Source: an uncultured Kordiimonas sp. (GTDB taxonomy: Bacteria; Pseudomonadota; Alphaproteobacteria; Sphingomonadales; Kordiimonadaceae). Taken from it: a stretch of 64,000 nt of DNA. Of the stretch, positions 1 to 64,000 are shown one piece after another (position 1 is the stretch's first letter; the number at the start of each line of letters is the position of its first letter). Made by a program: the position numbers and the translations under genes. Under the pieces are notes generated by a model. That model was not told the DNA's origin. It saw only the letters and a program-made list of their open reading frames with translations, and searched no databases. The DNA lies in NCBI GenBank assembly GCA_947503575.1, contig CANNDZ010000001.1:558001-622000 (forward strand), read 5' to 3'.

Positions 1-848
1 GTTTTTCCTTCGTCCATGAAAGCTGGAAAATAAGCGGGGCCATTGACATCGGCGCTAACGCGCGTTGCAGTACCGCCGCTGCTGGCAATACGGTATATAT
101 GTGTCATTCCATTTCCAGCGGCCGAAGTGTAATAAATGTGGTTGCCGTCAGGAGACCACTTGAGGCCGAATGCGATGCTTGGCTCGTCGCTGAGCTTGGT
201 GATGGCGTGAGACTGTATATTTATCATGTAAATGCCGTCTGCATCGCTTGCGGTGTCCCCGGCCCTGCCGCTGTCATCAATGTCGCGATGAGAGAAGGCG
301 ATGAAGTTTCCGTCCGGCGACCATGCTGGGCTGCTGTTATGGCCGCCAAAGCCTATTTCAAGCAGTGTTTGGGCATCGGCTTCAAAATTTTCAATTAAAA
401 GGTCAGAGCTGCCATTTTCATATTCATACCAAAATACCATGCTCTTACCGTCAGGCGACCAATTGGGTGCCCCCCTACCATCTCCGTCATAAAATAGTCG
501 GTAATCACTGCCATCTGGCTTTATAGAATAGAGCGCTAACTCTTTCATTGATGGTCCAGCGGCAAACACAATATTCTGCCCATCCGGTGACCAGCCTGGC
601 TCAATTTCAAAAAGGCCTGGTGTTTTGGTAATGCGGCGCTCTACGCCGGTTGCAATATCAACTATATAAAGGTCGGACAAATGACCCCCTTCAGCACGGT
701 AAGAATAATACACAATGTGTTTGCCGTCAGGCGATGCCGCGGGTGCATAGTCCTGACCCGACGGGTCTCTGTCCTCGGCGTGCAGCAACGTCGATGATAT
801 AACGAAAATCATCATGAAAAGTCTGGTTTTGCTGGTTCTGAACAGCAT
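1..848 (-). CDS. TolB-like/PD40 beta-propeller secreted protein, 3' end truncated by window edge
   Basis: Reverse strand from ATG at 848 reads open (MLFRTSKTRLFMMIFVISSTLLHAEDRDPSGQDYAPAASPDGKHIVYYS...) with repeated SPDGxxI(V/A)F motifs; not in ORF track because it runs off the edge. Confidence 0.8.
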   Translation of the reverse strand, partial: MLFRTSKTRLFMMIFVISSTLLHAEDRDPSGQDYAPAASPDGKHIVYYSYRAEGGHLSDLYIVDIATGVERRITKTPGLFEIEPGWSPDGQNIVFAAGPSMKELALYSIKPDGSDYRLFYDGDGRGAPNWSPDGKSMVFWYEYENGSSDLLIENFEADAQTLLEIGFGGHNSSPAWSPDGNFIAFSHRDIDDSGRAGDTASDADGIYMINIQSHAITKLSDEPSIAFGLKWSPDGNHIYYTSAAGNGMTHIYRIASSGGTATRVSADVNGPAYFPAFMDEGK

Positions 849-1081
849 TTTTCTCGCTCACTTTTTGTGACCTTCAATCACTTAGGCTGCACCTTAAACT
901 ATTTGTGAACCTTCGCAAAATGGCGGTTCTTGAGGTCTGGATTGCCTCTATCAGGAGATGAGTTGGCGGCTAGCCTAGGGTGGTTCGCGGTGCTCATGGT
1001 AATCATTGGCAATATTCAGCGGTGGCATAATGATCAACCTAGCTGATCGCTGTGCATGCGAATCTATACAATTGGTTTATT

Positions 1082-1117
1082 AACCTGTTCAAATTGCATT
1101 ATTTATTTGAACAGGTT
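1082..1117. promoter_or_regulatory. 13-bp inverted repeat AACCTGTTCAAAT-N10-ATTTGAACAGGTT upstream of the TolB/amidohydrolase gene
   Basis: Perfect 13/13 arms read directly; no following T tract, so operator more likely than terminator. Confidence 0.6.
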
Positions 1118-1216
1118 GTCGGTGCTCGCTACCGTTTGAAGCGCCCGCAATGACGGGTCACCATCGTACCCTGGGGAGGGGGCGATACAAGAGCCAACAA
1201 AACCAAGGGGATTGTG

Positions 1217-4200
1217 ATGTCTGTCATCAAAAAACGAACGCTGATCACAGCGCTTCTGTCCACCAGTCTTTTAGCGGGTGCTGCATATGCACAAACATCG
1301 GGCGATGGCACCAAACTGCAGCGGGAAAAATGGGTTGAGCCCAATTTAGTGGTTGTCAGTGACCAGCCCGTCGCCGACGATGCTGAAGACAAAGGCAAGA
1401 AAAAAGGGCTTCCGCTTGAAGCCGCCCGCACGGTGGACTTTGAAACAAATGAGGGCACCTGGATTTCTTTGGATGTTTCCCCCGATGGTGAAACCATTAT
1501 CTTCGAGCTTCTGGGCGATATTTATACCATGCCCATGGCTGGCGGTGAGGCAACTGCCCTGATTACCGGCATGGGGTTCCAGTCTCAGCCAGTTTATTCG
1601 CCGGATGGCAGCCAGATTGCCTTCATTTCGGATGAAGGCGGGTCAGAGAACCTTTACATTGCGAATGCGGATGGTTCAAAGCGCAAGAAGCTCTCGTCCA
1701 TGGGCTCGGGCGAGGCCATGAGCCCGGCGTGGTCAGCGGACGGTGACAATGTATTTGTATCCCAGGTTTCCAATGGTATCGGCGCGAACGAGATATGGAT
1801 GTATCACAAGCATGGCGGCAAGGGCATCAAGGTAACCAACGCCCGACCCGCTGGCCCCAATACGCCCAGCAGTCAGCAGCCCAATGCGCAAGGTGTGTCC
1901 CCGTCGTCTGATGGTCGTTACCTGTATTATGCCGGTAAGACAGGTGGCTTCCAATATAATATGACTGGTTTTCCCTGGGCTGTTGTGCGCCGCGATATGC
2001 AGGAAGGCACGACAGATACCATTGCAACCGCCTACGGCGGGGCCGTGCGCCCAGTGATTTCGCCCGATGGTAACACGCTTGTTTATGGCACACGCCACGA
2101 AACACAGACGGGCCTGCGGGTGCGAAACATGGCAACCGGCGAAGACCGCTGGCTTGCTTACCCGATAACCCGCGATGATCAGGAATCGCGGGCAACGCGT
2201 GACTTGCTGCCTGCCTATAGTTTCACACCTGACGGTAGTGCGATTATTCTGAACAGCGGCGGTAAGATCGAGCGCATCAATATTGCAGACGGTGCGCGGT
2301 CCGACATTCCTTTCAACGTTAAGGTCAAAATGGATGTTGGCCCCAACCTCGTGCAGCAGGAAAAAGATCCGGAAGGACCTGTGGTTGCTCGCATGGCCCA
2401 AACCCCGTCTTTGTCGCCAGATGGGTCGACAATTGTTTTTTCAGCTCTCGGGGAGCTCTACTCCATGCCGCTTGAGGAAGGGGCGTCCCCCCGCAAAATA
2501 GAGCGTGCAGGCACAGGTGTTTTCCAGCCAAGCTGGTCTCGAGACGGGCGGTATATCACCTACATAAGCTGGGACCCGAACGGCGGTAATATATGGCAAA
2601 TGCGCGCCAACGGCCGGGGGCGTCCGCAACAGGTGAGCAAGACTGCCAGTTACTACAGTGACCCTCATTTCACGCCAGATGGGTCCGAAATTGTTGCCAT
2701 TCGCACATCAAACCACCAGTTCAATATGAGCAGTGGCAATGCCCAGCGTGACCTTGTGGCCATCAACACTGAAGACGGCGCAGTGCGCGTTATACTGTCG
2801 GGCACGGGCTTTAATAGTGTGCATTTTGGCAACGCTGATGATCGTGTGTATTTGTATTCCGGCGGTGGCCTTGGCGGACCAAACGGTGTGTTGTTCTCAG
2901 TGCGTTTGGATGGAACAGATCGCCGAGAGCATGTGAAGGTCACGGGGCAGGGCCTGTATTTTGCCGCCGAACCTGTTGGTGCCCGCGACATGCGGCTTAG
3001 TCCCAACGGCAAATACGCGCTTGCGCGGTCGCAGGAGCAACTGCAGGTCGTCGCAGTACCACAAACCGGACGCGAGGCGGTTACGGTCAATGTTGCAGGC
3101 CCTTCGGTTCCTCTAAAAACCCTGTCTGATTTTGGCGTCGACTATTTTGAATGGTCGACAGACGGCGAGACCATGCTTTGGTCAACCGGCAGCACGGTTT
3201 ACACGCAAAAGCTGGCGGATGTTGAGTGGGTGAAGCCCGACGAAGACGAAAAACCCGAAAGTGCCGAGGATGAGCCCAGCGCCGAAGAAACGGATGAGGT
3301 TGAAAACACCGAAGAAGCAGAAGAAGTGGCTGAGGAAGAAAAGGATTATGTATCTTTCCAGGCTCGAGTGGAGGTGCCCCGCGACAATCCGGAAGGCAGT
3401 ATTCTTTTGACAGGTGCGACCGTGTTAACCATGGGCCCGGACGGCACGATGGAAAACGCTGATGTCCTGGTGAAAGATGGCAAGTTTGTTGCCGTGGGGG
3501 CAAGTGGGTCGCTGGACGTGCCACGCGGCGCTGAAGTGCGCGACATGTCAGGTAAATTCATTACCCCGGGTTTTGTCGACACCCATGGTCATTGGCGCAA
3601 CTGGAGCCGAAACGAGGTGATCGAAGAACACTTCTGGCCGTTTCTGGCCAATGTGGCGTACGGCGTGACCAGCGGCCTTGATGTCCAGACGTCTACAACA
3701 GACATCTTTGCCTATCAGGATATGGTTGAAGCGGGCCGCATGATCGGGATGAGAGCATGGTCAACGGGCCCCGGTGTTTTCAGTGATACCGCGATCAAGT
3801 CCAAGGAAGACGCAGTGAAGGTGCTGACGCGCTACAAAGAGCATTACCGCACCAAAAACATCAAAGCCTACATAACCGGCAACCGGAAACGGCGGCAGCA
3901 TATCGTTCAGGCCTCAAAAGAGGTGGGTATTATGCCAACCACGGAAGGGGGGCTGGATGCCAAGCTTGACCTGACGCACATGATTGATGGCTTTGCCGGT
4001 AACGAGCATAATATCCCGATCATTCCTTTGTACAAAGATGTGCAGCAATTGGCGGCGCAAACCGGCATTGGGTACACGCCAACGCTTCTCGTGACGTATG
4101 GTGGCCCATGGGCGGAAAACTATTTCTTCACCAAAATGAACCCGCATGATGATGAGAAGGTAAACCGCTTTATGCCGCACACCATTGTGGATCAGCGAAC

Positions 4201-4630
4201 CAAGCGGACGCCGTGGTTCCGTGACGAGGAATATGCTTTCACCCGTATTGCCGACAGCGCCATTGATATACAGCGCGCCGGTGGCAAGGTGGGTGTTGGC
4301 AGCCATGGTCAGTTTCAGGGGCTGGGGTATCACTGGGAATTGTGGGCGCTTGGTTCCGGTAAGGCTACGCCAATGGAGGCGCTTAAGGCGGCAACTATTG
4401 ACGGCGCGCATATCATTGGCCATGCGCAGGAAGTTGGTTCTATTGAGCCCGGTAAATTTGCGGATTTGGTGGTGCTGAATAGCGACCCGCGGGAGAACCT
4501 TAAAAACACGACGGACATTCACCGCGTGATGATGAATGGACGCCTGTATAACGACGACACAATGGACCAACTGTGGCCGGTTCAAAAGGACTTGCCCAGC
4601 CTTTGGTTCCATGACGCAGGGCCCAAATAG
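1217..4630 (+). CDS. Secreted TolB-like beta-propeller fused to amidohydrolase
   Basis: Signal peptide, repeated SPDG motifs, acidic linker, then amidohydrolase DTHGHW motif and C-terminal GKFADLVVLNSDP; GTG alternative start at 1214. Confidence 0.9.
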   Translation: MSVIKKRTLITALLSTSLLAGAAYAQTSGDGTKLQREKWVEPNLVVVSDQPVADDAEDKGKKKGLPLEAARTVDFETNEGTWISLDVSPDGETIIFELLGDIYTMPMAGGEATALITGMGFQSQPVYSPDGSQIAFISDEGGSENLYIANADGSKRKKLSSMGSGEAMSPAWSADGDNVFVSQVSNGIGANEIWMYHKHGGKGIKVTNARPAGPNTPSSQQPNAQGVSPSSDGRYLYYAGKTGGFQYNMTGFPWAVVRRDMQEGTTDTIATAYGGAVRPVISPDGNTLVYGTRHETQTGLRVRNMATGEDRWLAYPITRDDQESRATRDLLPAYSFTPDGSAIILNSGGKIERINIADGARSDIPFNVKVKMDVGPNLVQQEKDPEGPVVARMAQTPSLSPDGSTIVFSALGELYSMPLEEGASPRKIERAGTGVFQPSWSRDGRYITYISWDPNGGNIWQMRANGRGRPQQVSKTASYYSDPHFTPDGSEIVAIRTSNHQFNMSSGNAQRDLVAINTEDGAVRVILSGTGFNSVHFGNADDRVYLYSGGGLGGPNGVLFSVRLDGTDRREHVKVTGQGLYFAAEPVGARDMRLSPNGKYALARSQEQLQVVAVPQTGREAVTVNVAGPSVPLKTLSDFGVDYFEWSTDGETMLWSTGSTVYTQKLADVEWVKPDEDEKPESAEDEPSAEETDEVENTEEAEEVAEEEKDYVSFQARVEVPRDNPEGSILLTGATVLTMGPDGTMENADVLVKDGKFVAVGASGSLDVPRGAEVRDMSGKFITPGFVDTHGHWRNWSRNEVIEEHFWPFLANVAYGVTSGLDVQTSTTDIFAYQDMVEAGRMIGMRAWSTGPGVFSDTAIKSKEDAVKVLTRYKEHYRTKNIKAYITGNRKRRQHIVQASKEVGIMPTTEGGLDAKLDLTHMIDGFAGNEHNIPIIPLYKDVQQLAAQTGIGYTPTLLVTYGGPWAENYFFTKMNPHDDEKVNRFMPHTIVDQRTKRTPWFRDEEYAFTRIADSAIDIQRAGGKVGVGSHGQFQGLGYHWELWALGSGKATPMEALKAATIDGAHIIGHAQEVGSIEPGKFADLVVLNSDPRENLKNTTDIHRVMMNGRLYNDDTMDQLWPVQKDLPSLWFHDAGPK

Positions 4631-4680
4631 GGCCAGGGCTGGAGCGATGCGGGGGCTTGGGCGCCCTCGCATCACTGGCC
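4631..4680. terminator. Nested hairpin between amidohydrolase and downstream HTH gene
   Basis: ggccag(4631-4636)/ctggcc(4675-4680) outer, gatgcg(4646-4651)/cgcatc(4668-4673) inner; no T tract. Confidence 0.4.
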
Positions 4681-4684
4681 ACAT

Positions 4685-5281
4685 ATGACCATGATTGAAG
4701 CAACAGATAACAAAACATACTGGATAACACGGCGTGACCAGTATGAATGCCTCATGTCCGCGCGGCGCATGGACATTATTGACTTGCTGGCTAACACCGG
4801 GGCGCGGTCAATCCGGGAAATTGCTGCGTTAATCGGCATGAAGCCGTCGTCGCTTTATCATCATATCGATCTGCTGCTCGCAGTTGACCTGATCGAAGTT
4901 GCAGGTACACGGTTGGTGAACCGCCGCCAGGAAAAACTGTATCAGGCACCGGGGCGTACCTTGCGCTATGGTCTGTCCTTCGATGATCCGCTTGCTTTCA
5001 CGCTGTATTCGCGCATTGGTGACATGCAGGCACGGCAATCTGCCCGGGACCTTCGGCGCGGTCTGGAAACAACCCAGGTGGTTGCGCATGGCCCGGCCAA
5101 AAACACATGGGTCTTTCGCCTGGTTGGTGCCCCAGACCCGGAAACAATGGCAAAAATCAACTATCATATCGATGAGATTGCCAACTTGTTTTGGTCATCC
5201 GCTGGCCAGGACAACCCCTTGGTCGTGATGTCGGCCATTATGGCACCGATGGTGCGGCCAAAGCCCAATAAAACCGACTAA
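4685..5281 (+). CDS. Winged-helix (ArsR-like) transcriptional regulator
   Basis: N-terminal HTH: RSIREIAALIGMKPSSLYHHIDLLLAVDLIEVAGTR. Confidence 0.7.
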   Translation: MTMIEATDNKTYWITRRDQYECLMSARRMDIIDLLANTGARSIREIAALIGMKPSSLYHHIDLLLAVDLIEVAGTRLVNRRQEKLYQAPGRTLRYGLSFDDPLAFTLYSRIGDMQARQSARDLRRGLETTQVVAHGPAKNTWVFRLVGAPDPETMAKINYHIDEIANLFWSSAGQDNPLVVMSAIMAPMVRPKPNKTD

Positions 5282-5379
5282 GCGCTCTCTCGGTGGTTTT
5301 GATCTCTCAAACCGTTGCTATGGCCAAAAAAACCCATAGGATACCGATCTGTTATCTGGTCGGTTGAAATGAGGCTGTT

Positions 5380-6588
5380 ATGAGTGTGGTAATTATTGGT
5401 GGTGGCAACGCGGGCCTGCAAGTGGCCGATATGCTGAGGCGTCGTGGGTATGACCAATCCATTACTTTACTATGCGAAGAGAACCACTTGCCGTATCAGC
5501 GCCCGCCCTTGTCCAAGAAGTTTCTTGAAGGGGCCTTAGATGAAGTGCGCCTGACGTTGCGGCCTGAGAAATTTTATCAGGACAGGTCCATTGACGTGAA
5601 ACTGGGCACAACAGTCACGCATATAAACCGCCATGAAAAATCAGTTTTAACAGATGGTGGTGAAACGCTGGCCTATGAACATCTGGTGATTGCGACAGGC
5701 GCTCGACCGCGCGCGCTGCCAGGCCATGAGGGGCGCGGTGACCTGTTTTTCATCCGCACAATCGACGACATCCATCACTTGAAAGCGGCATTGCCCGGTA
5801 AGAAAAGCGCCCTGTTGGTTGGTGGCGGGTTTATCGGGCTGGAAGCGGCTGCAACCCTGACGGTACTGGGCTTAAAGACCACTGTTGTAGAGGCTATGCC
5901 GTCCATAATGCCAGGGCTTGTAGCCCCCGAGTTGGCAGCTTTTTTCAAAAGCGAGCACGAAGCCAGAGGCACAACAATCATTGAAGGCGTTAGCGTCAGT
6001 AACGTGGACAGCAAGCCGGATGGCGGTTTTTCTGCGATGCTATCTGATGGTCGGACGCTGGAAGCGGACTTGGTTGTTGTTGGCATCGGTGTAATTCCCA
6101 ATACCGAAATAGCCGAGGCCGCCGGGATTTCATGTGACCGGGGTATATTGGTTGATGAGTATGCCCGCACACAAGACCCATTCGTTTATGCTGTTGGTGA
6201 TTGTGCAACCGGCGTTGTGACCCGTTATGAAGGCCGCACCCGGCTCGAATCTGTGCAAAACGCAGTATCGCAGGCCAGTGTTGCAGCCTTGTCTATTGTG
6301 GGGGAGGCCACACCGTATCGGGACCTGCCGTGGTTCTGGTCCGATCAATATGACCTGAAATTACAAATGGCCGGCCTGTCGCGCGGGTACGATCAGACAG
6401 TGCTGCGAGGCACCATAGCGGATCGGTCTTTCTCAATATGCTATTTTAAAAGCGGCGATCTGATTGCGATTGATTCCGTGAATGCAATCAAAGATCATAT
6501 GGCGGTAAAGAAGCTGCTGGACGGCAATATTAATATCACGCCAGAGCAATGTGCGGATGTCGAGACACCGCTGAAAACATGGGTGTAG
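5380..6588 (+). CDS. FAD-dependent oxidoreductase, ferredoxin/rubredoxin reductase type
   Basis: N-terminal VVIIGGGNAGLQVADMLRRRGY; second GGGFIGLEAAATL; VYAVGDCA motif. Confidence 0.9.
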   Translation: MSVVIIGGGNAGLQVADMLRRRGYDQSITLLCEENHLPYQRPPLSKKFLEGALDEVRLTLRPEKFYQDRSIDVKLGTTVTHINRHEKSVLTDGGETLAYEHLVIATGARPRALPGHEGRGDLFFIRTIDDIHHLKAALPGKKSALLVGGGFIGLEAAATLTVLGLKTTVVEAMPSIMPGLVAPELAAFFKSEHEARGTTIIEGVSVSNVDSKPDGGFSAMLSDGRTLEADLVVVGIGVIPNTEIAEAAGISCDRGILVDEYARTQDPFVYAVGDCATGVVTRYEGRTRLESVQNAVSQASVAALSIVGEATPYRDLPWFWSDQYDLKLQMAGLSRGYDQTVLRGTIADRSFSICYFKSGDLIAIDSVNAIKDHMAVKKLLDGNINITPEQCADVETPLKTWV

Positions 6589-6612
6589 TCTTACGCCCTG
6601 AAAATCGTCACC

Positions 6613-8301
6613 CTATGCTGTTTTCTGCTCTGCGAGGTCGAGTTCGTCGCGCATGGCATTGCGCATTTCAAATTTTTGTATTTTGCCCGTTACTGTCATT
6701 GGGTATTCGCTGACAAAACGGATGTAGCGCGGCACTTTGTAATGGGCGATCTGTCCTTTGCAGAAAGCACGTATATCGTCCTCGTGGGTTTGCTCGCCAA
6801 CCCTAAGCAATATCCAAGCGCATACTTCTTCGCCCATTCGGTCGTCTGGCACGCCAAAAACCTGCACATCCTGAACGGCGGGATGCGTGTATAAAAACTC
6901 TTCTATTTCGCGTGGATAAATATTTTCGCCGCCGCGGATAATCATGTCTTTTAAGCGGCCGGTAATATTCACATAGCCGTCTTCGTCCATGGTGGCCAGA
7001 TCACCCGTGTGCATCCAATGCGCCCTGTCGATGGCTTCTGCTGTGCGTTCTTCATCGGCCCAATAGCCTTGCATCACACTGTAGCCCCGTGTGCACAACT
7101 CTCCTTGCGCACCACGCGGCACGGTGCGGCCTTGCTCGTCAACAATCTTGACTTCTACAAACGGGTGTATCTGGCCAACCGTACCGACGCGCTTGTCAAG
7201 CGGGTCATCTTTTTTGCTTTGAAAGCTGACAGGTGCGGTTTCGGTCATACCGTAAGCGATAGTGACTTCACTCATGTGCATGTCGTTTATCACCCGTTTC
7301 ATCACCTCAATAGGGCACGGCGAGCCTGCCATGGCACCCGTGCGCAGGCTTGAAAGATCAAAGTTGGAAAAAGACGGATGCTCAAGTTCGCCGATAAACA
7401 TTGTCGGAACACCATACAGCGCGGTGCATTTTTCCGACTGAACAGTTTGCAGTACGCTTTCCGGGTCGTAGGCCTCTCCCGGCAGGACAATGGCTGCACC
7501 ATGCGTGATGCAGCCCAGCACCCCCATCACCATGCCAAAGCAATGATACAAGGGTACTGGAATGCACAGAATATCCTGTTCGCTAAAGCTTTGCCGCCGA
7601 GCCACAAAATACCCATTATTCAAAATGCTGTGGTGGGTCAGTGTTGCGCCCTTGGGGTGGCCTGTGGTGCCAGATGTGAATTGGATATTGATCGGGTCAT
7701 CAGGTTGCAGGTCTGGTTGAACGGCTTTCAACGCGTCGAGGTGTTCAGATGTTGGGCGCTGCATCAAAGTGTCAAAGCCCATAAAGCCAGCGGGTGGATT
7801 ATCGCTGATGACAATCGCAGTTTTGAGGTCTGGCAGGCGCGCAGCATTTAGTTTGCCAAAGGGCGCGCCTTCAATTTCTGGCGCGATGTCCCGCAGCATG
7901 GCAACATAATTTGACGACTTGAACTGTTCCGTAAGAACAAGGGCTTTACACCCCACTTTATTAAGCGCGTATTCAAGTTCTGAAATCCGGTAGGCCGGAT
8001 TGATATTAACGAGAATCAGGCCTGCTTTTGCCGTGGCAAACTGTGTTATCACCCATTCCGCACAATTGGGCGCCCAAAGTCCGACCCTGTCCCCCGGAAC
8101 AAGCCCAAGTCCGACCAGATTCGCTGCGACAGTGTCTACCTTTTCTTGAAGGGCCGAGTATGTCCAACGTACCTGTTGGTGTGGCACAATCAATGCCGGA
8201 CGGTCGCCGAACTTTTGCGTCGCATTGTTAAGCGCTTCGCCAATGGTTTGAAACAACAGCGGCGTATCGCTGGTGCCCGCGACGTAACTGGGAATACCCA
8301 C
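6613..8301 (-). CDS. AMP-binding acyl-CoA synthetase
   Basis: Motifs [61 protein letters not shown]. Confidence 0.93.
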
Positions 8302-8417
8302 TGTGCCCTTCTCCTTGCGGTTTCAAGACACAAGGATAAGCAACCATTTGCCGGTCGTCGATGTAAAACATCACCTGCCTGTGGGAATTCTACCGACAGG
8401 CGAAGGCTCTGTTGGAC

Positions 8418-8651
8418 CTAGACCTGCGCCAGGTCCTCTTCAAGGACGCACATATTGAAGGAGAAAGAAAGTTCACCTTCATCATCATCCCGGTAAACAA
8501 CGCCGATAAACTCATCGCCCAACATTACCTCCACCGAATCGGGTGCCTGTGGGCGCCGAATAAGGCGGATCATATTATTGTTAAACTTGCGTTGAAGATA
8601 CGCTTGCACCCTGGCAGTTTCGTTTGGTGTCAACGGACGCTCCTTGCTCAA
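8418..8651 (-). CDS. DUF3126-like small protein
   Basis: Core LSKERPLTPNETARVQAYLQRKFNNNMIRLIRRPQAPDSVEVMLGDEFIGVVYRDDDEGELSFSFNMCVLEEDL; TTG start at 8651 proposed because the upstream ORF extension looks non-coding. Confidence 0.7.
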   Translation of the reverse strand: MSKERPLTPNETARVQAYLQRKFNNNMIRLIRRPQAPDSVEVMLGDEFIGVVYRDDDEGELSFSFNMCVLEEDLAQV

Positions 8652-8817
8652 AAGGGTTCGATACTGTGCTGCATGAGTTTTGACAAGGGTGTATCTAACG
8701 CATACCCAGACATGCAAGTAAAACCATACAAAATTTCGATACTCGTCAATGTTGTGGAACACTATCTCTTGTTATAAGCTAATGACACTACTGTTGATTG
8801 TATAAAGGAAAAGGCAA

Positions 8818-9222
8818 ATGCCCACCGGAGACGGCGAATTTTCTTATGCTGATGATGCCGAGCTTGTGGAGCAGTTTGTCACTTGGACCAGTGACGCCGT
8901 TGCCGAGTTGAAGGAACTGGTTATTGGCTTAACAAATGGTACCGATGTTTCATCCGAAAAAATTGACCGTATCTATGACCTGACCCACAATATCAAAGGC
9001 ATGGGCAGTAGTTTTGATTTTCCTTTAATGACTGGCGCAGGCAGTTCGCTGTGCTCCTACATCAAAAATTTACCCGCGGGCAAAACGGTGTCTCCTAAGG
9101 TTGTGGACGCCCATGTACGTGTTTTTGAAGTCGTTCTAGAACACAAGATACAAGGCGATGGCGGGGACAAGGGCAAAGCTCTTCAATCACGACTCGCCGC
9201 CATTATTGAAGAAGAGGCGTAA
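8818..9222 (+). CDS. Hpt-domain-like phosphotransfer protein
   Basis: DLTHNIKGMGSSFDFPLM resembles the Hpt HxxKGxxxxxG motif; small acidic helical protein. Confidence 0.6.
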   Translation: MPTGDGEFSYADDAELVEQFVTWTSDAVAELKELVIGLTNGTDVSSEKIDRIYDLTHNIKGMGSSFDFPLMTGAGSSLCSYIKNLPAGKTVSPKVVDAHVRVFEVVLEHKIQGDGGDKGKALQSRLAAIIEEEA

Positions 9223-9521
9223 CGACGCAAATGCAGCTATGTCAATGCTGCGCCTGCCGCGGGTAAATGCGGTTCTGTGATGGCAAGCTTTTATTAAAAT
9301 CTGGTGGTTATATTGCTTAGTGGGCGCAGACCGTGACACTCTTGAACGAGTGTAATTTTGGGGATTGCCGCGATGCAGCGAACTGAAAAAAGCTTGCGGT
9401 TTGAAAAAACTTGGCGGGATCTTGCGAACTCTGCCCATGCGCGTATGCCACTGCGTACCACGATCAAGGCGCACCAAATACCGGATTTGGGCGGCGCAAC
9501 AGCAACGGCATAACACGCCCT

Positions 9522-11570
9522 CTAGTCTACCTGCGGCATCTGTGTAAAGTCAGCCCAACGGCTTCGACCGCCTTTGTTTTCCAGAATATTCTGAAGCGCG
9601 GCCACGGCTCTGCGCTCATATCGTTTGCCGGCATCGGCGTGTAAAATATCGACAGCTTTGTCAAATCCGAGGCTTTCGCGGTGCGCCCGCGCAGACACAA
9701 TGCCAACAAAGGCATTTGCAACGGACAGGACCCTGGCGCCTGGTTCAATGGCGTCACCCTCCAGCCCCTCAGGTTCTCCACTGCCATCCCAATGCTCGCG
9801 CATTTGTGCCAAAATTTCTGCAACAGATCCTTTGAAAGCAATATTTTTAATAAGAGCAGCGCCTTTGCTCATGCTGTCTCTCACCAACGCCAGCTCATCA
9901 TCAGTGAGGGGAGACTGCTTGGTAAGAATGTCAATCGGAACAAATATTTTGCCCAAATTCACCAACTGTCCGGCGATCCTCATGGCTTCCTGCTCATCCT
10001 CGTCCCACTGCATCTCTGCTGCAATCGCACAGGCGACATCTGCTACCCGCGAGGAATGATGTTTGCTCCAGGGGTCGCGGGCGTCGATAATTTGCGTAAG
10101 CGTTCCAACCAGTTGGCGAAAAAGAGCCTCTGACCGCTCGTTTGCCGCCACAAGGTCTGTGATGTCCTGCATGACCAAAAGTGCCTGCGCCGAGGTCTCG
10201 CTGCTGACGGTTAATGGTAGAATGTCCGTTTTGAAAACTCGGTCAGATGATGGTGTCGGTTTTAGTTCGCGTATGGTTCGGGATGCGCCGCCTGCTGCTG
10301 CTTTAACGGCGGTACGCAATTCATGCGCAGTTTCATTGTCAAATACAGTATCCAGTCGCCGGTTTTCCAGTTCGGCTGCATCCAAACCGGCAACAGCCCC
10401 CATCTGACGGTTAACAAGTCTGGCGGTCATGTCTTCATCAAGTGCGGCGATCGCTGTCGGCTGGCTGTCGCTGACCGAGCGTAAGAAAGTGCTCAGAGCT
10501 TCATTTTGCTGCGATAGTGTTGATTGCTGTTGATACGACTTTCGCAGGCGCTGTGAAACGCCGTGCCGCCATACCAGCACAAGCAGTACCATTACAGACA
10601 AAGCTGCCAGCATAAGTGTGATAATCATGCTGTTGCGGCGCTCGTTTATGGTCGCGAAAGCCTCCGCTGTTTCCATAGTGCGCACAAGCACCCAGGGAAC
10701 CGGCGCAGAAAGTTCACGCCCTGTTACCAGAACTTCCCGCCCATCATAATTTTGCATTTGCCCAAACCCGCCAGGCTGTCTGGCAGCAAAGGCGGCTGCA
10801 GGATCGCTGCGTGCCGCGCCCATCCTGCCGCCGTGGCGCAGCGGTGTAATCGCAGTAACAACATCGCCCTCACCAGCTTGCACAAGATATGTTTCTGCGG
10901 TTTCGCTGTCGTCACCGGGTTGATCCAGCGTTTGCAGAAAATCATTGTCTAGGGGTCTGGCGCCAACAATCCAGGCGGTGACGCTGCTTCCATCAGGTGT
11001 ACGTGCAATTGGGGACCCTATCAGAACCAGCGGCGTTTTGTCGTCAAGGGCAGGACCAAGACGTATGAAAGACCGGTCGGTTGTGGTTCTCAGCTCTGAC
11101 GGGCGTAGCATTGGCATGCCCGCTGAAGCCACAAGTGCCACACCGTCACTGTCCACAAGCGCAAGGCCTGCTCGGCTGGGTCGTTTCACATTCGCAGCAA
11201 CTGTATCAATGGCACGTTGTTCGTGAAATCCGCTCTCTTCTGCTTTGACGGACAGCAATGAAAATATGTACCCGCGTTGTGCTTCTGCTGTGTCAGGCTC
11301 GTTTTGAATGATGGTGGTTGCATAAAGCTGGACAGAAGCATCCTGAGCTAATTGTTCAACACTACCCAGATGCCGGTTTAGCCACTTCGATACCTCAGCT
11401 GCGCGACTATCCGAAATCAGCGCCATCCTGCTTTGCCAGGAAGCCAGTCCCTGCTGGGCCTCGGTGTCTGCAAACCGAAAGATTGCAAAGGCTGCCAGCG
11501 CCAAAATAGCAAAAAACCCTAGTGACGGGACAAGGAATGCGCGCTTGGGTTCACTTTGCGGTGACATCAA
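9522..11570 (-). CDS. Membrane protein with periplasmic sensor region, PAS-like domain and HD-GYP-like domain (apparently degenerate)
   Basis: N-terminal TM, second TM, then HHSSRVADVACAIAAEM...LVNLGKIFVP...REHWDGSGEPEGLEG fold pattern of HD-GYP. Confidence 0.75.
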   Translation of the reverse strand: MMSPQSEPKRAFLVPSLGFFAILALAAFAIFRFADTEAQQGLASWQSRMALISDSRAAEVSKWLNRHLGSVEQLAQDASVQLYATTIIQNEPDTAEAQRGYIFSLLSVKAEESGFHEQRAIDTVAANVKRPSRAGLALVDSDGVALVASAGMPMLRPSELRTTTDRSFIRLGPALDDKTPLVLIGSPIARTPDGSSVTAWIVGARPLDNDFLQTLDQPGDDSETAETYLVQAGEGDVVTAITPLRHGGRMGAARSDPAAAFAARQPGGFGQMQNYDGREVLVTGRELSAPVPWVLVRTMETAEAFATINERRNSMIITLMLAALSVMVLLVLVWRHGVSQRLRKSYQQQSTLSQQNEALSTFLRSVSDSQPTAIAALDEDMTARLVNRQMGAVAGLDAAELENRRLDTVFDNETAHELRTAVKAAAGGASRTIRELKPTPSSDRVFKTDILPLTVSSETSAQALLVMQDITDLVAANERSEALFRQLVGTLTQIIDARDPWSKHHSSRVADVACAIAAEMQWDEDEQEAMRIAGQLVNLGKIFVPIDILTKQSPLTDDELALVRDSMSKGAALIKNIAFKGSVAEILAQMREHWDGSGEPEGLEGDAIEPGARVLSVANAFVGIVSARAHRESLGFDKAVDILHADAGKRYERRAVAALQNILENKGGRSRWADFTQMPQVD

Positions 11571-11715
11571 AAGCTCCCTGATGGGCGGAAAGGAAAAACA
11601 CAGATACTGTAAAATATCTGCTAAACATTAACGCAATGTTAGGGCTGTCTTTAGAATTTGTCATTAAAGTTGCGGCAATACCTAAAAGCGCCAAGTCCTG
11701 TATGGTTTTGGCAGC

Positions 11716-12459
11716 ATGTATAGATACGAATGGTTTAGTGAGCTGAGTATGACCGCGCCTGCAAAAAGTGTTTTCAGATCATGCCTTCTGGCTGCAGCTT
11801 TGCTTTGCGGCAGTGTTGCGGTTGAGGCAAGCACAATCGGCTTGTTTGGTAGTCGCGAAATTCAGTCCACGAACATGAAATCGTTCGATAAGTGGACCGA
11901 TCTTTGGCGTCGTCATAATTTGAAACGCAGCGAGATAACTGCGCAAGTTGTCCAACCATCATCCGTTGAGCGTAATTGCCGGGGCCTTAACAGGGCGAAG
12001 TGCAGCCGAGAGGCCTGGGAAGAGTTCATTGAGGAACAGAAGACTGCTTTTCAGGAAAACGGCAGAGTTGATATTGATTTGTTGCAGTCTGTGAACCGGT
12101 ACATGAACCGGTCCCCCTACATTGTAGACCCCATAAACTGGGGCTTGCCCGATTATTGGGCGACGCCCGATGAATTTTTCCTGAAGGACGGTGACTGCGA
12201 AGACTATGCAATAAGCAAATTTATCACCTTGAAGCAATTGGGCGTGGACCCTTCAACAATGCGACTGGTGATCTTACAAGATGAAAACCTGCGCGCTGCG
12301 CATGCGGTGCTTGCTGTCGCCGTTGATGGTGTGTTCCATATTCTGGATAATCAGGTAGACCCGGTGCTACCCCATACGCAAATTTTGCACTATCGTCCCG
12401 TGTATTCCATCAATGAAGATGGTTGGTGGCTACATCAAGTGCGGCGGTTTGGCCGTTAA
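11716..12459 (+). CDS. Transglutaminase-like cysteine protease (BTLCP, LapG-like)
   Basis: Cys motif KDGDCEDYAISKF, His motif RAAHAVLAV, Asp motif FHILDNQ; secretion signal. Confidence 0.85.
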   Translation: MYRYEWFSELSMTAPAKSVFRSCLLAAALLCGSVAVEASTIGLFGSREIQSTNMKSFDKWTDLWRRHNLKRSEITAQVVQPSSVERNCRGLNRAKCSREAWEEFIEEQKTAFQENGRVDIDLLQSVNRYMNRSPYIVDPINWGLPDYWATPDEFFLKDGDCEDYAISKFITLKQLGVDPSTMRLVILQDENLRAAHAVLAVAVDGVFHILDNQVDPVLPHTQILHYRPVYSINEDGWWLHQVRRFGR

Positions 12460-13004
12460 ACCGGCGACCGTTTGGCCAGGATACGCTGCAGGGTGCGCCG
12501 GTGCATATTTAGACGCCGCGCGGTTTCGGATACGTTCCTGTCGCACAGTTCATAGACGCGCTGGATATGTTCCCACTTAACCCGGTCTGCAGACATTGGA
12601 TTTTCTGGTGGTTCCGGTTTTTCACCCCCTGTCGCAAGCAGGGCTTTTGCAATTTCATCAGGGTCGGCGGGCTTTGCAAGATAGTCAACCGCTCCTGCTT
12701 TGACCGCAGCTACCGCGCTTGCCAGGTTGCCGTATCCGGTCAAGATGACAATTTGAACATCATGGCGCAGGTGCCGTAGTGTTGGGACAAGGTCGAGACC
12801 ATTACCGTCCCCCAGCTTCATATCAAGGATCGCGTAGCGTGGCTTGTGATCAACGGCCATTAGTCCTGCTTCTTCGATGCTTTCTGCGGCCACTACCGTG
12901 AAACCTTTGCGCTCCATGCTTAGGGATAGCCGTTGCCTGAAAGCACGATCATCTTCCACGATAAGAAGCGGGTCTTTGGGATCGATTTTGATTGAGTCTG
13001 CCAT
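12456..13004 (-). CDS. regA: Redox response regulator RegA/ActR/PrrA family
   Basis: Receiver with ...LDMKLGDGNGL, Fis-like HTH C-terminus RRLNMHRRTLQRILAKRSPV. Confidence 0.9.
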   Translation of the reverse strand: MADSIKIDPKDPLLIVEDDRAFRQRLSLSMERKGFTVVAAESIEEAGLMAVDHKPRYAILDMKLGDGNGLDLVPTLRHLRHDVQIVILTGYGNLASAVAAVKAGAVDYLAKPADPDEIAKALLATGGEKPEPPENPMSADRVKWEHIQRVYELCDRNVSETARRLNMHRRTLQRILAKRSPV

Positions 13005-13023
13005 GAGCTTATTTGCTTTCCTG

Positions 13024-14391
13024 CTAATTGGTGGCACTTGGCACGAGTGTTTTGCTTACCTGGGGCCATACAATGGATGTTCTCGCTCCGCCGCTTGGCG
13101 TTTTGCCAAAACTTAGCTTTGCGCCCACCCTTTCCAGAAGTGATTTCGCGATAAAAAGACCAAGGCCCAGGCCACCGTCGCGTCCTGCCTTTGGCCTTCT
13201 GGTAGTAACATAAGGCTCGCCCAAGTATCGGACGATCTGGGGGTCAAAGCCGGGTCCATCATCATCAATGGTTACACATAATGTGTCACCGTCAGCGCTC
13301 GCTGATACCACAACTTTTTGCCTCGCGTATCCAACAGCGTTTTCTACGATACTGCGAACAGAGTGGATGATCTCTGGCGCGCGGGATATGTCAAATTCGG
13401 CTGATGGATCAATATCAAAGTCCAGAGCAATCCCACGCTTTTCATGCGGTGCGGCTGCTTCATGAAGGACGGCGGCAACAGACATGGTGACAAAATGTTC
13501 GTCAGACCCTGCGGTATTTTGTTCGCGCAACTGTGACAGGATGTTTCGGCACCGCGTCACTTCGCTCAGGATAAGCTCCAGGTCTGCCCGTGTATGCTCG
13601 TCACCGTCCCAGCTTTGCAACAGTTCCTTTGCAGCCAGCATGATAGTGCCCATGGGAGTGCCCAGTTCGTGCGCGGCTGCGGCCGCTAGTGCACCAAGCG
13701 CCGCCAGTTTTTGTTCTTGCTCAAGCGCAAACTGTGTCGCGACCAATGCCCTTGCGCGCATGCGGCTTTCGCGGCCAACGCGTGCCATGTAAACCGCAAG
13801 AAACACAAGTGTAAAACAAAGGCTGATCCAGAGGGCCAGCATAAATAATGGGTCAACCGCTGGTGGTTCATCATGCCATGGCAGCGGATACGGTGTGAAG
13901 GCGATTGCTGTCACCAGCGCGATGGTCAGCGCAATCAAGCCGTATGTGTGACGCCGTGCGAGCATGGTTGCAGATACAGTTGTTGGCACCAGCATCAGCA
14001 CTGAAAAAGGGTTTGCCAGCCCGCCAGTGAAGAACAAGAGCGCTGCCAGGTGCATTAGGTCCACCGCCAGATGTGTGCTCGTTTGGCTGTCCCTTAGGCG
14101 CACATTCGTGTCCGACCGAACAGAAAACCACAGGTTCAAAAGCCCCAAACCAAGCACAAGCGGCCCTGTGATTGTGGCCTGTACATCAAAGCCAAGCACG
14201 AAAGCGACCAGCGCAAGAGCGAAAGACTGCCCAGCAAAGCCCATCCACCGAATGGTCACCAGCGTGCCAAGTCTGACACCCCCTTCACTGCTGAAGTCAG
14301 GGTAAATGTGGCGAAACGCATTGGTTTCTGTTGCAAATGACCTGCTGCTGTCGTTTTCTGTCCGGGTTGGTTCGGACATTACATATATCAT
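13024..14391 (-). CDS. regB: Redox sensor histidine kinase RegB/ActS/PrrB family
   Basis: Six-TM N-terminus with GGLANPF, H box AAAAHELGTPMGTI, Cys 40 residues after the H. Confidence 0.9.
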   Translation of the reverse strand: MIYVMSEPTRTENDSSRSFATETNAFRHIYPDFSSEGGVRLGTLVTIRWMGFAGQSFALALVAFVLGFDVQATITGPLVLGLGLLNLWFSVRSDTNVRLRDSQTSTHLAVDLMHLAALLFFTGGLANPFSVLMLVPTTVSATMLARRHTYGLIALTIALVTAIAFTPYPLPWHDEPPAVDPLFMLALWISLCFTLVFLAVYMARVGRESRMRARALVATQFALEQEQKLAALGALAAAAAHELGTPMGTIMLAAKELLQSWDGDEHTRADLELILSEVTRCRNILSQLREQNTAGSDEHFVTMSVAAVLHEAAAPHEKRGIALDFDIDPSAEFDISRAPEIIHSVRSIVENAVGYARQKVVVSASADGDTLCVTIDDDGPGFDPQIVRYLGEPYVTTRRPKAGRDGGLGLGLFIAKSLLERVGAKLSFGKTPSGGARTSIVWPQVSKTLVPSATN

Positions 14392-15215
14392 CCCATTGCT
14401 GAGGTTATAACCAATAGTAGCAAAAAGCCCGAAGACATCGCAAACGCAAGCAGCGCGACAATTAGCGCACTCCTGCTTTTCGCAGCATCTATTTTTGCGC
14501 TGGCGTTTGGAGGTTCGATCCAGGTGTCTGGTGCGCTGCCTTGCGCCTTTAGCGAGATATTAAGACTGAACGCCAGGACAGCTGATGACCAATTTCTAAG
14601 AGGTAGGCGTGGTTTCAGGGCGGCACCCATTGCCTGCGGCCACAGGGTGGAAGGCCAAAACAACACCGCCAGTGTCATGAATAGCACTGCCAGTATTTCG
14701 CCAGGCCAGGCAAACAACCTGCGTAATTGGGAAAAAGGTTGCAGAAACGCTGAATTTGGATCGTCTGTCCGCATCAACTGGCTGCCGACCCATGCACTGT
14801 AAAATGGCAAAAACAGGAAAAAACCACCCGCGAGGAACAACACCATGGCCGGGACATAAAAGCCGGCGAACAGATCGCATGTTTCTTCAATCGCGCGTCG
14901 TCGTGTGCCGGGGTTGGCTTGGGCGGCTTGGTTTTGTGTGGTCTGCCAAAAGAATTTCAGTCGTAGCATCTTTGCCAGAAAAACGACTGCAACTGCTGAT
15001 GTCGCGGCATTGTTAAATACGACCATGTGCAGCAGGGCACCCGTGGCAAGAAGCACGGATAATAACACTGTTGCCGTAAATACGCCCCGCCAGTAATGCG
15101 CACGGCGACTGCGACCAGCTCGTTCTAGTTTGTTTTTGAAAAACCGAATACTGATGGGGACCAGAGCTTCAAAAAGCGGAATTACCCCCAACGCTTTGCG
15201 CCCGCCAAACGCCAT
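14388..15215 (-). CDS. Divergent CobD/CbiB-like membrane protein (real start probably upstream of 15215)
   Basis: In-frame upstream ALDYAAPTALLWLAAIALDMAFGG resembles CbiB N-terminus; RRAIEETCDLFAGFYVPAMVLFL aligns with CbiB AAIESLAEN-APLFW region; overlaps regB start by 4 bp. Confidence 0.5.
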   Translation of the reverse strand: MAFGGRKALGVIPLFEALVPISIRFFKNKLERAGRSRRAHYWRGVFTATVLLSVLLATGALLHMVVFNNAATSAVAVVFLAKMLRLKFFWQTTQNQAAQANPGTRRRAIEETCDLFAGFYVPAMVLFLAGGFFLFLPFYSAWVGSQLMRTDDPNSAFLQPFSQLRRLFAWPGEILAVLFMTLAVLFWPSTLWPQAMGAALKPRLPLRNWSSAVLAFSLNISLKAQGSAPDTWIEPPNASAKIDAAKSRSALIVALLAFAMSSGFLLLLVITSAMG

Positions 15216-15319
15216 GTCCAGAGCAATCGCAGCAAGCCAAAGCAGCGCTGTCGGCGCCGCATAATCTAGTGCGATCTGGAATATCTCTGTGATCTGACAG
15301 TTCCCTGGCGGGTGCGGCG

Positions 15320-15928
15320 TTAATAGGTTGCGCCGGCATCCTGTAGCAACCTCACAAAGCGGCGTGACCGGCTGATACGGGCATATTCAAGTGCAGTTTT
15401 GCCTGTCAGGTCCTGCACGTTGGGGTCTGCGCCGCCTTCCACCAAGGCTTGGGCAGCCTTGAACTTGCGCCCTCTCACGGCTTTCATAAGGGCCGTTTCC
15501 TGACCGATGTCTGCCCGGTTTGGATCTGCCCCGAAAGATAACAACAGATTGATCATGTTGGTGTCACCAACTACGGCCCTGTGCATCAGCGCTGTCATGC
15601 CACGCAGCCGATCCGACAGGTTTGGATTAGCATCATTTTCAAGCAGCAAATTCATCACCGCGAAATGCCCCTCTTTGGCGGCGATCACAATTGCAGGTGT
15701 GCCATCGGTGCCGCGCCGCCGGGTGTCTGGTGAAACGCCTTCTCGCAAATATTTTGTAACTTCGGCCTCATCGCCATCTTCCACTGCGTTCAGCATCTTA
15801 AACTGTGGGGTCGTTGCCGTCGCGGGCAGTGCTACTATCGCACATAAGACAAAGACGGGTACAAGAACCAAACGTTTGAACGCAATCACTATGAATACTC
15901 CATTTACAATAATGGGAAAGTCGACCAA
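15320..15928 (-). CDS. Secreted ankyrin-repeat protein
   Basis: Signal peptide and 4 ankyrin repeats (DGTPAIVIAAKEGHFAVMNLLLENDANPNL etc.). Confidence 0.85.
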   Translation of the reverse strand: MVDFPIIVNGVFIVIAFKRLVLVPVFVLCAIVALPATATTPQFKMLNAVEDGDEAEVTKYLREGVSPDTRRRGTDGTPAIVIAAKEGHFAVMNLLLENDANPNLSDRLRGMTALMHRAVVGDTNMINLLLSFGADPNRADIGQETALMKAVRGRKFKAAQALVEGGADPNVQDLTGKTALEYARISRSRRFVRLLQDAGATY

Positions 15929-16077
15929 GCCGCAGGTTGGCGTGGTATTTCCCCAGTTCGCGTATTTTGTCGCACGGGTCGTGACATCGATTGATCATAT
16001 ATCTATAACGAGCTCGATATCACAAGGCTTATCCGGCAGATTTGGGCTGTCAGGGGGTTAAATTTCGGAGAAATGTG

Positions 16078-16677
16078 ATGAAAATGGTGCGATTGGGGCT
16101 TTGGGTGCTGGTTTTTCTGGTGGCAGCTCTTTTGATCGGTCGTTATTACCAGCAAGGTCAAAACGCACCCTTGACCAATGGCCCTGGCGGTCCCTTCGAG
16201 CTAACAGCGCATACTGGTGAAACCATCTCCAGCGATCAATTCCGCGGTCGGTATATGCTGATCTATTTTGGCTATAGTTTTTGCCCGGATGTTTGTCCCC
16301 TCGACCTGCAAAAACTGTCCGTTGCGTTGTATCAGCTGGAACAGCAGGGTTATGATACAACCCCCATTCAGCCGATTTTCATTACTATCGACCCTGAACG
16401 AGATACAGTAGAAGAATTGGCAACGTTTGTTCCTGATTTTCATCCGCGCCTTTTGGCGCTAACCGGTAGCCTGGATGATATCTCGGCGGTCGCTCAGGAT
16501 TATAAGGTTTATTTCGCCAAACGGGAGCAACCAGGCACAGATGATTACCTGATGGATCATTCTGCGCTGATTTTTGTAATGGATCCTGACGGCAATTACT
16601 TGCGGTTGTTTTCATCCCGTGACAAGCCAGCCGATATTGCCGAAAGCCTGGCTTTGGTGTTAGAAAAAGACGGCTAG
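16078..16677 (+). CDS. SCO1/SenC family copper chaperone
   Basis: FGYSFCPDVCPLDL CxxxC motif, TIDPERDT, distal His in YLMDHSALIF. Confidence 0.92.
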   Translation: MKMVRLGLWVLVFLVAALLIGRYYQQGQNAPLTNGPGGPFELTAHTGETISSDQFRGRYMLIYFGYSFCPDVCPLDLQKLSVALYQLEQQGYDTTPIQPIFITIDPERDTVEELATFVPDFHPRLLALTGSLDDISAVAQDYKVYFAKREQPGTDDYLMDHSALIFVMDPDGNYLRLFSSRDKPADIAESLALVLEKDG

Positions 16678-16719
16678 ACAGCCCGTGTGACCATAGGCCT
16701 TTTACTTTCAGGAATCACA

Positions 16720-17148
16720 ATGACTTTCTGGCGCGAAAAACCGCTCGATCAAATGAACCGCCAGGAATGGGAATCACTATGTGATGGCTGCGGTAAATGC
16801 TGCCTGCACAAGCTGGAAGATGAAGACACGGGCGACATTCATCACACCAATGTTGCCTGCCGGTTTTTGGATCATGACACGATTAAGTGCGGTAAATATC
16901 TGACCCGTCAACGATACGTTGGCAACTGCGTTGTGATGAGCGCAGACCTGCTGGATCAACTTCCATGGATGCCAAGCACTTGTGCTTATCGGCTGTTGTA
17001 TGAAGGCAAAGACCTACAAGAATGGCACCCGCTTGTCGCCGGGAACGCAAACGCCATTCACAAAGCAGGGCAGTCGGTTAAGGGTAGAATTATTGATGAA
17101 CGTGAAGCAGGTGATTTTGAAGATCATCTGGTGGATTGGCCCGCGTGA
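16720..17148 (+). CDS. YcgN family cysteine cluster protein
   Basis: WESLCDGCGKCCLHKLED and downstream Cys residues. Confidence 0.9.
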   Translation: MTFWREKPLDQMNRQEWESLCDGCGKCCLHKLEDEDTGDIHHTNVACRFLDHDTIKCGKYLTRQRYVGNCVVMSADLLDQLPWMPSTCAYRLLYEGKDLQEWHPLVAGNANAIHKAGQSVKGRIIDEREAGDFEDHLVDWPA

Positions 17149-17879
17149 GCGCACTGTTGAAAACCGAGGAGCTGTGGGTTGATCTGGATGGTGAAACCAT
17201 TCCTGTATTACTAAAGCGCAATGCCCGTGCTCGAAAAATTATTCTGCGTGTTGATGCTGTAACAGGTGACGTAAAGTTGACAGCACCGCCCTATGTGCGC
17301 TTACCTGAACTGAGGCGATTTTTGAATGAAAACCGCCCCTGGATTTCCAATGAACGGACCAAAGTGCAGGCGACGCCTGTAGTGGGCGACGGCGAGATTT
17401 TGCCGTTTCGGGGAGCGGTGTATCAAATCGATTATACTGATTGCTCCCCACGTAAAGTTGCCATTTCTGGCGAGGTTTTAGAAGTTGGTGGCCCTGCAGA
17501 TCAGGCACCAAAACGGTTAGAGCGATGGCTAAAAGAGCAGGCGAAAAACCATTTAACCGAGGATGCGACGGCTTGCGCTGTTGGGCTGGGTGTCACATTT
17601 AACAAGGTTAGCATCGGTGATATGAAAACGCGATGGGGAAGCTGTTCCAGCAGCGGTACACTTCGCTTCAACTGGCGGCTGATATTGGCGCCAGAAGCGG
17701 TGCGCCGCTATGTGGCTGCACATGAAGTTGCGCACCTTTTGGAAATGAACCATTCTCCCAGGTTCTGGCAGCATGTTGAGCGGCTAATACCCGATTATTC
17801 AGGCTACAGAGCCTGGTTGCGCAAAAACGGTAACGACTTGATGCGCATTCGCTTCAGTCCCCTCCAAACAACCGGCTGA
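17145..17879 (+). CDS. YgjP-like metal-dependent hydrolase (M48/WLM-like)
   Basis: KTRWGSCSSSGTLRFNWRL and AAHEVAHLLEMNHSPRFW zinc motif; GTG start overlapping upstream stop. Confidence 0.88.
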   Translation: MSALLKTEELWVDLDGETIPVLLKRNARARKIILRVDAVTGDVKLTAPPYVRLPELRRFLNENRPWISNERTKVQATPVVGDGEILPFRGAVYQIDYTDCSPRKVAISGEVLEVGGPADQAPKRLERWLKEQAKNHLTEDATACAVGLGVTFNKVSIGDMKTRWGSCSSSGTLRFNWRLILAPEAVRRYVAAHEVAHLLEMNHSPRFWQHVERLIPDYSGYRAWLRKNGNDLMRIRFSPLQTTG

Positions 17880-19842
17880 AAAATCCGCGCTTTTTCTTTT
17901 TTTGCGTATTTTCCGCGACCTGAACATCTTCAGAGGGTCTTTCCTCAAACTGTTGTGCAGCCCGGGAATACAAACTGGCATCTGCCAGCAAAGGGCGCAC
18001 AGGCGACAAGGCATGCGCTTCAGTCATGAAGTCTTTCCAAATGCGGGCAGGTAAACCGCCGCCAGTCACGTTTTTCATCGGGTCGCCGTTATCGTTACCA
18101 ACCCAAACAGCAGCCGTCATGTCGCTAGTGAAACCTGCAAAAACGGCATCTCGGCTATCTTGAGACGTGCCTGACTTTCCGGCCGCTGGTCGAGCAAGTG
18201 CTGCGTTGCGTCCCGACCCTACCTGAACAACACTGGTTAGCATGGTTGTCATGTCTTCCACCACATCCGCTCGCAGGACTGTGCGCGGAGGCATGGGGCG
18301 CCTGCGATACAGCACTTCACCTTCCAGGGTCGTGATTTCAACAATACTGTAGGGCTCCGCCAAATGGCCCCCATTGGCAATGGCGGCATAGCCTCCTGCC
18401 AATTCCAGCAATCGGACTTCTTCAGTGCCAAGCGGCAGGCTGGGTACGGCACTGATCGGGGTTTTGATGCCCAGTCGTTTTGCAACGGCGGCAGCTTTTT
18501 CGCGGCCTATTTTTTCAGACACCTGCACAGCAATGGTGTTGATGGAGCGCGCGAATGCTTCCTGAACGGTCATGGCACCATTGAATTGCCCGGTGTAGTT
18601 TTTTGGTGCCCAATCGCCAATAACCGTTGGCTTGTCATTAAAACGATCTGACGGCCGGATACCGGCTTCCAGTGCTGCTATGTAGGTGAACAGCTTAAAG
18701 GCCGACCCGGGTTGACGTTTGGCTTGTGTCGCACGGTTATATTGACTTTTGCCGTAGTTCTGGCCCCCGACCATGGCTCTGACCGCGCCGTCATGATCGA
18801 TAGCAATCAGGGCAGCTTCGCTTGCATTTCTGTCTTTGCCTTCGCCGTTGATACCCCGTTTTACCGCCAGCATGGCGGCACGCTGCACACTTGGGTCTAG
18901 GGTTGTAAAAATAATCAGGGACTTGCCGCGTACATTGGGTGCAAGGCGGCGGGCCTCTGTCTCGACCCAGTCCGTGTAAAATCGAACATTCCTGCCTGTC
19001 ACCGGTACACGGATGCTGGGTGGTTGGTTGCTAATCTTGGCTTTTGCCGCCGGTGTGATGGCGCCGGTTTTTTCCATCGCGGCAAGCACAACACGCCCCC
19101 GTTCCCATGCGCCTTCGGGGTTGATGTGCGGGGCCAGTCTTGACGGCGCCTTCACCAGACCTGCCAAAATGGCAGACTCAGCAATTGATAAATTAACCGC
19201 CGAATGACCAAAAAACTTCCGGGATGCTGCATCAATACCGTAGGCACCACCGCCAAAATATACCCGGTTTAAATAGAGCGTCAGAATTTGCTGTTTGCTG
19301 AACTTCTGTTCGAGCCACAACGCCATCAGAAGTTCCTGCGCTTTTCGTTTGATCGTCCGCTCGTTTGACAAAAACAGGTTTTTTGCCAGCTGTTGCGTGA
19401 TGGTGCTGCCTCCGGCGCGAACACCGCCCGCCCGCAGGTTTGACCAAACAGCCCTTAGCAACCCTTTGCTGTCGATACCGCTATGTTCGAAGAAGGATCG
19501 GTCTTCAATGGCAACAAAAGCATCAATCATTGCCTTTGGTGTTTGTTCGTAACTGATCCAGTCGCCATAAATTGGGCCCCGCCGCACGAGCGTGGCCCCG
19601 TTAACTGCCTTGACAACAACTGCTGTGTCTTGGCTGCCTGCTGCAGGTAAATTGTCCAAATCTGGCATATCCAAAGATAAGTAGGCAATCAGGACAATAC
19701 CCAGAATAATGCCCCATACACCGGCAACGGCACCGCCATAAGCAAGCCGTCGGATCAGCGACCGGCGCTTTGGTTTGAAACTCGGGGTGTCTTTAGAGGC
19801 CAAGGGTTGTCTCACATATTCTTTTACGACGTGATATCGCAC
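17854..19842 (-). CDS. Penicillin-binding protein 1A type transglycosylase/transpeptidase
   Basis: AIEDRSFFEHSGID, GGSTITQQLAKNLFL, KRQPGSAFKLFTYIAALE, AGKSGTSQD. Confidence 0.93.
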   Translation of the reverse strand: MRYHVVKEYVRQPLASKDTPSFKPKRRSLIRRLAYGGAVAGVWGIILGIVLIAYLSLDMPDLDNLPAAGSQDTAVVVKAVNGATLVRRGPIYGDWISYEQTPKAMIDAFVAIEDRSFFEHSGIDSKGLLRAVWSNLRAGGVRAGGSTITQQLAKNLFLSNERTIKRKAQELLMALWLEQKFSKQQILTLYLNRVYFGGGAYGIDAASRKFFGHSAVNLSIAESAILAGLVKAPSRLAPHINPEGAWERGRVVLAAMEKTGAITPAAKAKISNQPPSIRVPVTGRNVRFYTDWVETEARRLAPNVRGKSLIIFTTLDPSVQRAAMLAVKRGINGEGKDRNASEAALIAIDHDGAVRAMVGGQNYGKSQYNRATQAKRQPGSAFKLFTYIAALEAGIRPSDRFNDKPTVIGDWAPKNYTGQFNGAMTVQEAFARSINTIAVQVSEKIGREKAAAVAKRLGIKTPISAVPSLPLGTEEVRLLELAGGYAAIANGGHLAEPYSIVEITTLEGEVLYRRRPMPPRTVLRADVVEDMTTMLTSVVQVGSGRNAALARPAAGKSGTSQDSRDAVFAGFTSDMTAAVWVGNDNGDPMKNVTGGGLPARIWKDFMTEAHALSPVRPLLADASLYSRAAQQFEERPSEDVQVAENTQKKKKRGFFSRLFGGD

Positions 19843-19917
19843 CGCATAACATGTTCTGCAAATGCGGCAAAGTTATGAGCAATAAAAGCGCCAAGCTGCA
19901 TATTTTGCGGTCATAAC

Positions 19918-19960
19918 CTTGTTATCAACCGAATGTTCGGTTATTATTCTATCTAACAAG
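19918..19960. promoter_or_regulatory. Candidate TetR operator: AACCGAA-TG-TTCGGTT core nested in CTTGTTA...TAACAAG
   Basis: Core 19927-19942 and outer arms 19918-19924/19954-19960, 12 bp before the TetR ATG. Confidence 0.55.
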
Positions 19961-19971
19961 GGAAGATAGAT

Positions 19972-20541
19972 ATGGCCCGACCAGCTACTCACAGCAAGTT
20001 TGAACTTTTGGCCAAGCTGTCTGCCATATTTCGGACAGACGGATTTGATGGGGCGAGCATGCAGGCTTTGTCGCAAAAAACCGGCTTGTCTAAAGCAAGC
20101 CTCTATCATCATTTTCCTGGCGGTAAGCAAGAAATGGCGCAAAAAGTACTGGGTGAAGAAGGTCGAAGATTGCAATCCCTGGTATTGCAGCCTCTGCTGG
20201 CCGATGACCCGGTTTTGGCGCTCAATAAAAGCCTGCAAGGTGTTGAAGCCTTTTATAGGGGGGCTGTACCCCAGTGCCTGATGAACAGTATTATGCTGGG
20301 AAGAGGCGGCGACCTGTTTGGTGGCACGATTGCATCGGCTGTGGCGGTATGGCGAACGCGTCTGGCGTCTGCTTATGAGGCGGCGGGGGCATCCGACGAC
20401 GAAGCCAGTGCCTGGGCCGCCTATGCTATAGAACGCATCCAGGGCTCACTCATTCTTTGTCGGGTCGAAGCGTCACGAAAGCCCCTGGCGCGCTGCCTTG
20501 ATGAGCTGCGGGGTGATATCGCTTTCCTGAAAAATGACTGA
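19972..20541 (+). CDS. TetR family transcriptional regulator
   Basis: HTH FDGASMQALSQKTGLSKASLYHHFPGGKQEM. Confidence 0.9.
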   Translation: MARPATHSKFELLAKLSAIFRTDGFDGASMQALSQKTGLSKASLYHHFPGGKQEMAQKVLGEEGRRLQSLVLQPLLADDPVLALNKSLQGVEAFYRGAVPQCLMNSIMLGRGGDLFGGTIASAVAVWRTRLASAYEAAGASDDEASAWAAYAIERIQGSLILCRVEASRKPLARCLDELRGDIAFLKND

Positions 20542-20656
20542 ATATTCGGTGTTAATGTGAAAATACAATCACAGTGTTCAGCGCACAATCATCACAATTC
20601 GCTTGACCTTTTGCGCTTACAGTACCAAATGGTTTCTAAATAGGAAGGATTTGGTC

Positions 20657-21220
20657 ATGTTTATCGAAACTGAGTTTACACCCAACCCGGATACGCTGAA
20701 GTTTTTACCCGGCCAGATACTTCTGGAAAACGGTACTGCCAACTTCACAGACCCTAATGATGCCAGTTCATCGCCACTTGCGGAAGCCTTGTTTGCGGTT
20801 CCTGCTGTGACAGGTGTATTCATTGGCTATGACTTTGTGACCGTATCGAAAAGTACGGAAGAAGAGTGGGAGGCGCTCAAGCCAACAATTCTGGCGGCAT
20901 TGATGCAGTTTTTCGCCTCTGGCGCGCCGATCCTGAATTTTTCCGAAGCACAGAAAACATCAACTGTTGAAGAAGATGAAGCAGACGCGGACATTATTGA
21001 CCAGATTAAAACCTTGCTTGATGAGAAAGTTCGCCCTGCGGTTGCTGGTGATGGTGGCGATATCATCTACCATGGGTTTAAGGAAGGTGTGGTTTATCTG
21101 GAAATGCAGGGTGCCTGTTCAGGTTGCCCCAGCTCTACAGTTACCCTGAAGCATGGCATCGAAAACCTTTTGAAATATTATGTGCCGGAAGTCGTTGATG
21201 TGCGTGCCGTGGAGCACTAA
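20657..21220 (+). CDS. nfuA: NifU-family Fe-S scaffold NfuA
   Basis: FIETEFTPNPDTLKFLPG N-terminal domain; C-terminal CSGCPSSTVTLKHGIENLL. Confidence 0.92.
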   Translation: MFIETEFTPNPDTLKFLPGQILLENGTANFTDPNDASSSPLAEALFAVPAVTGVFIGYDFVTVSKSTEEEWEALKPTILAALMQFFASGAPILNFSEAQKTSTVEEDEADADIIDQIKTLLDEKVRPAVAGDGGDIIYHGFKEGVVYLEMQGACSGCPSSTVTLKHGIENLLKYYVPEVVDVRAVEH

Positions 21221-21240
21221 CCGCATCTGGCGCTTGCCTG

Positions 21241-22296
21241 TTAGTCCAGTGTTCCGCCGGGCACATAAAAGAACCGACCCATCCAGTACCAGCGACCGTC
21301 GCCAGCAGGCATGGTGCAGTTAATCCGGTTTCTGCCGCGCGGGAATGGCTCGTCGAAGCGAACCTCCATTCTGTTATCGTTGGGTCGAACCAGTTCAGCG
21401 GCGCGTCCAAGATGGCTGGGGTAGCAGGCCATAGCCGATAAACCGTTGACAGTTGTATCAACTGTAAACCCAAAAACCGGTGGATTTTTATCGTCTGTGA
21501 TGACCGGATCAAGGGGGGTTATGTCGTCCACGGGTAATGCTCGGGTGCCTGCGATCAGACGAAATCGGTTCATGTCACCAAAACGTTCGTTCACCGGAAA
21601 ACGCGGCAAGGAAAACAGGTCGCTCCAGTGTGCAGCAGGGCCGGAATACTGCGCGAAGGCCGCTTTAAAACCCATTGTAATGACAGTATCCTTCAACCCG
21701 GGGTCATATTCACCGTATGGATACGCAAACAACTCAGGCACGGAGCCCAGTTCAGCGGTGAAACGGGCACTGGCCTTTTCTATATCTGCCCGTGATGTCT
21801 CCTTGCCTTCGTATATCATGTGCAAATGAGAGGCTGTGTGGTGTCCTATGTCCACGCCTTCACTTTGTAATTGCCGGATATTGTCCCAACTCATGTAATT
21901 GGGGTTGTTTTCGTCCACCGGGTCAGTTGAAATAAAAAGGGTGAGGGGCAACTCTGCTGCTTTCAGGCGTGGCCAGCCCTCTGTAAAAACTGATTTGTAG
22001 GCATCATCAACCGTTATAACGACTGTCTTTTCCGGCAGGGGCGTATGGGACTTGAGGCGGTCTACCACATCCGAAAGACGCATAACGGTATATCCGCCGG
22101 TTTTCAGTTCCTCGATATGTGCATCAAACTGATCAAGTTTAATGTTGGTACTGGGTAAGTTGTCTTCCCCAAACCGATGATATAACAGCACAACGGCCGA
22201 TTGATCCTGACCTGTTGCAGTGGGCACAACAAGACTGTTTATCAGCATGGCCGTTGCAAAAAGTCCCAGAAGTCTGTGCATCAGTCTTTGTATCAT
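21241..22296 (-). CDS. Secreted polysaccharide deacetylase (NodB-like)
   Basis: VVITVDDAYKSVFTEGWPRL, DIGHHTASHLHM, FAYPYGEYD. Confidence 0.88.
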   Translation of the reverse strand: MIQRLMHRLLGLFATAMLINSLVVPTATGQDQSAVVLLYHRFGEDNLPSTNIKLDQFDAHIEELKTGGYTVMRLSDVVDRLKSHTPLPEKTVVITVDDAYKSVFTEGWPRLKAAELPLTLFISTDPVDENNPNYMSWDNIRQLQSEGVDIGHHTASHLHMIYEGKETSRADIEKASARFTAELGSVPELFAYPYGEYDPGLKDTVITMGFKAAFAQYSGPAAHWSDLFSLPRFPVNERFGDMNRFRLIAGTRALPVDDITPLDPVITDDKNPPVFGFTVDTTVNGLSAMACYPSHLGRAAELVRPNDNRMEVRFDEPFPRGRNRINCTMPAGDGRWYWMGRFFYVPGGTLD

Positions 22297-22426
22297 TACT
22301 ATGCCTCAGTGGCGTGTTTTTGGATCATGTTATAGCTTGCCTTGTTTCACCGAAGGTGGCAAGACGGGACAAATTCTGGAGTGCCTGTAATCAAAGGGCA
22401 CGCTGTCACCTTCCGGGAGCCCAACC

Positions 22427-23032
22427 ATGGCCGATTTTCCGTTTACTGACCCCCTTTCTGATGCTGCGCTGGATCAGTTGTTCAATGAAGCGCGCACCAT
22501 CAATGTTTGGCGCGACAAGCCGGTAAGCGACGACATGCTACACCGTCTATATGACCTGACCAAGATGGGTGCGACCAGCGCGAACTGTTCTCCTGCCCGG
22601 TTCCATTTCGTAAAGTCTGATGCAGCAAAAGCAAGGCTTATACCGTTGGTGATGGAAGGCAATGACACAAAAATCAAACAGGCGCCAGTAACCGTTATTA
22701 TTGCTAATGACCTGCAATTTGCGGACAAAATTCCACAGCTTTTCCCCCATAACCCCGGCGCAAAAGACTGGTTTGCTGATCCTGACGTTGCGGCCATCAC
22801 CGCCATGCGCAACGCGACATTGCAAGGGGCATATTTGATGCTGGCAGCGCGCAGTCTTGGGCTACATTGCGGTCCGATGTCCGGGTTTGATAATGCTGCC
22901 GTGGATAAAGAATTTTTTGCGGACACGTCTTTAAAGTCCAACTTTATTTGTGCGCTTGGATACGGCACAACCGAGGACCTGTTTGATCGCAGCCCCCGCC
23001 TCGCGTTTGATGAGGCTGCAGCAATCCTGTAA
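22427..23032 (+). CDS. Nitroreductase-family RutE/malonic semialdehyde reductase-like protein
   Basis: LDQLFNEARTINVWRDKPVSDDMLHRLYDLTKMGATSANCSPARF. Confidence 0.88.
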   Translation: MADFPFTDPLSDAALDQLFNEARTINVWRDKPVSDDMLHRLYDLTKMGATSANCSPARFHFVKSDAAKARLIPLVMEGNDTKIKQAPVTVIIANDLQFADKIPQLFPHNPGAKDWFADPDVAAITAMRNATLQGAYLMLAARSLGLHCGPMSGFDNAAVDKEFFADTSLKSNFICALGYGTTEDLFDRSPRLAFDEAAAIL

Positions 23033-23059
23033 GCTTTGTCCGTAGTTTGGTGGAGTGGC

Positions 23060-23767
23060 ATGGTCCTTCTGGCGATTGATACCAGCGAACAGTCGTGCAG
23101 TGTTGCTTTACTGGACGGTGATATAGTTATTGACGAATGTTCGGAGCATCTGGGCCGGGGACATGCTGAACGTTTGCTGCCCATGATCGCTGAGCGTTTG
23201 GCCTCAACCAATCTGACATACGCTGACCTTCACCGCATTGCCGTGACAACTGGCCCAGGTACGTTCACCGGGTTAAGGATCGGACTTTCGGTCGCGCGCG
23301 GCCTTGCGCTGCAAGCCGGTATCCCGTGCATTGGCCTCACAGGCTTGCAGGTGCTGGCTGCACAAGCCCTTGAGCAAAGCAGCGATGATGAAATCATCCA
23401 TGCCATGATCACGGGGCGCGGTGGGCAAGCGTTCCTGCAAAGCTTCAAGGGGCGGCGCGAGAATGGCCTGCCTGCGCCGATAGCTGCCCCAAAGGGGCTA
23501 GACGCCGATATAATTGCGGCGACCATCGATGCCACCCCCGGTGTTTTGGTTGGTAGCGGCGTATCTCTCCTTCGTGAAAAGAGCTTGATAAGCGGCAAAA
23601 GGGGCACGACGCGGTTAACAAGTGATGTCATCAGCGCGCCGATGCTGGGACAGCTTGCCGCGTCCCTGCCAGCGGATGAATTCCCGCCGGAACCAACCTA
23701 TTTCCGCGCGGCTGACGCTAAAAAAGCGACACCCGCATTACCTGTTGCACGCACGGACGAGGCATGA
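23060..23767 (+). CDS. tsaB: tRNA threonylcarbamoyladenosine biosynthesis protein TsaB
   Basis: MVLLAIDTSEQSCSVALL and VTTGPGTFTGLRIGLSVARGLA. Confidence 0.92.
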   Translation: MVLLAIDTSEQSCSVALLDGDIVIDECSEHLGRGHAERLLPMIAERLASTNLTYADLHRIAVTTGPGTFTGLRIGLSVARGLALQAGIPCIGLTGLQVLAAQALEQSSDDEIIHAMITGRGGQAFLQSFKGRRENGLPAPIAAPKGLDADIIAATIDATPGVLVGSGVSLLREKSLISGKRGTTRLTSDVISAPMLGQLAASLPADEFPPEPTYFRAADAKKATPALPVARTDEA

Positions 23768-24270
23768 TTGGTGTGTCGCCCGGGGCTGATGATGCTGGCG
23801 GGCCAGTTTTTTCGATTATCGATAATTGTGAGGACACGACGGCAGAGGCCCTCTCGGCCCTTCATAGCGCTGCATTTTCAGTTCTAGGCCAGGAAGGCTG
23901 GAGGGCAGGCGCCATTGCGGAAACAGTTAATGGCTCTGGCGGGTTTGCCGTTTTGGCGCACAAGGGTGCGGAGCTGGCAGGCTTTGCTTTGGTGCGCAGC
24001 GTCGCAGACGAAGCTGAACTCATCACCATTGCTGCTGCCCCCGCCATGCAGCGCACTGGGATCGCACAGGGTCTGCTGGCCTATACGATAGAGTATCTGA
24101 GGCAACAGGCTGTTCAGAGGTTTTTTCTTGAAGTACGTGCAGATAACATGCCTGCCATCACACTGTATAAGCGTGATGGGTTTGCGCAGGTTGGCGTCCG
24201 GGAAAGCTATTATAAGGTTGCGGGTATGAGGCGAGTTGACGCGCTTTTGTTCAGCAAGGCCCTGAATTAG
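23764..24270 (+). CDS. rimI: RimI-like GNAT N-acetyltransferase
   Basis: GNAT motif QRTGIAQGLLAYTIEYLRQQAVQRFFLEVRADNMPAITLYKRDGF; 4-bp overlap with tsaB. Confidence 0.85.
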   Translation: MIGVSPGADDAGGPVFSIIDNCEDTTAEALSALHSAAFSVLGQEGWRAGAIAETVNGSGGFAVLAHKGAELAGFALVRSVADEAELITIAAAPAMQRTGIAQGLLAYTIEYLRQQAVQRFFLEVRADNMPAITLYKRDGFAQVGVRESYYKVAGMRRVDALLFSKALN

Positions 24271-24554
24271 GTACTTATACGGACAACAATGATTATTATT
24301 TCGTTTTTTTCGCCTGATGAACCCGGATCAATAATCTTTTGCGCAACCACTGAATGCCCGACACCTTCAAGGGACCGGATCAAGGGCTCATTCGCTGCCG
24401 TGTTCTCATACACGACGGAAAAATCGGTGTTTGGTGCTCTGCCGTCCGCATAAAGCCGCAGTTTCACAAATGCCATCGGACACACAGTTCCACGCAGATC
24501 AAGGTCGATCTTGTCAAGCGGTTCAGATAAGGGGTCATGTATGGGCTGTGGCAT
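24267..24554 (-). CDS. TusA-like sulfurtransferase
   Basis: IDLDLRGTVCPMAFVKLRLYA, conserved CP motif. Confidence 0.8.
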   Translation of the reverse strand: MPQPIHDPLSEPLDKIDLDLRGTVCPMAFVKLRLYADGRAPNTDFSVVYENTAANEPLIRSLEGVGHSVVAQKIIDPGSSGEKNEIIIIVVRIST

Positions 24555-24738
24555 GGCTTCGGTTCCAAACTTGTGCGGATGTCCTTGATAACGAATTTAC
24601 AGGCGATCTACCATGGTGTATCTGGTGCTTGAATTCATTGAGGGTTTCTTGCCCTGACTGGCTATATATGCCATGGTCACCACAGCTTGAATGAAGCTCG
24701 CCTCTGGTGCCGAGAATAAAAAGGAGCGCTCCTTACTC

Positions 24739-25164
24739 ATGCCAAACCGTCAACTGGATATCGAAGAATTGTGCCTTGAAAAAGGGATGCGCATGACTGA
24801 TCAGCGCCGTGTTATCGCGCGTGTGCTTACTGATGCAACAGACCATCCGGACGTGGAAGAAGTGTATCGGCGTTCTACGGCTGTCGACAGCGGTATCAGT
24901 ATCGCGACGGTATATAGAACCGTGCGGTTATTCGAAGAAGCAGGCATACTGGAGCGCCACGATTTCAGAGATGGCCGGTCGCGTTATGAGCCTGCAACTG
25001 ACGACCATCATGACCATCTGATCAACCTGGAAACTGGCGATGTTCTGGAATTTCACAATGACGAGATTGAGAAATTGCAGGAAGAAATTGCCCGAAAACT
25101 AGGTTTCAAGCTCGTGGATCACCGCATGGAACTCTATGGGGTTCCCCTTGACAAAGACAGCTAA
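24739..25164 (+). CDS. fur: Fur family transcriptional regulator
   Basis: GMRMTDQRRVIARVL, HPDVEEVYRRS, ISIATVYRTVRLFEEAG, DDHHDHLI. Confidence 0.93.
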   Translation: MPNRQLDIEELCLEKGMRMTDQRRVIARVLTDATDHPDVEEVYRRSTAVDSGISIATVYRTVRLFEEAGILERHDFRDGRSRYEPATDDHHDHLINLETGDVLEFHNDEIEKLQEEIARKLGFKLVDHRMELYGVPLDKDS

Positions 25165-26074
25165 TACCCCGCCAACGGCCATTGCTGACCCCGTTGAATA
25201 TGGTGGGCTGAAAGCAAACCTGAAAAAGGGCGGCTGGACATTTATGGGGTTGGTCCGTCTTACGGGTATTGTTTTTTCGTCCATTCCCCTGATCGCCTTG
25301 CAAAGCGTGATGGTACGGGTTTCAAAACGTCGCTGGTGGCATTTTGCTGGCCTTTGGCACCGAACAATGTCCCGCTTTTTGGGGTTGGAGGTGCGCTTGT
25401 CCGGCCTGGACCATCAGTCAACGGCGACCCTTTATGCGGCGAACCATATATCCTGGGTTGATATTCTGGTATTGGGTGGACATCTGCCAAACGCCAGTTT
25501 CATCGCAAAGTCAGAGGTTGCGGGTTGGGGCATATTGGGCAGTTTGTGCGCTTTGCATAAAACCGAGTTTGTAAACCGTGGTCGCCGGTCAGACAGTGCC
25601 CGCCAGCGGGATTATCTGGCCGAACGCATCAAATCCGGCCACAGTCTTATATTGTTCCCTGAGGGCACCAATACCAGCGGCATGCGCCTCGCACCCTTCA
25701 AATCATCGCTGTTTTCAGTGGCCGAACATGTGGCGGCTCATCTCGATGAACCGATTCGGGTACAGCCTATCACTTTGGCCTACACAGAAGTAAATGGCAT
25801 GCCATTGGTGCGCAGCCAAAAACCCCGTGTGGCATGGCTTGGCGACGTGGAATTGTTTGCGCATCTGCAACAACTTCTCAGCCACGGCAAGATTGTCGCC
25901 ACCGTTGAGTTCCATGACCCCATTACGCTTGAGGATGCAAACTGTCGCAAGGAGCTTGCGCGCTACTGCGAACATCAAATTGGTATTGGGCTGGAACGCG
26001 CCCATCGCGGCGAGTTTCGACATGGACCAAGGGACCGGGTCGGTGTCGCTGGAATTGACGACACTACAAAATGA
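25136..26074 (+). CDS. 1-acyl-sn-glycerol-3-phosphate acyltransferase (PlsC family)
   Basis: ANHISWVDI (HxxxxD-like) and LFPEGTNTSG motifs. Confidence 0.88.
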   Translation: MGFPLTKTANTPPTAIADPVEYGGLKANLKKGGWTFMGLVRLTGIVFSSIPLIALQSVMVRVSKRRWWHFAGLWHRTMSRFLGLEVRLSGLDHQSTATLYAANHISWVDILVLGGHLPNASFIAKSEVAGWGILGSLCALHKTEFVNRGRRSDSARQRDYLAERIKSGHSLILFPEGTNTSGMRLAPFKSSLFSVAEHVAAHLDEPIRVQPITLAYTEVNGMPLVRSQKPRVAWLGDVELFAHLQQLLSHGKIVATVEFHDPITLEDANCRKELARYCEHQIGIGLERAHRGEFRHGPRDRVGVAGIDDTTK

Positions 26075-26230
26075 CCTCCTCTGTCCTGAAGAGCGCAGTT
26101 TTCTTGACTCCTGTGGACTTGATGGTAGTTTCCGGCATCTTTTTGGAACCGGCTCAAAACATCGCCCTTTAAAAGGGTATTGAACAGGCTAAAAAACCCG
26201 CAAATAGCAGGCACGCAACAGGAGCGTATC

Positions 26231-27634
26231 GTGAGTAAAAAAGTCTTCATCAAAACCTACGGGTGCCAGATGAATGTATATGATTCGAAGCGTATGGCAG
26301 ACGTGCTCAAGCCTGTCGGTTATGAAGTTTCGGATACATCTGACGATGCGGACCTTGTTATCCTCAATACCTGCCATATCCGGGAAAAAGCGGCGGAAAA
26401 GGTCTACTCCGAAATCGGGCGTCTGAAGCAAACCAAAGAAGCAAAGGCCGCTGAAGGCGAGGATATGTTCATTGCGATCGCTGGATGTGTTGCACAGGCC
26501 GAAGGGCCGGAAATGATGCGCAGAGCCCCCACCATTGATATGGTTTTGGGTCCTCAGACGTATCACCGCTTGCCGGATATGTTGAAGTCGGCGGAAGCGC
26601 AGCGTGCATCCGGGCGGCGCAGCGCACGTGTGCTCGATACAGACTTTCCGGTCGATACAAAGTTTGATCACCTGCCGGAAGAAAGCGAGTATCAGGGACC
26701 TGCCGCGTTCCTGACCGTTCAGGAAGGCTGTGACAAGTTTTGTACCTTCTGCGTTGTGCCGTACACGCGCGGCGCTGAATACAGCCGCCCGGTCACCGAT
26801 ATCGTTGCGGAAGCAAAGCGGTTGGTCGCTTCTGGCGTAGTGGAAATCACGCTTTTGGGGCAAAACGTCAATGCGTATCACGGTGAACTGCCAAACGGCA
26901 AAGCAGCAAGCCTGGGCCGGTTAATCCGCGAACTTGCCGAAATTGATGGCCTTGGCCGCATTCGTTATACCACGTCGCACCCGCGCGATATGGACGATGA
27001 ACTGATTTTTGCACACCGCGATATTGCCGCATGCATGCCGTACCTGCATCTTCCTGTGCAGTCTGGGTCTAATGCCATTCTGGACGCCATGAACCGCAAG
27101 CACACACGGGAGCATTATTTTGACATCATAGATCGCTTGCGTGATGCGCGGCCTGATCTTGCATTGTCCAGCGATTTCATTGTTGGCTTCCCGGGTGAAA
27201 CGGATCAGGATTTTGAAGATACGATGGATTTGGTGCGCCGGGTAAAATACTCTCAGGCATACAGCTTTAAATACAGCCCGCGCCCCGGCACGCCTGCATC
27301 TGTGATTGAAGCGCAGGTGCCGGAAGACGTGAAGTCTGAGCGCCTTGCCGCATTGCAAGCCCTGCTGAATGAACACCAAATGGAGTTCAATACAAACTCC
27401 GTTGGTCAGGAAATGGATGTGCTGCTGGAACGAGAGGGTAAATTTGCCGGACAGCTTCTTGGTAGAAGCCCTTACTTGCAAGCCGTGCACGTCGATGTAT
27501 CAAAAGCGCAAAACGCGCTGGACGCGGGCATGGATAAACCATACAGTGGCTTTATGGGTAAGTTGGTGCGCGTTCGGATTTCCGAGGCAGGGCCAAACAG
27601 CCTGAAGGGTGAACTGGTTAGCGCCCTGCATTAA
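26231..27634 (+). CDS. miaB: tRNA-2-methylthio-N6-dimethylallyladenosine synthase MiaB
   Basis: [16 protein letters not shown]; radical [21 protein letters not shown]. Confidence 0.97.
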
Positions 27635-27643
27635 TAGCTGGGC

Positions 27644-28762
27644 GTGGCCGTTTTTGGGAGCCGCAAGCCAATTTCTATGTATGCCAAGGTCAGCTCTAAG
27701 AGCGACAAATCCGCTACCCGTTCCGGGACCGGATCAAACCCCCTCCATACGGCAAACCAGCGGTCTGAAATCCGCAAAAAACTGTTTGAGTTTGAAGACA
27801 ACCGCCTTGCGGCGATTGTTTTTGGCCAGCATGACAGAAACCTGGCTCGCATTGAGCAAATGCTGGGCGTGGTCCTGATTAATCGGGGAAACCGGATCGC
27901 CATAGAAGGGTCCGCGGAGCGCACGGAAACGGCGTTACGCGTTCTAGAGGATTTGAGCGACATGGCACGCCAGGGCCGGGAAATTGATATCGGCGAAGTT
28001 GATGGTGCTGTGCGCATGGCAGAAAACACACCTATTGCAAACGACCATGTCTACGAACCACAAAGCCGGGGGCGCGATCACCGCGAGCCGCCAAAAGGCA
28101 GCGACCTTAAAATTACTACCCGTAATCGGGTCATTATGCCTCGGTCCAAGGGGCAAGCTGATTATATGACAAAGCTTGCGACCGCCGATATGGTGTTTGG
28201 TGTTGGCCCTGCGGGTACAGGCAAAACCTATCTTGCAGTCGCTATGGCTGTAGCGCGTATGCTTGCCGGTGAAATTGACCGCATCATTCTGTCTCGGCCT
28301 GCGGTGGAGGCGGGTGAAAACCTTGGTTTTCTGCCGGGGGATTTGAAGGATAAGGTCGACCCGTATTTGCGGCCCCTTTATGACGCGCTCTATGATATGA
28401 TGCCAGCAGAGCAAGTTGAAAAGCGTATTGCCAGTAACCAGATCGAAATTGCGCCGCTGGCGTACATGCGGGGGCGTACGCTTGCCAACGCTTTTGTTAT
28501 TCTGGATGAAGCTCAAAACACAACACCCATGCAGATGAAAATGTTTCTGACCAGATTTGGCGAAAACAGCCGTATGGCCATCTGTGGTGACCCAAGTCAG
28601 ATTGATCTGCCGCCAAGTGTTACATCTGGCTTGAAACATGCGCTGAATAAATTGCGCGATGTTGACGGCATTGCAGTCACCCGATTTGAAGCCAGCGACG
28701 TGGTGCGCCATCCTTTGGTTGGCCGTATTGTCGATGCATACGGCGACGATGATGGGCGTTAG
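27644..28762 (+). CDS. PhoH family ATPase (start possibly 27677)
   Basis: FGVGPAGTGKTYLAVAMAVARM Walker A, FVILDEAQNTTPMQMKMFLTRFG. Confidence 0.93.
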   Translation: MAVFGSRKPISMYAKVSSKSDKSATRSGTGSNPLHTANQRSEIRKKLFEFEDNRLAAIVFGQHDRNLARIEQMLGVVLINRGNRIAIEGSAERTETALRVLEDLSDMARQGREIDIGEVDGAVRMAENTPIANDHVYEPQSRGRDHREPPKGSDLKITTRNRVIMPRSKGQADYMTKLATADMVFGVGPAGTGKTYLAVAMAVARMLAGEIDRIILSRPAVEAGENLGFLPGDLKDKVDPYLRPLYDALYDMMPAEQVEKRIASNQIEIAPLAYMRGRTLANAFVILDEAQNTTPMQMKMFLTRFGENSRMAICGDPSQIDLPPSVTSGLKHALNKLRDVDGIAVTRFEASDVVRHPLVGRIVDAYGDDDGR

Positions 28763-28773
28763 CATTTGCTGTA

Positions 28774-29382
28774 ATGATGTTGTCCATGCCTGCCAAACCT
28801 GAACCAGCCGACGATCCGGCATCCAGTATGAATAACCGTATTGTCGGGCAGGCAGTCCACGACGTGTTTCCAGGTTTCGATATTGAAATTGATGTGCTTG
28901 ATCCAGCGCTGGGTGATGACCTTTCCGCCTTGACCGAAGGGTTGGTCCGGGCGGTACTTGAGGCAGAAGGGTTCGATAGCGGCGCGGCCGGTGAGCTTTA
29001 CGTTCGCGTCGTGTGTGACGCAGAAATGACCGAATTGAACCACAGCCATCGAGGTAAAAATAAGCCAACCAATGTTTTGTCTTTTCAGGCTATAGATACC
29101 GGTGCCCTTGCTGAGGCTTTTGAAAGTGCCGCCACCGGTGGCCCGCCTCTTATGTTGGGAGATATCGTTATCGCAGCGAATGTGGTGATCACTGAAGCTG
29201 TCAGCCAAGGTAAGCAGGTGAAGCATCATTTTGCGCATCTTTTAGTGCATGGGCTTTTACATTTGCTGGGATATGACCATATCCGAGATGAAGACGCCGA
29301 GGTGATGGAGGCCAAAGAGCGAGATATTTTGGCGAGATTTGGTATTTCTGACCCCTACGCAGCGGAGCATGACAATGGCTGA
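28774..29382 (+). CDS. ybeY: Endoribonuclease YbeY
   Basis: HHFAHLLVHGLLHLLGYDH zinc motif. Confidence 0.94.
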   Translation: MMLSMPAKPEPADDPASSMNNRIVGQAVHDVFPGFDIEIDVLDPALGDDLSALTEGLVRAVLEAEGFDSGAAGELYVRVVCDAEMTELNHSHRGKNKPTNVLSFQAIDTGALAEAFESAATGGPPLMLGDIVIAANVVITEAVSQGKQVKHHFAHLLVHGLLHLLGYDHIRDEDAEVMEAKERDILARFGISDPYAAEHDNG

Positions 29383-30367
29383 CAGTCAAAGCCAGCAAGA
29401 TAAAGAGGCTACAGCGCCGTCGACGCCAGCGTCGGGTGGTTTTTTGCGCGCTGTTCGGGAATTTTTTGGGTCAAAACCAAGCGATGTGTCGCTGCGTGAA
29501 AGCCTGGAAGAGGCCATTGAAGAACACGAAGAAGACACCAAGCGGGTCACATTAGGCGAAAAAGAGCGAGAAATGCTCTTTAACGTTCTCGAATATGGTG
29601 AGCTGCGTGTCGTAGACGTTATGGTGCCACGCGGGGATATCGTCGCGGTGCCCAATAACATCGCATTTCAGGATCTGGTGAAGCTGTTTGCCGAAGCAGC
29701 GCACTCACGCATGCCGGTTTTCAGGGAAACTCTGGATGATGTTATCGGCATGGCCCATGTTAAAGATGCCTTGAAGCTGATCGCTGATGGTCAGGACAGC
29801 GAAAGTTTCAAGATGGTGTCAATCCGTAGGCCTGTTTTGTATGTGCCAGCCTCCATGCGCGTTATCGATTTGCTGGCAAAAATGCGTCAGTCGCGCACCC
29901 ACATGGCGGTTGTAGTTGATGAATATGGCGGTACAGACGGCCTTGTGACAGTAGAAGACATGGTTGAAGAAATCGTCGGTGAAATTGAAGATGAGCATGA
30001 CACCGTAGAAGACCCCGAGTTAACGGTATTGCCTGATGGCGGTTTTGATGCAGACGCGCGGCTGGACATTGACGAACTGGAAGAAACGCTTGGCATTGAC
30101 TTGGTTTCTGATGAACGCGCAGAAGAGGTTGGAACTCTTGGTGGCTTAGTATTTTTGCTGGCGGACAGAGTACCGGATATCGGGGAGGTGATCATGCACG
30201 ACAGTGGCCACAAGTTTGAGGTGCTTGACGCTGACCCAAGGCGCATTCGTCGCATTCGCATTCATTTGCCGAAGTCAAAAACAAAACCGAAAATCGAGCG
30301 CGCGAAGTCGGATGCACCTGTCGCTGGTCAGGCTACCCGTGATCCAGCCGCCAATCAGCCGTCCTAA
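29369..30367 (+). CDS. CBS-domain CorC/HlyC-like protein
   Basis: [50 protein letters not shown]. Confidence 0.92.
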
Positions 30368-30383
30368 TCAGGGGCTTTATGCG

Positions 30384-32003
30384 ATGAATGATGCGCCGAC
30401 TTATGACGACGATGGACCTGTTACGGTTCGGCTCACAAGGTTCGCTGCGTGGCTGGATGCGAAAGCATCCTGGCGCATGCCCCTTGCGGCGTTTCTGGCA
30501 GGGGCTCTGCTGACAGCGACGTTTGCACCCCTAAGTTTTTTTCCGGCAGCCTTTTTTGCATTTCCCTTGATGGTGTTCTTGCTGGACCAGGCAAAAACAG
30601 CCCGGCATGCCTTTTCCATAGGATGGTGGACCGGGTTCGGGCTTTTCTCTATTGGCCTGACGTGGATCGGTCATTCCTTCACTCAGCAGGATAGTGTGCC
30701 TGTCATTCTGGCGCCTTTCGCCATTCTGGCCCTGGCGGGCCTGATGGCGCTCTATATCGCGCTTGCGTTTGTTGTGTGTTACCGCCTGTGGGTTTCTGGT
30801 CCCTGGCGCATTTTGCTGTTCGCGTCGGTTTGGATGCTGTTTGAATATGGCCGCGGGTTTTTGTTCACTGGTTTTCCCTGGCATCTGGCCGGAACTATGT
30901 GGGCTGACTGGTTGCCTGTGGCCCAGGGTGCGTCACTGTTGAGTATTTATGGTCTTTCAGCATTGACGGTTTTAACCGCGACGTCCCCAGCTGCACTGAT
31001 CAGCACACATTCCAGGGGCCTAGCGTGGGGCGTTATCATTGCACCGATTGCGGCGTTGGTTGCCGTTGCCATATGGGGGCAGGCCCGTTTGGCTGACCAT
31101 GAAACAGAATATGACCTTGCCGTATCACTGCGGCTTGTGCAGGCCAATGTAAAACAAAGTGAAAAATGGCGGTCGCATCTTATTGATTCTCATTTTGACC
31201 GTCATATGCGGCTATCGCGCGGTGACAGCGACCGCGGTCGCGCGGAAGGCGTGAAGCTTGTGATATGGCCGGAAACAGCGGTCCAGCGGGAAACGTTTGA
31301 CCGCGACAGTTCCCTGTTGCGTTGGCGTATGTCCCGGTTGTTGGAGTTTGGTTCTTATGCCATCACCGGTGCACCCCGGTTTCAACGAACGCCTGATGGT
31401 GCGCAGTATTTTAACAGCCTGTTTGCTTTCAACTCTCGTGGTCAGCTTTATGGCCGGTATGACAAGGCCCACCTTGTTCCTTTTGGCGAGTATTTGCCGT
31501 TTCAGAGCTTATTGAATGCCGTCGGGCTCAATCAATTGACAGGGAGCCAGGCCTTCACCTCAGGAGATGGCCCAAAAACGATTCGCTTGCCCGGTGTGCC
31601 GCCATTTTCGCCGCTCATCTGTTACGAAATCATTTTCCCCGGTAAGGTATTGGACCCTAATGACCGGCCTAAATGGCTGCTAAATATTACGAATGATGGC
31701 TGGTTTGGCCTGACCAATGGCCCGTTTCAGCATCTGGGCTTGGCGCGTTTTCGCGCTATCGAAGAAGGGCTACCTGTCGTGCGGGCAGCTAGCACGGGCG
31801 TCAGCACTGTCATTGATGTTTACGGCCGATCTGTTGCCCAGCTTGGGCTGGACCGCGAAGGTATTTTGGATAGTCCGTTGCCAAGAGCGATTGACCCACC
31901 GGCGTATACCACCAGCTTCAAGATGTTGGTAACCTTGGCTGTTTGCCTGATAATAGCCTTGATATTTACTGGTCTTCTGCTGCGGCGCAGAACTGGAAAC
32001 TAA
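30384..32003 (+). CDS. lnt: Apolipoprotein N-acyltransferase
   Basis: WPETAVQRE, LVPFGEYLPF, PLICYEIIFP, LNITNDGWFG. Confidence 0.93.
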   Translation: MNDAPTYDDDGPVTVRLTRFAAWLDAKASWRMPLAAFLAGALLTATFAPLSFFPAAFFAFPLMVFLLDQAKTARHAFSIGWWTGFGLFSIGLTWIGHSFTQQDSVPVILAPFAILALAGLMALYIALAFVVCYRLWVSGPWRILLFASVWMLFEYGRGFLFTGFPWHLAGTMWADWLPVAQGASLLSIYGLSALTVLTATSPAALISTHSRGLAWGVIIAPIAALVAVAIWGQARLADHETEYDLAVSLRLVQANVKQSEKWRSHLIDSHFDRHMRLSRGDSDRGRAEGVKLVIWPETAVQRETFDRDSSLLRWRMSRLLEFGSYAITGAPRFQRTPDGAQYFNSLFAFNSRGQLYGRYDKAHLVPFGEYLPFQSLLNAVGLNQLTGSQAFTSGDGPKTIRLPGVPPFSPLICYEIIFPGKVLDPNDRPKWLLNITNDGWFGLTNGPFQHLGLARFRAIEEGLPVVRAASTGVSTVIDVYGRSVAQLGLDREGILDSPLPRAIDPPAYTTSFKMLVTLAVCLIIALIFTGLLLRRRTGN

Positions 32004-32062
32004 CAAGGCCGCATGCGAAAAAGAGCTTTTCAGGATACAGCCCCTGCGATATAGCGGCGGCC

Positions 32063-32797
32063 ATGACCAACAAATCTGACCATAAAACCCCATTCCAACC
32101 GCCAGAATTGCGGTTTTTTGGACGGCGCAAAGGCCCAACCCTGTCTGATCGCAAGCAGAGTTTGCTGGACGAACTGCTGCCGCGTATATCTGTGCCCATC
32201 AATCCGGAAAAAGACGGGATGCCGGGTGATTTGGACCCCAATGCGATTTTTGACGTGCCGCCGCGCGCCTGCTGGTTGGAAATTGGTTTTGGCAAAGGCG
32301 AACACCTGGCGTGGCAGGCTGACCATAATCCTGATATTGGGCTGATCGGCTGTGAGCCATACCTGAACGGTGTTGCCGGACTGCTAACGCATATCGAAGA
32401 AAATGGTATTTCCAATATCCGCGTGTACGGGGATGATGCCCGTCATGTCTTGAACCGTTTGCCGGATGCATCAATAGACCGGGTTTTTCTGCTGCACCCT
32501 GACCCCTGGCCAAAGCGCCGGCATGCCCGCCGCCGGTTTGTTAATCCGCCGAATCTGGATCAGATCGCGCGGGTGCTGTCTGATGGTGGGGAGTTCCGCG
32601 TCGGCACTGATCACCCCATTTACCGTGAATGGACAGCAGTTCAGATGAGTTTTCGGGACGATTTTGAATGGCTTGCCGACAGCCCTCAAGATTGGCTGGA
32701 GCGTCCGGATGATTGGCCGGAAACCCGCTATGAGGCGAAAGCCCTTGAGGGCCGTGCCACCTATTTCCGGTATCGCCGCCTGTCCCGGCAATCCTGA
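32063..32797 (+). CDS. trmB: tRNA (guanine-N7)-methyltransferase
   Basis: LEIGFGKGEHLAWQA, FLLHPDPWPKRRHARRRF. Confidence 0.95.
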   Translation: MTNKSDHKTPFQPPELRFFGRRKGPTLSDRKQSLLDELLPRISVPINPEKDGMPGDLDPNAIFDVPPRACWLEIGFGKGEHLAWQADHNPDIGLIGCEPYLNGVAGLLTHIEENGISNIRVYGDDARHVLNRLPDASIDRVFLLHPDPWPKRRHARRRFVNPPNLDQIARVLSDGGEFRVGTDHPIYREWTAVQMSFRDDFEWLADSPQDWLERPDDWPETRYEAKALEGRATYFRYRRLSRQS

Positions 32798-32907
32798 TCT
32801 GTTGCAATTCCGGCCTGGTACAGAACGATTCCTGCAAAATCCGGGATTTGGCTCTTGCAGCCACAGGGACTTGCGCGTATATAAAGGCCAATTCTCCTGG
32901 ATTGTTG

Positions 32908-32946
32908 GTTATGTTCCAGGGTGGGCAACGCCCGCTCAGCCATAAC
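32908..32946 (+). other. Potential structured leader/terminator hairpin upstream of rimP
   Basis: GTTATG(32908-32913)/CATAAC(32941-32946) enclosing GTGGGC-AAC-GCCCGC(32921-32935). Confidence 0.4.
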
Positions 32947-33007
32947 GCATACCTTTGATCCAGTCAGCGCTGTTTACTGCGCGCTGTGGTGGCAGAAAGG
33001 ACGATGA

Positions 33008-33520
33008 GTGACGGAAGCATCCGTTCAAATACGTGAACTGATCGAATCAGCAGTTGAAGGCCTGGGCTTTGAACTGGTGCGCGTGACCTATGGTGGTGGC
33101 AGGAAGCCAACGCTGCAGATCATGGCCGAGCGTCCAGACGGCACAATGTCAGTTGATGACTGTGCGCGCGTATCACGAGAGATTTCACTCATTTTGGATG
33201 TTGAAGACCCACTGCCCGGTGAGTATTTGCTGGAAGTCAGTTCCCCCGGCGTTGACAGGCCGCTGACACGCGCCAAGGATTTTGAGCGCTGGGTTGGATT
33301 TGAGACAAAGGTCGAACTTGTGACACAGATTGATGGTCGCAGGCGCTTTAAGGGCCGGATGACATCCTTCGATGGCTCAGAAGTGGTGATCGAAACGGAT
33401 GAAGGTGACGTGGTTTTGCCATTTGCTGATATTGCAAAAGCAAAATTGATCCTGACAGATGAATTATTGGCCGCGGTGCAGCAATCTGCTCCCGGCGATG
33501 AAGAAAGCACCCAGCACTAG
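33008..33520 (+). CDS. rimP: Ribosome maturation factor RimP
   Basis: VEGLGFELVRVTYGG, YLLEVSSPGVDRPL; GTG start; upstream of nusA. Confidence 0.95.
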   Translation: MTEASVQIRELIESAVEGLGFELVRVTYGGGRKPTLQIMAERPDGTMSVDDCARVSREISLILDVEDPLPGEYLLEVSSPGVDRPLTRAKDFERWVGFETKVELVTQIDGRRRFKGRMTSFDGSEVVIETDEGDVVLPFADIAKAKLILTDELLAAVQQSAPGDEESTQH

Positions 33521-33574
33521 CGGCTGGAAACTGAAAGCTGGTGGGGCAAGCCCCCCTTAAGCGATGGAGTAAAG

Positions 33575-35203
33575 ATGATGGCAACTGCTGTCAGTGCAAA
33601 CAGGCTGGAACTTCTGCAGATTGCAGAGCTGGTCGCGCGCGAAAAAGTGATCGACAAGGAAATCGTTCTGGAAGCGATGGAAGATGCTATCCAGAAAGCA
33701 GCGCGGTCACGGTACGGCGCTGAAAATGAGATCCGGGCACAGATCGATAAAAACACCGGTGACATTCGGCTTTTCCGGGTTCTTGAGGTTGTTGAAGAGG
33801 TTGAAGAACCTGCGGTTCAAATCAGCCTTGAAGATGCGCGCGAAGACAAACCTGACGCTGAGATTGGTGACTATCTCGCTTCAAGCTTGCCGCCGATGGA
33901 CTTTGGCCGTATCGCCGCCCAGACCGCAAAGCAGGTTATCGTTCAAAAAGTGCGCGATGCCGAGCGTCAACGCCAGTACGATGAGTTTAAAGACCGCGTC
34001 GGTGAAATCATCACCGGTATCGTCAAGCGCGTAGAATATGGCAATGTGATCGTTGATCTGGGTAATGCCGAAGCCATTATGCGCCGCGACCAGGTTATTC
34101 CGCGGGAGCATGTACGCCAAAACGAGCGTATGCGTGGCTTTATCTATGAAGTCCGCCGCGAAAACCGGGGCCCTCAGATATTCATGTCGCGGACAAAACC
34201 GGAATTTATGGGTGCTTTGTTCGCTCAGGAAGTGCCTGAAATCTATGACGGCATTATTGAAATTCGGTCTGTGGCTCGTGATCCGGGCAGCCGTGCGAAA
34301 ATTGCCGTAATTTCAAACGACAATTCGATTGACCCCGTTGGTGCCTGTGTTGGCATGCGCGGTAGCCGTGTTCAGGCTGTGGTGAACGAACTGCAGGGTG
34401 AGAAGATCGATATCATCCCATGGTCGCCTGATGTGGCATCATTTATCGTTAATGCCCTGCAGCCTGCTGAAGTGGCAAAAGTGGTTCTTGATGAAGAGCG
34501 CACACGGGTTGAGGTTGTTGTGCCTGATGATCAGCTTTCGCTGGCCATCGGTCGCCGCGGTCAGAATGTGCGCTTGGCAAGCCAGCTTACCGGCTGGACC
34601 ATCGACATCATGACCGAAGCAGAAGAAAGCGAGCGTCGCCAGGAAGAGTTTATGGCGCAAAGTGCGCGCTTTATGGAAGCGTTGGATGTAGACGATACCT
34701 TGGCACACTTGCTGGTCGCGGAAGGCTTCACCGAAGTTGAAGAAGTCGCCTATGTTGAAATTGGTGAGCTTCTGGGTGTTGAAGGTTTTGACGAAGATCT
34801 GGCTGCCGAGTTGCAGCGCCGTGCTAACGACTTCCTGGAAGCCGAAGCCCGTGCCGCAGACGAAAAACGCATCGAAATGGGCGTTGAAGACGCGCTAGCA
34901 GATGTTGAAGGTCTTACACCGCAAATGTTGGTCAAACTTGGTGAAGATCAGGTCAAAACACTGGAAGACTTCGCTGGATGTGCAGCGGATGAGCTAACCA
35001 GTAAAGAAGACGGCATTTTGCGTAGTTTCCCGCTTACCGAAGTGGATGCAAGTGCGATGGTGATGTCTGCGCGTGTGGCGCTCGGATGGTTGACGGCTGA
35101 AGAAGCTTTTGGCAGCCATGATGAAGAGGAAGCCGAAGGTGATGCTGCCGGTGATGAAGCCGAAGGCGGTGAAGACGTGGCCGTAGAAGAGGCCGGGGTA
35201 TAA
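33575..35203 (+). CDS. nusA: Transcription termination/antitermination factor NusA
   Basis: S1 and KH domains: PVGACVGMRGSRVQAVVNELQGEKIDII, LAIGRRGQNVRLASQLTGW. Confidence 0.97.
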   Translation: MMATAVSANRLELLQIAELVAREKVIDKEIVLEAMEDAIQKAARSRYGAENEIRAQIDKNTGDIRLFRVLEVVEEVEEPAVQISLEDAREDKPDAEIGDYLASSLPPMDFGRIAAQTAKQVIVQKVRDAERQRQYDEFKDRVGEIITGIVKRVEYGNVIVDLGNAEAIMRRDQVIPREHVRQNERMRGFIYEVRRENRGPQIFMSRTKPEFMGALFAQEVPEIYDGIIEIRSVARDPGSRAKIAVISNDNSIDPVGACVGMRGSRVQAVVNELQGEKIDIIPWSPDVASFIVNALQPAEVAKVVLDEERTRVEVVVPDDQLSLAIGRRGQNVRLASQLTGWTIDIMTEAEESERRQEEFMAQSARFMEALDVDDTLAHLLVAEGFTEVEEVAYVEIGELLGVEGFDEDLAAELQRRANDFLEAEARAADEKRIEMGVEDALADVEGLTPQMLVKLGEDQVKTLEDFAGCAADELTSKEDGILRSFPLTEVDASAMVMSARVALGWLTAEEAFGSHDEEEAEGDAAGDEAEGGEDVAVEEAGV

Positions 35204-35230
35204 AGGCGACAGGGCAGAGGGGAGCGTCCG

Positions 35231-35845
35231 ATGCCTGAACGCCGCTGTGTCCTGACACACCAGTCTGCGCCCACACAAGGGCTTGTCAGGCTAGTGCTGG
35301 GGCCAGATGAAACCCTGGTGCCTGATGTAGCTGCCAAACTACCGGGTCGCGGTGTGTGGATATCGGCGGACGGACCCTTGGTCCGCGAAGAGATTAAAAA
35401 AGGCCGCTTGATAAGAGCGGCCAGCAGGTCACTAAAGACAGCTCTTAAAAAAGATGCTGTACCGCAGGACCTGGTGGATAAAATTGTTGGCTTGCTGGCC
35501 AAACGCTGCCTGGACAGGTTGGGGCTGGAACAGCGAGCAGGAAACCTGGTGACAGGTTTTGATAAGATCAAGGCGGCGCTCGCCAAAAAAGGGACGGCAG
35601 AACCGGCTCTTATGGTAGCGGCGACAGACGGGGCGGCAGATGGTCGCCAGAAGATTAGAGCGGCAGTTGGCAAGCATGTGCCAGTCGTCGATTTGTTTGA
35701 CCGGGATCAGCTCTCTGCTGCACTTGGTCGTGAAAATGTAGTTCATGTGCTGCTATTAAAAAGCGGCGGCACGGAAAACTTTAAGGCTGATATTAGCCGA
35801 CTAGCGGGTTTATCTGTTAAAGAAGAACCCAAGGCGCGCGAGTAA
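35231..35845 (+). CDS. YlxR-like RNA-binding protein with C-terminal L7Ae-like region
   Basis: N-terminal [23 protein letters not shown]...LPGRGVWIS; position between nusA and infB. Confidence 0.88.
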
Positions 35846-35867
35846 GCGCAGAGGAACGAAGAACAGT

Positions 35868-38465
35868 ATGAGCGACGAAAAGAAATTATCATTGTCCGGC
35901 CGCACAACCCTTGGCGTAGGTAAAGGTGTTGAAACCGGTCAGGTTCGTCAAAATTTCAGCCATGGTCGCAGCAAGGCGGTTGTGGTTGAACGCAAGAAGA
36001 AGCGTATCCTCACCAAAGGTGGTGCGGCGGAACCTGCCACGCAAGCTCCTGCGCCGCAGTCGCCCAAAGCGTATGTGCCCAAAAAGCCTGCCGCCAATGC
36101 AGGCCATAATCTGACGGACGCAGAGCTGGAAAATCGTCAGCGTGTGCTCGATGAGGCCAATAAGCGCGCTGAGGAAGAGAAAAAGCAACTTGCAGCGCTT
36201 GAAGCTGAGCGCAAGCGCCGCGCCGAGGAAGAAGCCGCCAATTATGATGCGGAGGCTGATGCTCGCCAACAGGCTGAAGACGATGCCAAGAAGCGCGCTG
36301 AATTGGCTGCAAAAGACAAGGCTGAAGCAGAAGCTGCACAAAAAGCTGCTGAAGAACAGGCTGCCCGCGAAAAAGCAGAAGAAGAAGCGCGTCAAAAAGC
36401 AGAGCTGGAAGCGCGTGCGGTTCAACTGCGCAAAGCAACCGAAGCCCGCACAGCTGGTGGCGACGCAACTGACGCTGCACGTCAAGGCAAGCCGAAGCGG
36501 AAAGACAAAAAGGGGGGTGGCGCTCAAGACCGCAACCAACGCGGGCGCGGGCGCGGTGATGATCGCGGACGTCGGGGACGCCTGACGATTTCAACGGCAA
36601 CTGCGGGCGACGAACGTCAGCGATCTCTTGCGGCCTACAAGCGGGCACAAGCCAAGAAACGTGCGGCGGAATTGGGCGGCGTGCAGCAACCGCAGCAACG
36701 TCAGTCCCGTGAAATTATCGTTCCAGAAGGCATTACCGTTCAGGAACTGGCGCAGCGGATGGCTGAAAAAGCAACCGCCGTTATGAAGGCGCTGATGAAT
36801 ATGGGCATGATGGCTACCATCAACGACACGCTGGATCAGGATACGGCCCAGCTTATTGTGGAAGAATTTGGCCACACCATCAAACGGGTCAGCGAAGCCG
36901 ACGTAGAAATTGGTCTTGTTGGCGCGGAAGATACCGATGCAGATCTGTACCCGCGTGCGCCTATTGTTACCGTTATGGGCCATGTGGATCATGGCAAAAC
37001 CTCACTTTTGGACGCCTTGCGCAAAGCAAACGTGGTGTCGGGCGAAGCTGGCGGTATCACACAGCATATTGGTGCGTATCAGGTCGCGGTGGACGGCGGC
37101 GACAAGATCACGTTCCTGGATACACCGGGTCACGCCGCCTTTACCCAAATGCGGGCGCGCGGTGCCAGCGTAACAGATATCGTTATCTTGGTTGTTGCTG
37201 CTGATGATGGCGTGATGCCGCAAACAATTGAAGCCATCAATCACTCCAAAGCTGCTGACGTACCGATGATTGTGGCCATCAACAAAATGGACCGCGAGGG
37301 CGCAGACCCACAGCGGGTACGCAACGAACTGTTGCAGCATGAAGTCGTGCTTGAAACCTTCCAGGGCGATACCCAGGAAGTTGAAGTGTCGGCCATCACA
37401 GGCATGGGCCTTGATAAGCTGAAGGAAGCGATTGCGCTGCAGGCGGAAATTCTGGAATTGAAAGCCAATCCGGACCGCGCCGCAGAAGGTGTGGTCGTGG
37501 AAGCCAAGTTGGACAAAGGCCGTGGCCCTGTTGCAACTGTGCTGGTACAACGCGGCACCCTGAGAGTTGGTGATATATTTGTCGCCGGGGCCGAATGGGG
37601 TCGTGTGCGGGCATTGGTCAATGATAAAGGCAGCCAGGTAAAAGAGGCAGGTCCAAGCCTGCCGGTTGAAGTGCTTGGCCTGAACGGTGCGCCAGGTGCG
37701 GGTGATGATTTTGCGGTTGTTGAAAGCGAAGCACGAGCTCGTGAAGTGGCTGATTATCGCCAAGATCAGGCGCGCAAGAAGCGTCAGGCAGCGACAGCAG
37801 CTCCCAAAACGCTGGAGAGCATCTTCTCGAACCTCAAGGACTCGGAAGGCTTGCAAACCTTTGATGTTGTTATCAAGGCGGATGTTCAAGGGTCGGTTGA
37901 AGCCATTACGCAGGCGCTTGAAAAAGCGGGCAACGACGACATTCAGTGCCGGGTTATTCACGGTGCTGTGGGCGGTATCACCGAAGCGGACATTACCCTT
38001 GCCAACGCATCTAATGCGCTGGTGATTGGCTTTAATGTTCGCCCCAATAAGCAAGCTCGCGATGCTGCGGAAACCGATGGTATTACCATCAAATACTATT
38101 CCATCATCTATGATCTGATTGACGAAGTGAAAGCAGCGATGGCTGGTCAGCTTGGTCCAGAGTTCAAAGAGAACATCATTGGCCGCGCTGATATTAAAGA
38201 TGCGTTCCAGGCTGGCAAAGCAGGGAAAGCAGCTGGTTGTATGGTCACCGAAGGGTCGATCCGCAACGATCTGAAAGCGCGCATTTTGCGCGATGATGTC
38301 ATTATCTATGAAGGCCAGATTGATAACCTGCGCCGGTTCAAAGATGATGTGAAAAAGGTGGACGCTGGTCAGGAATGTGGTTTGACGTTTGAAAATTACC
38401 ATGACTTCAAATCAGGCGATGTCCTTGAAGTGTATGAACTGGAAGAGATGGAGCGCGTTCTCTAA
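35868..38465 (+). CDS. infB: Translation initiation factor IF-2
   Basis: [39 protein letters not shown]. Confidence 0.98.
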
Positions 38466-38540
38466 GAGCGCGGCTTCATCGTCCTCCAGAGCGTGCAGAA
38501 CGCTCAAAACGCACGGGCTTGAATACTGAGAGCAACAACA

Positions 38541-38948
38541 ATGTCCAGACGAGAGCATACCGGGGGTGGACCCAGCCTGCGCCTTTTGCGCGTGGGTGAA
38601 AACGTGCGTCATGCCATTTCAGCCATCCTGACGCGCGGTGATGTGCAAGACCCTGACCTGGCGGGTGCATCTGTGACAGTTTCCGAAGTTCGCGTTAGCC
38701 CAGACCTGCGCAATGCAACCGTTTTTGTGATGCCGCTGGGCGGTGATAAAGACGGCTCTATCACCAAAGCGCTGAATAAAAACAGTGCTTTCATCCGCGG
38801 TGAAATGAGCAAGGTTGTGCATATGAAATATATGCCGCGACTGGCGTTCAAAATTGATGAAAGCTTTGATGAAGCAAGCCATATTGATGCGTTGTTGAAA
38901 AACCCGAAGGTTCAGCGCGACCTGGAGGGACCGGAGGACGATGCCTGA
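38541..38948 (+). CDS. rbfA: Ribosome-binding factor A
   Basis: VTVSEVRVSPDLRNATVFVMPLG; synteny. Confidence 0.95.
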   Translation: MSRREHTGGGPSLRLLRVGENVRHAISAILTRGDVQDPDLAGASVTVSEVRVSPDLRNATVFVMPLGGDKDGSITKALNKNSAFIRGEMSKVVHMKYMPRLAFKIDESFDEASHIDALLKNPKVQRDLEGPEDDA

Positions 38949-39847
38949 TGGCGCGCCGCCGCAAGGGCGATAAGGTTGACGGCTGGTTGGTGATCGACAA
39001 ACCGCTGGGCGCTTCAAGCGCAAAAGCTGTTGCTATCGTTAAACGTACGCTCAATGCCCAAAAGGTTGGCCATGGCGGTACCCTTGATCCTATGGCCACG
39101 GGTATTTTGCCCATTGGTCTGGGCGAAGCCACAAAAACCATGCCTTTCATTGTGGATGCCACGAAGGACTATGACTTTACAGTAAAATGGGGCGTGGCAA
39201 CCGATTCGGCAGACCGCGAAGGCCAAATCATCCATTCGGGCGGTCATATCCCTGAAAAAGCGGCGATAGAAGCAATTTTACCAGACTTTACCGGGAATAT
39301 TGAACAGGTGCCGCCCGCGCACAGCGCTGTGAAGGTAAACGGTAAACGTGCCTATGAGCTTGCCCGCGCGGGTGAAACGGTTGTCTTGCAAAAAAGATTG
39401 GTTGAAATTCAATCGCTTAGCCTTGTTTCGCACGATGCTGATGCGGGCGAAAGCTGTTTTCACGTGGTGTGCGGTAAAGGGACATATGTGCGCTCTTTGG
39501 GCCGTGATATTGCAACAAGTCTGGACACTTATGGTCATTTAACGGCGCTGCGCCGCACCCGTGTTGGGCCATTTGCTTTGGATGCTTCGATTTCGCTGGA
39601 AAACCTAGAGGAGTTGAGCCATAGTGCGCCCGCCGCGGGCCTGCTGCGGCCGATTACGACAGCGCTGGACGACATCCCGGCGGTTGCCGTGACGGCCCTG
39701 GAAGCCGCTGACCTTAAACAAGGTCGGCCCATCCAACAGACCGGGGTTAAGCAGGGCATCTGTTATTGTATGGACGGTGACATACCGGTCGCGATTGCAG
39801 AAGTTATGGACGAAATGGTTCGTCCGCTGCGGGTCTTCAATATGTAA
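38948..39847 (+). CDS. truB: tRNA pseudouridine synthase B
   Basis: [36 protein letters not shown]. Confidence 0.97.
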
Positions 39848-39864
39848 TTTTTAGGAGAAGATCG

Positions 39865-40134
39865 ATGTCGATTACTGCTGATAAGAAACAAGAACTGATC
39901 AAAGAGTTCGCAACACAAGAGGGCGATACCGGTTCACCGGAAGTACAAGTTGCCATCCTGTCTTCGCGCATTTCGACGCTGACTGAGCACTTTAAGGACC
40001 ACAAAAAGGATAACCATTCCCGTCGTGGTCTGATCAAGATGGTAAACCAGCGCCGTAAACTTCTTGACTACCTCAAAGGCAAAGACCAGGAGCGTTACAA
40101 AACGCTGATCGGTCGGCTGGGTCTTCGGAAGTAA
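39865..40134 (+). CDS. rpsO: 30S ribosomal protein S15
   Basis: 89 aa, [36 protein letters not shown]. Confidence 0.98.
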
Positions 40135-40146
40135 GCTGATCAAAAT

Positions 40147-40179
40147 GGCCGGTCCAGTTGGACCGGCCTTCTTGCTTTT
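40147..40179 (+). terminator. Intrinsic terminator after rpsO
   Basis: GGCCGGTCC-AGTT-GGACCGGCC perfect 9-bp stem followed by TTCTTGCTTTT. Confidence 0.85.
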
Positions 40180-40273
40180 CAGGGGGTTGAAGAGCGGACC
40201 TTGTTCCCGTTTCCTCATATCAAAAGCAAGACCCTTTCCGCCAACATGGGGTTGGCAGGAAGACACAGAAGAA

Positions 40274-40335
40274 GGATATGCCCATAGGGGGTATATCCGG
40301 GCCTAGCTGGCGGAAAAACGAAACCCAGCGGCCCG
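40274..40335 (+). promoter_or_regulatory. Two tandem hairpins in pnp leader (possible RNase III/autoregulatory leader)
   Basis: GGATATGCCC(40274-40283)/GGGTATATCC(40289-40298) with one G-U; CGGGCC(40298-40303)/GGCCCG(40330-40335) with inner GCTGG/CCAGC. Confidence 0.5.
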
Positions 40336-40350
40336 TATAAAGGTAAAAAT

Positions 40351-42519
40351 ATGTTTGATATACATCGTAAATCGATTGAATGGGGTGGCCGTACCCTGAC
40401 ACTGGAAACCGGTCATGTTGCTCGCCAGGCTGGCGGCGCGATCATGGCAACTTACGGCGACACAACTGTACTTTGCACCGTGGTGGGTGCGCGTTCCGTC
40501 AAGCCGGGCCAGGACTTTTTCCCGCTGACCGTGAATTACACCGAGAAATATTATGCCGCTGGTAAAATCCCAGGTGGCTTCTTCAAACGCGAAGGCCGTC
40601 CAAGCGAAAAAGAAACGCTTATTTGCCGGCTTATTGACCGCCCGATCCGCCCTTTGTTTCCGGACGGGTTTAAAAACGAGGTGCAGATCATCTGTACCGT
40701 TGTTAGCCATGACCTGGAAAACGACAGCGACATTGTTGCCATGATTGGCGCGTCTGCTGCTCTGACGCTTTCTGGTCTGCCGTTCTTTGGCCCGATAGCG
40801 GGTGCAAAGGTTGGTTACATGGACGGCGAATACGTCCTGAACCCAACCATTGAACAAATCAAGGAAAGCGACCTTGAGCTGACCGTTGCAGGTACACGCG
40901 ATGCCGTTTTGATGGTGGAATCAGAAGCCAATGAACTGCCAGAAGACGTGATGCTCGGCGCTGTTATGTACGGCCATGAGCAGCAACAGGCTGTGATTGA
41001 TCTGATCATCGACCTGGCTGAAGTTGCCGCCAAAGAGCCCTGGGAGCTGCCAGAAGGCCCGGATACATCAGCGTTGAAAGCCAAAATCGCTGAAGTTGCT
41101 GAAGCAGACCTGCGTGCTGCCTATGAAATTAAGGTCAAGCAAGAGCGGTCTGGTCGCATTGCCGAAATCAAGGCTGCCGTGAAAGAAGCGGTTGCCCCGA
41201 TTTTGGAAGAAAACGAAGACCTTACCGAGGCGATGGTTGGAGATCTGACTAAAAAGCTGGAAAGTTCGATTGTTCGCGGCGACATCCTGGCGACCGGTAC
41301 ACGTATCGATGGTCGTGCGCTTGATGATGTGCGTGCCATTGAAGCAATGGCGGGTATTCTGCCGCGCACCCACGGGTCTGCATTGTTTACCCGCGGGGAA
41401 ACACAGGGTCTTGTGGTTGCAACGCTGGGTACGGGTGAAGATGAGCAGATCATTGATCAGCTTGAAGGGTCTTACCGGTCCAAGTTCATGCTGCATTATA
41501 ACTTCCCGCCCTTCTCGGTTGGTGAATGCGGTCGTGTTGGCTTCACGGGTCGCCGTGAAGTGGGCCATGGCAAGCTGGCATGGCGTGCCGTTCGTGCGGT
41601 TCTGCCTGATCCGGAAGAGTTTCCTTACACAATCCGTCTGGTTTCTGAAATTACAGAATCAAATGGGTCTTCATCCATGGCAACCGTTTGTGGTTCATCG
41701 CTTGCGATGATGGATGCGGGTGTGCCGATCAGCCGTCCGGTTTCCGGTATCGCTATGGGCCTGATCAAGGAAGGCGACAAGTTTGCGGTCCTGTCTGACA
41801 TTCTGGGGGATGAAGATCACCTGGGTGACATGGACTTCAAAGTTGCCGGTACTGAAAAAGGCCTGACCGCGCTTCAGATGGACATCAAAATCCAGGGTAT
41901 CACCAGAGAGATCATGGAAGTTGCTCTTGAGCAAGCTGGCCGTGGCCGCGCTTATATCCTGGACGAGATGAACAAAGGCTTGTCCGGCGCACGCAACGAG
42001 CTGTCCGAGCATGCACCGCGCATTGAAACCATGAAAATTCCGGTCGACAAGATTCGGGAAGTGATTGGTACAGGCGGTAAAGTGATCCGTGAAATCGTTG
42101 AAACGACGGGCGCGAAAGTGAACATCGACGATGATGGCACGATCAAAATTGCCTCATCGGTTGCCAGCGAGATTGATGCTGCGAAAAACTGGATTACCGG
42201 CATTGTTGCCGAACCAGAGGTTGGCACAATTTACAAAGGTAAAGTTGTCCGCATTATGGACTTTGGCGCATTCGTAAACTTCATGGGCAGCCGCGACGGT
42301 TTGGTGCATATCTCTGAACTGGTTGAAGAGCGCGTTGAAAGCGTTACAGATGTCGTGAAAGAAGGTGACGAGGTTTATGTGAAGTGCCTTGAAATCGACG
42401 GTCGCGGCAAAGTACGCTTGTCTATGCGTGTTGTCGATCAGGAGACGGGTGAAGATGACCCGAACGCTGCACCGCCAAAATCAGGCCCTAAAAAAGGCCC
42501 ACGGCGCGATCGCGACTGA
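40351..42519 (+). CDS. pnp: Polyribonucleotide nucleotidyltransferase
   Basis: [49 protein letters not shown]1 domain. Confidence 0.98.
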
Positions 42520-42544
42520 CGGTTTATCGATCCGTTCATTGAAC

Positions 42545-42605
42545 TGAAACCAGCCTGTGTTAAGCTTATGCTGGTTTCAAAGCGACGCCGCTTTGTGGCG
42601 TCGCT
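42545..42605. terminator. Two consecutive hairpins between pnp and nitronate monooxygenase gene
   Basis: TGAAACCAGC(42545-42554)/GCTGGTTTCA(42570-42579) and AGCGACGCC(42581-42589)/GGCGTCGCT(42597-42605). Confidence 0.5.
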
Positions 42606-42646
42606 AAACATTCAGGGGCCAAATGGCCTTTAACCGGGGGGTTTGA

Positions 42647-44041
42647 ATGAGTTTCAACCTGAATTCAATCAGGCTTGGTGGCAAGGATGTTTTGCCACTT
42701 ATTGAGGGCGGCAAGGGTGTCGCTATTTCTGCTGGGGCCAGTTCCGGCCCTTGGGCAAACGCAGGTGGTGTTGGCACCATTTCTGCAGTTATCGCTGACC
42801 AGTATGATCAGCACGGCAATGTTGTGCCGCATGAATATGAAGGCAAAACGCGCCGCGAGCGCCACGATGAAATGGTCGACTATTCCATTCAGGGTACCAT
42901 TGATCAGGTGCGCAAAGCGTGGGAACTTTCAAAAGGCGAAGGCCTTATCAATATTAATATGCTGTGGGAACTGGGCGGATCACAGCGCATTCTGCACGGT
43001 GTGCTTGAACGCGCCAAAGACATGATCCACGGTGTAACCTGCGGTGCGGGCATGCCGTTTAAACTGGGTGATCTGGCCAGCAAATACGGCGTTCATTATT
43101 ACCCCATCGTATCATCAGGCCGGGCATTTAATTTGTTGTGGCGCCGGGCGTATAAAAACGTCGCTGATTTGCTGGGCGGTGTCGTCTATGAAGACCCTTG
43201 GCTCGCGGGTGGCCACAATGGTCTATCAAACGCGGAAGACCCTGCAAAACCGGGTGATCCATACCCGCGTGTTCTGGAACTCAGGAACATCATGCGCAAG
43301 CTCGGTTTGGGGGAAACACCCATTATCATGGCGGGCGGTGTTTGGAACCTGAAAGAATGGAAAGACTGGATCGACAATAAAGAACTGGGTCCTATCGTGT
43401 TCCAGTTTGGCACCCGGCCTTTGCTGACCAAAGAAAGCCCTATTTCTGAGAAATGGAAAAAGAAGCTGACCGAATTGAAAGCTGGCGATATTTTGCTGCA
43501 GAATTTCAGTCCGACTGGCTTTTTCTCTTCTGCGCTCAAGAACAGCTTTATCGGCGAACTGGTTGGTCGCAGCGACCGGCAGGTTGATTTCGCCCCTGCG
43601 CCATCCGAAGAGTTCAATACTCAGATGATGATTGACCGCAAAAAATATTACGTCCGCGGCGCTGATGTCGAAAAAGTACAGGCATGGCAAACGGAAGGCT
43701 ATGAAAAGGCGATGAAAACGCCCGGAGATACGCTCATTTTTGTCACAGCCGACAAGTGCGCTGAAATCCGCAAGGATCAGGCAGACTGCGTTGGATGCCT
43801 GAGCCAATGTCGTTTTTCCAGCTGGGCTGACAATGAAAAGAACTCAACCGGGCGTCTTGCTGACCCGCGCAGTTTTTGCATCCAGAAAACGCTGGATGAT
43901 GTTGCCCACAATGGCAGTGTTGATACCAACCTTGTGTTTGCAGGGCATAATGCTTTCCGGTTTGGCAGCGATCCGTTTTACTCAAACGGGTTTGTGCCAA
44001 CGGTCAAGCAGCTTGTGGACCGGATCATCACCGGCGACTGA
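42647..44041 (+). CDS. Nitronate monooxygenase (2-nitropropane dioxygenase) family protein
   Basis: GGVGTISAVIADQY, GHNGLSN, IIMAGGVWNLKEWKDW, VFQFGTRPLLT; Cys-rich C-terminal segment. Confidence 0.85.
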   Translation: MSFNLNSIRLGGKDVLPLIEGGKGVAISAGASSGPWANAGGVGTISAVIADQYDQHGNVVPHEYEGKTRRERHDEMVDYSIQGTIDQVRKAWELSKGEGLININMLWELGGSQRILHGVLERAKDMIHGVTCGAGMPFKLGDLASKYGVHYYPIVSSGRAFNLLWRRAYKNVADLLGGVVYEDPWLAGGHNGLSNAEDPAKPGDPYPRVLELRNIMRKLGLGETPIIMAGGVWNLKEWKDWIDNKELGPIVFQFGTRPLLTKESPISEKWKKKLTELKAGDILLQNFSPTGFFSSALKNSFIGELVGRSDRQVDFAPAPSEEFNTQMMIDRKKYYVRGADVEKVQAWQTEGYEKAMKTPGDTLIFVTADKCAEIRKDQADCVGCLSQCRFSSWADNEKNSTGRLADPRSFCIQKTLDDVAHNGSVDTNLVFAGHNAFRFGSDPFYSNGFVPTVKQLVDRIITGD

Positions 44042-44061
44042 TCAGCTGAAAATTAGTATAC

Positions 44062-44096
44062 AAAAAGCCCGGTTATACGCCGGGCTTTTTTTGTTT
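44062..44096 (+). terminator. Intrinsic terminator
   Basis: AAAAAGCCCGG-TTATACG-CCGGGCTTTTT followed by TTGTTTT. Confidence 0.9.
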
Positions 44097-44191
44097 TGCG
44101 CGTTTGCGTTCACTCTCGGTGCTTTATGCTGTAAAGTGTACGGTATATGTATCATCAGCGCACAAGATTTTAACGTGGGGAAATATGTGTT

Positions 44192-45553
44192 GTGCCATTA
44201 ACCCAAGTCCAGAAACTGTTGGGTGTTTCGCGCTCCGTTGCGGTTTTGGGTGTTGGCCTGTCGTGTCTGGCCGCAGCTATTTTCACCTGGGCGGGCAATG
44301 TATTTGGTTTCCTGACCCCTTATGAACAAATCATTGGCCCGTTTTTTACCATAACGACTCTCTTGTTTCTGTTTGCTTTTATGTGGGGTCCCGACACGTG
44401 GTTAATAGGCGTCGCTGCAGCCTTCAAAATTATTGCCGGTGTTGTCGCGCTTGGTGGACTTTTAGAAGGGGCCTTAACACCTGACAGTAATGTCGAATTT
44501 TATCTGATGTGGATACCTATCTATTATACGGCGTTGATTTTTGGTGCGACCACCCCGGCACAGCGCAGGTGGGGGCAAATTTTCTTCGGCAGTTGTAGTG
44601 TCAGTGTATGTGCCGCGTTGGCGTTTGGGCCCCTTGGCTGGACACACCCGCATGCTGTTCTGTTGCTGTCCGCGATTTTAGGGCAATTGGTGTTGCTGGT
44701 CGTTTTTTCAGAACTAGCAAAGAACCTGCGACAGGGTGCCATTGCAGAGACTGAATTGATCGCTGCTGAAGACCATGCTCGTTTGCTGCAATTCGCGACA
44801 GAAGAAGCCGAGCAGGCGAACCGAGCAAAATCAGCGTTCATTGCTAACATGAGCCACGAGTTTCGCACGCCGCTGAATGCCATTATTGGGTTTGCGCAGG
44901 TGCTGCGCGGTGAAGCTGATATTGTTTTGCCGGAGAAGAAACAACGCGAATATATGGCCGACATTGAAAAAAGCGCTGACCATCTTCTCGCGCTGATAAA
45001 CGATATTCTAGACCTGTCCAAAATTGAATCTGGCAAGATGGAATTGTCGCAAGACCGGATATCCATTGCCTCGATGTTCGATACTATCAGCAAAATTGTT
45101 GCCAGCCTGATTGAGGAAAAAAAACACAGATTAGTGGTTGATGTGGTTGGCGCCGTGCCTGATTTGATTGCTGATGAACGCAGCGTGCATCAGATTTTGA
45201 TCAATATATTGTCTAACTCGATCAAATATACACCAACCGGTGGCGTGATTGTCATGCTGGCGACCCAGTCACCTCAGGGCGGTGTTGAATTTTCTTTGTC
45301 TGACACCGGTATTGGCATGGACGCCGTGACCCTCGCGCGTGTTTTGAAGCCATTTGAGCAGGGGGAAACATCATACCGGACACAGGCAGGCGGCACCGGG
45401 TTGGGTTTGCCACTTGTCCAGTCTCTGGCACGGTTGCACGACGCGGAGTTTTATATCCAGAGCAGGCCTGGCTCTGGCACTGATATTAAAATCATCTTTC
45501 CCCAAAACCGCTCTGTCAGTGACAAAAGCAGTCCGACGGTGTCGACGCTCTGA
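44192..45553 (+). CDS. Membrane sensor histidine kinase
   Basis: Multi-TM N-terminus; [60 protein letters not shown]. Confidence 0.93.
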
Positions 45554-45620
45554 AACAATTGCTAACAGATCGCGGCAGGGCCTTCGGGGGTACGTGGTCC
45601 ATGCAGGCGTTTGCTTTTCC

Positions 45621-46118
45621 CTATAAAGCCCGTTCCATATAAACCACGTCGTCTTCGGGATTGAAGTTATAGGGCTCGATTTCAGTAAAACCCAGTTTCT
45701 GATACAAGGCCACTGCCGCTTCTAGGCGGCGCAGGCTATCAAGCAGCATTTTGCTATACCCGCATGCCTTTGCATCCTCTAGCAATCGTTCACACAAAAG
45801 CCGTCCGGCCCCGGTCCCGCGCCCCTGCGGCAACACATACAGTCGTTTCATTTCACACACGGCTGGATCATGTTGCTTGAGGGCAACCGCCCCAATGGGC
45901 ACACCGTCTTTTTTGGCAATCAACATAAATTCGTAAAACCCGGGAAACGCCTTCATTTCTTCGTCAATGCCCTGGAAACCCAGATCAATGGGCAAAAACT
46001 CCAGAAAAGCCTCAAAAATAGCTTTAACAGCCGCAATATCTGCGGGGGTTTTTGCACGCTCGATTGTTACGATGCTTGCGCCGCTTTTTGTGTCGAGGTT
46101 CATGGGTGTGCCTCCCAC
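45621..46118 (-). CDS. GNAT family N-acetyltransferase (alternative start 46103)
   Basis: VCEMKRLYVLPQGRGTGAGRLLCERLLEDAKACGYSKMLLDSLRRLEAAVALYQKLGF. Confidence 0.88.
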   Translation of the reverse strand: MGGTPMNLDTKSGASIVTIERAKTPADIAAVKAIFEAFLEFLPIDLGFQGIDEEMKAFPGFYEFMLIAKKDGVPIGAVALKQHDPAVCEMKRLYVLPQGRGTGAGRLLCERLLEDAKACGYSKMLLDSLRRLEAAVALYQKLGFTEIEPYNFNPEDDVVYMERAL

Positions 46119-47068
46119 TCCATATAATAGTTGGACCGTTCATACGGGCTGTCAGGGTTTGGGTTTGGTTTTTCAACAAACCCTAGCTTTTTATAAAGCG
46201 CGATCGCGGGTGTAAGCACCGTATTTGTTTCCAAAAACAGGGTTTTGCCGCCGCGCGCCAAAAACCGGTTCATCACCTGTTCGCACAGCGCGCGGCCCAT
46301 GCCGCCTTTTTGCACATTTGGGTCAACGCCCAGTTTGGTCAGTTCAAAAATACCGGGAGCGATAAATTTCATCGCGACAGTACCAACGGCTGTGCCGTCC
46401 ACGGTGGCAAAATAAATTTCGCCCCCTTTATCAAGGATTTTACCTTCCGGGTCCCTCAACGTGACTTCGTCAATAGGTTCTACACGGAAATATTTTTTCA
46501 GCCACCAGATGTTCAGGTCAAGGAACGCCTGCCGCCACCGGGTGTCATACGGGACAATCTGAAACGCTGGGCGCGCATTTGGCCCCGTCAGTTTTTCCTG
46601 TAGTCGGTCATACACACTTTTGCGCCGAAACGCATTTTCTAGCCCGGCTATTGCGGCTAGAAAGTCTACGTCACTTTCTTCGATGGCGTCTTTCACCACC
46701 GCCTCAATTGCATCCCAGCTGGGTTTCAGTTTCTCAACCATCTGGATACCATGGTCGGTCAGGTGTACACTTTTCTGGCGGCCGTCTTCCATCGCACGAG
46801 TTTCAATCAATCTAAGCGACGCCAGTTTTTTCACTGTTTGGCTCACTGCTGAATGGCTGAACCCCGCCAGCGAGGCAATCTCGTTAATCGTCAGTGGCCC
46901 GCGCTCTACGATGGCATAAAAAGCGTAAAAATGACCGGTGCGGAACGTGATATTTTGCTCGGCATACATTTTTTCCATACCGTTGGTCAGCGTTTCAATC
47001 AGGCGGCGCATACGGGTGCCTAGCCCCAGTTCCAGGTACAGTTCGTCTTTCAGTCCAGATTGGTTCAT
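46100..47068 (-). CDS. MarR-GNAT fusion regulator/acetyltransferase
   Basis: N-terminal MarR wHTH (TINEIASLAGFSHSAVSQTVKKLASLRLIETRAMEDGRQKSVHLTDHG), C-terminal GNAT (LGVDPNVQKGGMGRALCEQVMNRFL). Confidence 0.9.
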   Translation of the reverse strand: MNQSGLKDELYLELGLGTRMRRLIETLTNGMEKMYAEQNITFRTGHFYAFYAIVERGPLTINEIASLAGFSHSAVSQTVKKLASLRLIETRAMEDGRQKSVHLTDHGIQMVEKLKPSWDAIEAVVKDAIEESDVDFLAAIAGLENAFRRKSVYDRLQEKLTGPNARPAFQIVPYDTRWRQAFLDLNIWWLKKYFRVEPIDEVTLRDPEGKILDKGGEIYFATVDGTAVGTVAMKFIAPGIFELTKLGVDPNVQKGGMGRALCEQVMNRFLARGGKTLFLETNTVLTPAIALYKKLGFVEKPNPNPDSPYERSNYYMEWEAHP

Positions 47069-47098
47069 GTGGTTGGTCTCTGATTAGTAATAACAGTA

Positions 47099-47120
47099 AT
47101 TATATAAGTACTTATATAAT
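47099..47120. promoter_or_regulatory. 22-bp perfect palindrome ATTATATAAGTACTTATATAAT, candidate operator of the MarR-GNAT gene
   Basis: Read directly; located 31 bp upstream of the start codon. Confidence 0.75.
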
Positions 47121-47269
47121 GATGCAAGAGGCATCAAACCTTACTCTGTTTCATGGTGGATTAGTCAGCGTGGAAAAGGCAGCGACGACAGGGCGACGTG
47201 ATCAGGGCAGCAAGGAAAAGCGGTATTGACGATATGGTTTTGGGCGTGCCGTCATGCCATGCAGGTTGA

Positions 47270-47782
47270 TCAATCCAGGTCTTCGGTCGCATACACGCCC
47301 CACACGTGTCGGCGTTCAATCCAGGCACTGGTGCCATCAATGGTTACTTCGCACCATAAGCCTTCACAGCGTTCTATTTCGCCGATCACACCAGGTTCAG
47401 CGGTCAGCAGCACATTGGCTTGCAGGTCCGGGTCGGCGTATAGGTTGCGGGTTTTCCCCCTGATCATGACAGATCGGTTGCCATATAGGAGCGACACCAG
47501 CATCCAGCCGGTTTCGCCCTCATGGTCGCGCACTTTGCGCCATGCGCCGTTTTCGTCGATAATTTCCAGCGGCATGCCGCGCCGCCCATACACCCAGCGG
47601 ATTGGATATTGCCTTCCGGGTCCGGTGCGCATGTTGGCTTTGCTGGCGCTCATCGCAACGAATCGGGGCAGGGGGTTGCCGCTTGGCCCCACGGTCTGCC
47701 CCGCTGGTTGCCATGCCGCGCCTGCACCGGCAAACAGAAAAACCGCTGCAACCGCGCCGCAAATCCTGCGTTTGAAAGCCAT
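47270..47782 (-). CDS. Secreted SH3-domain protein (DUF1058-like)
   Basis: Signal peptide MAFKRRICGAVAAVFLFAGAGAAW; ASKANMRTGPGRQYPIRWVY, tandem SH3-like segments. Confidence 0.85.
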   Translation of the reverse strand: MAFKRRICGAVAAVFLFAGAGAAWQPAGQTVGPSGNPLPRFVAMSASKANMRTGPGRQYPIRWVYGRRGMPLEIIDENGAWRKVRDHEGETGWMLVSLLYGNRSVMIRGKTRNLYADPDLQANVLLTAEPGVIGEIERCEGLWCEVTIDGTSAWIERRHVWGVYATEDLD

Positions 47783-47925
47783 CTTGTCCACCCTGACCTG
47801 TCCCTTTGTCGCTTGGCGTTTGCGGGCACCGCTGTCATCTGTTAGAGAAGCCAATCAATGGCTGCGCCAGCCCATACAGGCACCACGCTTGGCACCCTGC
47901 GCCCAAGAAAAAGGTATTTTCTGCG

Positions 47926-48918
47926 ATGAGTCAAACAGGAATGAAACACCGCCCCAAGGTCATTGTTACGCGCAAGCTACCAGACCCGATAGAGACTCGC
48001 ATGGCGGAACTTTTTGACGTAACGCTGAACCTGGCAGATACCCCCATGGACGCCGCCGCCCTAAAGGCCGCGATGGCATCGGCTGACGTGCTGGTGCCAA
48101 CCGTCACGGATGACATTAACGCAGACGTTATCGCGGCGGCAGGCGCAAACCTGAAGCTGATCGCTAATTTTGGGGCTGGCATAAACCACGTTGACATAAA
48201 GGCTGCGCGCGACAAAGGCATCACAGTAACCAACACGCCGGGTGTCCTGACCGAAGATACCGCAGACCTAACGATGGCGCTGCTGCTTTCTGTGCCGCGG
48301 CGCTTGTTTGAAGGCGAAAAAATCCTGCGCTCCGGGGATTGGACCGGCTGGACCCCAACATTCCTGATGGGGCGCCGTATTCAGGGCAAGCGCCTTGGCA
48401 TTATTGGCATGGGCCGAATTGGCCGGGCGGTGGCGCGGCGCGCGCGGGCGTTTAACATGGCCGTGCATTATCATAACCGCACGCAATTGCCCAAAGAGGT
48501 GGAAGGCGAGCTGGAAGCCACCTATTGGGCGGACCTGGATGAAATGCTGACCCGTATGGATATCGTCAGCGTGAATTGCCCGCTAACGCCAGCGACCAAC
48601 CGCCTATTGAACCGCGACCGGCTGAAAAAACTGCAGCCTCATGCGGTGATCATCAACACCGCGCGCGGTGAAATCATCGATGAAGAAGCCCTGGCGGACC
48701 TGCTGGAAGTGGGCCGTATAGCAGGCGCGGGGCTTGATGTGTTTGAAGAAGAACCCGAGATTAACCCCAAGCTGCTGTCGCTCGACAATGTGGTTTTGTT
48801 GCCGCATATGGGCAGCGCCACGGTGGAGGCGCGCACCGGCATGGGCGAAAAAGTGCTGATCAACATTCAAACCTTTGTGGACAGCCACCGCCCGCCAGAC
48901 CGGGTATTGCCGGGTTAA
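47926..48918 (+). CDS. D-2-hydroxyacid dehydrogenase (glyoxylate reductase-like)
   Basis: LGIIGMGRIGRAVARRARAF, NCPLTPATNRLLN, INTARGEIIDEEAL, LDVFEEEPEI, LLPHMGSAT. Confidence 0.92.
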   Translation: MSQTGMKHRPKVIVTRKLPDPIETRMAELFDVTLNLADTPMDAAALKAAMASADVLVPTVTDDINADVIAAAGANLKLIANFGAGINHVDIKAARDKGITVTNTPGVLTEDTADLTMALLLSVPRRLFEGEKILRSGDWTGWTPTFLMGRRIQGKRLGIIGMGRIGRAVARRARAFNMAVHYHNRTQLPKEVEGELEATYWADLDEMLTRMDIVSVNCPLTPATNRLLNRDRLKKLQPHAVIINTARGEIIDEEALADLLEVGRIAGAGLDVFEEEPEINPKLLSLDNVVLLPHMGSATVEARTGMGEKVLINIQTFVDSHRPPDRVLPG

Positions 48919-49032
48919 CTTTACCCCGCCGCTCACGTCGATTTGAGTTTCCGCCTCGCTGGTAAAACGATAGTCTCCCCCTGAATGGTCGGGCAGGGTC
49001 CCGGCACAAGCAATGGATACGGGGAGACGACA

Positions 49033-49920
49033 ATGTGCGACGATATCACTGAACAGGAAAATCAAGCCTTTGCAACCGCAGGCGGTACGCTGAACCGGCG
49101 GGATTTCAGCAAGCTGAGCGCCGCAGGGTTCCTGAGCCTGATGGCAACAAACGCCGGGGTCGCCCAGGGCGCATTGGACGTGACCGACCGCGAAGTGAAT
49201 GTGCCCATGGCAGGCGGCGTTTCCGATAGTTATTTTGTTGCCCCCACCAGCGGCAAACACCCCGGTGTGTTGATATGGCCTGACATCCGCGGCCTGCGCC
49301 CGGCGTTTAAAGCCATGGGCAAGCGGCTTGCCATGCAGGGCTATGCCGTGCTGGTTGCTAACCCGTTTTACCGTGATGGCCCGCATCCGCATGTGGCCGC
49401 GGGCGAGCAGTTTAGCGACCCGGACGTGCGCGGACGCCTCATCCCGATGGCGCGCAAGCTTACGCAGGATGCCTCCATGTCCGACGCGCGGGATTATATC
49501 CGCTTCCTGGATGCGCAGGGCGAGACAGACACAAGCCGTAAAGTGGGCACTATGGGGTACTGTATGGGCGGGCCGCTGATTATGCGCACCGCTGGCGCCG
49601 TGCCGGAGCGCGTGGGCGCTGCCGCATCCTTCCATGGCGGCGGGCTGGTGACCGACCGGCCGGACAGCCCGCATTTGCTGATCGCCACCTCGCCTGCGCA
49701 TGTGCTGCATGCGGTGGCGGAAAACGACGATGAACGCAACCCAACGCAAAAGGTTGTGCTGGCGGAAACCTATGCCAAGCATGGCATTCCGGCGGAAATT
49801 GAAGTGTATGAAGGCACGCTGCATGGCTGGTGCCCGCCCGATAGTAGTGTGTATAACCAAAGCCAGGCAGAACGCGCCTGGGCGCGCACGCTCGCGCTCT
49901 TTAGCCGCACACTGGCGTAA
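49033..49920 (+). CDS. Dienelactone hydrolase-like protein with Tat-like signal
   Basis: LNRRDFSKLSAAGFLSLMATNAGVAQGA; nucleophile region VGTMGYCMGGPLIMRTA; C-terminal YEGTLHGWCPPDSSVYN. Confidence 0.88.
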   Translation: MCDDITEQENQAFATAGGTLNRRDFSKLSAAGFLSLMATNAGVAQGALDVTDREVNVPMAGGVSDSYFVAPTSGKHPGVLIWPDIRGLRPAFKAMGKRLAMQGYAVLVANPFYRDGPHPHVAAGEQFSDPDVRGRLIPMARKLTQDASMSDARDYIRFLDAQGETDTSRKVGTMGYCMGGPLIMRTAGAVPERVGAAASFHGGGLVTDRPDSPHLLIATSPAHVLHAVAENDDERNPTQKVVLAETYAKHGIPAEIEVYEGTLHGWCPPDSSVYNQSQAERAWARTLALFSRTLA

Positions 49921-50255
49921 TAAGCCGTTGGTTTAAGAGGTTGGGGCCGCGTCCTGAGGCGCGGCTTCTTTTGTTTCTGCGGGTTGTAACGCCACAGCCA
50001 GATCAAAATCTGGTCATCCATGAATTTCCTCGTTGCCGCTACTCATGCCCCGATAGTCAATCTCGGGTTGTTAGGACGGAATGACGGAGGGGTGTAGGCT
50101 ACGCAGAAAGAGCGATGCGGTGTGTTTGAATGTGCGACCAAAAAGCAGCCGAGCGCGCTCCCAAGCAGTATAAATTGATAGTTTAATGTTATTGTACTAT
50201 GTAAACGATTAGCTTCAACTCGTTGAATAAGCGAACTTGAGCTCATCAAACAACT

Positions 50256-51362
50256 GTGGGGATCAGGATGCAGCTGCTCAATCTCAATATCGATAAGATT
50301 ATAATTCATCAGGTATTCCGTCGAAACCAAGATGGCAAAGTCAAGCCCCTTCAAAGCCATGAATACACAGTGTTTGATCACAGTGCTATGACTGTATTTA
50401 AGCGGCGCGTTATTGATGCTTTGGGTGAGGGATCTAAAGCGGTGCAAATGGAAATAGTTGACCAGTGCGCTACTAGCGTATCAAAATTGGTCGATAGCAT
50501 GATTGATCAAGACCAAGAGACCTTTGCTGTTTCATCTTTTGATATTGCCACGAAGCTGGCCGACGCTCAACAAACAAGGTCTATCCCTGGTGGCATAGTT
50601 GTTGTTTTTACCGGCACTCAAGGTTCTTCGGCTAAGAAGTTTTTGGGGATAATTAAGGCTGAAGTTCACACGGGGTATGAGAAGAAAGTGCATCCCACTA
50701 CAAATGAAATCTCTCTAAAGTTTGTGGAAGAGCTGCTTCTAACGCCGGGCACGCGATTATATAAAACTGTCGGCTTTTTTGAAAAAGTTGATTGTGAAGA
50801 AACCGCTGACGACTTGAATGACAAGTGGGCGGTGATGATCTCAGATTATCAAATCAGTCAAGCTGATGGAAAAGCAGCAGCAAAGTACTTCTACGAAGAT
50901 TTTCTTGGTTGTGGTTATCCTAAGACAAACGCGCGTGTTACTAAACAGTTCTATGAAGTTACGTCCCAGTTTATTTCTAAACTCTCCGTTACTGAAGTAG
51001 AGAAAAGCCATCTTATAAATGCGCTGACAACCTATTTAAAAGCCGATGTTTCAAACGTTGTAAGCGCGTCAGAGTTTGCGCAAACCTATTTCAACGATTT
51101 AGCCACACAAGATGCCTATACAGGTTATGTGAAGAGCCAGGGGCTACCTACTACTGCGTTCACCAAAGACGTTGAGCACGTTGAGGGGAACTTGAACGTC
51201 CGCAAAGTAAGGTTTGGTAGTAACGTTAGAATCACGGCCCCATCAGAGGCTTTCAAAAACTTGGTTGAAATCAAAGAGATTGATGGTGAGCCCGATGAAT
51301 CCGGTGTGCGAGCAAAGTGGACGCAAATAATTGTTAAAGACAGAATTGTTAGACAAGAATGA
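50256..51362 (+). CDS. NdpA/YejK (37-kDa nucleoid-associated protein) family member; ATG alternative start at 50268
   Basis: Overall pattern of the NA37/NdpA family: N-terminal LNLNIDKIIIHQVFRR, KKFLGIIKAEVHTGYEKK, C-terminal KNLVEIKEIDGEPDESGVRAKWTQIIVKDRIV. Confidence 0.6.
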   Translation: MGIRMQLLNLNIDKIIIHQVFRRNQDGKVKPLQSHEYTVFDHSAMTVFKRRVIDALGEGSKAVQMEIVDQCATSVSKLVDSMIDQDQETFAVSSFDIATKLADAQQTRSIPGGIVVVFTGTQGSSAKKFLGIIKAEVHTGYEKKVHPTTNEISLKFVEELLLTPGTRLYKTVGFFEKVDCEETADDLNDKWAVMISDYQISQADGKAAAKYFYEDFLGCGYPKTNARVTKQFYEVTSQFISKLSVTEVEKSHLINALTTYLKADVSNVVSASEFAQTYFNDLATQDAYTGYVKSQGLPTTAFTKDVEHVEGNLNVRKVRFGSNVRITAPSEAFKNLVEIKEIDGEPDESGVRAKWTQIIVKDRIVRQE

Positions 51363-52351
51363 ACGAGTCCGAACTCAGATCCAAATGGACTTCTGAAAAA
51401 CTCATATATGAGCGCTGGGGGCAATTTATTATATCGAAGTTGTCTGAGGAGCTTGAGAGATGCGTCGATAACCTGGACCAGTTTCTCAAGATTCCACCTC
51501 GAGTTCGTGTCAAAACCGATGCCTCTTTAGTTGATAAAGCATTCTATCGTAAGAAGAATTATGAGGATCCGTATAACGATATTGAAGATAAAGTCGGCAT
51601 TCGCTTCGTTGTGCTTCTGATTGAAGACATAGAGATTATCAGAAATATAGTTGTTAATGCTGATGTTTGGGAATACGACGAGTGTCGAAATTTCGAAGCA
51701 GAGAGACGAAAAGATCCGCTGTTGTTCACCTATCAGTCAGTGCATTTCGTTTTGCGCCCGAAAACCCCGTTGACGCTCGATGGCCATACGATCTTAAGCC
51801 AAACTGCTTGCGAATTACAAATTCGCACACTATTGCAGCATGCCCATGCAGAACTAACCCATGACTCCATTTATAAGTCTGAGAGAACCGTAAAGCCCAA
51901 CGTGCATCGCACTGTGGCAAAGAGTATGGCTCTTATAGAAACCACTGATGAGTTTTTCTCCTCAGTAACCCGAGAATTAAATTACGGACCTTTGCAGGAA
52001 TACAGAATTGTTGAGCTGCTAGACTCGACCTTTATGACTTATACTGGCTTAACGCCGAATCTTCAGAAATCTTCGATAGTTATTTGGGATGCTTATGAAG
52101 ACTTAATAGATGAAAAACTCATAGAAAATATTCATAAAGACCTCATCAATAATAATGAATACAAATTCCTTTCAAGCACTTTGAAAGAACGATACACGGA
52201 AAATACATTTTATCAGCAAAGTATAATTATATTTCTCTACTGGATGCTGCTCACAAACAAGTCGCGTTTATACAGATATTGGCCGTTAGATGGCCGCGTT
52301 TTGGACCCTTTGGCAAATGACGTCGGAATTAGCAGTACTTGGGAAGTTTAA
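51359..52351 (+). CDS. RelA/SpoT-type (p)ppGpp synthetase domain protein, small alarmone synthetase/toxSAS-like
   Basis: RVRVKTDASLVDKAFYRKKNYEDPYNDIEDKVGIRFVVLL; G-loop TYQSVHFVLR; CELQIRTLLQHAHAELTHDSIYK; no HD hydrolase domain. Confidence 0.85.
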   Translation: MNESELRSKWTSEKLIYERWGQFIISKLSEELERCVDNLDQFLKIPPRVRVKTDASLVDKAFYRKKNYEDPYNDIEDKVGIRFVVLLIEDIEIIRNIVVNADVWEYDECRNFEAERRKDPLLFTYQSVHFVLRPKTPLTLDGHTILSQTACELQIRTLLQHAHAELTHDSIYKSERTVKPNVHRTVAKSMALIETTDEFFSSVTRELNYGPLQEYRIVELLDSTFMTYTGLTPNLQKSSIVIWDAYEDLIDEKLIENIHKDLINNNEYKFLSSTLKERYTENTFYQQSIIIFLYWMLLTNKSRLYRYWPLDGRVLDPLANDVGISSTWEV

Positions 52352-52412
52352 GGGTGATTATGCTCTAAAACTCCCTCTTGCTCCCCCCTTTGTTTGCCTG
52401 TAAACAGCGCGC

Positions 52413-54215
52413 ATGACTGACCAAAAACACATTCGCAATTTCTCGATCATTGCCCACATCGACCACGGCAAATCCACGCTCGCGGACCGCATGATCCAGC
52501 GCACCGGCGCGCTGTCCGACCGCGAGATGCAGGCCCAAGTGCTCGATAACATGGATATCGAGCGCGAGCGCGGCATCACCATCAAGGCGCAGACCGTGCG
52601 GCTGGATTACACCGCGCAGGACGGGCAGCAATATGTGCTGAACCTGATGGACACGCCGGGCCATGTGGATTTCGCTTATGAGGTTTCCCGCTGTCTGGCG
52701 GCATGCGAAGGCTCGCTGCTGGTGGTGGATGCAAGCCAGGGAGTGGAGGCGCAAACGCTGGCGAACGTGTATCAGGCCATTGATAACGACCATGAAATTG
52801 TGCCGGTGCTGAACAAAATTGACCTGCCCGCCGCCGAGCCAGAGCGCGTGCGCACCCAAATTGAAGATGTGATCGGCATTGATGCGTCTGACGCCATTGA
52901 ATGCTCCGCCAAATCCGGCCTCGGCATTGATGATGTGCTCGAATCTGTCGTGACCCGCCTGCCTGCACCCGCCGGGGACCCGGACGCGCCCCTAAAGGCG
53001 CTGCTGGTTGATAGCTGGTATGACGCTTACCTCGGTGTGATGGTCCTTATCCGCGTGATTGATGGCAGCATCAAAAAAGGCCAGACCATCAAGATGGTCA
53101 ACGCAGATAGCGAACACCAGGTCGAGCGTGTGGGCGTGTTTACGCCCAAGGGTGTGCAGGTGCCGTCCCTTGGCCCCGGCGAGGTTGGCTTTATCACCGC
53201 CAGTATCAAGGAAGTGGCGGACACCAACGTGGGCGACACCATCACTGACGCCAAAAAGCCCTGCGCCGAGGCATTGCCCGGCTTTAAGCCCAGCCAGTCT
53301 GTGGTGTTTTGTGGCCTCTTCCCGGCCGACACGTCCGAGTATGAGGCGCTGAAGGAGGCGCTCGCGAAACTGCGGTTAAATGACGCCAGCTTTGAGTTTG
53401 AAACCGAAAGCAGCACCGCGCTTGGGTTTGGTTTCCGCTGCGGGTTCCTTGGTATGTTGCACCTGGAAATCATTCAGGAACGCATCACCCGTGAATTTGA
53501 CATTGAGCTCATTACCACCAGCCCCAGCGTGATTTACAAAATCCACATGACCAACGGCGAGGTGATTGAACTGCACAACCCCGCCGACATGCCGGACGTG
53601 GTGCGGGTGGACCACATCGAAGAACCTTGGATCAACGCCACCATATTGGTGCCGGATGAGCATTTGGGCACGGTGCTGAAACTGTGTGAGGACAAACGCG
53701 GCATCCAGCAGGACCTGACCTATGTGGGCGCGCGTGCGATGCTGAAATACAAGCTGCCCCTCAATGAAGTGGTGTATGATTTTTATGATCGGCTGAAGTC
53801 GGTCAGCCGGGGCTACGCCAGCTTTGACTATGACATGGCGGGGTACGAACAATCAGACCTGGTGAAAATGTCAATTTTGGTGAACGCAGAGCCGGTGGAT
53901 GCGCTGTCGATGCTGGTGCACCGCACCCAGGCCGACAGCCGGGGCCGCGCCCTGTGTGACCGCTTGAAGGACCTGATCCCGCGCCAGCTCTTTAAAATTC
54001 CGATCCAGGCGGCCATTGGCGGCAAGGTGATTGCCCGTGAAACCATTTCGGCCATGCGCAAGGACGTGACCGCCAAATGTTACGGCGGCGACGTGACGCG
54101 CAAGAAAAAGCTGCTCGAGAAGCAGAAAAAGGGTAAGGCCAAAATGCGCATGTACGGCAAGGTGGAAATTCCGCACAGCGCCTTCATCGCGGCCCTCAAA
54201 ATGCGCGAGAGTTAG
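52413..54215 (+). CDS. lepA: Elongation factor 4 (LepA)
   Basis: [60 protein letters not shown]. Confidence 0.98.
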
Positions 54216-54297
54216 GTCCACGGCGTATTGTACCAGTTTTCTGTATCAAGGGGCCGGTTGCTGAAATTGAGTAGCCAACGAAGTTGTTGATCTGAGG

Positions 54298-55074
54298 TTA
54301 TTCAATTTTACCTTTGGATATAAGTAAGATTCTGTCGTTATCAGATTTACACTTATATGAATAATATTGGTCTTTACCAATTGGAGCTAAGCCAAGTTCG
54401 CGAATGATTTGCGAATCTACTTCTCCATTCAATATCGCGATTTCTTCTCGTGCCAATGCGTCTCTTGCGCCACCATTCTTTCTAATCCTTTTCATATAAT
54501 CTTTCTGCTGAGCAACCACAGCAATAACGTCTCTAGTAATTGGGGTCTCTAATAAATTTCCAAAAAGATATTGTAAACGTTGACTGCCAGACTTCTTGGA
54601 AAAAATAGCATCTATAGTTTCAGAAGAAATGCCTTCCCAGAAATTGCGGGCTAGTTCCTCATCTTTGACTAACCAGGTTACATTTCCGAAACTCACGTTA
54701 TCGCTTGAATTTATCAAGCCAAATGAGCACTTGGAACTAGCTCCATCATAAAACACCACCAGGAAAACACTCGGTTCTTTAGCGTGTGGGGCATTCCACA
54801 CATTGCTGAAGTTTAATATAACAGCGACATTTGTACCGTTTATTTCCACGCCGTTGCGGTTTCGTGTGGTGCGTAATTGGTGTTGAATCAAAATTTCGAT
54901 TTTGGTGCCAATATATGCAATTTCAACTTCGTTAAGTTCCGCCACAGAGCGACGACCAGATCGAAGTGTGTCAATGACTTCGTCGAGAGCAATTCTTAGT
55001 GTAGCCAATAGTGCTTGCTTAAGGTTGTCAGGGCCACCAAATGCCAGTTCTATTTTTTCCCTAACTTGTTGCAT
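54298..55074 (-). CDS. NaeI-like type II restriction endonuclease family protein
   Basis: AYIGTKIEILIQHQL catalytic-E region and C-terminal VVAQQKDYMKRIRKNGGARDALAREEIAILNG...ELGLAP match my recollection of NaeI; adjacent to C5 methylase. Confidence 0.7.
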   Translation of the reverse strand: MQQVREKIELAFGGPDNLKQALLATLRIALDEVIDTLRSGRRSVAELNEVEIAYIGTKIEILIQHQLRTTRNRNGVEINGTNVAVILNFSNVWNAPHAKEPSVFLVVFYDGASSKCSFGLINSSDNVSFGNVTWLVKDEELARNFWEGISSETIDAIFSKKSGSQRLQYLFGNLLETPITRDVIAVVAQQKDYMKRIRKNGGARDALAREEIAILNGEVDSQIIRELGLAPIGKDQYYSYKCKSDNDRILLISKGKIE

Positions 55075-55145
55075 GATCTACCTGTCAAATTAGCTGGTAT
55101 GGTTTTACTGGCCATTCCAAAATTATTTAGTGCTCATTAACTATA

Positions 55146-56120
55146 TCACCTGCTGATACGGAAAACACGTCGCTTAGCTGTAATTGTTTTCTTGATCTCA
55201 TTCGCTACTGCTTGCGCAACGGGCGCTGGGAAAGCATTTCCCACTTGCCTATATTGCGGTGTCTTTTTGCCAGAAAATATCCAGTCATCTGGAAATCCTT
55301 GTAAGCGAGCAACCATTCTTACAGTAAGTTTGGGCATGCCAACAAAGTCTCTTTCTGGCGCAGACTCAGCTATTAATTTCCCGTTTACACCAAGGCTTGC
55401 CCAGGCACGTTTTGCTCTGGTCGGGCCTAAGTCAGGTCCACCGTGTTTCATCGATCCACCAACAATGGTTGGGGCGATTTCATTGGCTTTGTCTTTCCAC
55501 TTTTTCGCACCAAGCCAGCCATTTGCCGACATGAGGTCAAATAGAACTTCACCTACAGGCGGTGGATTTATTAGGTTTGGTGTTGGCCAAGAAAAGTTTT
55601 CAGCAAACTCATTTTTTATGGCGACAATTATTACTCTGGGGCGCAACTGCGATACACCATAATCAGATGCATTTAGAAGTCGCCATTCAGCCACGTAACC
55701 CAGTTTTTTTAGCTGTTGTTTTAATCCATTGCGATAATCTTCAAAAACTGTGGAGAGAAAGCCCCTAACGTTTTCCAGCATGATGGCTGTAGGTTTCGTG
55801 GCCTCGATGATTTGCAGGGCAGAAGGAAATAAGTTTCGTTCGTCTCTTTCACCCAATTGTTTCCCTGCAACGGAGAACGGGGGGCAAGGTAGCCCGCCGG
55901 CCAATAAATCTACCCCTTTAAATTTGCCCGCTTGGGAGACAAACTCCCGGATATCTTGGTTTGCTATGTTCCATTCTCGTCTGTTAGCCGACAGGGTATT
56001 ACAACAATGCTGATCTATTTCGACTAATATTTGATGATTAAATCCAGCACCTTCTAATCCCAATGCTTGGCCACCAGCCCCTGCACATAGTTCTACTGAA
56101 GTAAGCAACCCACTCTCCAC
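55146..56120 (-). CDS. DNA (cytosine-5)-methyltransferase
   Basis: LCAGAGGQALGLEGAGF motif I; GGLPCPPFSVAGKQ motif IV; MLENVRG motif VI; RQVGNAFPAPVA motif X. Confidence 0.95.
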   Translation of the reverse strand: MESGLLTSVELCAGAGGQALGLEGAGFNHQILVEIDQHCCNTLSANRREWNIANQDIREFVSQAGKFKGVDLLAGGLPCPPFSVAGKQLGERDERNLFPSALQIIEATKPTAIMLENVRGFLSTVFEDYRNGLKQQLKKLGYVAEWRLLNASDYGVSQLRPRVIIVAIKNEFAENFSWPTPNLINPPPVGEVLFDLMSANGWLGAKKWKDKANEIAPTIVGGSMKHGGPDLGPTRAKRAWASLGVNGKLIAESAPERDFVGMPKLTVRMVARLQGFPDDWIFSGKKTPQYRQVGNAFPAPVAQAVANEIKKTITAKRRVFRISR

Positions 56121-56175
56121 TCACAACAAATGTTCATATTATGTTCTTTTTGATTATGTAGTGCAAAATAAACAT

Positions 56176-56676
56176 TTATGTCAAATATTCTTGCAACGCT
56201 TTTTCGTATTCACAAAGCGTCGCAAACAAAAAAGACTGATTATTGAGTAAAACGGAGAAACCCATGAGGTGAGCTGTTTGCCCCTGCAGCTGTGTGTGTG
56301 CGAGACTATCTCTTCTAGTTTTCAAATCACCCAGTGTCGACTTGAGCCGTATGCGTCTAGCGTCTCCGACCCTGTCTTCTATGCAGTGCGTACCATGCAT
56401 GCCCACCATATGGATTAACATCATCCTAAAATGTTTCTCATAGTCGAAGCCATAGACTTTTTTCACGACTGTTTTGAATTCATCATCGAAATCGGTTCGC
56501 CGAAGACATTTTTGTCCGTATTTCAGCATTAGCTTGTCGACTTCTTCCTCAATCCAGCCACATAATTCGATTAATGCCACTTTACTTAAATAGCGCTGAT
56601 CTACGGGCGATCTTGAGGAGTTAAAACTTGCTTCCAGTCGCTTAAGTGACTGGACAATTTCATAACGCGCAACCAT
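56176..56676 (-). CDS. HEPN-like domain protein
   Basis: Small all-helical protein with TRRDSLAHTQ (RX4H) near the C-terminus; 3 nt downstream of DUF262 gene. Confidence 0.6.
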   Translation of the reverse strand: MVARYEIVQSLKRLEASFNSSRSPVDQRYLSKVALIELCGWIEEEVDKLMLKYGQKCLRRTDFDDEFKTVVKKVYGFDYEKHFRMMLIHMVGMHGTHCIEDRVGDARRIRLKSTLGDLKTRRDSLAHTQLQGQTAHLMGFSVLLNNQSFLFATLCEYEKALQEYLT

Positions 56677-56679
56677 TGA

Positions 56680-57819
56680 TTATGGCCCAAATAAATCAAT
56701 GGCAGTCTGAATTCTTCCCCTGACACGGTCCTTCTTTGACAGGCCTTCCTTCAGCGCTTCATTTGAGAAATTAGGATGTTTTAGAAGTCTCAGCCATTTC
56801 ACTTGCGCAGCTTTATCAGTACTTCCTGCCAATTCTGATAGATTAGATATAATACCTACCAAAGCGGCTTCTAAGACAGCGATCGGCGGCCTATTTTTTA
56901 CGTCTTCATTCATGCATTTTTTGTACAGGATTGAAACCGCACTATTGAACAAGCCCCTTTTGTTATCTAAAAAGTCGCTAGACGCATTTTGATGCTTAAG
57001 CATGTAGTTGTTTAAAAACTTTGCAACATTGCCCTCGTATAATTGCAAATTATCATGTAGAGCGAATACCCGTAAAATCAATTCTTGTTTGACAAACCTT
57101 AAGTTTTTCCCGGGCTTCATGCCGTTTATCTGACGCCACTCGTCGTTCTGGTCCAATTCTCTCAGAAGCATGTTAAGCGAACCGCTAAAGATGCAATTTC
57201 TAATCTCTTGATTGTTGAGTTTTTGTCCGCCCGAGTTCAACCTGTGAAATATCGTAAACAGATATTCCATATGTCGCATTTTAGAAAAATCGCAACGAAG
57301 AACGTTTACTGGAATTTGTGTATTCTCGATCAAGGAATGATACCTTGGGAGCAAAGATTTTTGCGTTTTTTTACTTGCTGTCTGTTTGCCTGCTAACTTT
57401 GGGTCAATATCGTCAAGAGTACTAAGTCTCCAGGGGTTTTTGACATCTAAGAACCGTATTACTGTTGAAATGCGTTGCAAACCATCAATGACCTGCCATT
57501 GATTTTGTCGATAATCGAAAGCAAAGCACATACTGGGGATTGGGAGTTGTTTGGCCAAGGAGTCAATAAATCGTGTTTGTGCAACTCCATTCCAGACGAA
57601 GTCTCTTTGGAAATCAGGTTGTATTTGCAGGACGCCTTGATGGTGCATCCTAAATAGGTCTGCGCATGACCTTAACTCGTTGTATGAAACTATATCCGAG
57701 GGTGGTGTTTCATTTGAATCGTCGTCCAAATATCCACTTTCACGAAGTTCTTTTTCGTCTTCTTCGCTAAATTCTTCATGGCCACCACTTTCAGTTTCAT
57801 CGTCCATATGTGTCACCAT
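56680..57819 (-). CDS. DUF262 (GmrSD N-terminal/ParB-like) protein (alternative start 57807)
   Basis: LQIQPDFQRDFVWNGVAQTRFIDSLAKQLPIPSMCFAFD...WQVIDGLQRISTVIRFLD; no C-terminal DUF1524-like HNH seen. Confidence 0.88.
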   Translation of the reverse strand: MVTHMDDETESGGHEEFSEEDEKELRESGYLDDDSNETPPSDIVSYNELRSCADLFRMHHQGVLQIQPDFQRDFVWNGVAQTRFIDSLAKQLPIPSMCFAFDYRQNQWQVIDGLQRISTVIRFLDVKNPWRLSTLDDIDPKLAGKQTASKKTQKSLLPRYHSLIENTQIPVNVLRCDFSKMRHMEYLFTIFHRLNSGGQKLNNQEIRNCIFSGSLNMLLRELDQNDEWRQINGMKPGKNLRFVKQELILRVFALHDNLQLYEGNVAKFLNNYMLKHQNASSDFLDNKRGLFNSAVSILYKKCMNEDVKNRPPIAVLEAALVGIISNLSELAGSTDKAAQVKWLRLLKHPNFSNEALKEGLSKKDRVRGRIQTAIDLFGP

Positions 57820-58403
57820 CGCGTTTTAGAAACATTATCATTTCATACAGTTGCATATTGCAATTTTTATGTAAACCATGAGTCATGCCTGCACGGTATG
57901 TGGGACTGACGCCCAATCGAAATAGCGCTCAGGTGTTTGCAACGGCGTGCATCAATCCCGAGCGGTGCGGAAGCTAACGGCGCGGCGCATCATCTCGCCT
58001 GTCAGGCGTATCTGTCTGCGGAACCAGCGCACAATACGGTACCGGAACCCCACAATCACCCGGCGGCGCGCGCGGCGGCGACGCTCTGCCTCGGTCACGA
58101 CGCCCACGGCTTGGGTTGCCAGAATAAGCATCCGCACGGATCGACGGGACTTTCTGCCCGAATAGCCTGTTGCATCCGTCCGGCGGGGCAGCTTATCGCG
58201 CAATTTTGCCGGCATCAGGGTGCCCCTTCTAAAGGGCGAAGAAGCGCCGCCTTCTGGGGTGCGATCAGGATCTTTGTAGAGGGTTTGGTTTTGCTGTTTT
58301 CGCGATACGGCGCGTTTGCGCTTTAGCGACCCCAGTTTTACAGCCCGGACAATGGGCTTGCCCACGCGCTCATAAAAAGAGAATGTCCGCCCCGTAGGCA
58401 CGA

Positions 58404-59147
58404 TTATGCCACTGTTGCGGCGTCCGCGCTGGCGTGCAAATGCTCGACCAGATCGGGCGCAAGTCGCAGGCGCGACGACAACATACCGAGATAGTCTCTT
58501 TGTGCCACTGTGTCCCCCCCTATGACCAAAATGGAGGCCATATATACCTCTGATCCGACTTCGGGGCAATGGCTGGCTGCCACCAGGTCATCAATGCTGG
58601 TGGGGTGAGCCAGTTGTGTTTCCACAAATATGCGGTGGGCCGTATGCACGCCGCTGTTTTCCAGGTGTGTGCTGATCTGTATTTGATCATCCTGATTGAA
58701 ATGGCGGTCGGCCTTTGCAGCCGATACCATGGCTTTGATCAAGAGGCGCGAGAGGTCATCCTGCGCCGAGGCGGTAACCGGCAAAAAATTGGTGCCGAGC
58801 AATGGAGGAGCAGACACGGGCTGGCTCGGCACAGCGGCCATGTCGGGGGAATCAAAAGCGGAATGAGGGGTAGCATTCCACTTTTGCCATGCAGTATAGG
58901 CAAGGCCGCCAACAACAGCGACACCGCCCAGCCGCATGGCTGAATGCGCAAGTTTGCGCGGTGATTTACCGCGAAGAAGCAGCCCGGCGAGCCCGCCAGC
59001 CGTTGAGCCGGAAGAAGGCTCGCCGAAACTGCAAATCAACTGTCCAATGCCACTGCCTGACCGGCCTGGATTGCGCTGCCGGTCTGTGGGTGCCTGATTG
59101 GATGGACTAAGAAAAGTGTTCATCAGGTTGGCTGCGACATCGAACAT
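58404..59147 (-). CDS. DUF533 (YebE-like, TerB-like) protein
   Basis: LSRLLIKAMVSAAKADRHFNQDDQIQISTHLENSG...VYMASILVIGGDTVAQRDYLGMLSSRLRL. Confidence 0.85.
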   Translation of the reverse strand: MFDVAANLMNTFLSPSNQAPTDRQRNPGRSGSGIGQLICSFGEPSSGSTAGGLAGLLLRGKSPRKLAHSAMRLGGVAVVGGLAYTAWQKWNATPHSAFDSPDMAAVPSQPVSAPPLLGTNFLPVTASAQDDLSRLLIKAMVSAAKADRHFNQDDQIQISTHLENSGVHTAHRIFVETQLAHPTSIDDLVAASHCPEVGSEVYMASILVIGGDTVAQRDYLGMLSSRLRLAPDLVEHLHASADAATVA

Positions 59148-59236
59148 TGTTGATCTCTTGTGAAACTAAATTCAAACTTGCCCCCCTAAGATGGCAGGAT
59201 TTTTGATTTGCTCAAGGGGTCTGGAACGAATGTTCT

Positions 59237-59253
59237 GATAGGAAATGCCTATC
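59237..59253. promoter_or_regulatory. GATAG-N7-CTATC OxyR-like box upstream of the DUF533 gene
   Basis: GATAGGAAATGCCTATC, followed by ATAG-N4-CTAT at 59257-59268. Confidence 0.6.
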
Positions 59254-59390
59254 GAGATAGGTTTCTATGATCGCTTTGATTGGAAAACTTCAAGCCTTCT
59301 GATCTGGTGCCTGTTTTGGTTCCTTTTCGGATGCCTGATTGGCTGTTGATGTAACCCTGCTGGCCTGATGGTTGATGGGATTGTAGGGGG

Positions 59391-60323
59391 TTAGCTTTCG
59401 ATCACCAAGTTGGGGAAGCTTTTGCGGCACACATCACGGATCACGTCTGCAAGCTGGTTGTAGGCCGGGGCTCTGCCCGCGCTTTTGCGCCACACCAGCC
59501 CGACCGAGCGGGTGACCGTGCGGCCCTTCAGGCGCTTGACCGTAATCTCGCTTTGGGCGGAGATTTCCGACTGGGCATACAAGGCTGGAAGGAAAGTGAC
59601 CCCCATTCCCATGCCGACCATATGACGCAAGGCGTCCAGGCTGGTGCCTTCATAATCCCGCAGGCGGGTGGCGCCAAATTCCTTACAGAGCGTATTGATT
59701 TGGTCATGCAGGTGATACTGCGGGCTCAGCGACAGGACCTGCATGCCGGCCAGGTCGTCGGTGTCTATTTCATCCTGTTCGGCAAGGGGGTGGTCAATCG
59801 CGACCGCCAGATACAGGGGTTCGCGGAACAGGCGACAGGTGACCAGTTCGCTGCCCACGACCGGAAGCTGGGCGAGGATAACATCGTGTAGACCGCGTGT
59901 TAGTTCATGCACCAACTGGTTTGGCGGTGCCTCCCGCACATACAGGCTCAGCTCCGGGTGCTGTTTGTGCAGTTTTGCCACCACGTGCGGTAACATATAG
60001 GGCCCCAGCGTTGTTTTGGCCCCAAGCCGGATGGTGCCCACAAGCCCATGCTGCGCCCCGGCGGTGAAATCAATGATGCTTTGCAGTTCATCAAGCACCC
60101 GGCGTGCGCGGGCGCTCACTTCCCGTCCGACCGGGGACAGGTTAACGCCGCTGCGGTCCCGTTCCACCAGTTGCACACCCAGTACTTCTTCCAGATTTTG
60201 GATTTGGGCGGAAAGCGATGGCTGGCTGATGTTGCAGGCTTCGGCGGCGTAACGAAAATGCTTGGCATCTTCAAGGGCGACAAGGTAGCGCAATTGCCGG
60301 AGGGTAAGCTTGTTGATTTGCAT
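59391..60323 (-). CDS. LysR-type regulator, OxyR-like
   Basis: LTLRQLRYLVALEDAKHFRYAAEACNISQPSLSAQIQNLEEVLGVQLVERDR; effector region aligns with OxyR around the second redox Cys. Confidence 0.88.
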   Translation of the reverse strand: MQINKLTLRQLRYLVALEDAKHFRYAAEACNISQPSLSAQIQNLEEVLGVQLVERDRSGVNLSPVGREVSARARRVLDELQSIIDFTAGAQHGLVGTIRLGAKTTLGPYMLPHVVAKLHKQHPELSLYVREAPPNQLVHELTRGLHDVILAQLPVVGSELVTCRLFREPLYLAVAIDHPLAEQDEIDTDDLAGMQVLSLSPQYHLHDQINTLCKEFGATRLRDYEGTSLDALRHMVGMGMGVTFLPALYAQSEISAQSEITVKRLKGRTVTRSVGLVWRKSAGRAPAYNQLADVIRDVCRKSFPNLVIES

Positions 60324-60386
60324 AAGACGGTAAGCCTTTCGATCTGGGCGACTTTCAATTTTAACCTGACGTTCGGTACCATGATA

Positions 60387-60403
60387 GATAGGAATTTCCT
60401 ATC
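60387..60403. promoter_or_regulatory. GATAG-N7-CTATC OxyR-like box upstream of the OxyR-like gene
   Basis: GATAGGAATTTCCTATC; 8-bp perfect arms around a central base. Confidence 0.7.
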
Positions 60404-60705
60404 CAAAGTGAAGAGTTGATCGTATTTTATATTTTTGGTGGTGGGATAGCTATGCCGCACTTCGTCAATTTAAGATCTCAAGAAACCAGAGCTGAAGCTA
60501 ATATTGATGATGAAATGACGGCAGGGCAGATGGGGCGCGGCACCACCATTTTTGCGCGAAAATGTAATTTTTTGAGCATTTTTCGTCATTTTTCTGCTCA
60601 AAAGTGTCTAAAAATACGGCCCCTTTTACTGAAATTTAACATTCAACCCGTAATGTTATGATTATTGATACAGCTTATTAGCTCCCTTGATCTGACTGTG
60701 TCCCG

Positions 60706-60747
60706 CGGAACCGTGCCATCTCCCCCGATTGCGGTTCCGCTTTTTTG
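60706..60747 (+). terminator. Intrinsic terminator with no assigned upstream gene on + strand
   Basis: GCGGAACCG(60706-60714)/CGGTTCCGC(60733-60741) followed by TTTTTT. Confidence 0.8.
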
Positions 60748-60858
60748 TAGCCTAAGCCAAGGTCAGATGGATTAGAGCAAAAGCCAATTCCATCAGAACT
60801 TACTTGCATCCGACCACCGGTTCATCCTTAAATGCTGTGGGGGTGTGCGAGGGATAAC

Positions 60859-61692
60859 ATGCTGACGAAACGACTGTTTTTCATATGCTTATTGTTGGTC
60901 GCAAGCGCTGCGCTGATTAGGCCTGCCACCGCGCAGACATTGATTGATACTGATGACCCGCGCCAACTTGGGCTGGACATTTATTCTGCCGTTAACCGGG
61001 TTGCGGAGCCTGCGACTATTGCACTACGCCTGCAGTCTCTGGTTCGGATTTTCCGCTTTCGTTGTACGCGGTTAACCGATTATCAGGTGTTCTCCCAGCG
61101 CACAAATATCATCGATTTCAAGGTGAAGTGCAGCGGCGACTCGCTCTATGGCGTTACCGTCGCTTCCAACGGGTATGTCGCTGTTTACGGTGGCAATGGC
61201 ATGGTATCCAGTTTTAACCGCAATGACGGATTAATCCTGGTTTTTGACAATGAAGGTGCGCTTTCGGGGGATCGGTCACTCACTGTCGGGCAGGCTGTTG
61301 GCAGTACGGTGGACCGGCTGGAGCTGGAAGAAGATATTAACATTGTCTATGTCATGGGAACCGTTGCCTCAATCCTCGGGTTTATGATGATATTTGGCCT
61401 TGTGTGGTGGCGCGCCTGGAAGTTCCGTCAAACGCGGAAACCACGCCAACGCATGAAACCCATGCAAAAACACAGGGTTAGCGCATCTTCTGACGCCAAA
61501 GACATGTTCATGAAAGAAAGTACCGAGGTGGTGAAAAATGTTTTCAAGCACCCGCGTGGCTTTTTCATCGCCCGGGGTAAACGCGGTAAACGCCGCTTTT
61601 TCAAAAGCATGGTCTGGGCGAAAGTATATGCGGCAAGGGGCTGGCGGCTATTTGAAATCAGCGCTCCGGAGCGCGAGCCTGATACCGTTTAA
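60859..61692 (+). CDS. Exported membrane protein of unknown function
   Basis: Signal peptide MLTKRLFFICLLLVASAALIRPATAQ; TM segment YVMGTVASILGFMMIFGLVWWRAW; basic C-terminus. Confidence 0.7.
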   Translation: MLTKRLFFICLLLVASAALIRPATAQTLIDTDDPRQLGLDIYSAVNRVAEPATIALRLQSLVRIFRFRCTRLTDYQVFSQRTNIIDFKVKCSGDSLYGVTVASNGYVAVYGGNGMVSSFNRNDGLILVFDNEGALSGDRSLTVGQAVGSTVDRLELEEDINIVYVMGTVASILGFMMIFGLVWWRAWKFRQTRKPRQRMKPMQKHRVSASSDAKDMFMKESTEVVKNVFKHPRGFFIARGKRGKRRFFKSMVWAKVYAARGWRLFEISAPEREPDTV

Positions 61693-61730
61693 ACCAATGA
61701 TGTTTTTATGTGCAATAGCACGCCCCGCTA

Positions 61731-61943
61731 TCAGCGGCGAAACGGCGATGTCCAGGTAACCCCGGTGACCGCCGCGACAAAATCAGCAGCGAAAACAAGT
61801 ACAATCAGCAGACCAACAAACTGCAGTAGGTGCGGGGCCACCCATGGCACAACACCGACCTGCATGCGTTTCTCCCGCCACCGACCAAACAGCCAGATGA
61901 GCGCCCCGGCAAGCATTCCGATAACAGCATACCAGGTGGTCAT
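61731..61943 (-). CDS. Small two-TM membrane protein downstream of the EAL gene
   Basis: MTTWYAVIGMLAGALIWLFGRWREKRM...LLQFVGLLIVLVFAADFVAAV; ATG 10 nt after the EAL stop. Confidence 0.55.
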   Translation of the reverse strand: MTTWYAVIGMLAGALIWLFGRWREKRMQVGVVPWVAPHLLQFVGLLIVLVFAADFVAAVTGVTWTSPFRR

Positions 61944-61953
61944 GATTGCCAAC

Positions 61954-63567
61954 CTACCCGTTTAATTTTGGTGAAAATTCCGGTTTTCCAAAATGATACC
62001 CCTGACCAAAGTCAACGCCGAGTGACTTAAGAAAATCTGCCTGAAAACGGTTTTCCACATGCTCGCCAATGGTCTTGATGCCCAGGTCGCGGCATAGCCT
62101 TACAATAGAAAGCAGGAATGTCGGTTTATAGCCAGGTGTGCTTATATCCTTGATGTATGCGCCGTCGATTTTGACATAATCGACATTGAAAGCCCGCAGG
62201 TAATGGTACCCCGACGCCCCGCTACCAAAGTCGTCCAGGCACACCCTGTATCCAGCAGTTTTCAGGTCATTCAGAATGGTTTCTGCCCGCTCCATATTCT
62301 GGATAGCTTTGGTTTCCGTTAGCTCCAGCACGATATCGCGGGACACATCTTTTGCGCTGTTCAAAAGAGCGACAAATTCGTCAATGAAACGCTCACTTTC
62401 CAGGGTTTGACCGGACAGATTGACCGCCAGATTCAACGGTTCGCCCAAGCGTTTCATTTTGCGCACATAGTCAATGGCCTTTTTACACAGTGCGATGTCA
62501 AATTCTTCGATCAGGCCCACATCTTCTGCAAAGCCGATAACATCGCGCGGGGCTTTTTGGTCCAGTTTGCCATCAAATCTGCTAAGAACCTCGTTATGAT
62601 GCACATCACCGGTTTGCAAGGATATTACGGGCTGAAAGGCCATTTTAAACGACCCGCTTTCTATCATCGAACGCAGGCTGGTTACACGCTGTTTGGCCTC
62701 AACCGCCATCCCGTCATACGCTGCGGTCAATTGGCTGAAATCGACAGACGCTGAATCCTCACAAAATTTGGATAATACATACGAGAGGGTGCGCAGTATC
62801 TGGTCTTCCGACATGTCATTATCGGCTGACAGGGTGGACACTGCGGTTTTCAGTTCCACATTGCTGTCAACGTTTTTCAGGCTTTCGCCTATATACTCGC
62901 CGTCCCCCTGACTGCGGTGCAGGAAGGCGAAATGCTTGTCGCCAACTTTTCCTGCGATCTGCCCGTCAACGGATATGGTTTTCAACTGCGCTGCCAGTCG
63001 CCCCACCAAACTATCAGCAAACTTGGCCCCAAATTTCTGTTTTGCTTCGTCAATGCCATCAATTTCGACAGCCGTCATATACAGGCTGCTGCCAACGCTT
63101 TTATCAGCCATCGTGGTGGCAGCCAGGTCCAAAAACCCATCTCGCGTTAGTAGGCCGGTTTCCTTGTCGATAGACTGTTCGCCGACCCCACCGCCCAATG
63201 GGGCGGAACGCAGCGCAATGAATGTGCGGCTGTCACGTCCCGGCATATGAAGGCCAAACAGCCGAAGCGCAAAATTGTGGCCTGTGTTACCCTTGAAGCG
63301 CAGGGGGATCGGCCCCAATCGTCCCTTATGTTCAAGGTGCATTTTTAATGCAGTGAACACTTCCCGGTCATCTTCGTCTATCAACTCATAAATGGAAGTA
63401 CCGACATGACTGGCATTCTGTGTGTCGGTGCTGACTTTTTCAACAGCACCCCCTTCAAACAGTATTGTACCTTTGGCGTCGACCTCGAAAAAAATCTCTG
63501 CTGCTGCAAAGGCAAAGGCGACAAAACGCTCTCGTTCTTTCCGCAATTCGTCAATCACTGCTGACAT
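61954..63567 (-). CDS. PAS-like/degenerate GGDEF/EAL domain phosphodiesterase
   Basis: EAL core NEVLSRF, LAVNLSGQTL, LELTET, LDDFGSG, VDYVKIDG, DFGQGYHFGKP; GGDEF position reads VGDKH. Confidence 0.88.
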   Translation of the reverse strand: MSAVIDELRKERERFVAFAFAAAEIFFEVDAKGTILFEGGAVEKVSTDTQNASHVGTSIYELIDEDDREVFTALKMHLEHKGRLGPIPLRFKGNTGHNFALRLFGLHMPGRDSRTFIALRSAPLGGGVGEQSIDKETGLLTRDGFLDLAATTMADKSVGSSLYMTAVEIDGIDEAKQKFGAKFADSLVGRLAAQLKTISVDGQIAGKVGDKHFAFLHRSQGDGEYIGESLKNVDSNVELKTAVSTLSADNDMSEDQILRTLSYVLSKFCEDSASVDFSQLTAAYDGMAVEAKQRVTSLRSMIESGSFKMAFQPVISLQTGDVHHNEVLSRFDGKLDQKAPRDVIGFAEDVGLIEEFDIALCKKAIDYVRKMKRLGEPLNLAVNLSGQTLESERFIDEFVALLNSAKDVSRDIVLELTETKAIQNMERAETILNDLKTAGYRVCLDDFGSGASGYHYLRAFNVDYVKIDGAYIKDISTPGYKPTFLLSIVRLCRDLGIKTIGEHVENRFQADFLKSLGVDFGQGYHFGKPEFSPKLNG

Positions 63568-63806
63568 GAAACCCCCACGTGTTTTTTTACCGGCTATTGG
63601 CTATCAACGAACCCTGCCATATAGGGCGTTAGCTTTACGCACCACCTGGCAAAGTGCAAATGCATTTCTGGTCAACCGCACGTTTTTGAAACGTTTACGA
63701 TACTAGGGCTTGCATCAGGCTGCACCCTTGCTAGGCTTTTGCAAACTTAACATGGTGCTGTAACCTAAGAGTTAACAGGATGCACAAATTTTCGGGGAGT
63801 TTAATC

Positions 63807-64000
63807 ATGGCCATGAACCATCTGATTGCGGGTATCCGCCCGCGTGTTGCCGACCGGGCACGAGGCGATGCATTGAGCGTTGTTTTCGCGGCCGCGCTGG
63901 CTTTTGGTGGGACAGCCGCATATGCGGACGTTGCTGAGCCAGTGCCTGGCGGTCTTGCTTATGAGGATGTTTTCAACCTTGAGTATGCAACAGGTCCGCG
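63807..64000 (+). CDS. Exported protein, 5' end only, possibly S9 prolyl oligopeptidase family
   Basis: ATG at 63807: MAMNHLIAGIRPRVADRARGDALSVVFAAALAFGGTAAYADVAEPVPGGLAYEDVFNLEYATGPR; truncated by window end. Confidence 0.5.
   Translation, partial: MAMNHLIAGIRPRVADRARGDALSVVFAAALAFGGTAAYADVAEPVPGGLAYEDVFNLEYATGP

Follow-up and report, generated by a model that had tools for sequence, protein, structure and literature searches.

A conserved, mobile gene pair of a divergent YejK/NdpA-type protein and a small alarmone synthetase with a likely role in defence

The window analysed here, a 64,000-nucleotide stretch of DNA from an uncultured Kordiimonas sp., carries a gene for a divergent YejK/NdpA-type protein followed directly by one for a stand-alone small alarmone synthetase (SAS), and the two form a real, conserved and mobile pair. 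A role in defence is likely, and we put at roughly 0.6 the probability that the pair is a mobile two-gene anti-phage (abortive infection) system in which the NdpA-like protein both restrains and triggers the SAS. The following points favour the defence reading: the obligate pairing, with conserved order and spacing, matched divergence and conserved active-site residues; the low GC content and the prophage, island, plasmid and Tn7-like settings; the defence genes near the pair in the window, with AriA/AriB-like and ImmA/PIN pairs in the same slot of sister genomes; and the validation of a YejK domain in defence, together with the precedent of CapRel (including its sensing through a host factor) and a match to the candidate system PDC-S33. 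Counted against it were a SAS profile nearer to RelQ/RelP than to CapRel, the failure to find a small antitoxin-like gene or a pZFD-type domain, and the extra SLATT gene of some loci. The features of the locus are as follows.

49943..49968 (+), terminator-like hairpin and T run that separate the pair from the upstream hydrolase gene (consensus scan; not functional evidence by itself)
50268..51362 (+), NdpA/YejK-like gene, 364 aa, pI 5.8, proposed controller/sensor (Pfam NA37, Foldseek, and alignment of 17 relatives from ATG 50268)
51359..51362 (+), ATGA stop/start overlap of the two genes (sequence)
51359..52351 (+), SAS gene, 330 aa, RelA/SpoT synthetase domain and no hydrolase, proposed effector (Pfam, structure model and invariant residues)
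52413..54215 (+), lepA, core gene with a 600-aa ORF, right border of the slot and outside the system (matched in 19 of 20 genomes of the genus)
54298-57819 (-), defence cluster past lepA: NaeI-type restriction endonuclease, C5 cytosine methyltransferase, PD-T4-2 B and A

The two plus-strand genes of the pair are placed between a dienelactone-hydrolase-type gene (DLH) and lepA, and their GC content (0.43 for the NdpA-like gene, 0.41 for the SAS gene) compares with 0.62 and 0.58 for the flanking core genes. The pair is probably a transcription unit of its own, since the terminator-like hairpin follows the upstream hydrolase gene; a search for operator-type inverted repeats upstream of the pair found none. 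An earlier note on this DNA had the first gene start at GTG 50256, a start that was rejected in favour of ATG 50268, where most relatives align from residue 1. Both reading frames and the 4-bp overlap that joins them lie where that note had placed them. Gene order and overlap do not tell which of the two proteins controls the other.

The first protein is a divergent member of the YejK/NdpA (NA37) family. It matched the Pfam NA37 model with an E-value of 3e-12 and 47 bits (cut-off 24.6), so that the NdpA-like assignment passed the HMM search that had been named for it beforehand, and a Foldseek search with its AlphaFold2 model (17 sequences, pLDDT 77) gave E. coli YejK (9be2) as the sole significant PDB match (E 3.8e-6, probability 1.00), at a modest TM-score of 0.41–0.44. 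Searches of Pfam, NCBIfam, PADLOC and PHROGs revealed no homology to a known toxSAS antitoxin and returned nucleoid-associated or unknown families only; we know of no toxSAS antitoxin that this protein resembles. Among its relatives, contacts have been reported between YejK and both gyrase and topoisomerase IV, and between NdpA and ParB (PMC9927451). NdpA2 lifts the repression that MvaT exerts on ICE PAPI-1 transfer; it raised the affinity of MvaT for a promoter and by itself did not shift the promoter DNA tested (PMC8565334).

The second protein matched Pfam RelA_SpoT (E 1e-12, 48.7 bits, cut-off 27) and bears the motifs RVKTDASLVDK, TYQSVH and CELQIRTLLQHAHAELTHD. No HD hydrolase domain was found in it, and its structure model (pLDDT 81) includes a long N-terminal helix, a low-confidence stretch around residues 170–210 and an all-helical C-terminus of about 120 residues (about 211–330), so that the synthetase motifs, the missing hydrolase and the helical C-terminal extension first read from the letters were all recovered. 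The ATP-binding and catalytic residues of FaRel2 (R64, K66, S70, K74, D90, G93, R95, Y128, E145 and Q147; PMC11782079) map by motif spacing to R50, K52, S56, K60, D77, G80, R82, Y125, E152 and Q154 of the SAS, and all of these are invariant in the 37 non-redundant loci except for one G-to-A change at G80; the likely counterpart of FaRel2 R77 is R64, one residue off (33 of 37 loci). Because these residues are conserved, the SAS is expected to be an active enzyme. They are common to the classes that pyrophosphorylate adenosine nucleotides and tRNA 3'-CCA ends, and the acceptor is not readable from the sequence. Foldseek matched the model to RelQ/SAS1 and RelP/SAS2 and, more weakly, to CapRel, and the profile of the SAS likewise ranked CapRel below the ordinary (p)ppGpp synthetases RelQ/RelP; the best two alignments to CapRel span 147 columns only. 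A fusion to a pseudo-zinc-finger sensor, as in CapRel, was not found, the C-terminus being all-helical in the model. A longer RelA/SpoT-domain ORF (537 aa, 34% identity to the SAS core) was seen in the same genus (L017, G006:C1:300756-301172), with no NdpA neighbour within the stretch examined.

Relatives were gathered from genome contigs, whole genomes, plasmids, E. coli and IMG/VR, and the conserved pairing for which the earlier note had proposed a search was found throughout: an NdpA-like gene lies directly upstream of the SAS gene in all 42 intact loci, the window included (37 at 95% redundancy), at a spacing of -11 to +8 bp, with the same 4-bp overlap in 27 of them. The sources comprise Alpha- and Gammaproteobacteria, plasmids, prophages and IMG/VR, and wherever the sequence upstream of a SAS relative in the subfamily is long enough, an NdpA-like gene ends within that distance of the SAS start. 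The reverse also holds, in that the four plasmid records carrying NdpA (4/4) have an adjacent SAS and the IMG/VR loci with NdpA always do unless the contig ends. A chance neighbourhood was rejected on these counts. Pairwise distances of the two proteins across the 37 loci are strongly correlated (Mantel r = 0.97, with 0 of 2000 permutations as high), a figure that is partly the shared descent of a linked pair, and the main clades are common to both trees; such matched divergence argues against frequent exchange of partners. The SAS subfamily occurs in 3 of 399 sampled Pseudomonadota genomes, the window's own among them, and when 151 genomes from relatives of the window were searched, the full-length form was confined, within the genus, to the window's genome. 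In annotated phages NdpA had no match, and the matches of the SAS were all distant and partial. Many NdpA-SAS pairs were found in IMG/VR; a single-sequence scan of that collection with NdpA gave no match. One copy, in Neisseria gonorrhoeae (L025 5934-7995, a 2.17-Mb record filed as a plasmid and evidently a chromosome), looks decayed, its NdpA-like gene being interrupted by an in-frame stop and its SAS matches split over two reading frames, and was set aside.

The locations of the pair are those of mobile DNA. In E. coli, the pair neighbours a late-control gene in a P2-like prophage (strain L725, L061), adjoins the integrase of a guaA-associated element that carries conjugation genes, and occupies tRNA-Thr islands that follow proA. 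Plasmid copies are known from Klebsiella, where the plasmid is conjugative, and from Ochrobactrum. A Tn7-like element (L005) has TnsA, a Mu/rve transposase and TniB beside the pair, integrases lie near it in three further loci (L007, L009 and L095), a Mrr-type nuclease accompanies it in L027, and a tmRNA gene is close by in L006. The DLH-lepA interval varies between strains of the window's genus and is a slot used by defence genes: in sister genomes it holds genes matching the AriA and AriB models (PARIS-like; L065 4901-7071), an IrrE/ImmA-type gene with DUF4411 (an ImmA/PIN pair; L063 8273-9876) or other genes (L064). In the window's defence cluster past lepA, the best PADLOC match of the C5 cytosine methyltransferase was DruM, and the PD-T4-2 genes encode a HEPN-like protein (B) and a GmrSD N-domain (A).

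The pair might work as follows. Translational coupling would produce the NdpA-like protein and the SAS jointly, and the two would work as a complex in which the SAS is kept inactive by its partner as long as the cell is uninfected. Infection would release this brake by disturbing DNA topology, the nucleoid or those nucleoid proteins with which NdpA-type proteins are in contact; the freed SAS would use ATP to pyrophosphorylate either a purine nucleotide or tRNA 3' ends, and both growth and phage production would stop. In Enterobacter chengduensis, CapRel senses a phage protein only when this is complexed with host FtsZ (PMC13423816), and this account, taken together with those of NdpA2 and MvaT, of YejK with gyrase and topoisomerase IV, and of NdpA with ParB, suggests a guard model in which the NdpA-like protein would watch the nucleoid machinery and the SAS would act. 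Activity, substrate, toxicity, complex formation, direction of control, trigger and phage protection are matters that we infer for this pair.

The nearest known systems share parts of this design. In toxSAS (FaRel2/ATfaRel2) and CapRel, as in the pair, a stand-alone SAS core carries these ATP-binding and catalytic residues, FaRel2 being encoded in a two-gene operon and CapRel being a sensor-controlled SAS in phage defence; the partner here, however, is a 364-aa protein of the YejK/NdpA fold and not a pseudo-zinc-finger or other known antitoxin, and the SAS has its own helical C-terminus and a core nearer RelQ/RelP than CapRel by score. The proposal of a toxSAS-type two-gene system stands as regards a conserved unit, a predicted active enzyme and mobile, defence-associated contexts, whereas the toxin-antitoxin label was not established, given that core, a partner unlike toxSAS antitoxins and a subset of loci (below) that fits signalling equally well. 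Housekeeping RelP/RelQ and chromosomal YejK share the folds of the two proteins, but the pair differs from them in being horizontally mobile and obligately paired, with an extended SAS and a divergent NdpA. The PADLOC candidate model PDC-S33 matches the synthetase core, with E 1e-6 in the window and 1e-13 in L061, although weakly and over the core only, and the PADLOC output mentions no NdpA partner. No description of NdpA/YejK paired with a SAS was found in the full-text literature searched, a scope outside which most subscription papers and preprints fall; the earlier note, too, knew of none.

A YejK-domain unit has been validated in phage defence by DefensePredictor (PMC13092281), and the NCBIfam model DS1_1 presumably represents its first gene (DS-1). 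DS-1 resembles the pair in that a YejK/NA37 protein is encoded first in a multi-gene unit, and this parallel supports the part of the earlier proposal that cast the NdpA-like partner as sensor or controller. The gene content of DS-1 is taken here from two DS1_1 relatives and the model name; in both of these genomes with true DS1_1 members the next gene encodes a membrane protein, not a SAS. Membership of the window protein in DS-1 was rejected (DS1_1 E 0.0027, 16.7 bits against a 330-bit cut-off, and a different partner), and among the 399 Pseudomonadota genomes the model gave sub-cut-off matches only, to ordinary YejK-type proteins. YejK-type proteins thus appear to have no fewer than two different partners.

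An unlikely but not negligible reading makes the SAS the source of a nucleotide messenger that opens a membrane pore, with the NdpA-like protein as sensor. A gene for a two-TM SLATT/DUF4231 protein flanks the pair in 13 of the 42 loci (9 of 37 non-redundant). It mostly lies upstream; in L095 it is downstream and shares one base with the SAS gene, in L030 it is on the opposite strand, and an overlap with the pair also occurs in L059. The encoded proteins match the CBASS 2TM effector and Pfam SLATT_4/DUF4231 models weakly to moderately, some of them below the curated cut-off, and SLATT is predicted to be a nucleotide-responsive pore (PMC7159879). These loci recall CBASS and related systems with SLATT/2TM effectors, in which a nucleotide-making enzyme is likewise joined by a two-TM SLATT gene, but the synthetase here is a RelA/SpoT-type pyrophosphokinase and not a CD-NTase. 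Since they add a SLATT gene, the SAS in them may produce a signal and leave the final effect to another protein. Some three in four loci, however, lack the gene, and none was found beside the window pair or anywhere in its clade; on this reading the two-gene form would need another host target or be a reduced version. In an E. coli tRNA-Thr island (strain SCU-102), DprA-family and RecQ-family genes directly follow the SLATT-NdpA-SAS genes (L058 10977-14398) and are possible further defence genes.

The pair might instead be a toxin-antitoxin module, SAS as toxin and NdpA as antitoxin, that retains its island or plasmid and has no part in phage defence. The plasmid, island and prophage locations would suit this, and toxSAS toxins do occur in toxin-antitoxin operons (PMC11782079), but the shared slot with defence genes and the parallel with DS-1 would go unexplained, and the large, conserved NdpA partner does not look like the small antitoxins that are typical; we consider it improbable. 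Least probable is a role in regulating the mobile element itself, with the NdpA-like protein tuning conjugation or H-NS-type silencing in the manner of NdpA2 in PAPI-1 and the SAS providing a link to (p)ppGpp: the action of NdpA2 on MvaT is a precedent, yet the pair sits in unrelated elements and at a chromosomal slot with no transfer genes seen, and NdpA2 has no paired SAS in the account used here (PMC8565334).

Should the anti-phage reading hold, the pair would add a new kind of controller to SAS-based immunity, and the native E. coli copies make a test direct. To our knowledge, YejK/NdpA proteins are widespread, yet without a clear role; their obligate link with a SAS on mobile elements gives them a testable one, infection sensing at the nucleoid. 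The SLATT subset would link alarmone chemistry to pore-type effectors. More tentatively, and with the odds against it, YejK/NdpA-fold proteins may form a distinct immune family, guards of nucleoid or DNA-topology machinery with exchangeable effectors: a SAS in the window, a SAS with a nucleotide-gated SLATT pore in a sister clade and a membrane protein in DS-1. In that case the SLATT form would, as far as we know, be the first alarmone-gated pore immune system. Among the loci collected, five (L031, L032, L051, L056, the DNA of which had no match in the E. coli genomes, and L057) carry YejK-family genes with a relative of the DS-1-type membrane protein nearby, suggesting a wider family of pairs of YejK and a membrane protein.
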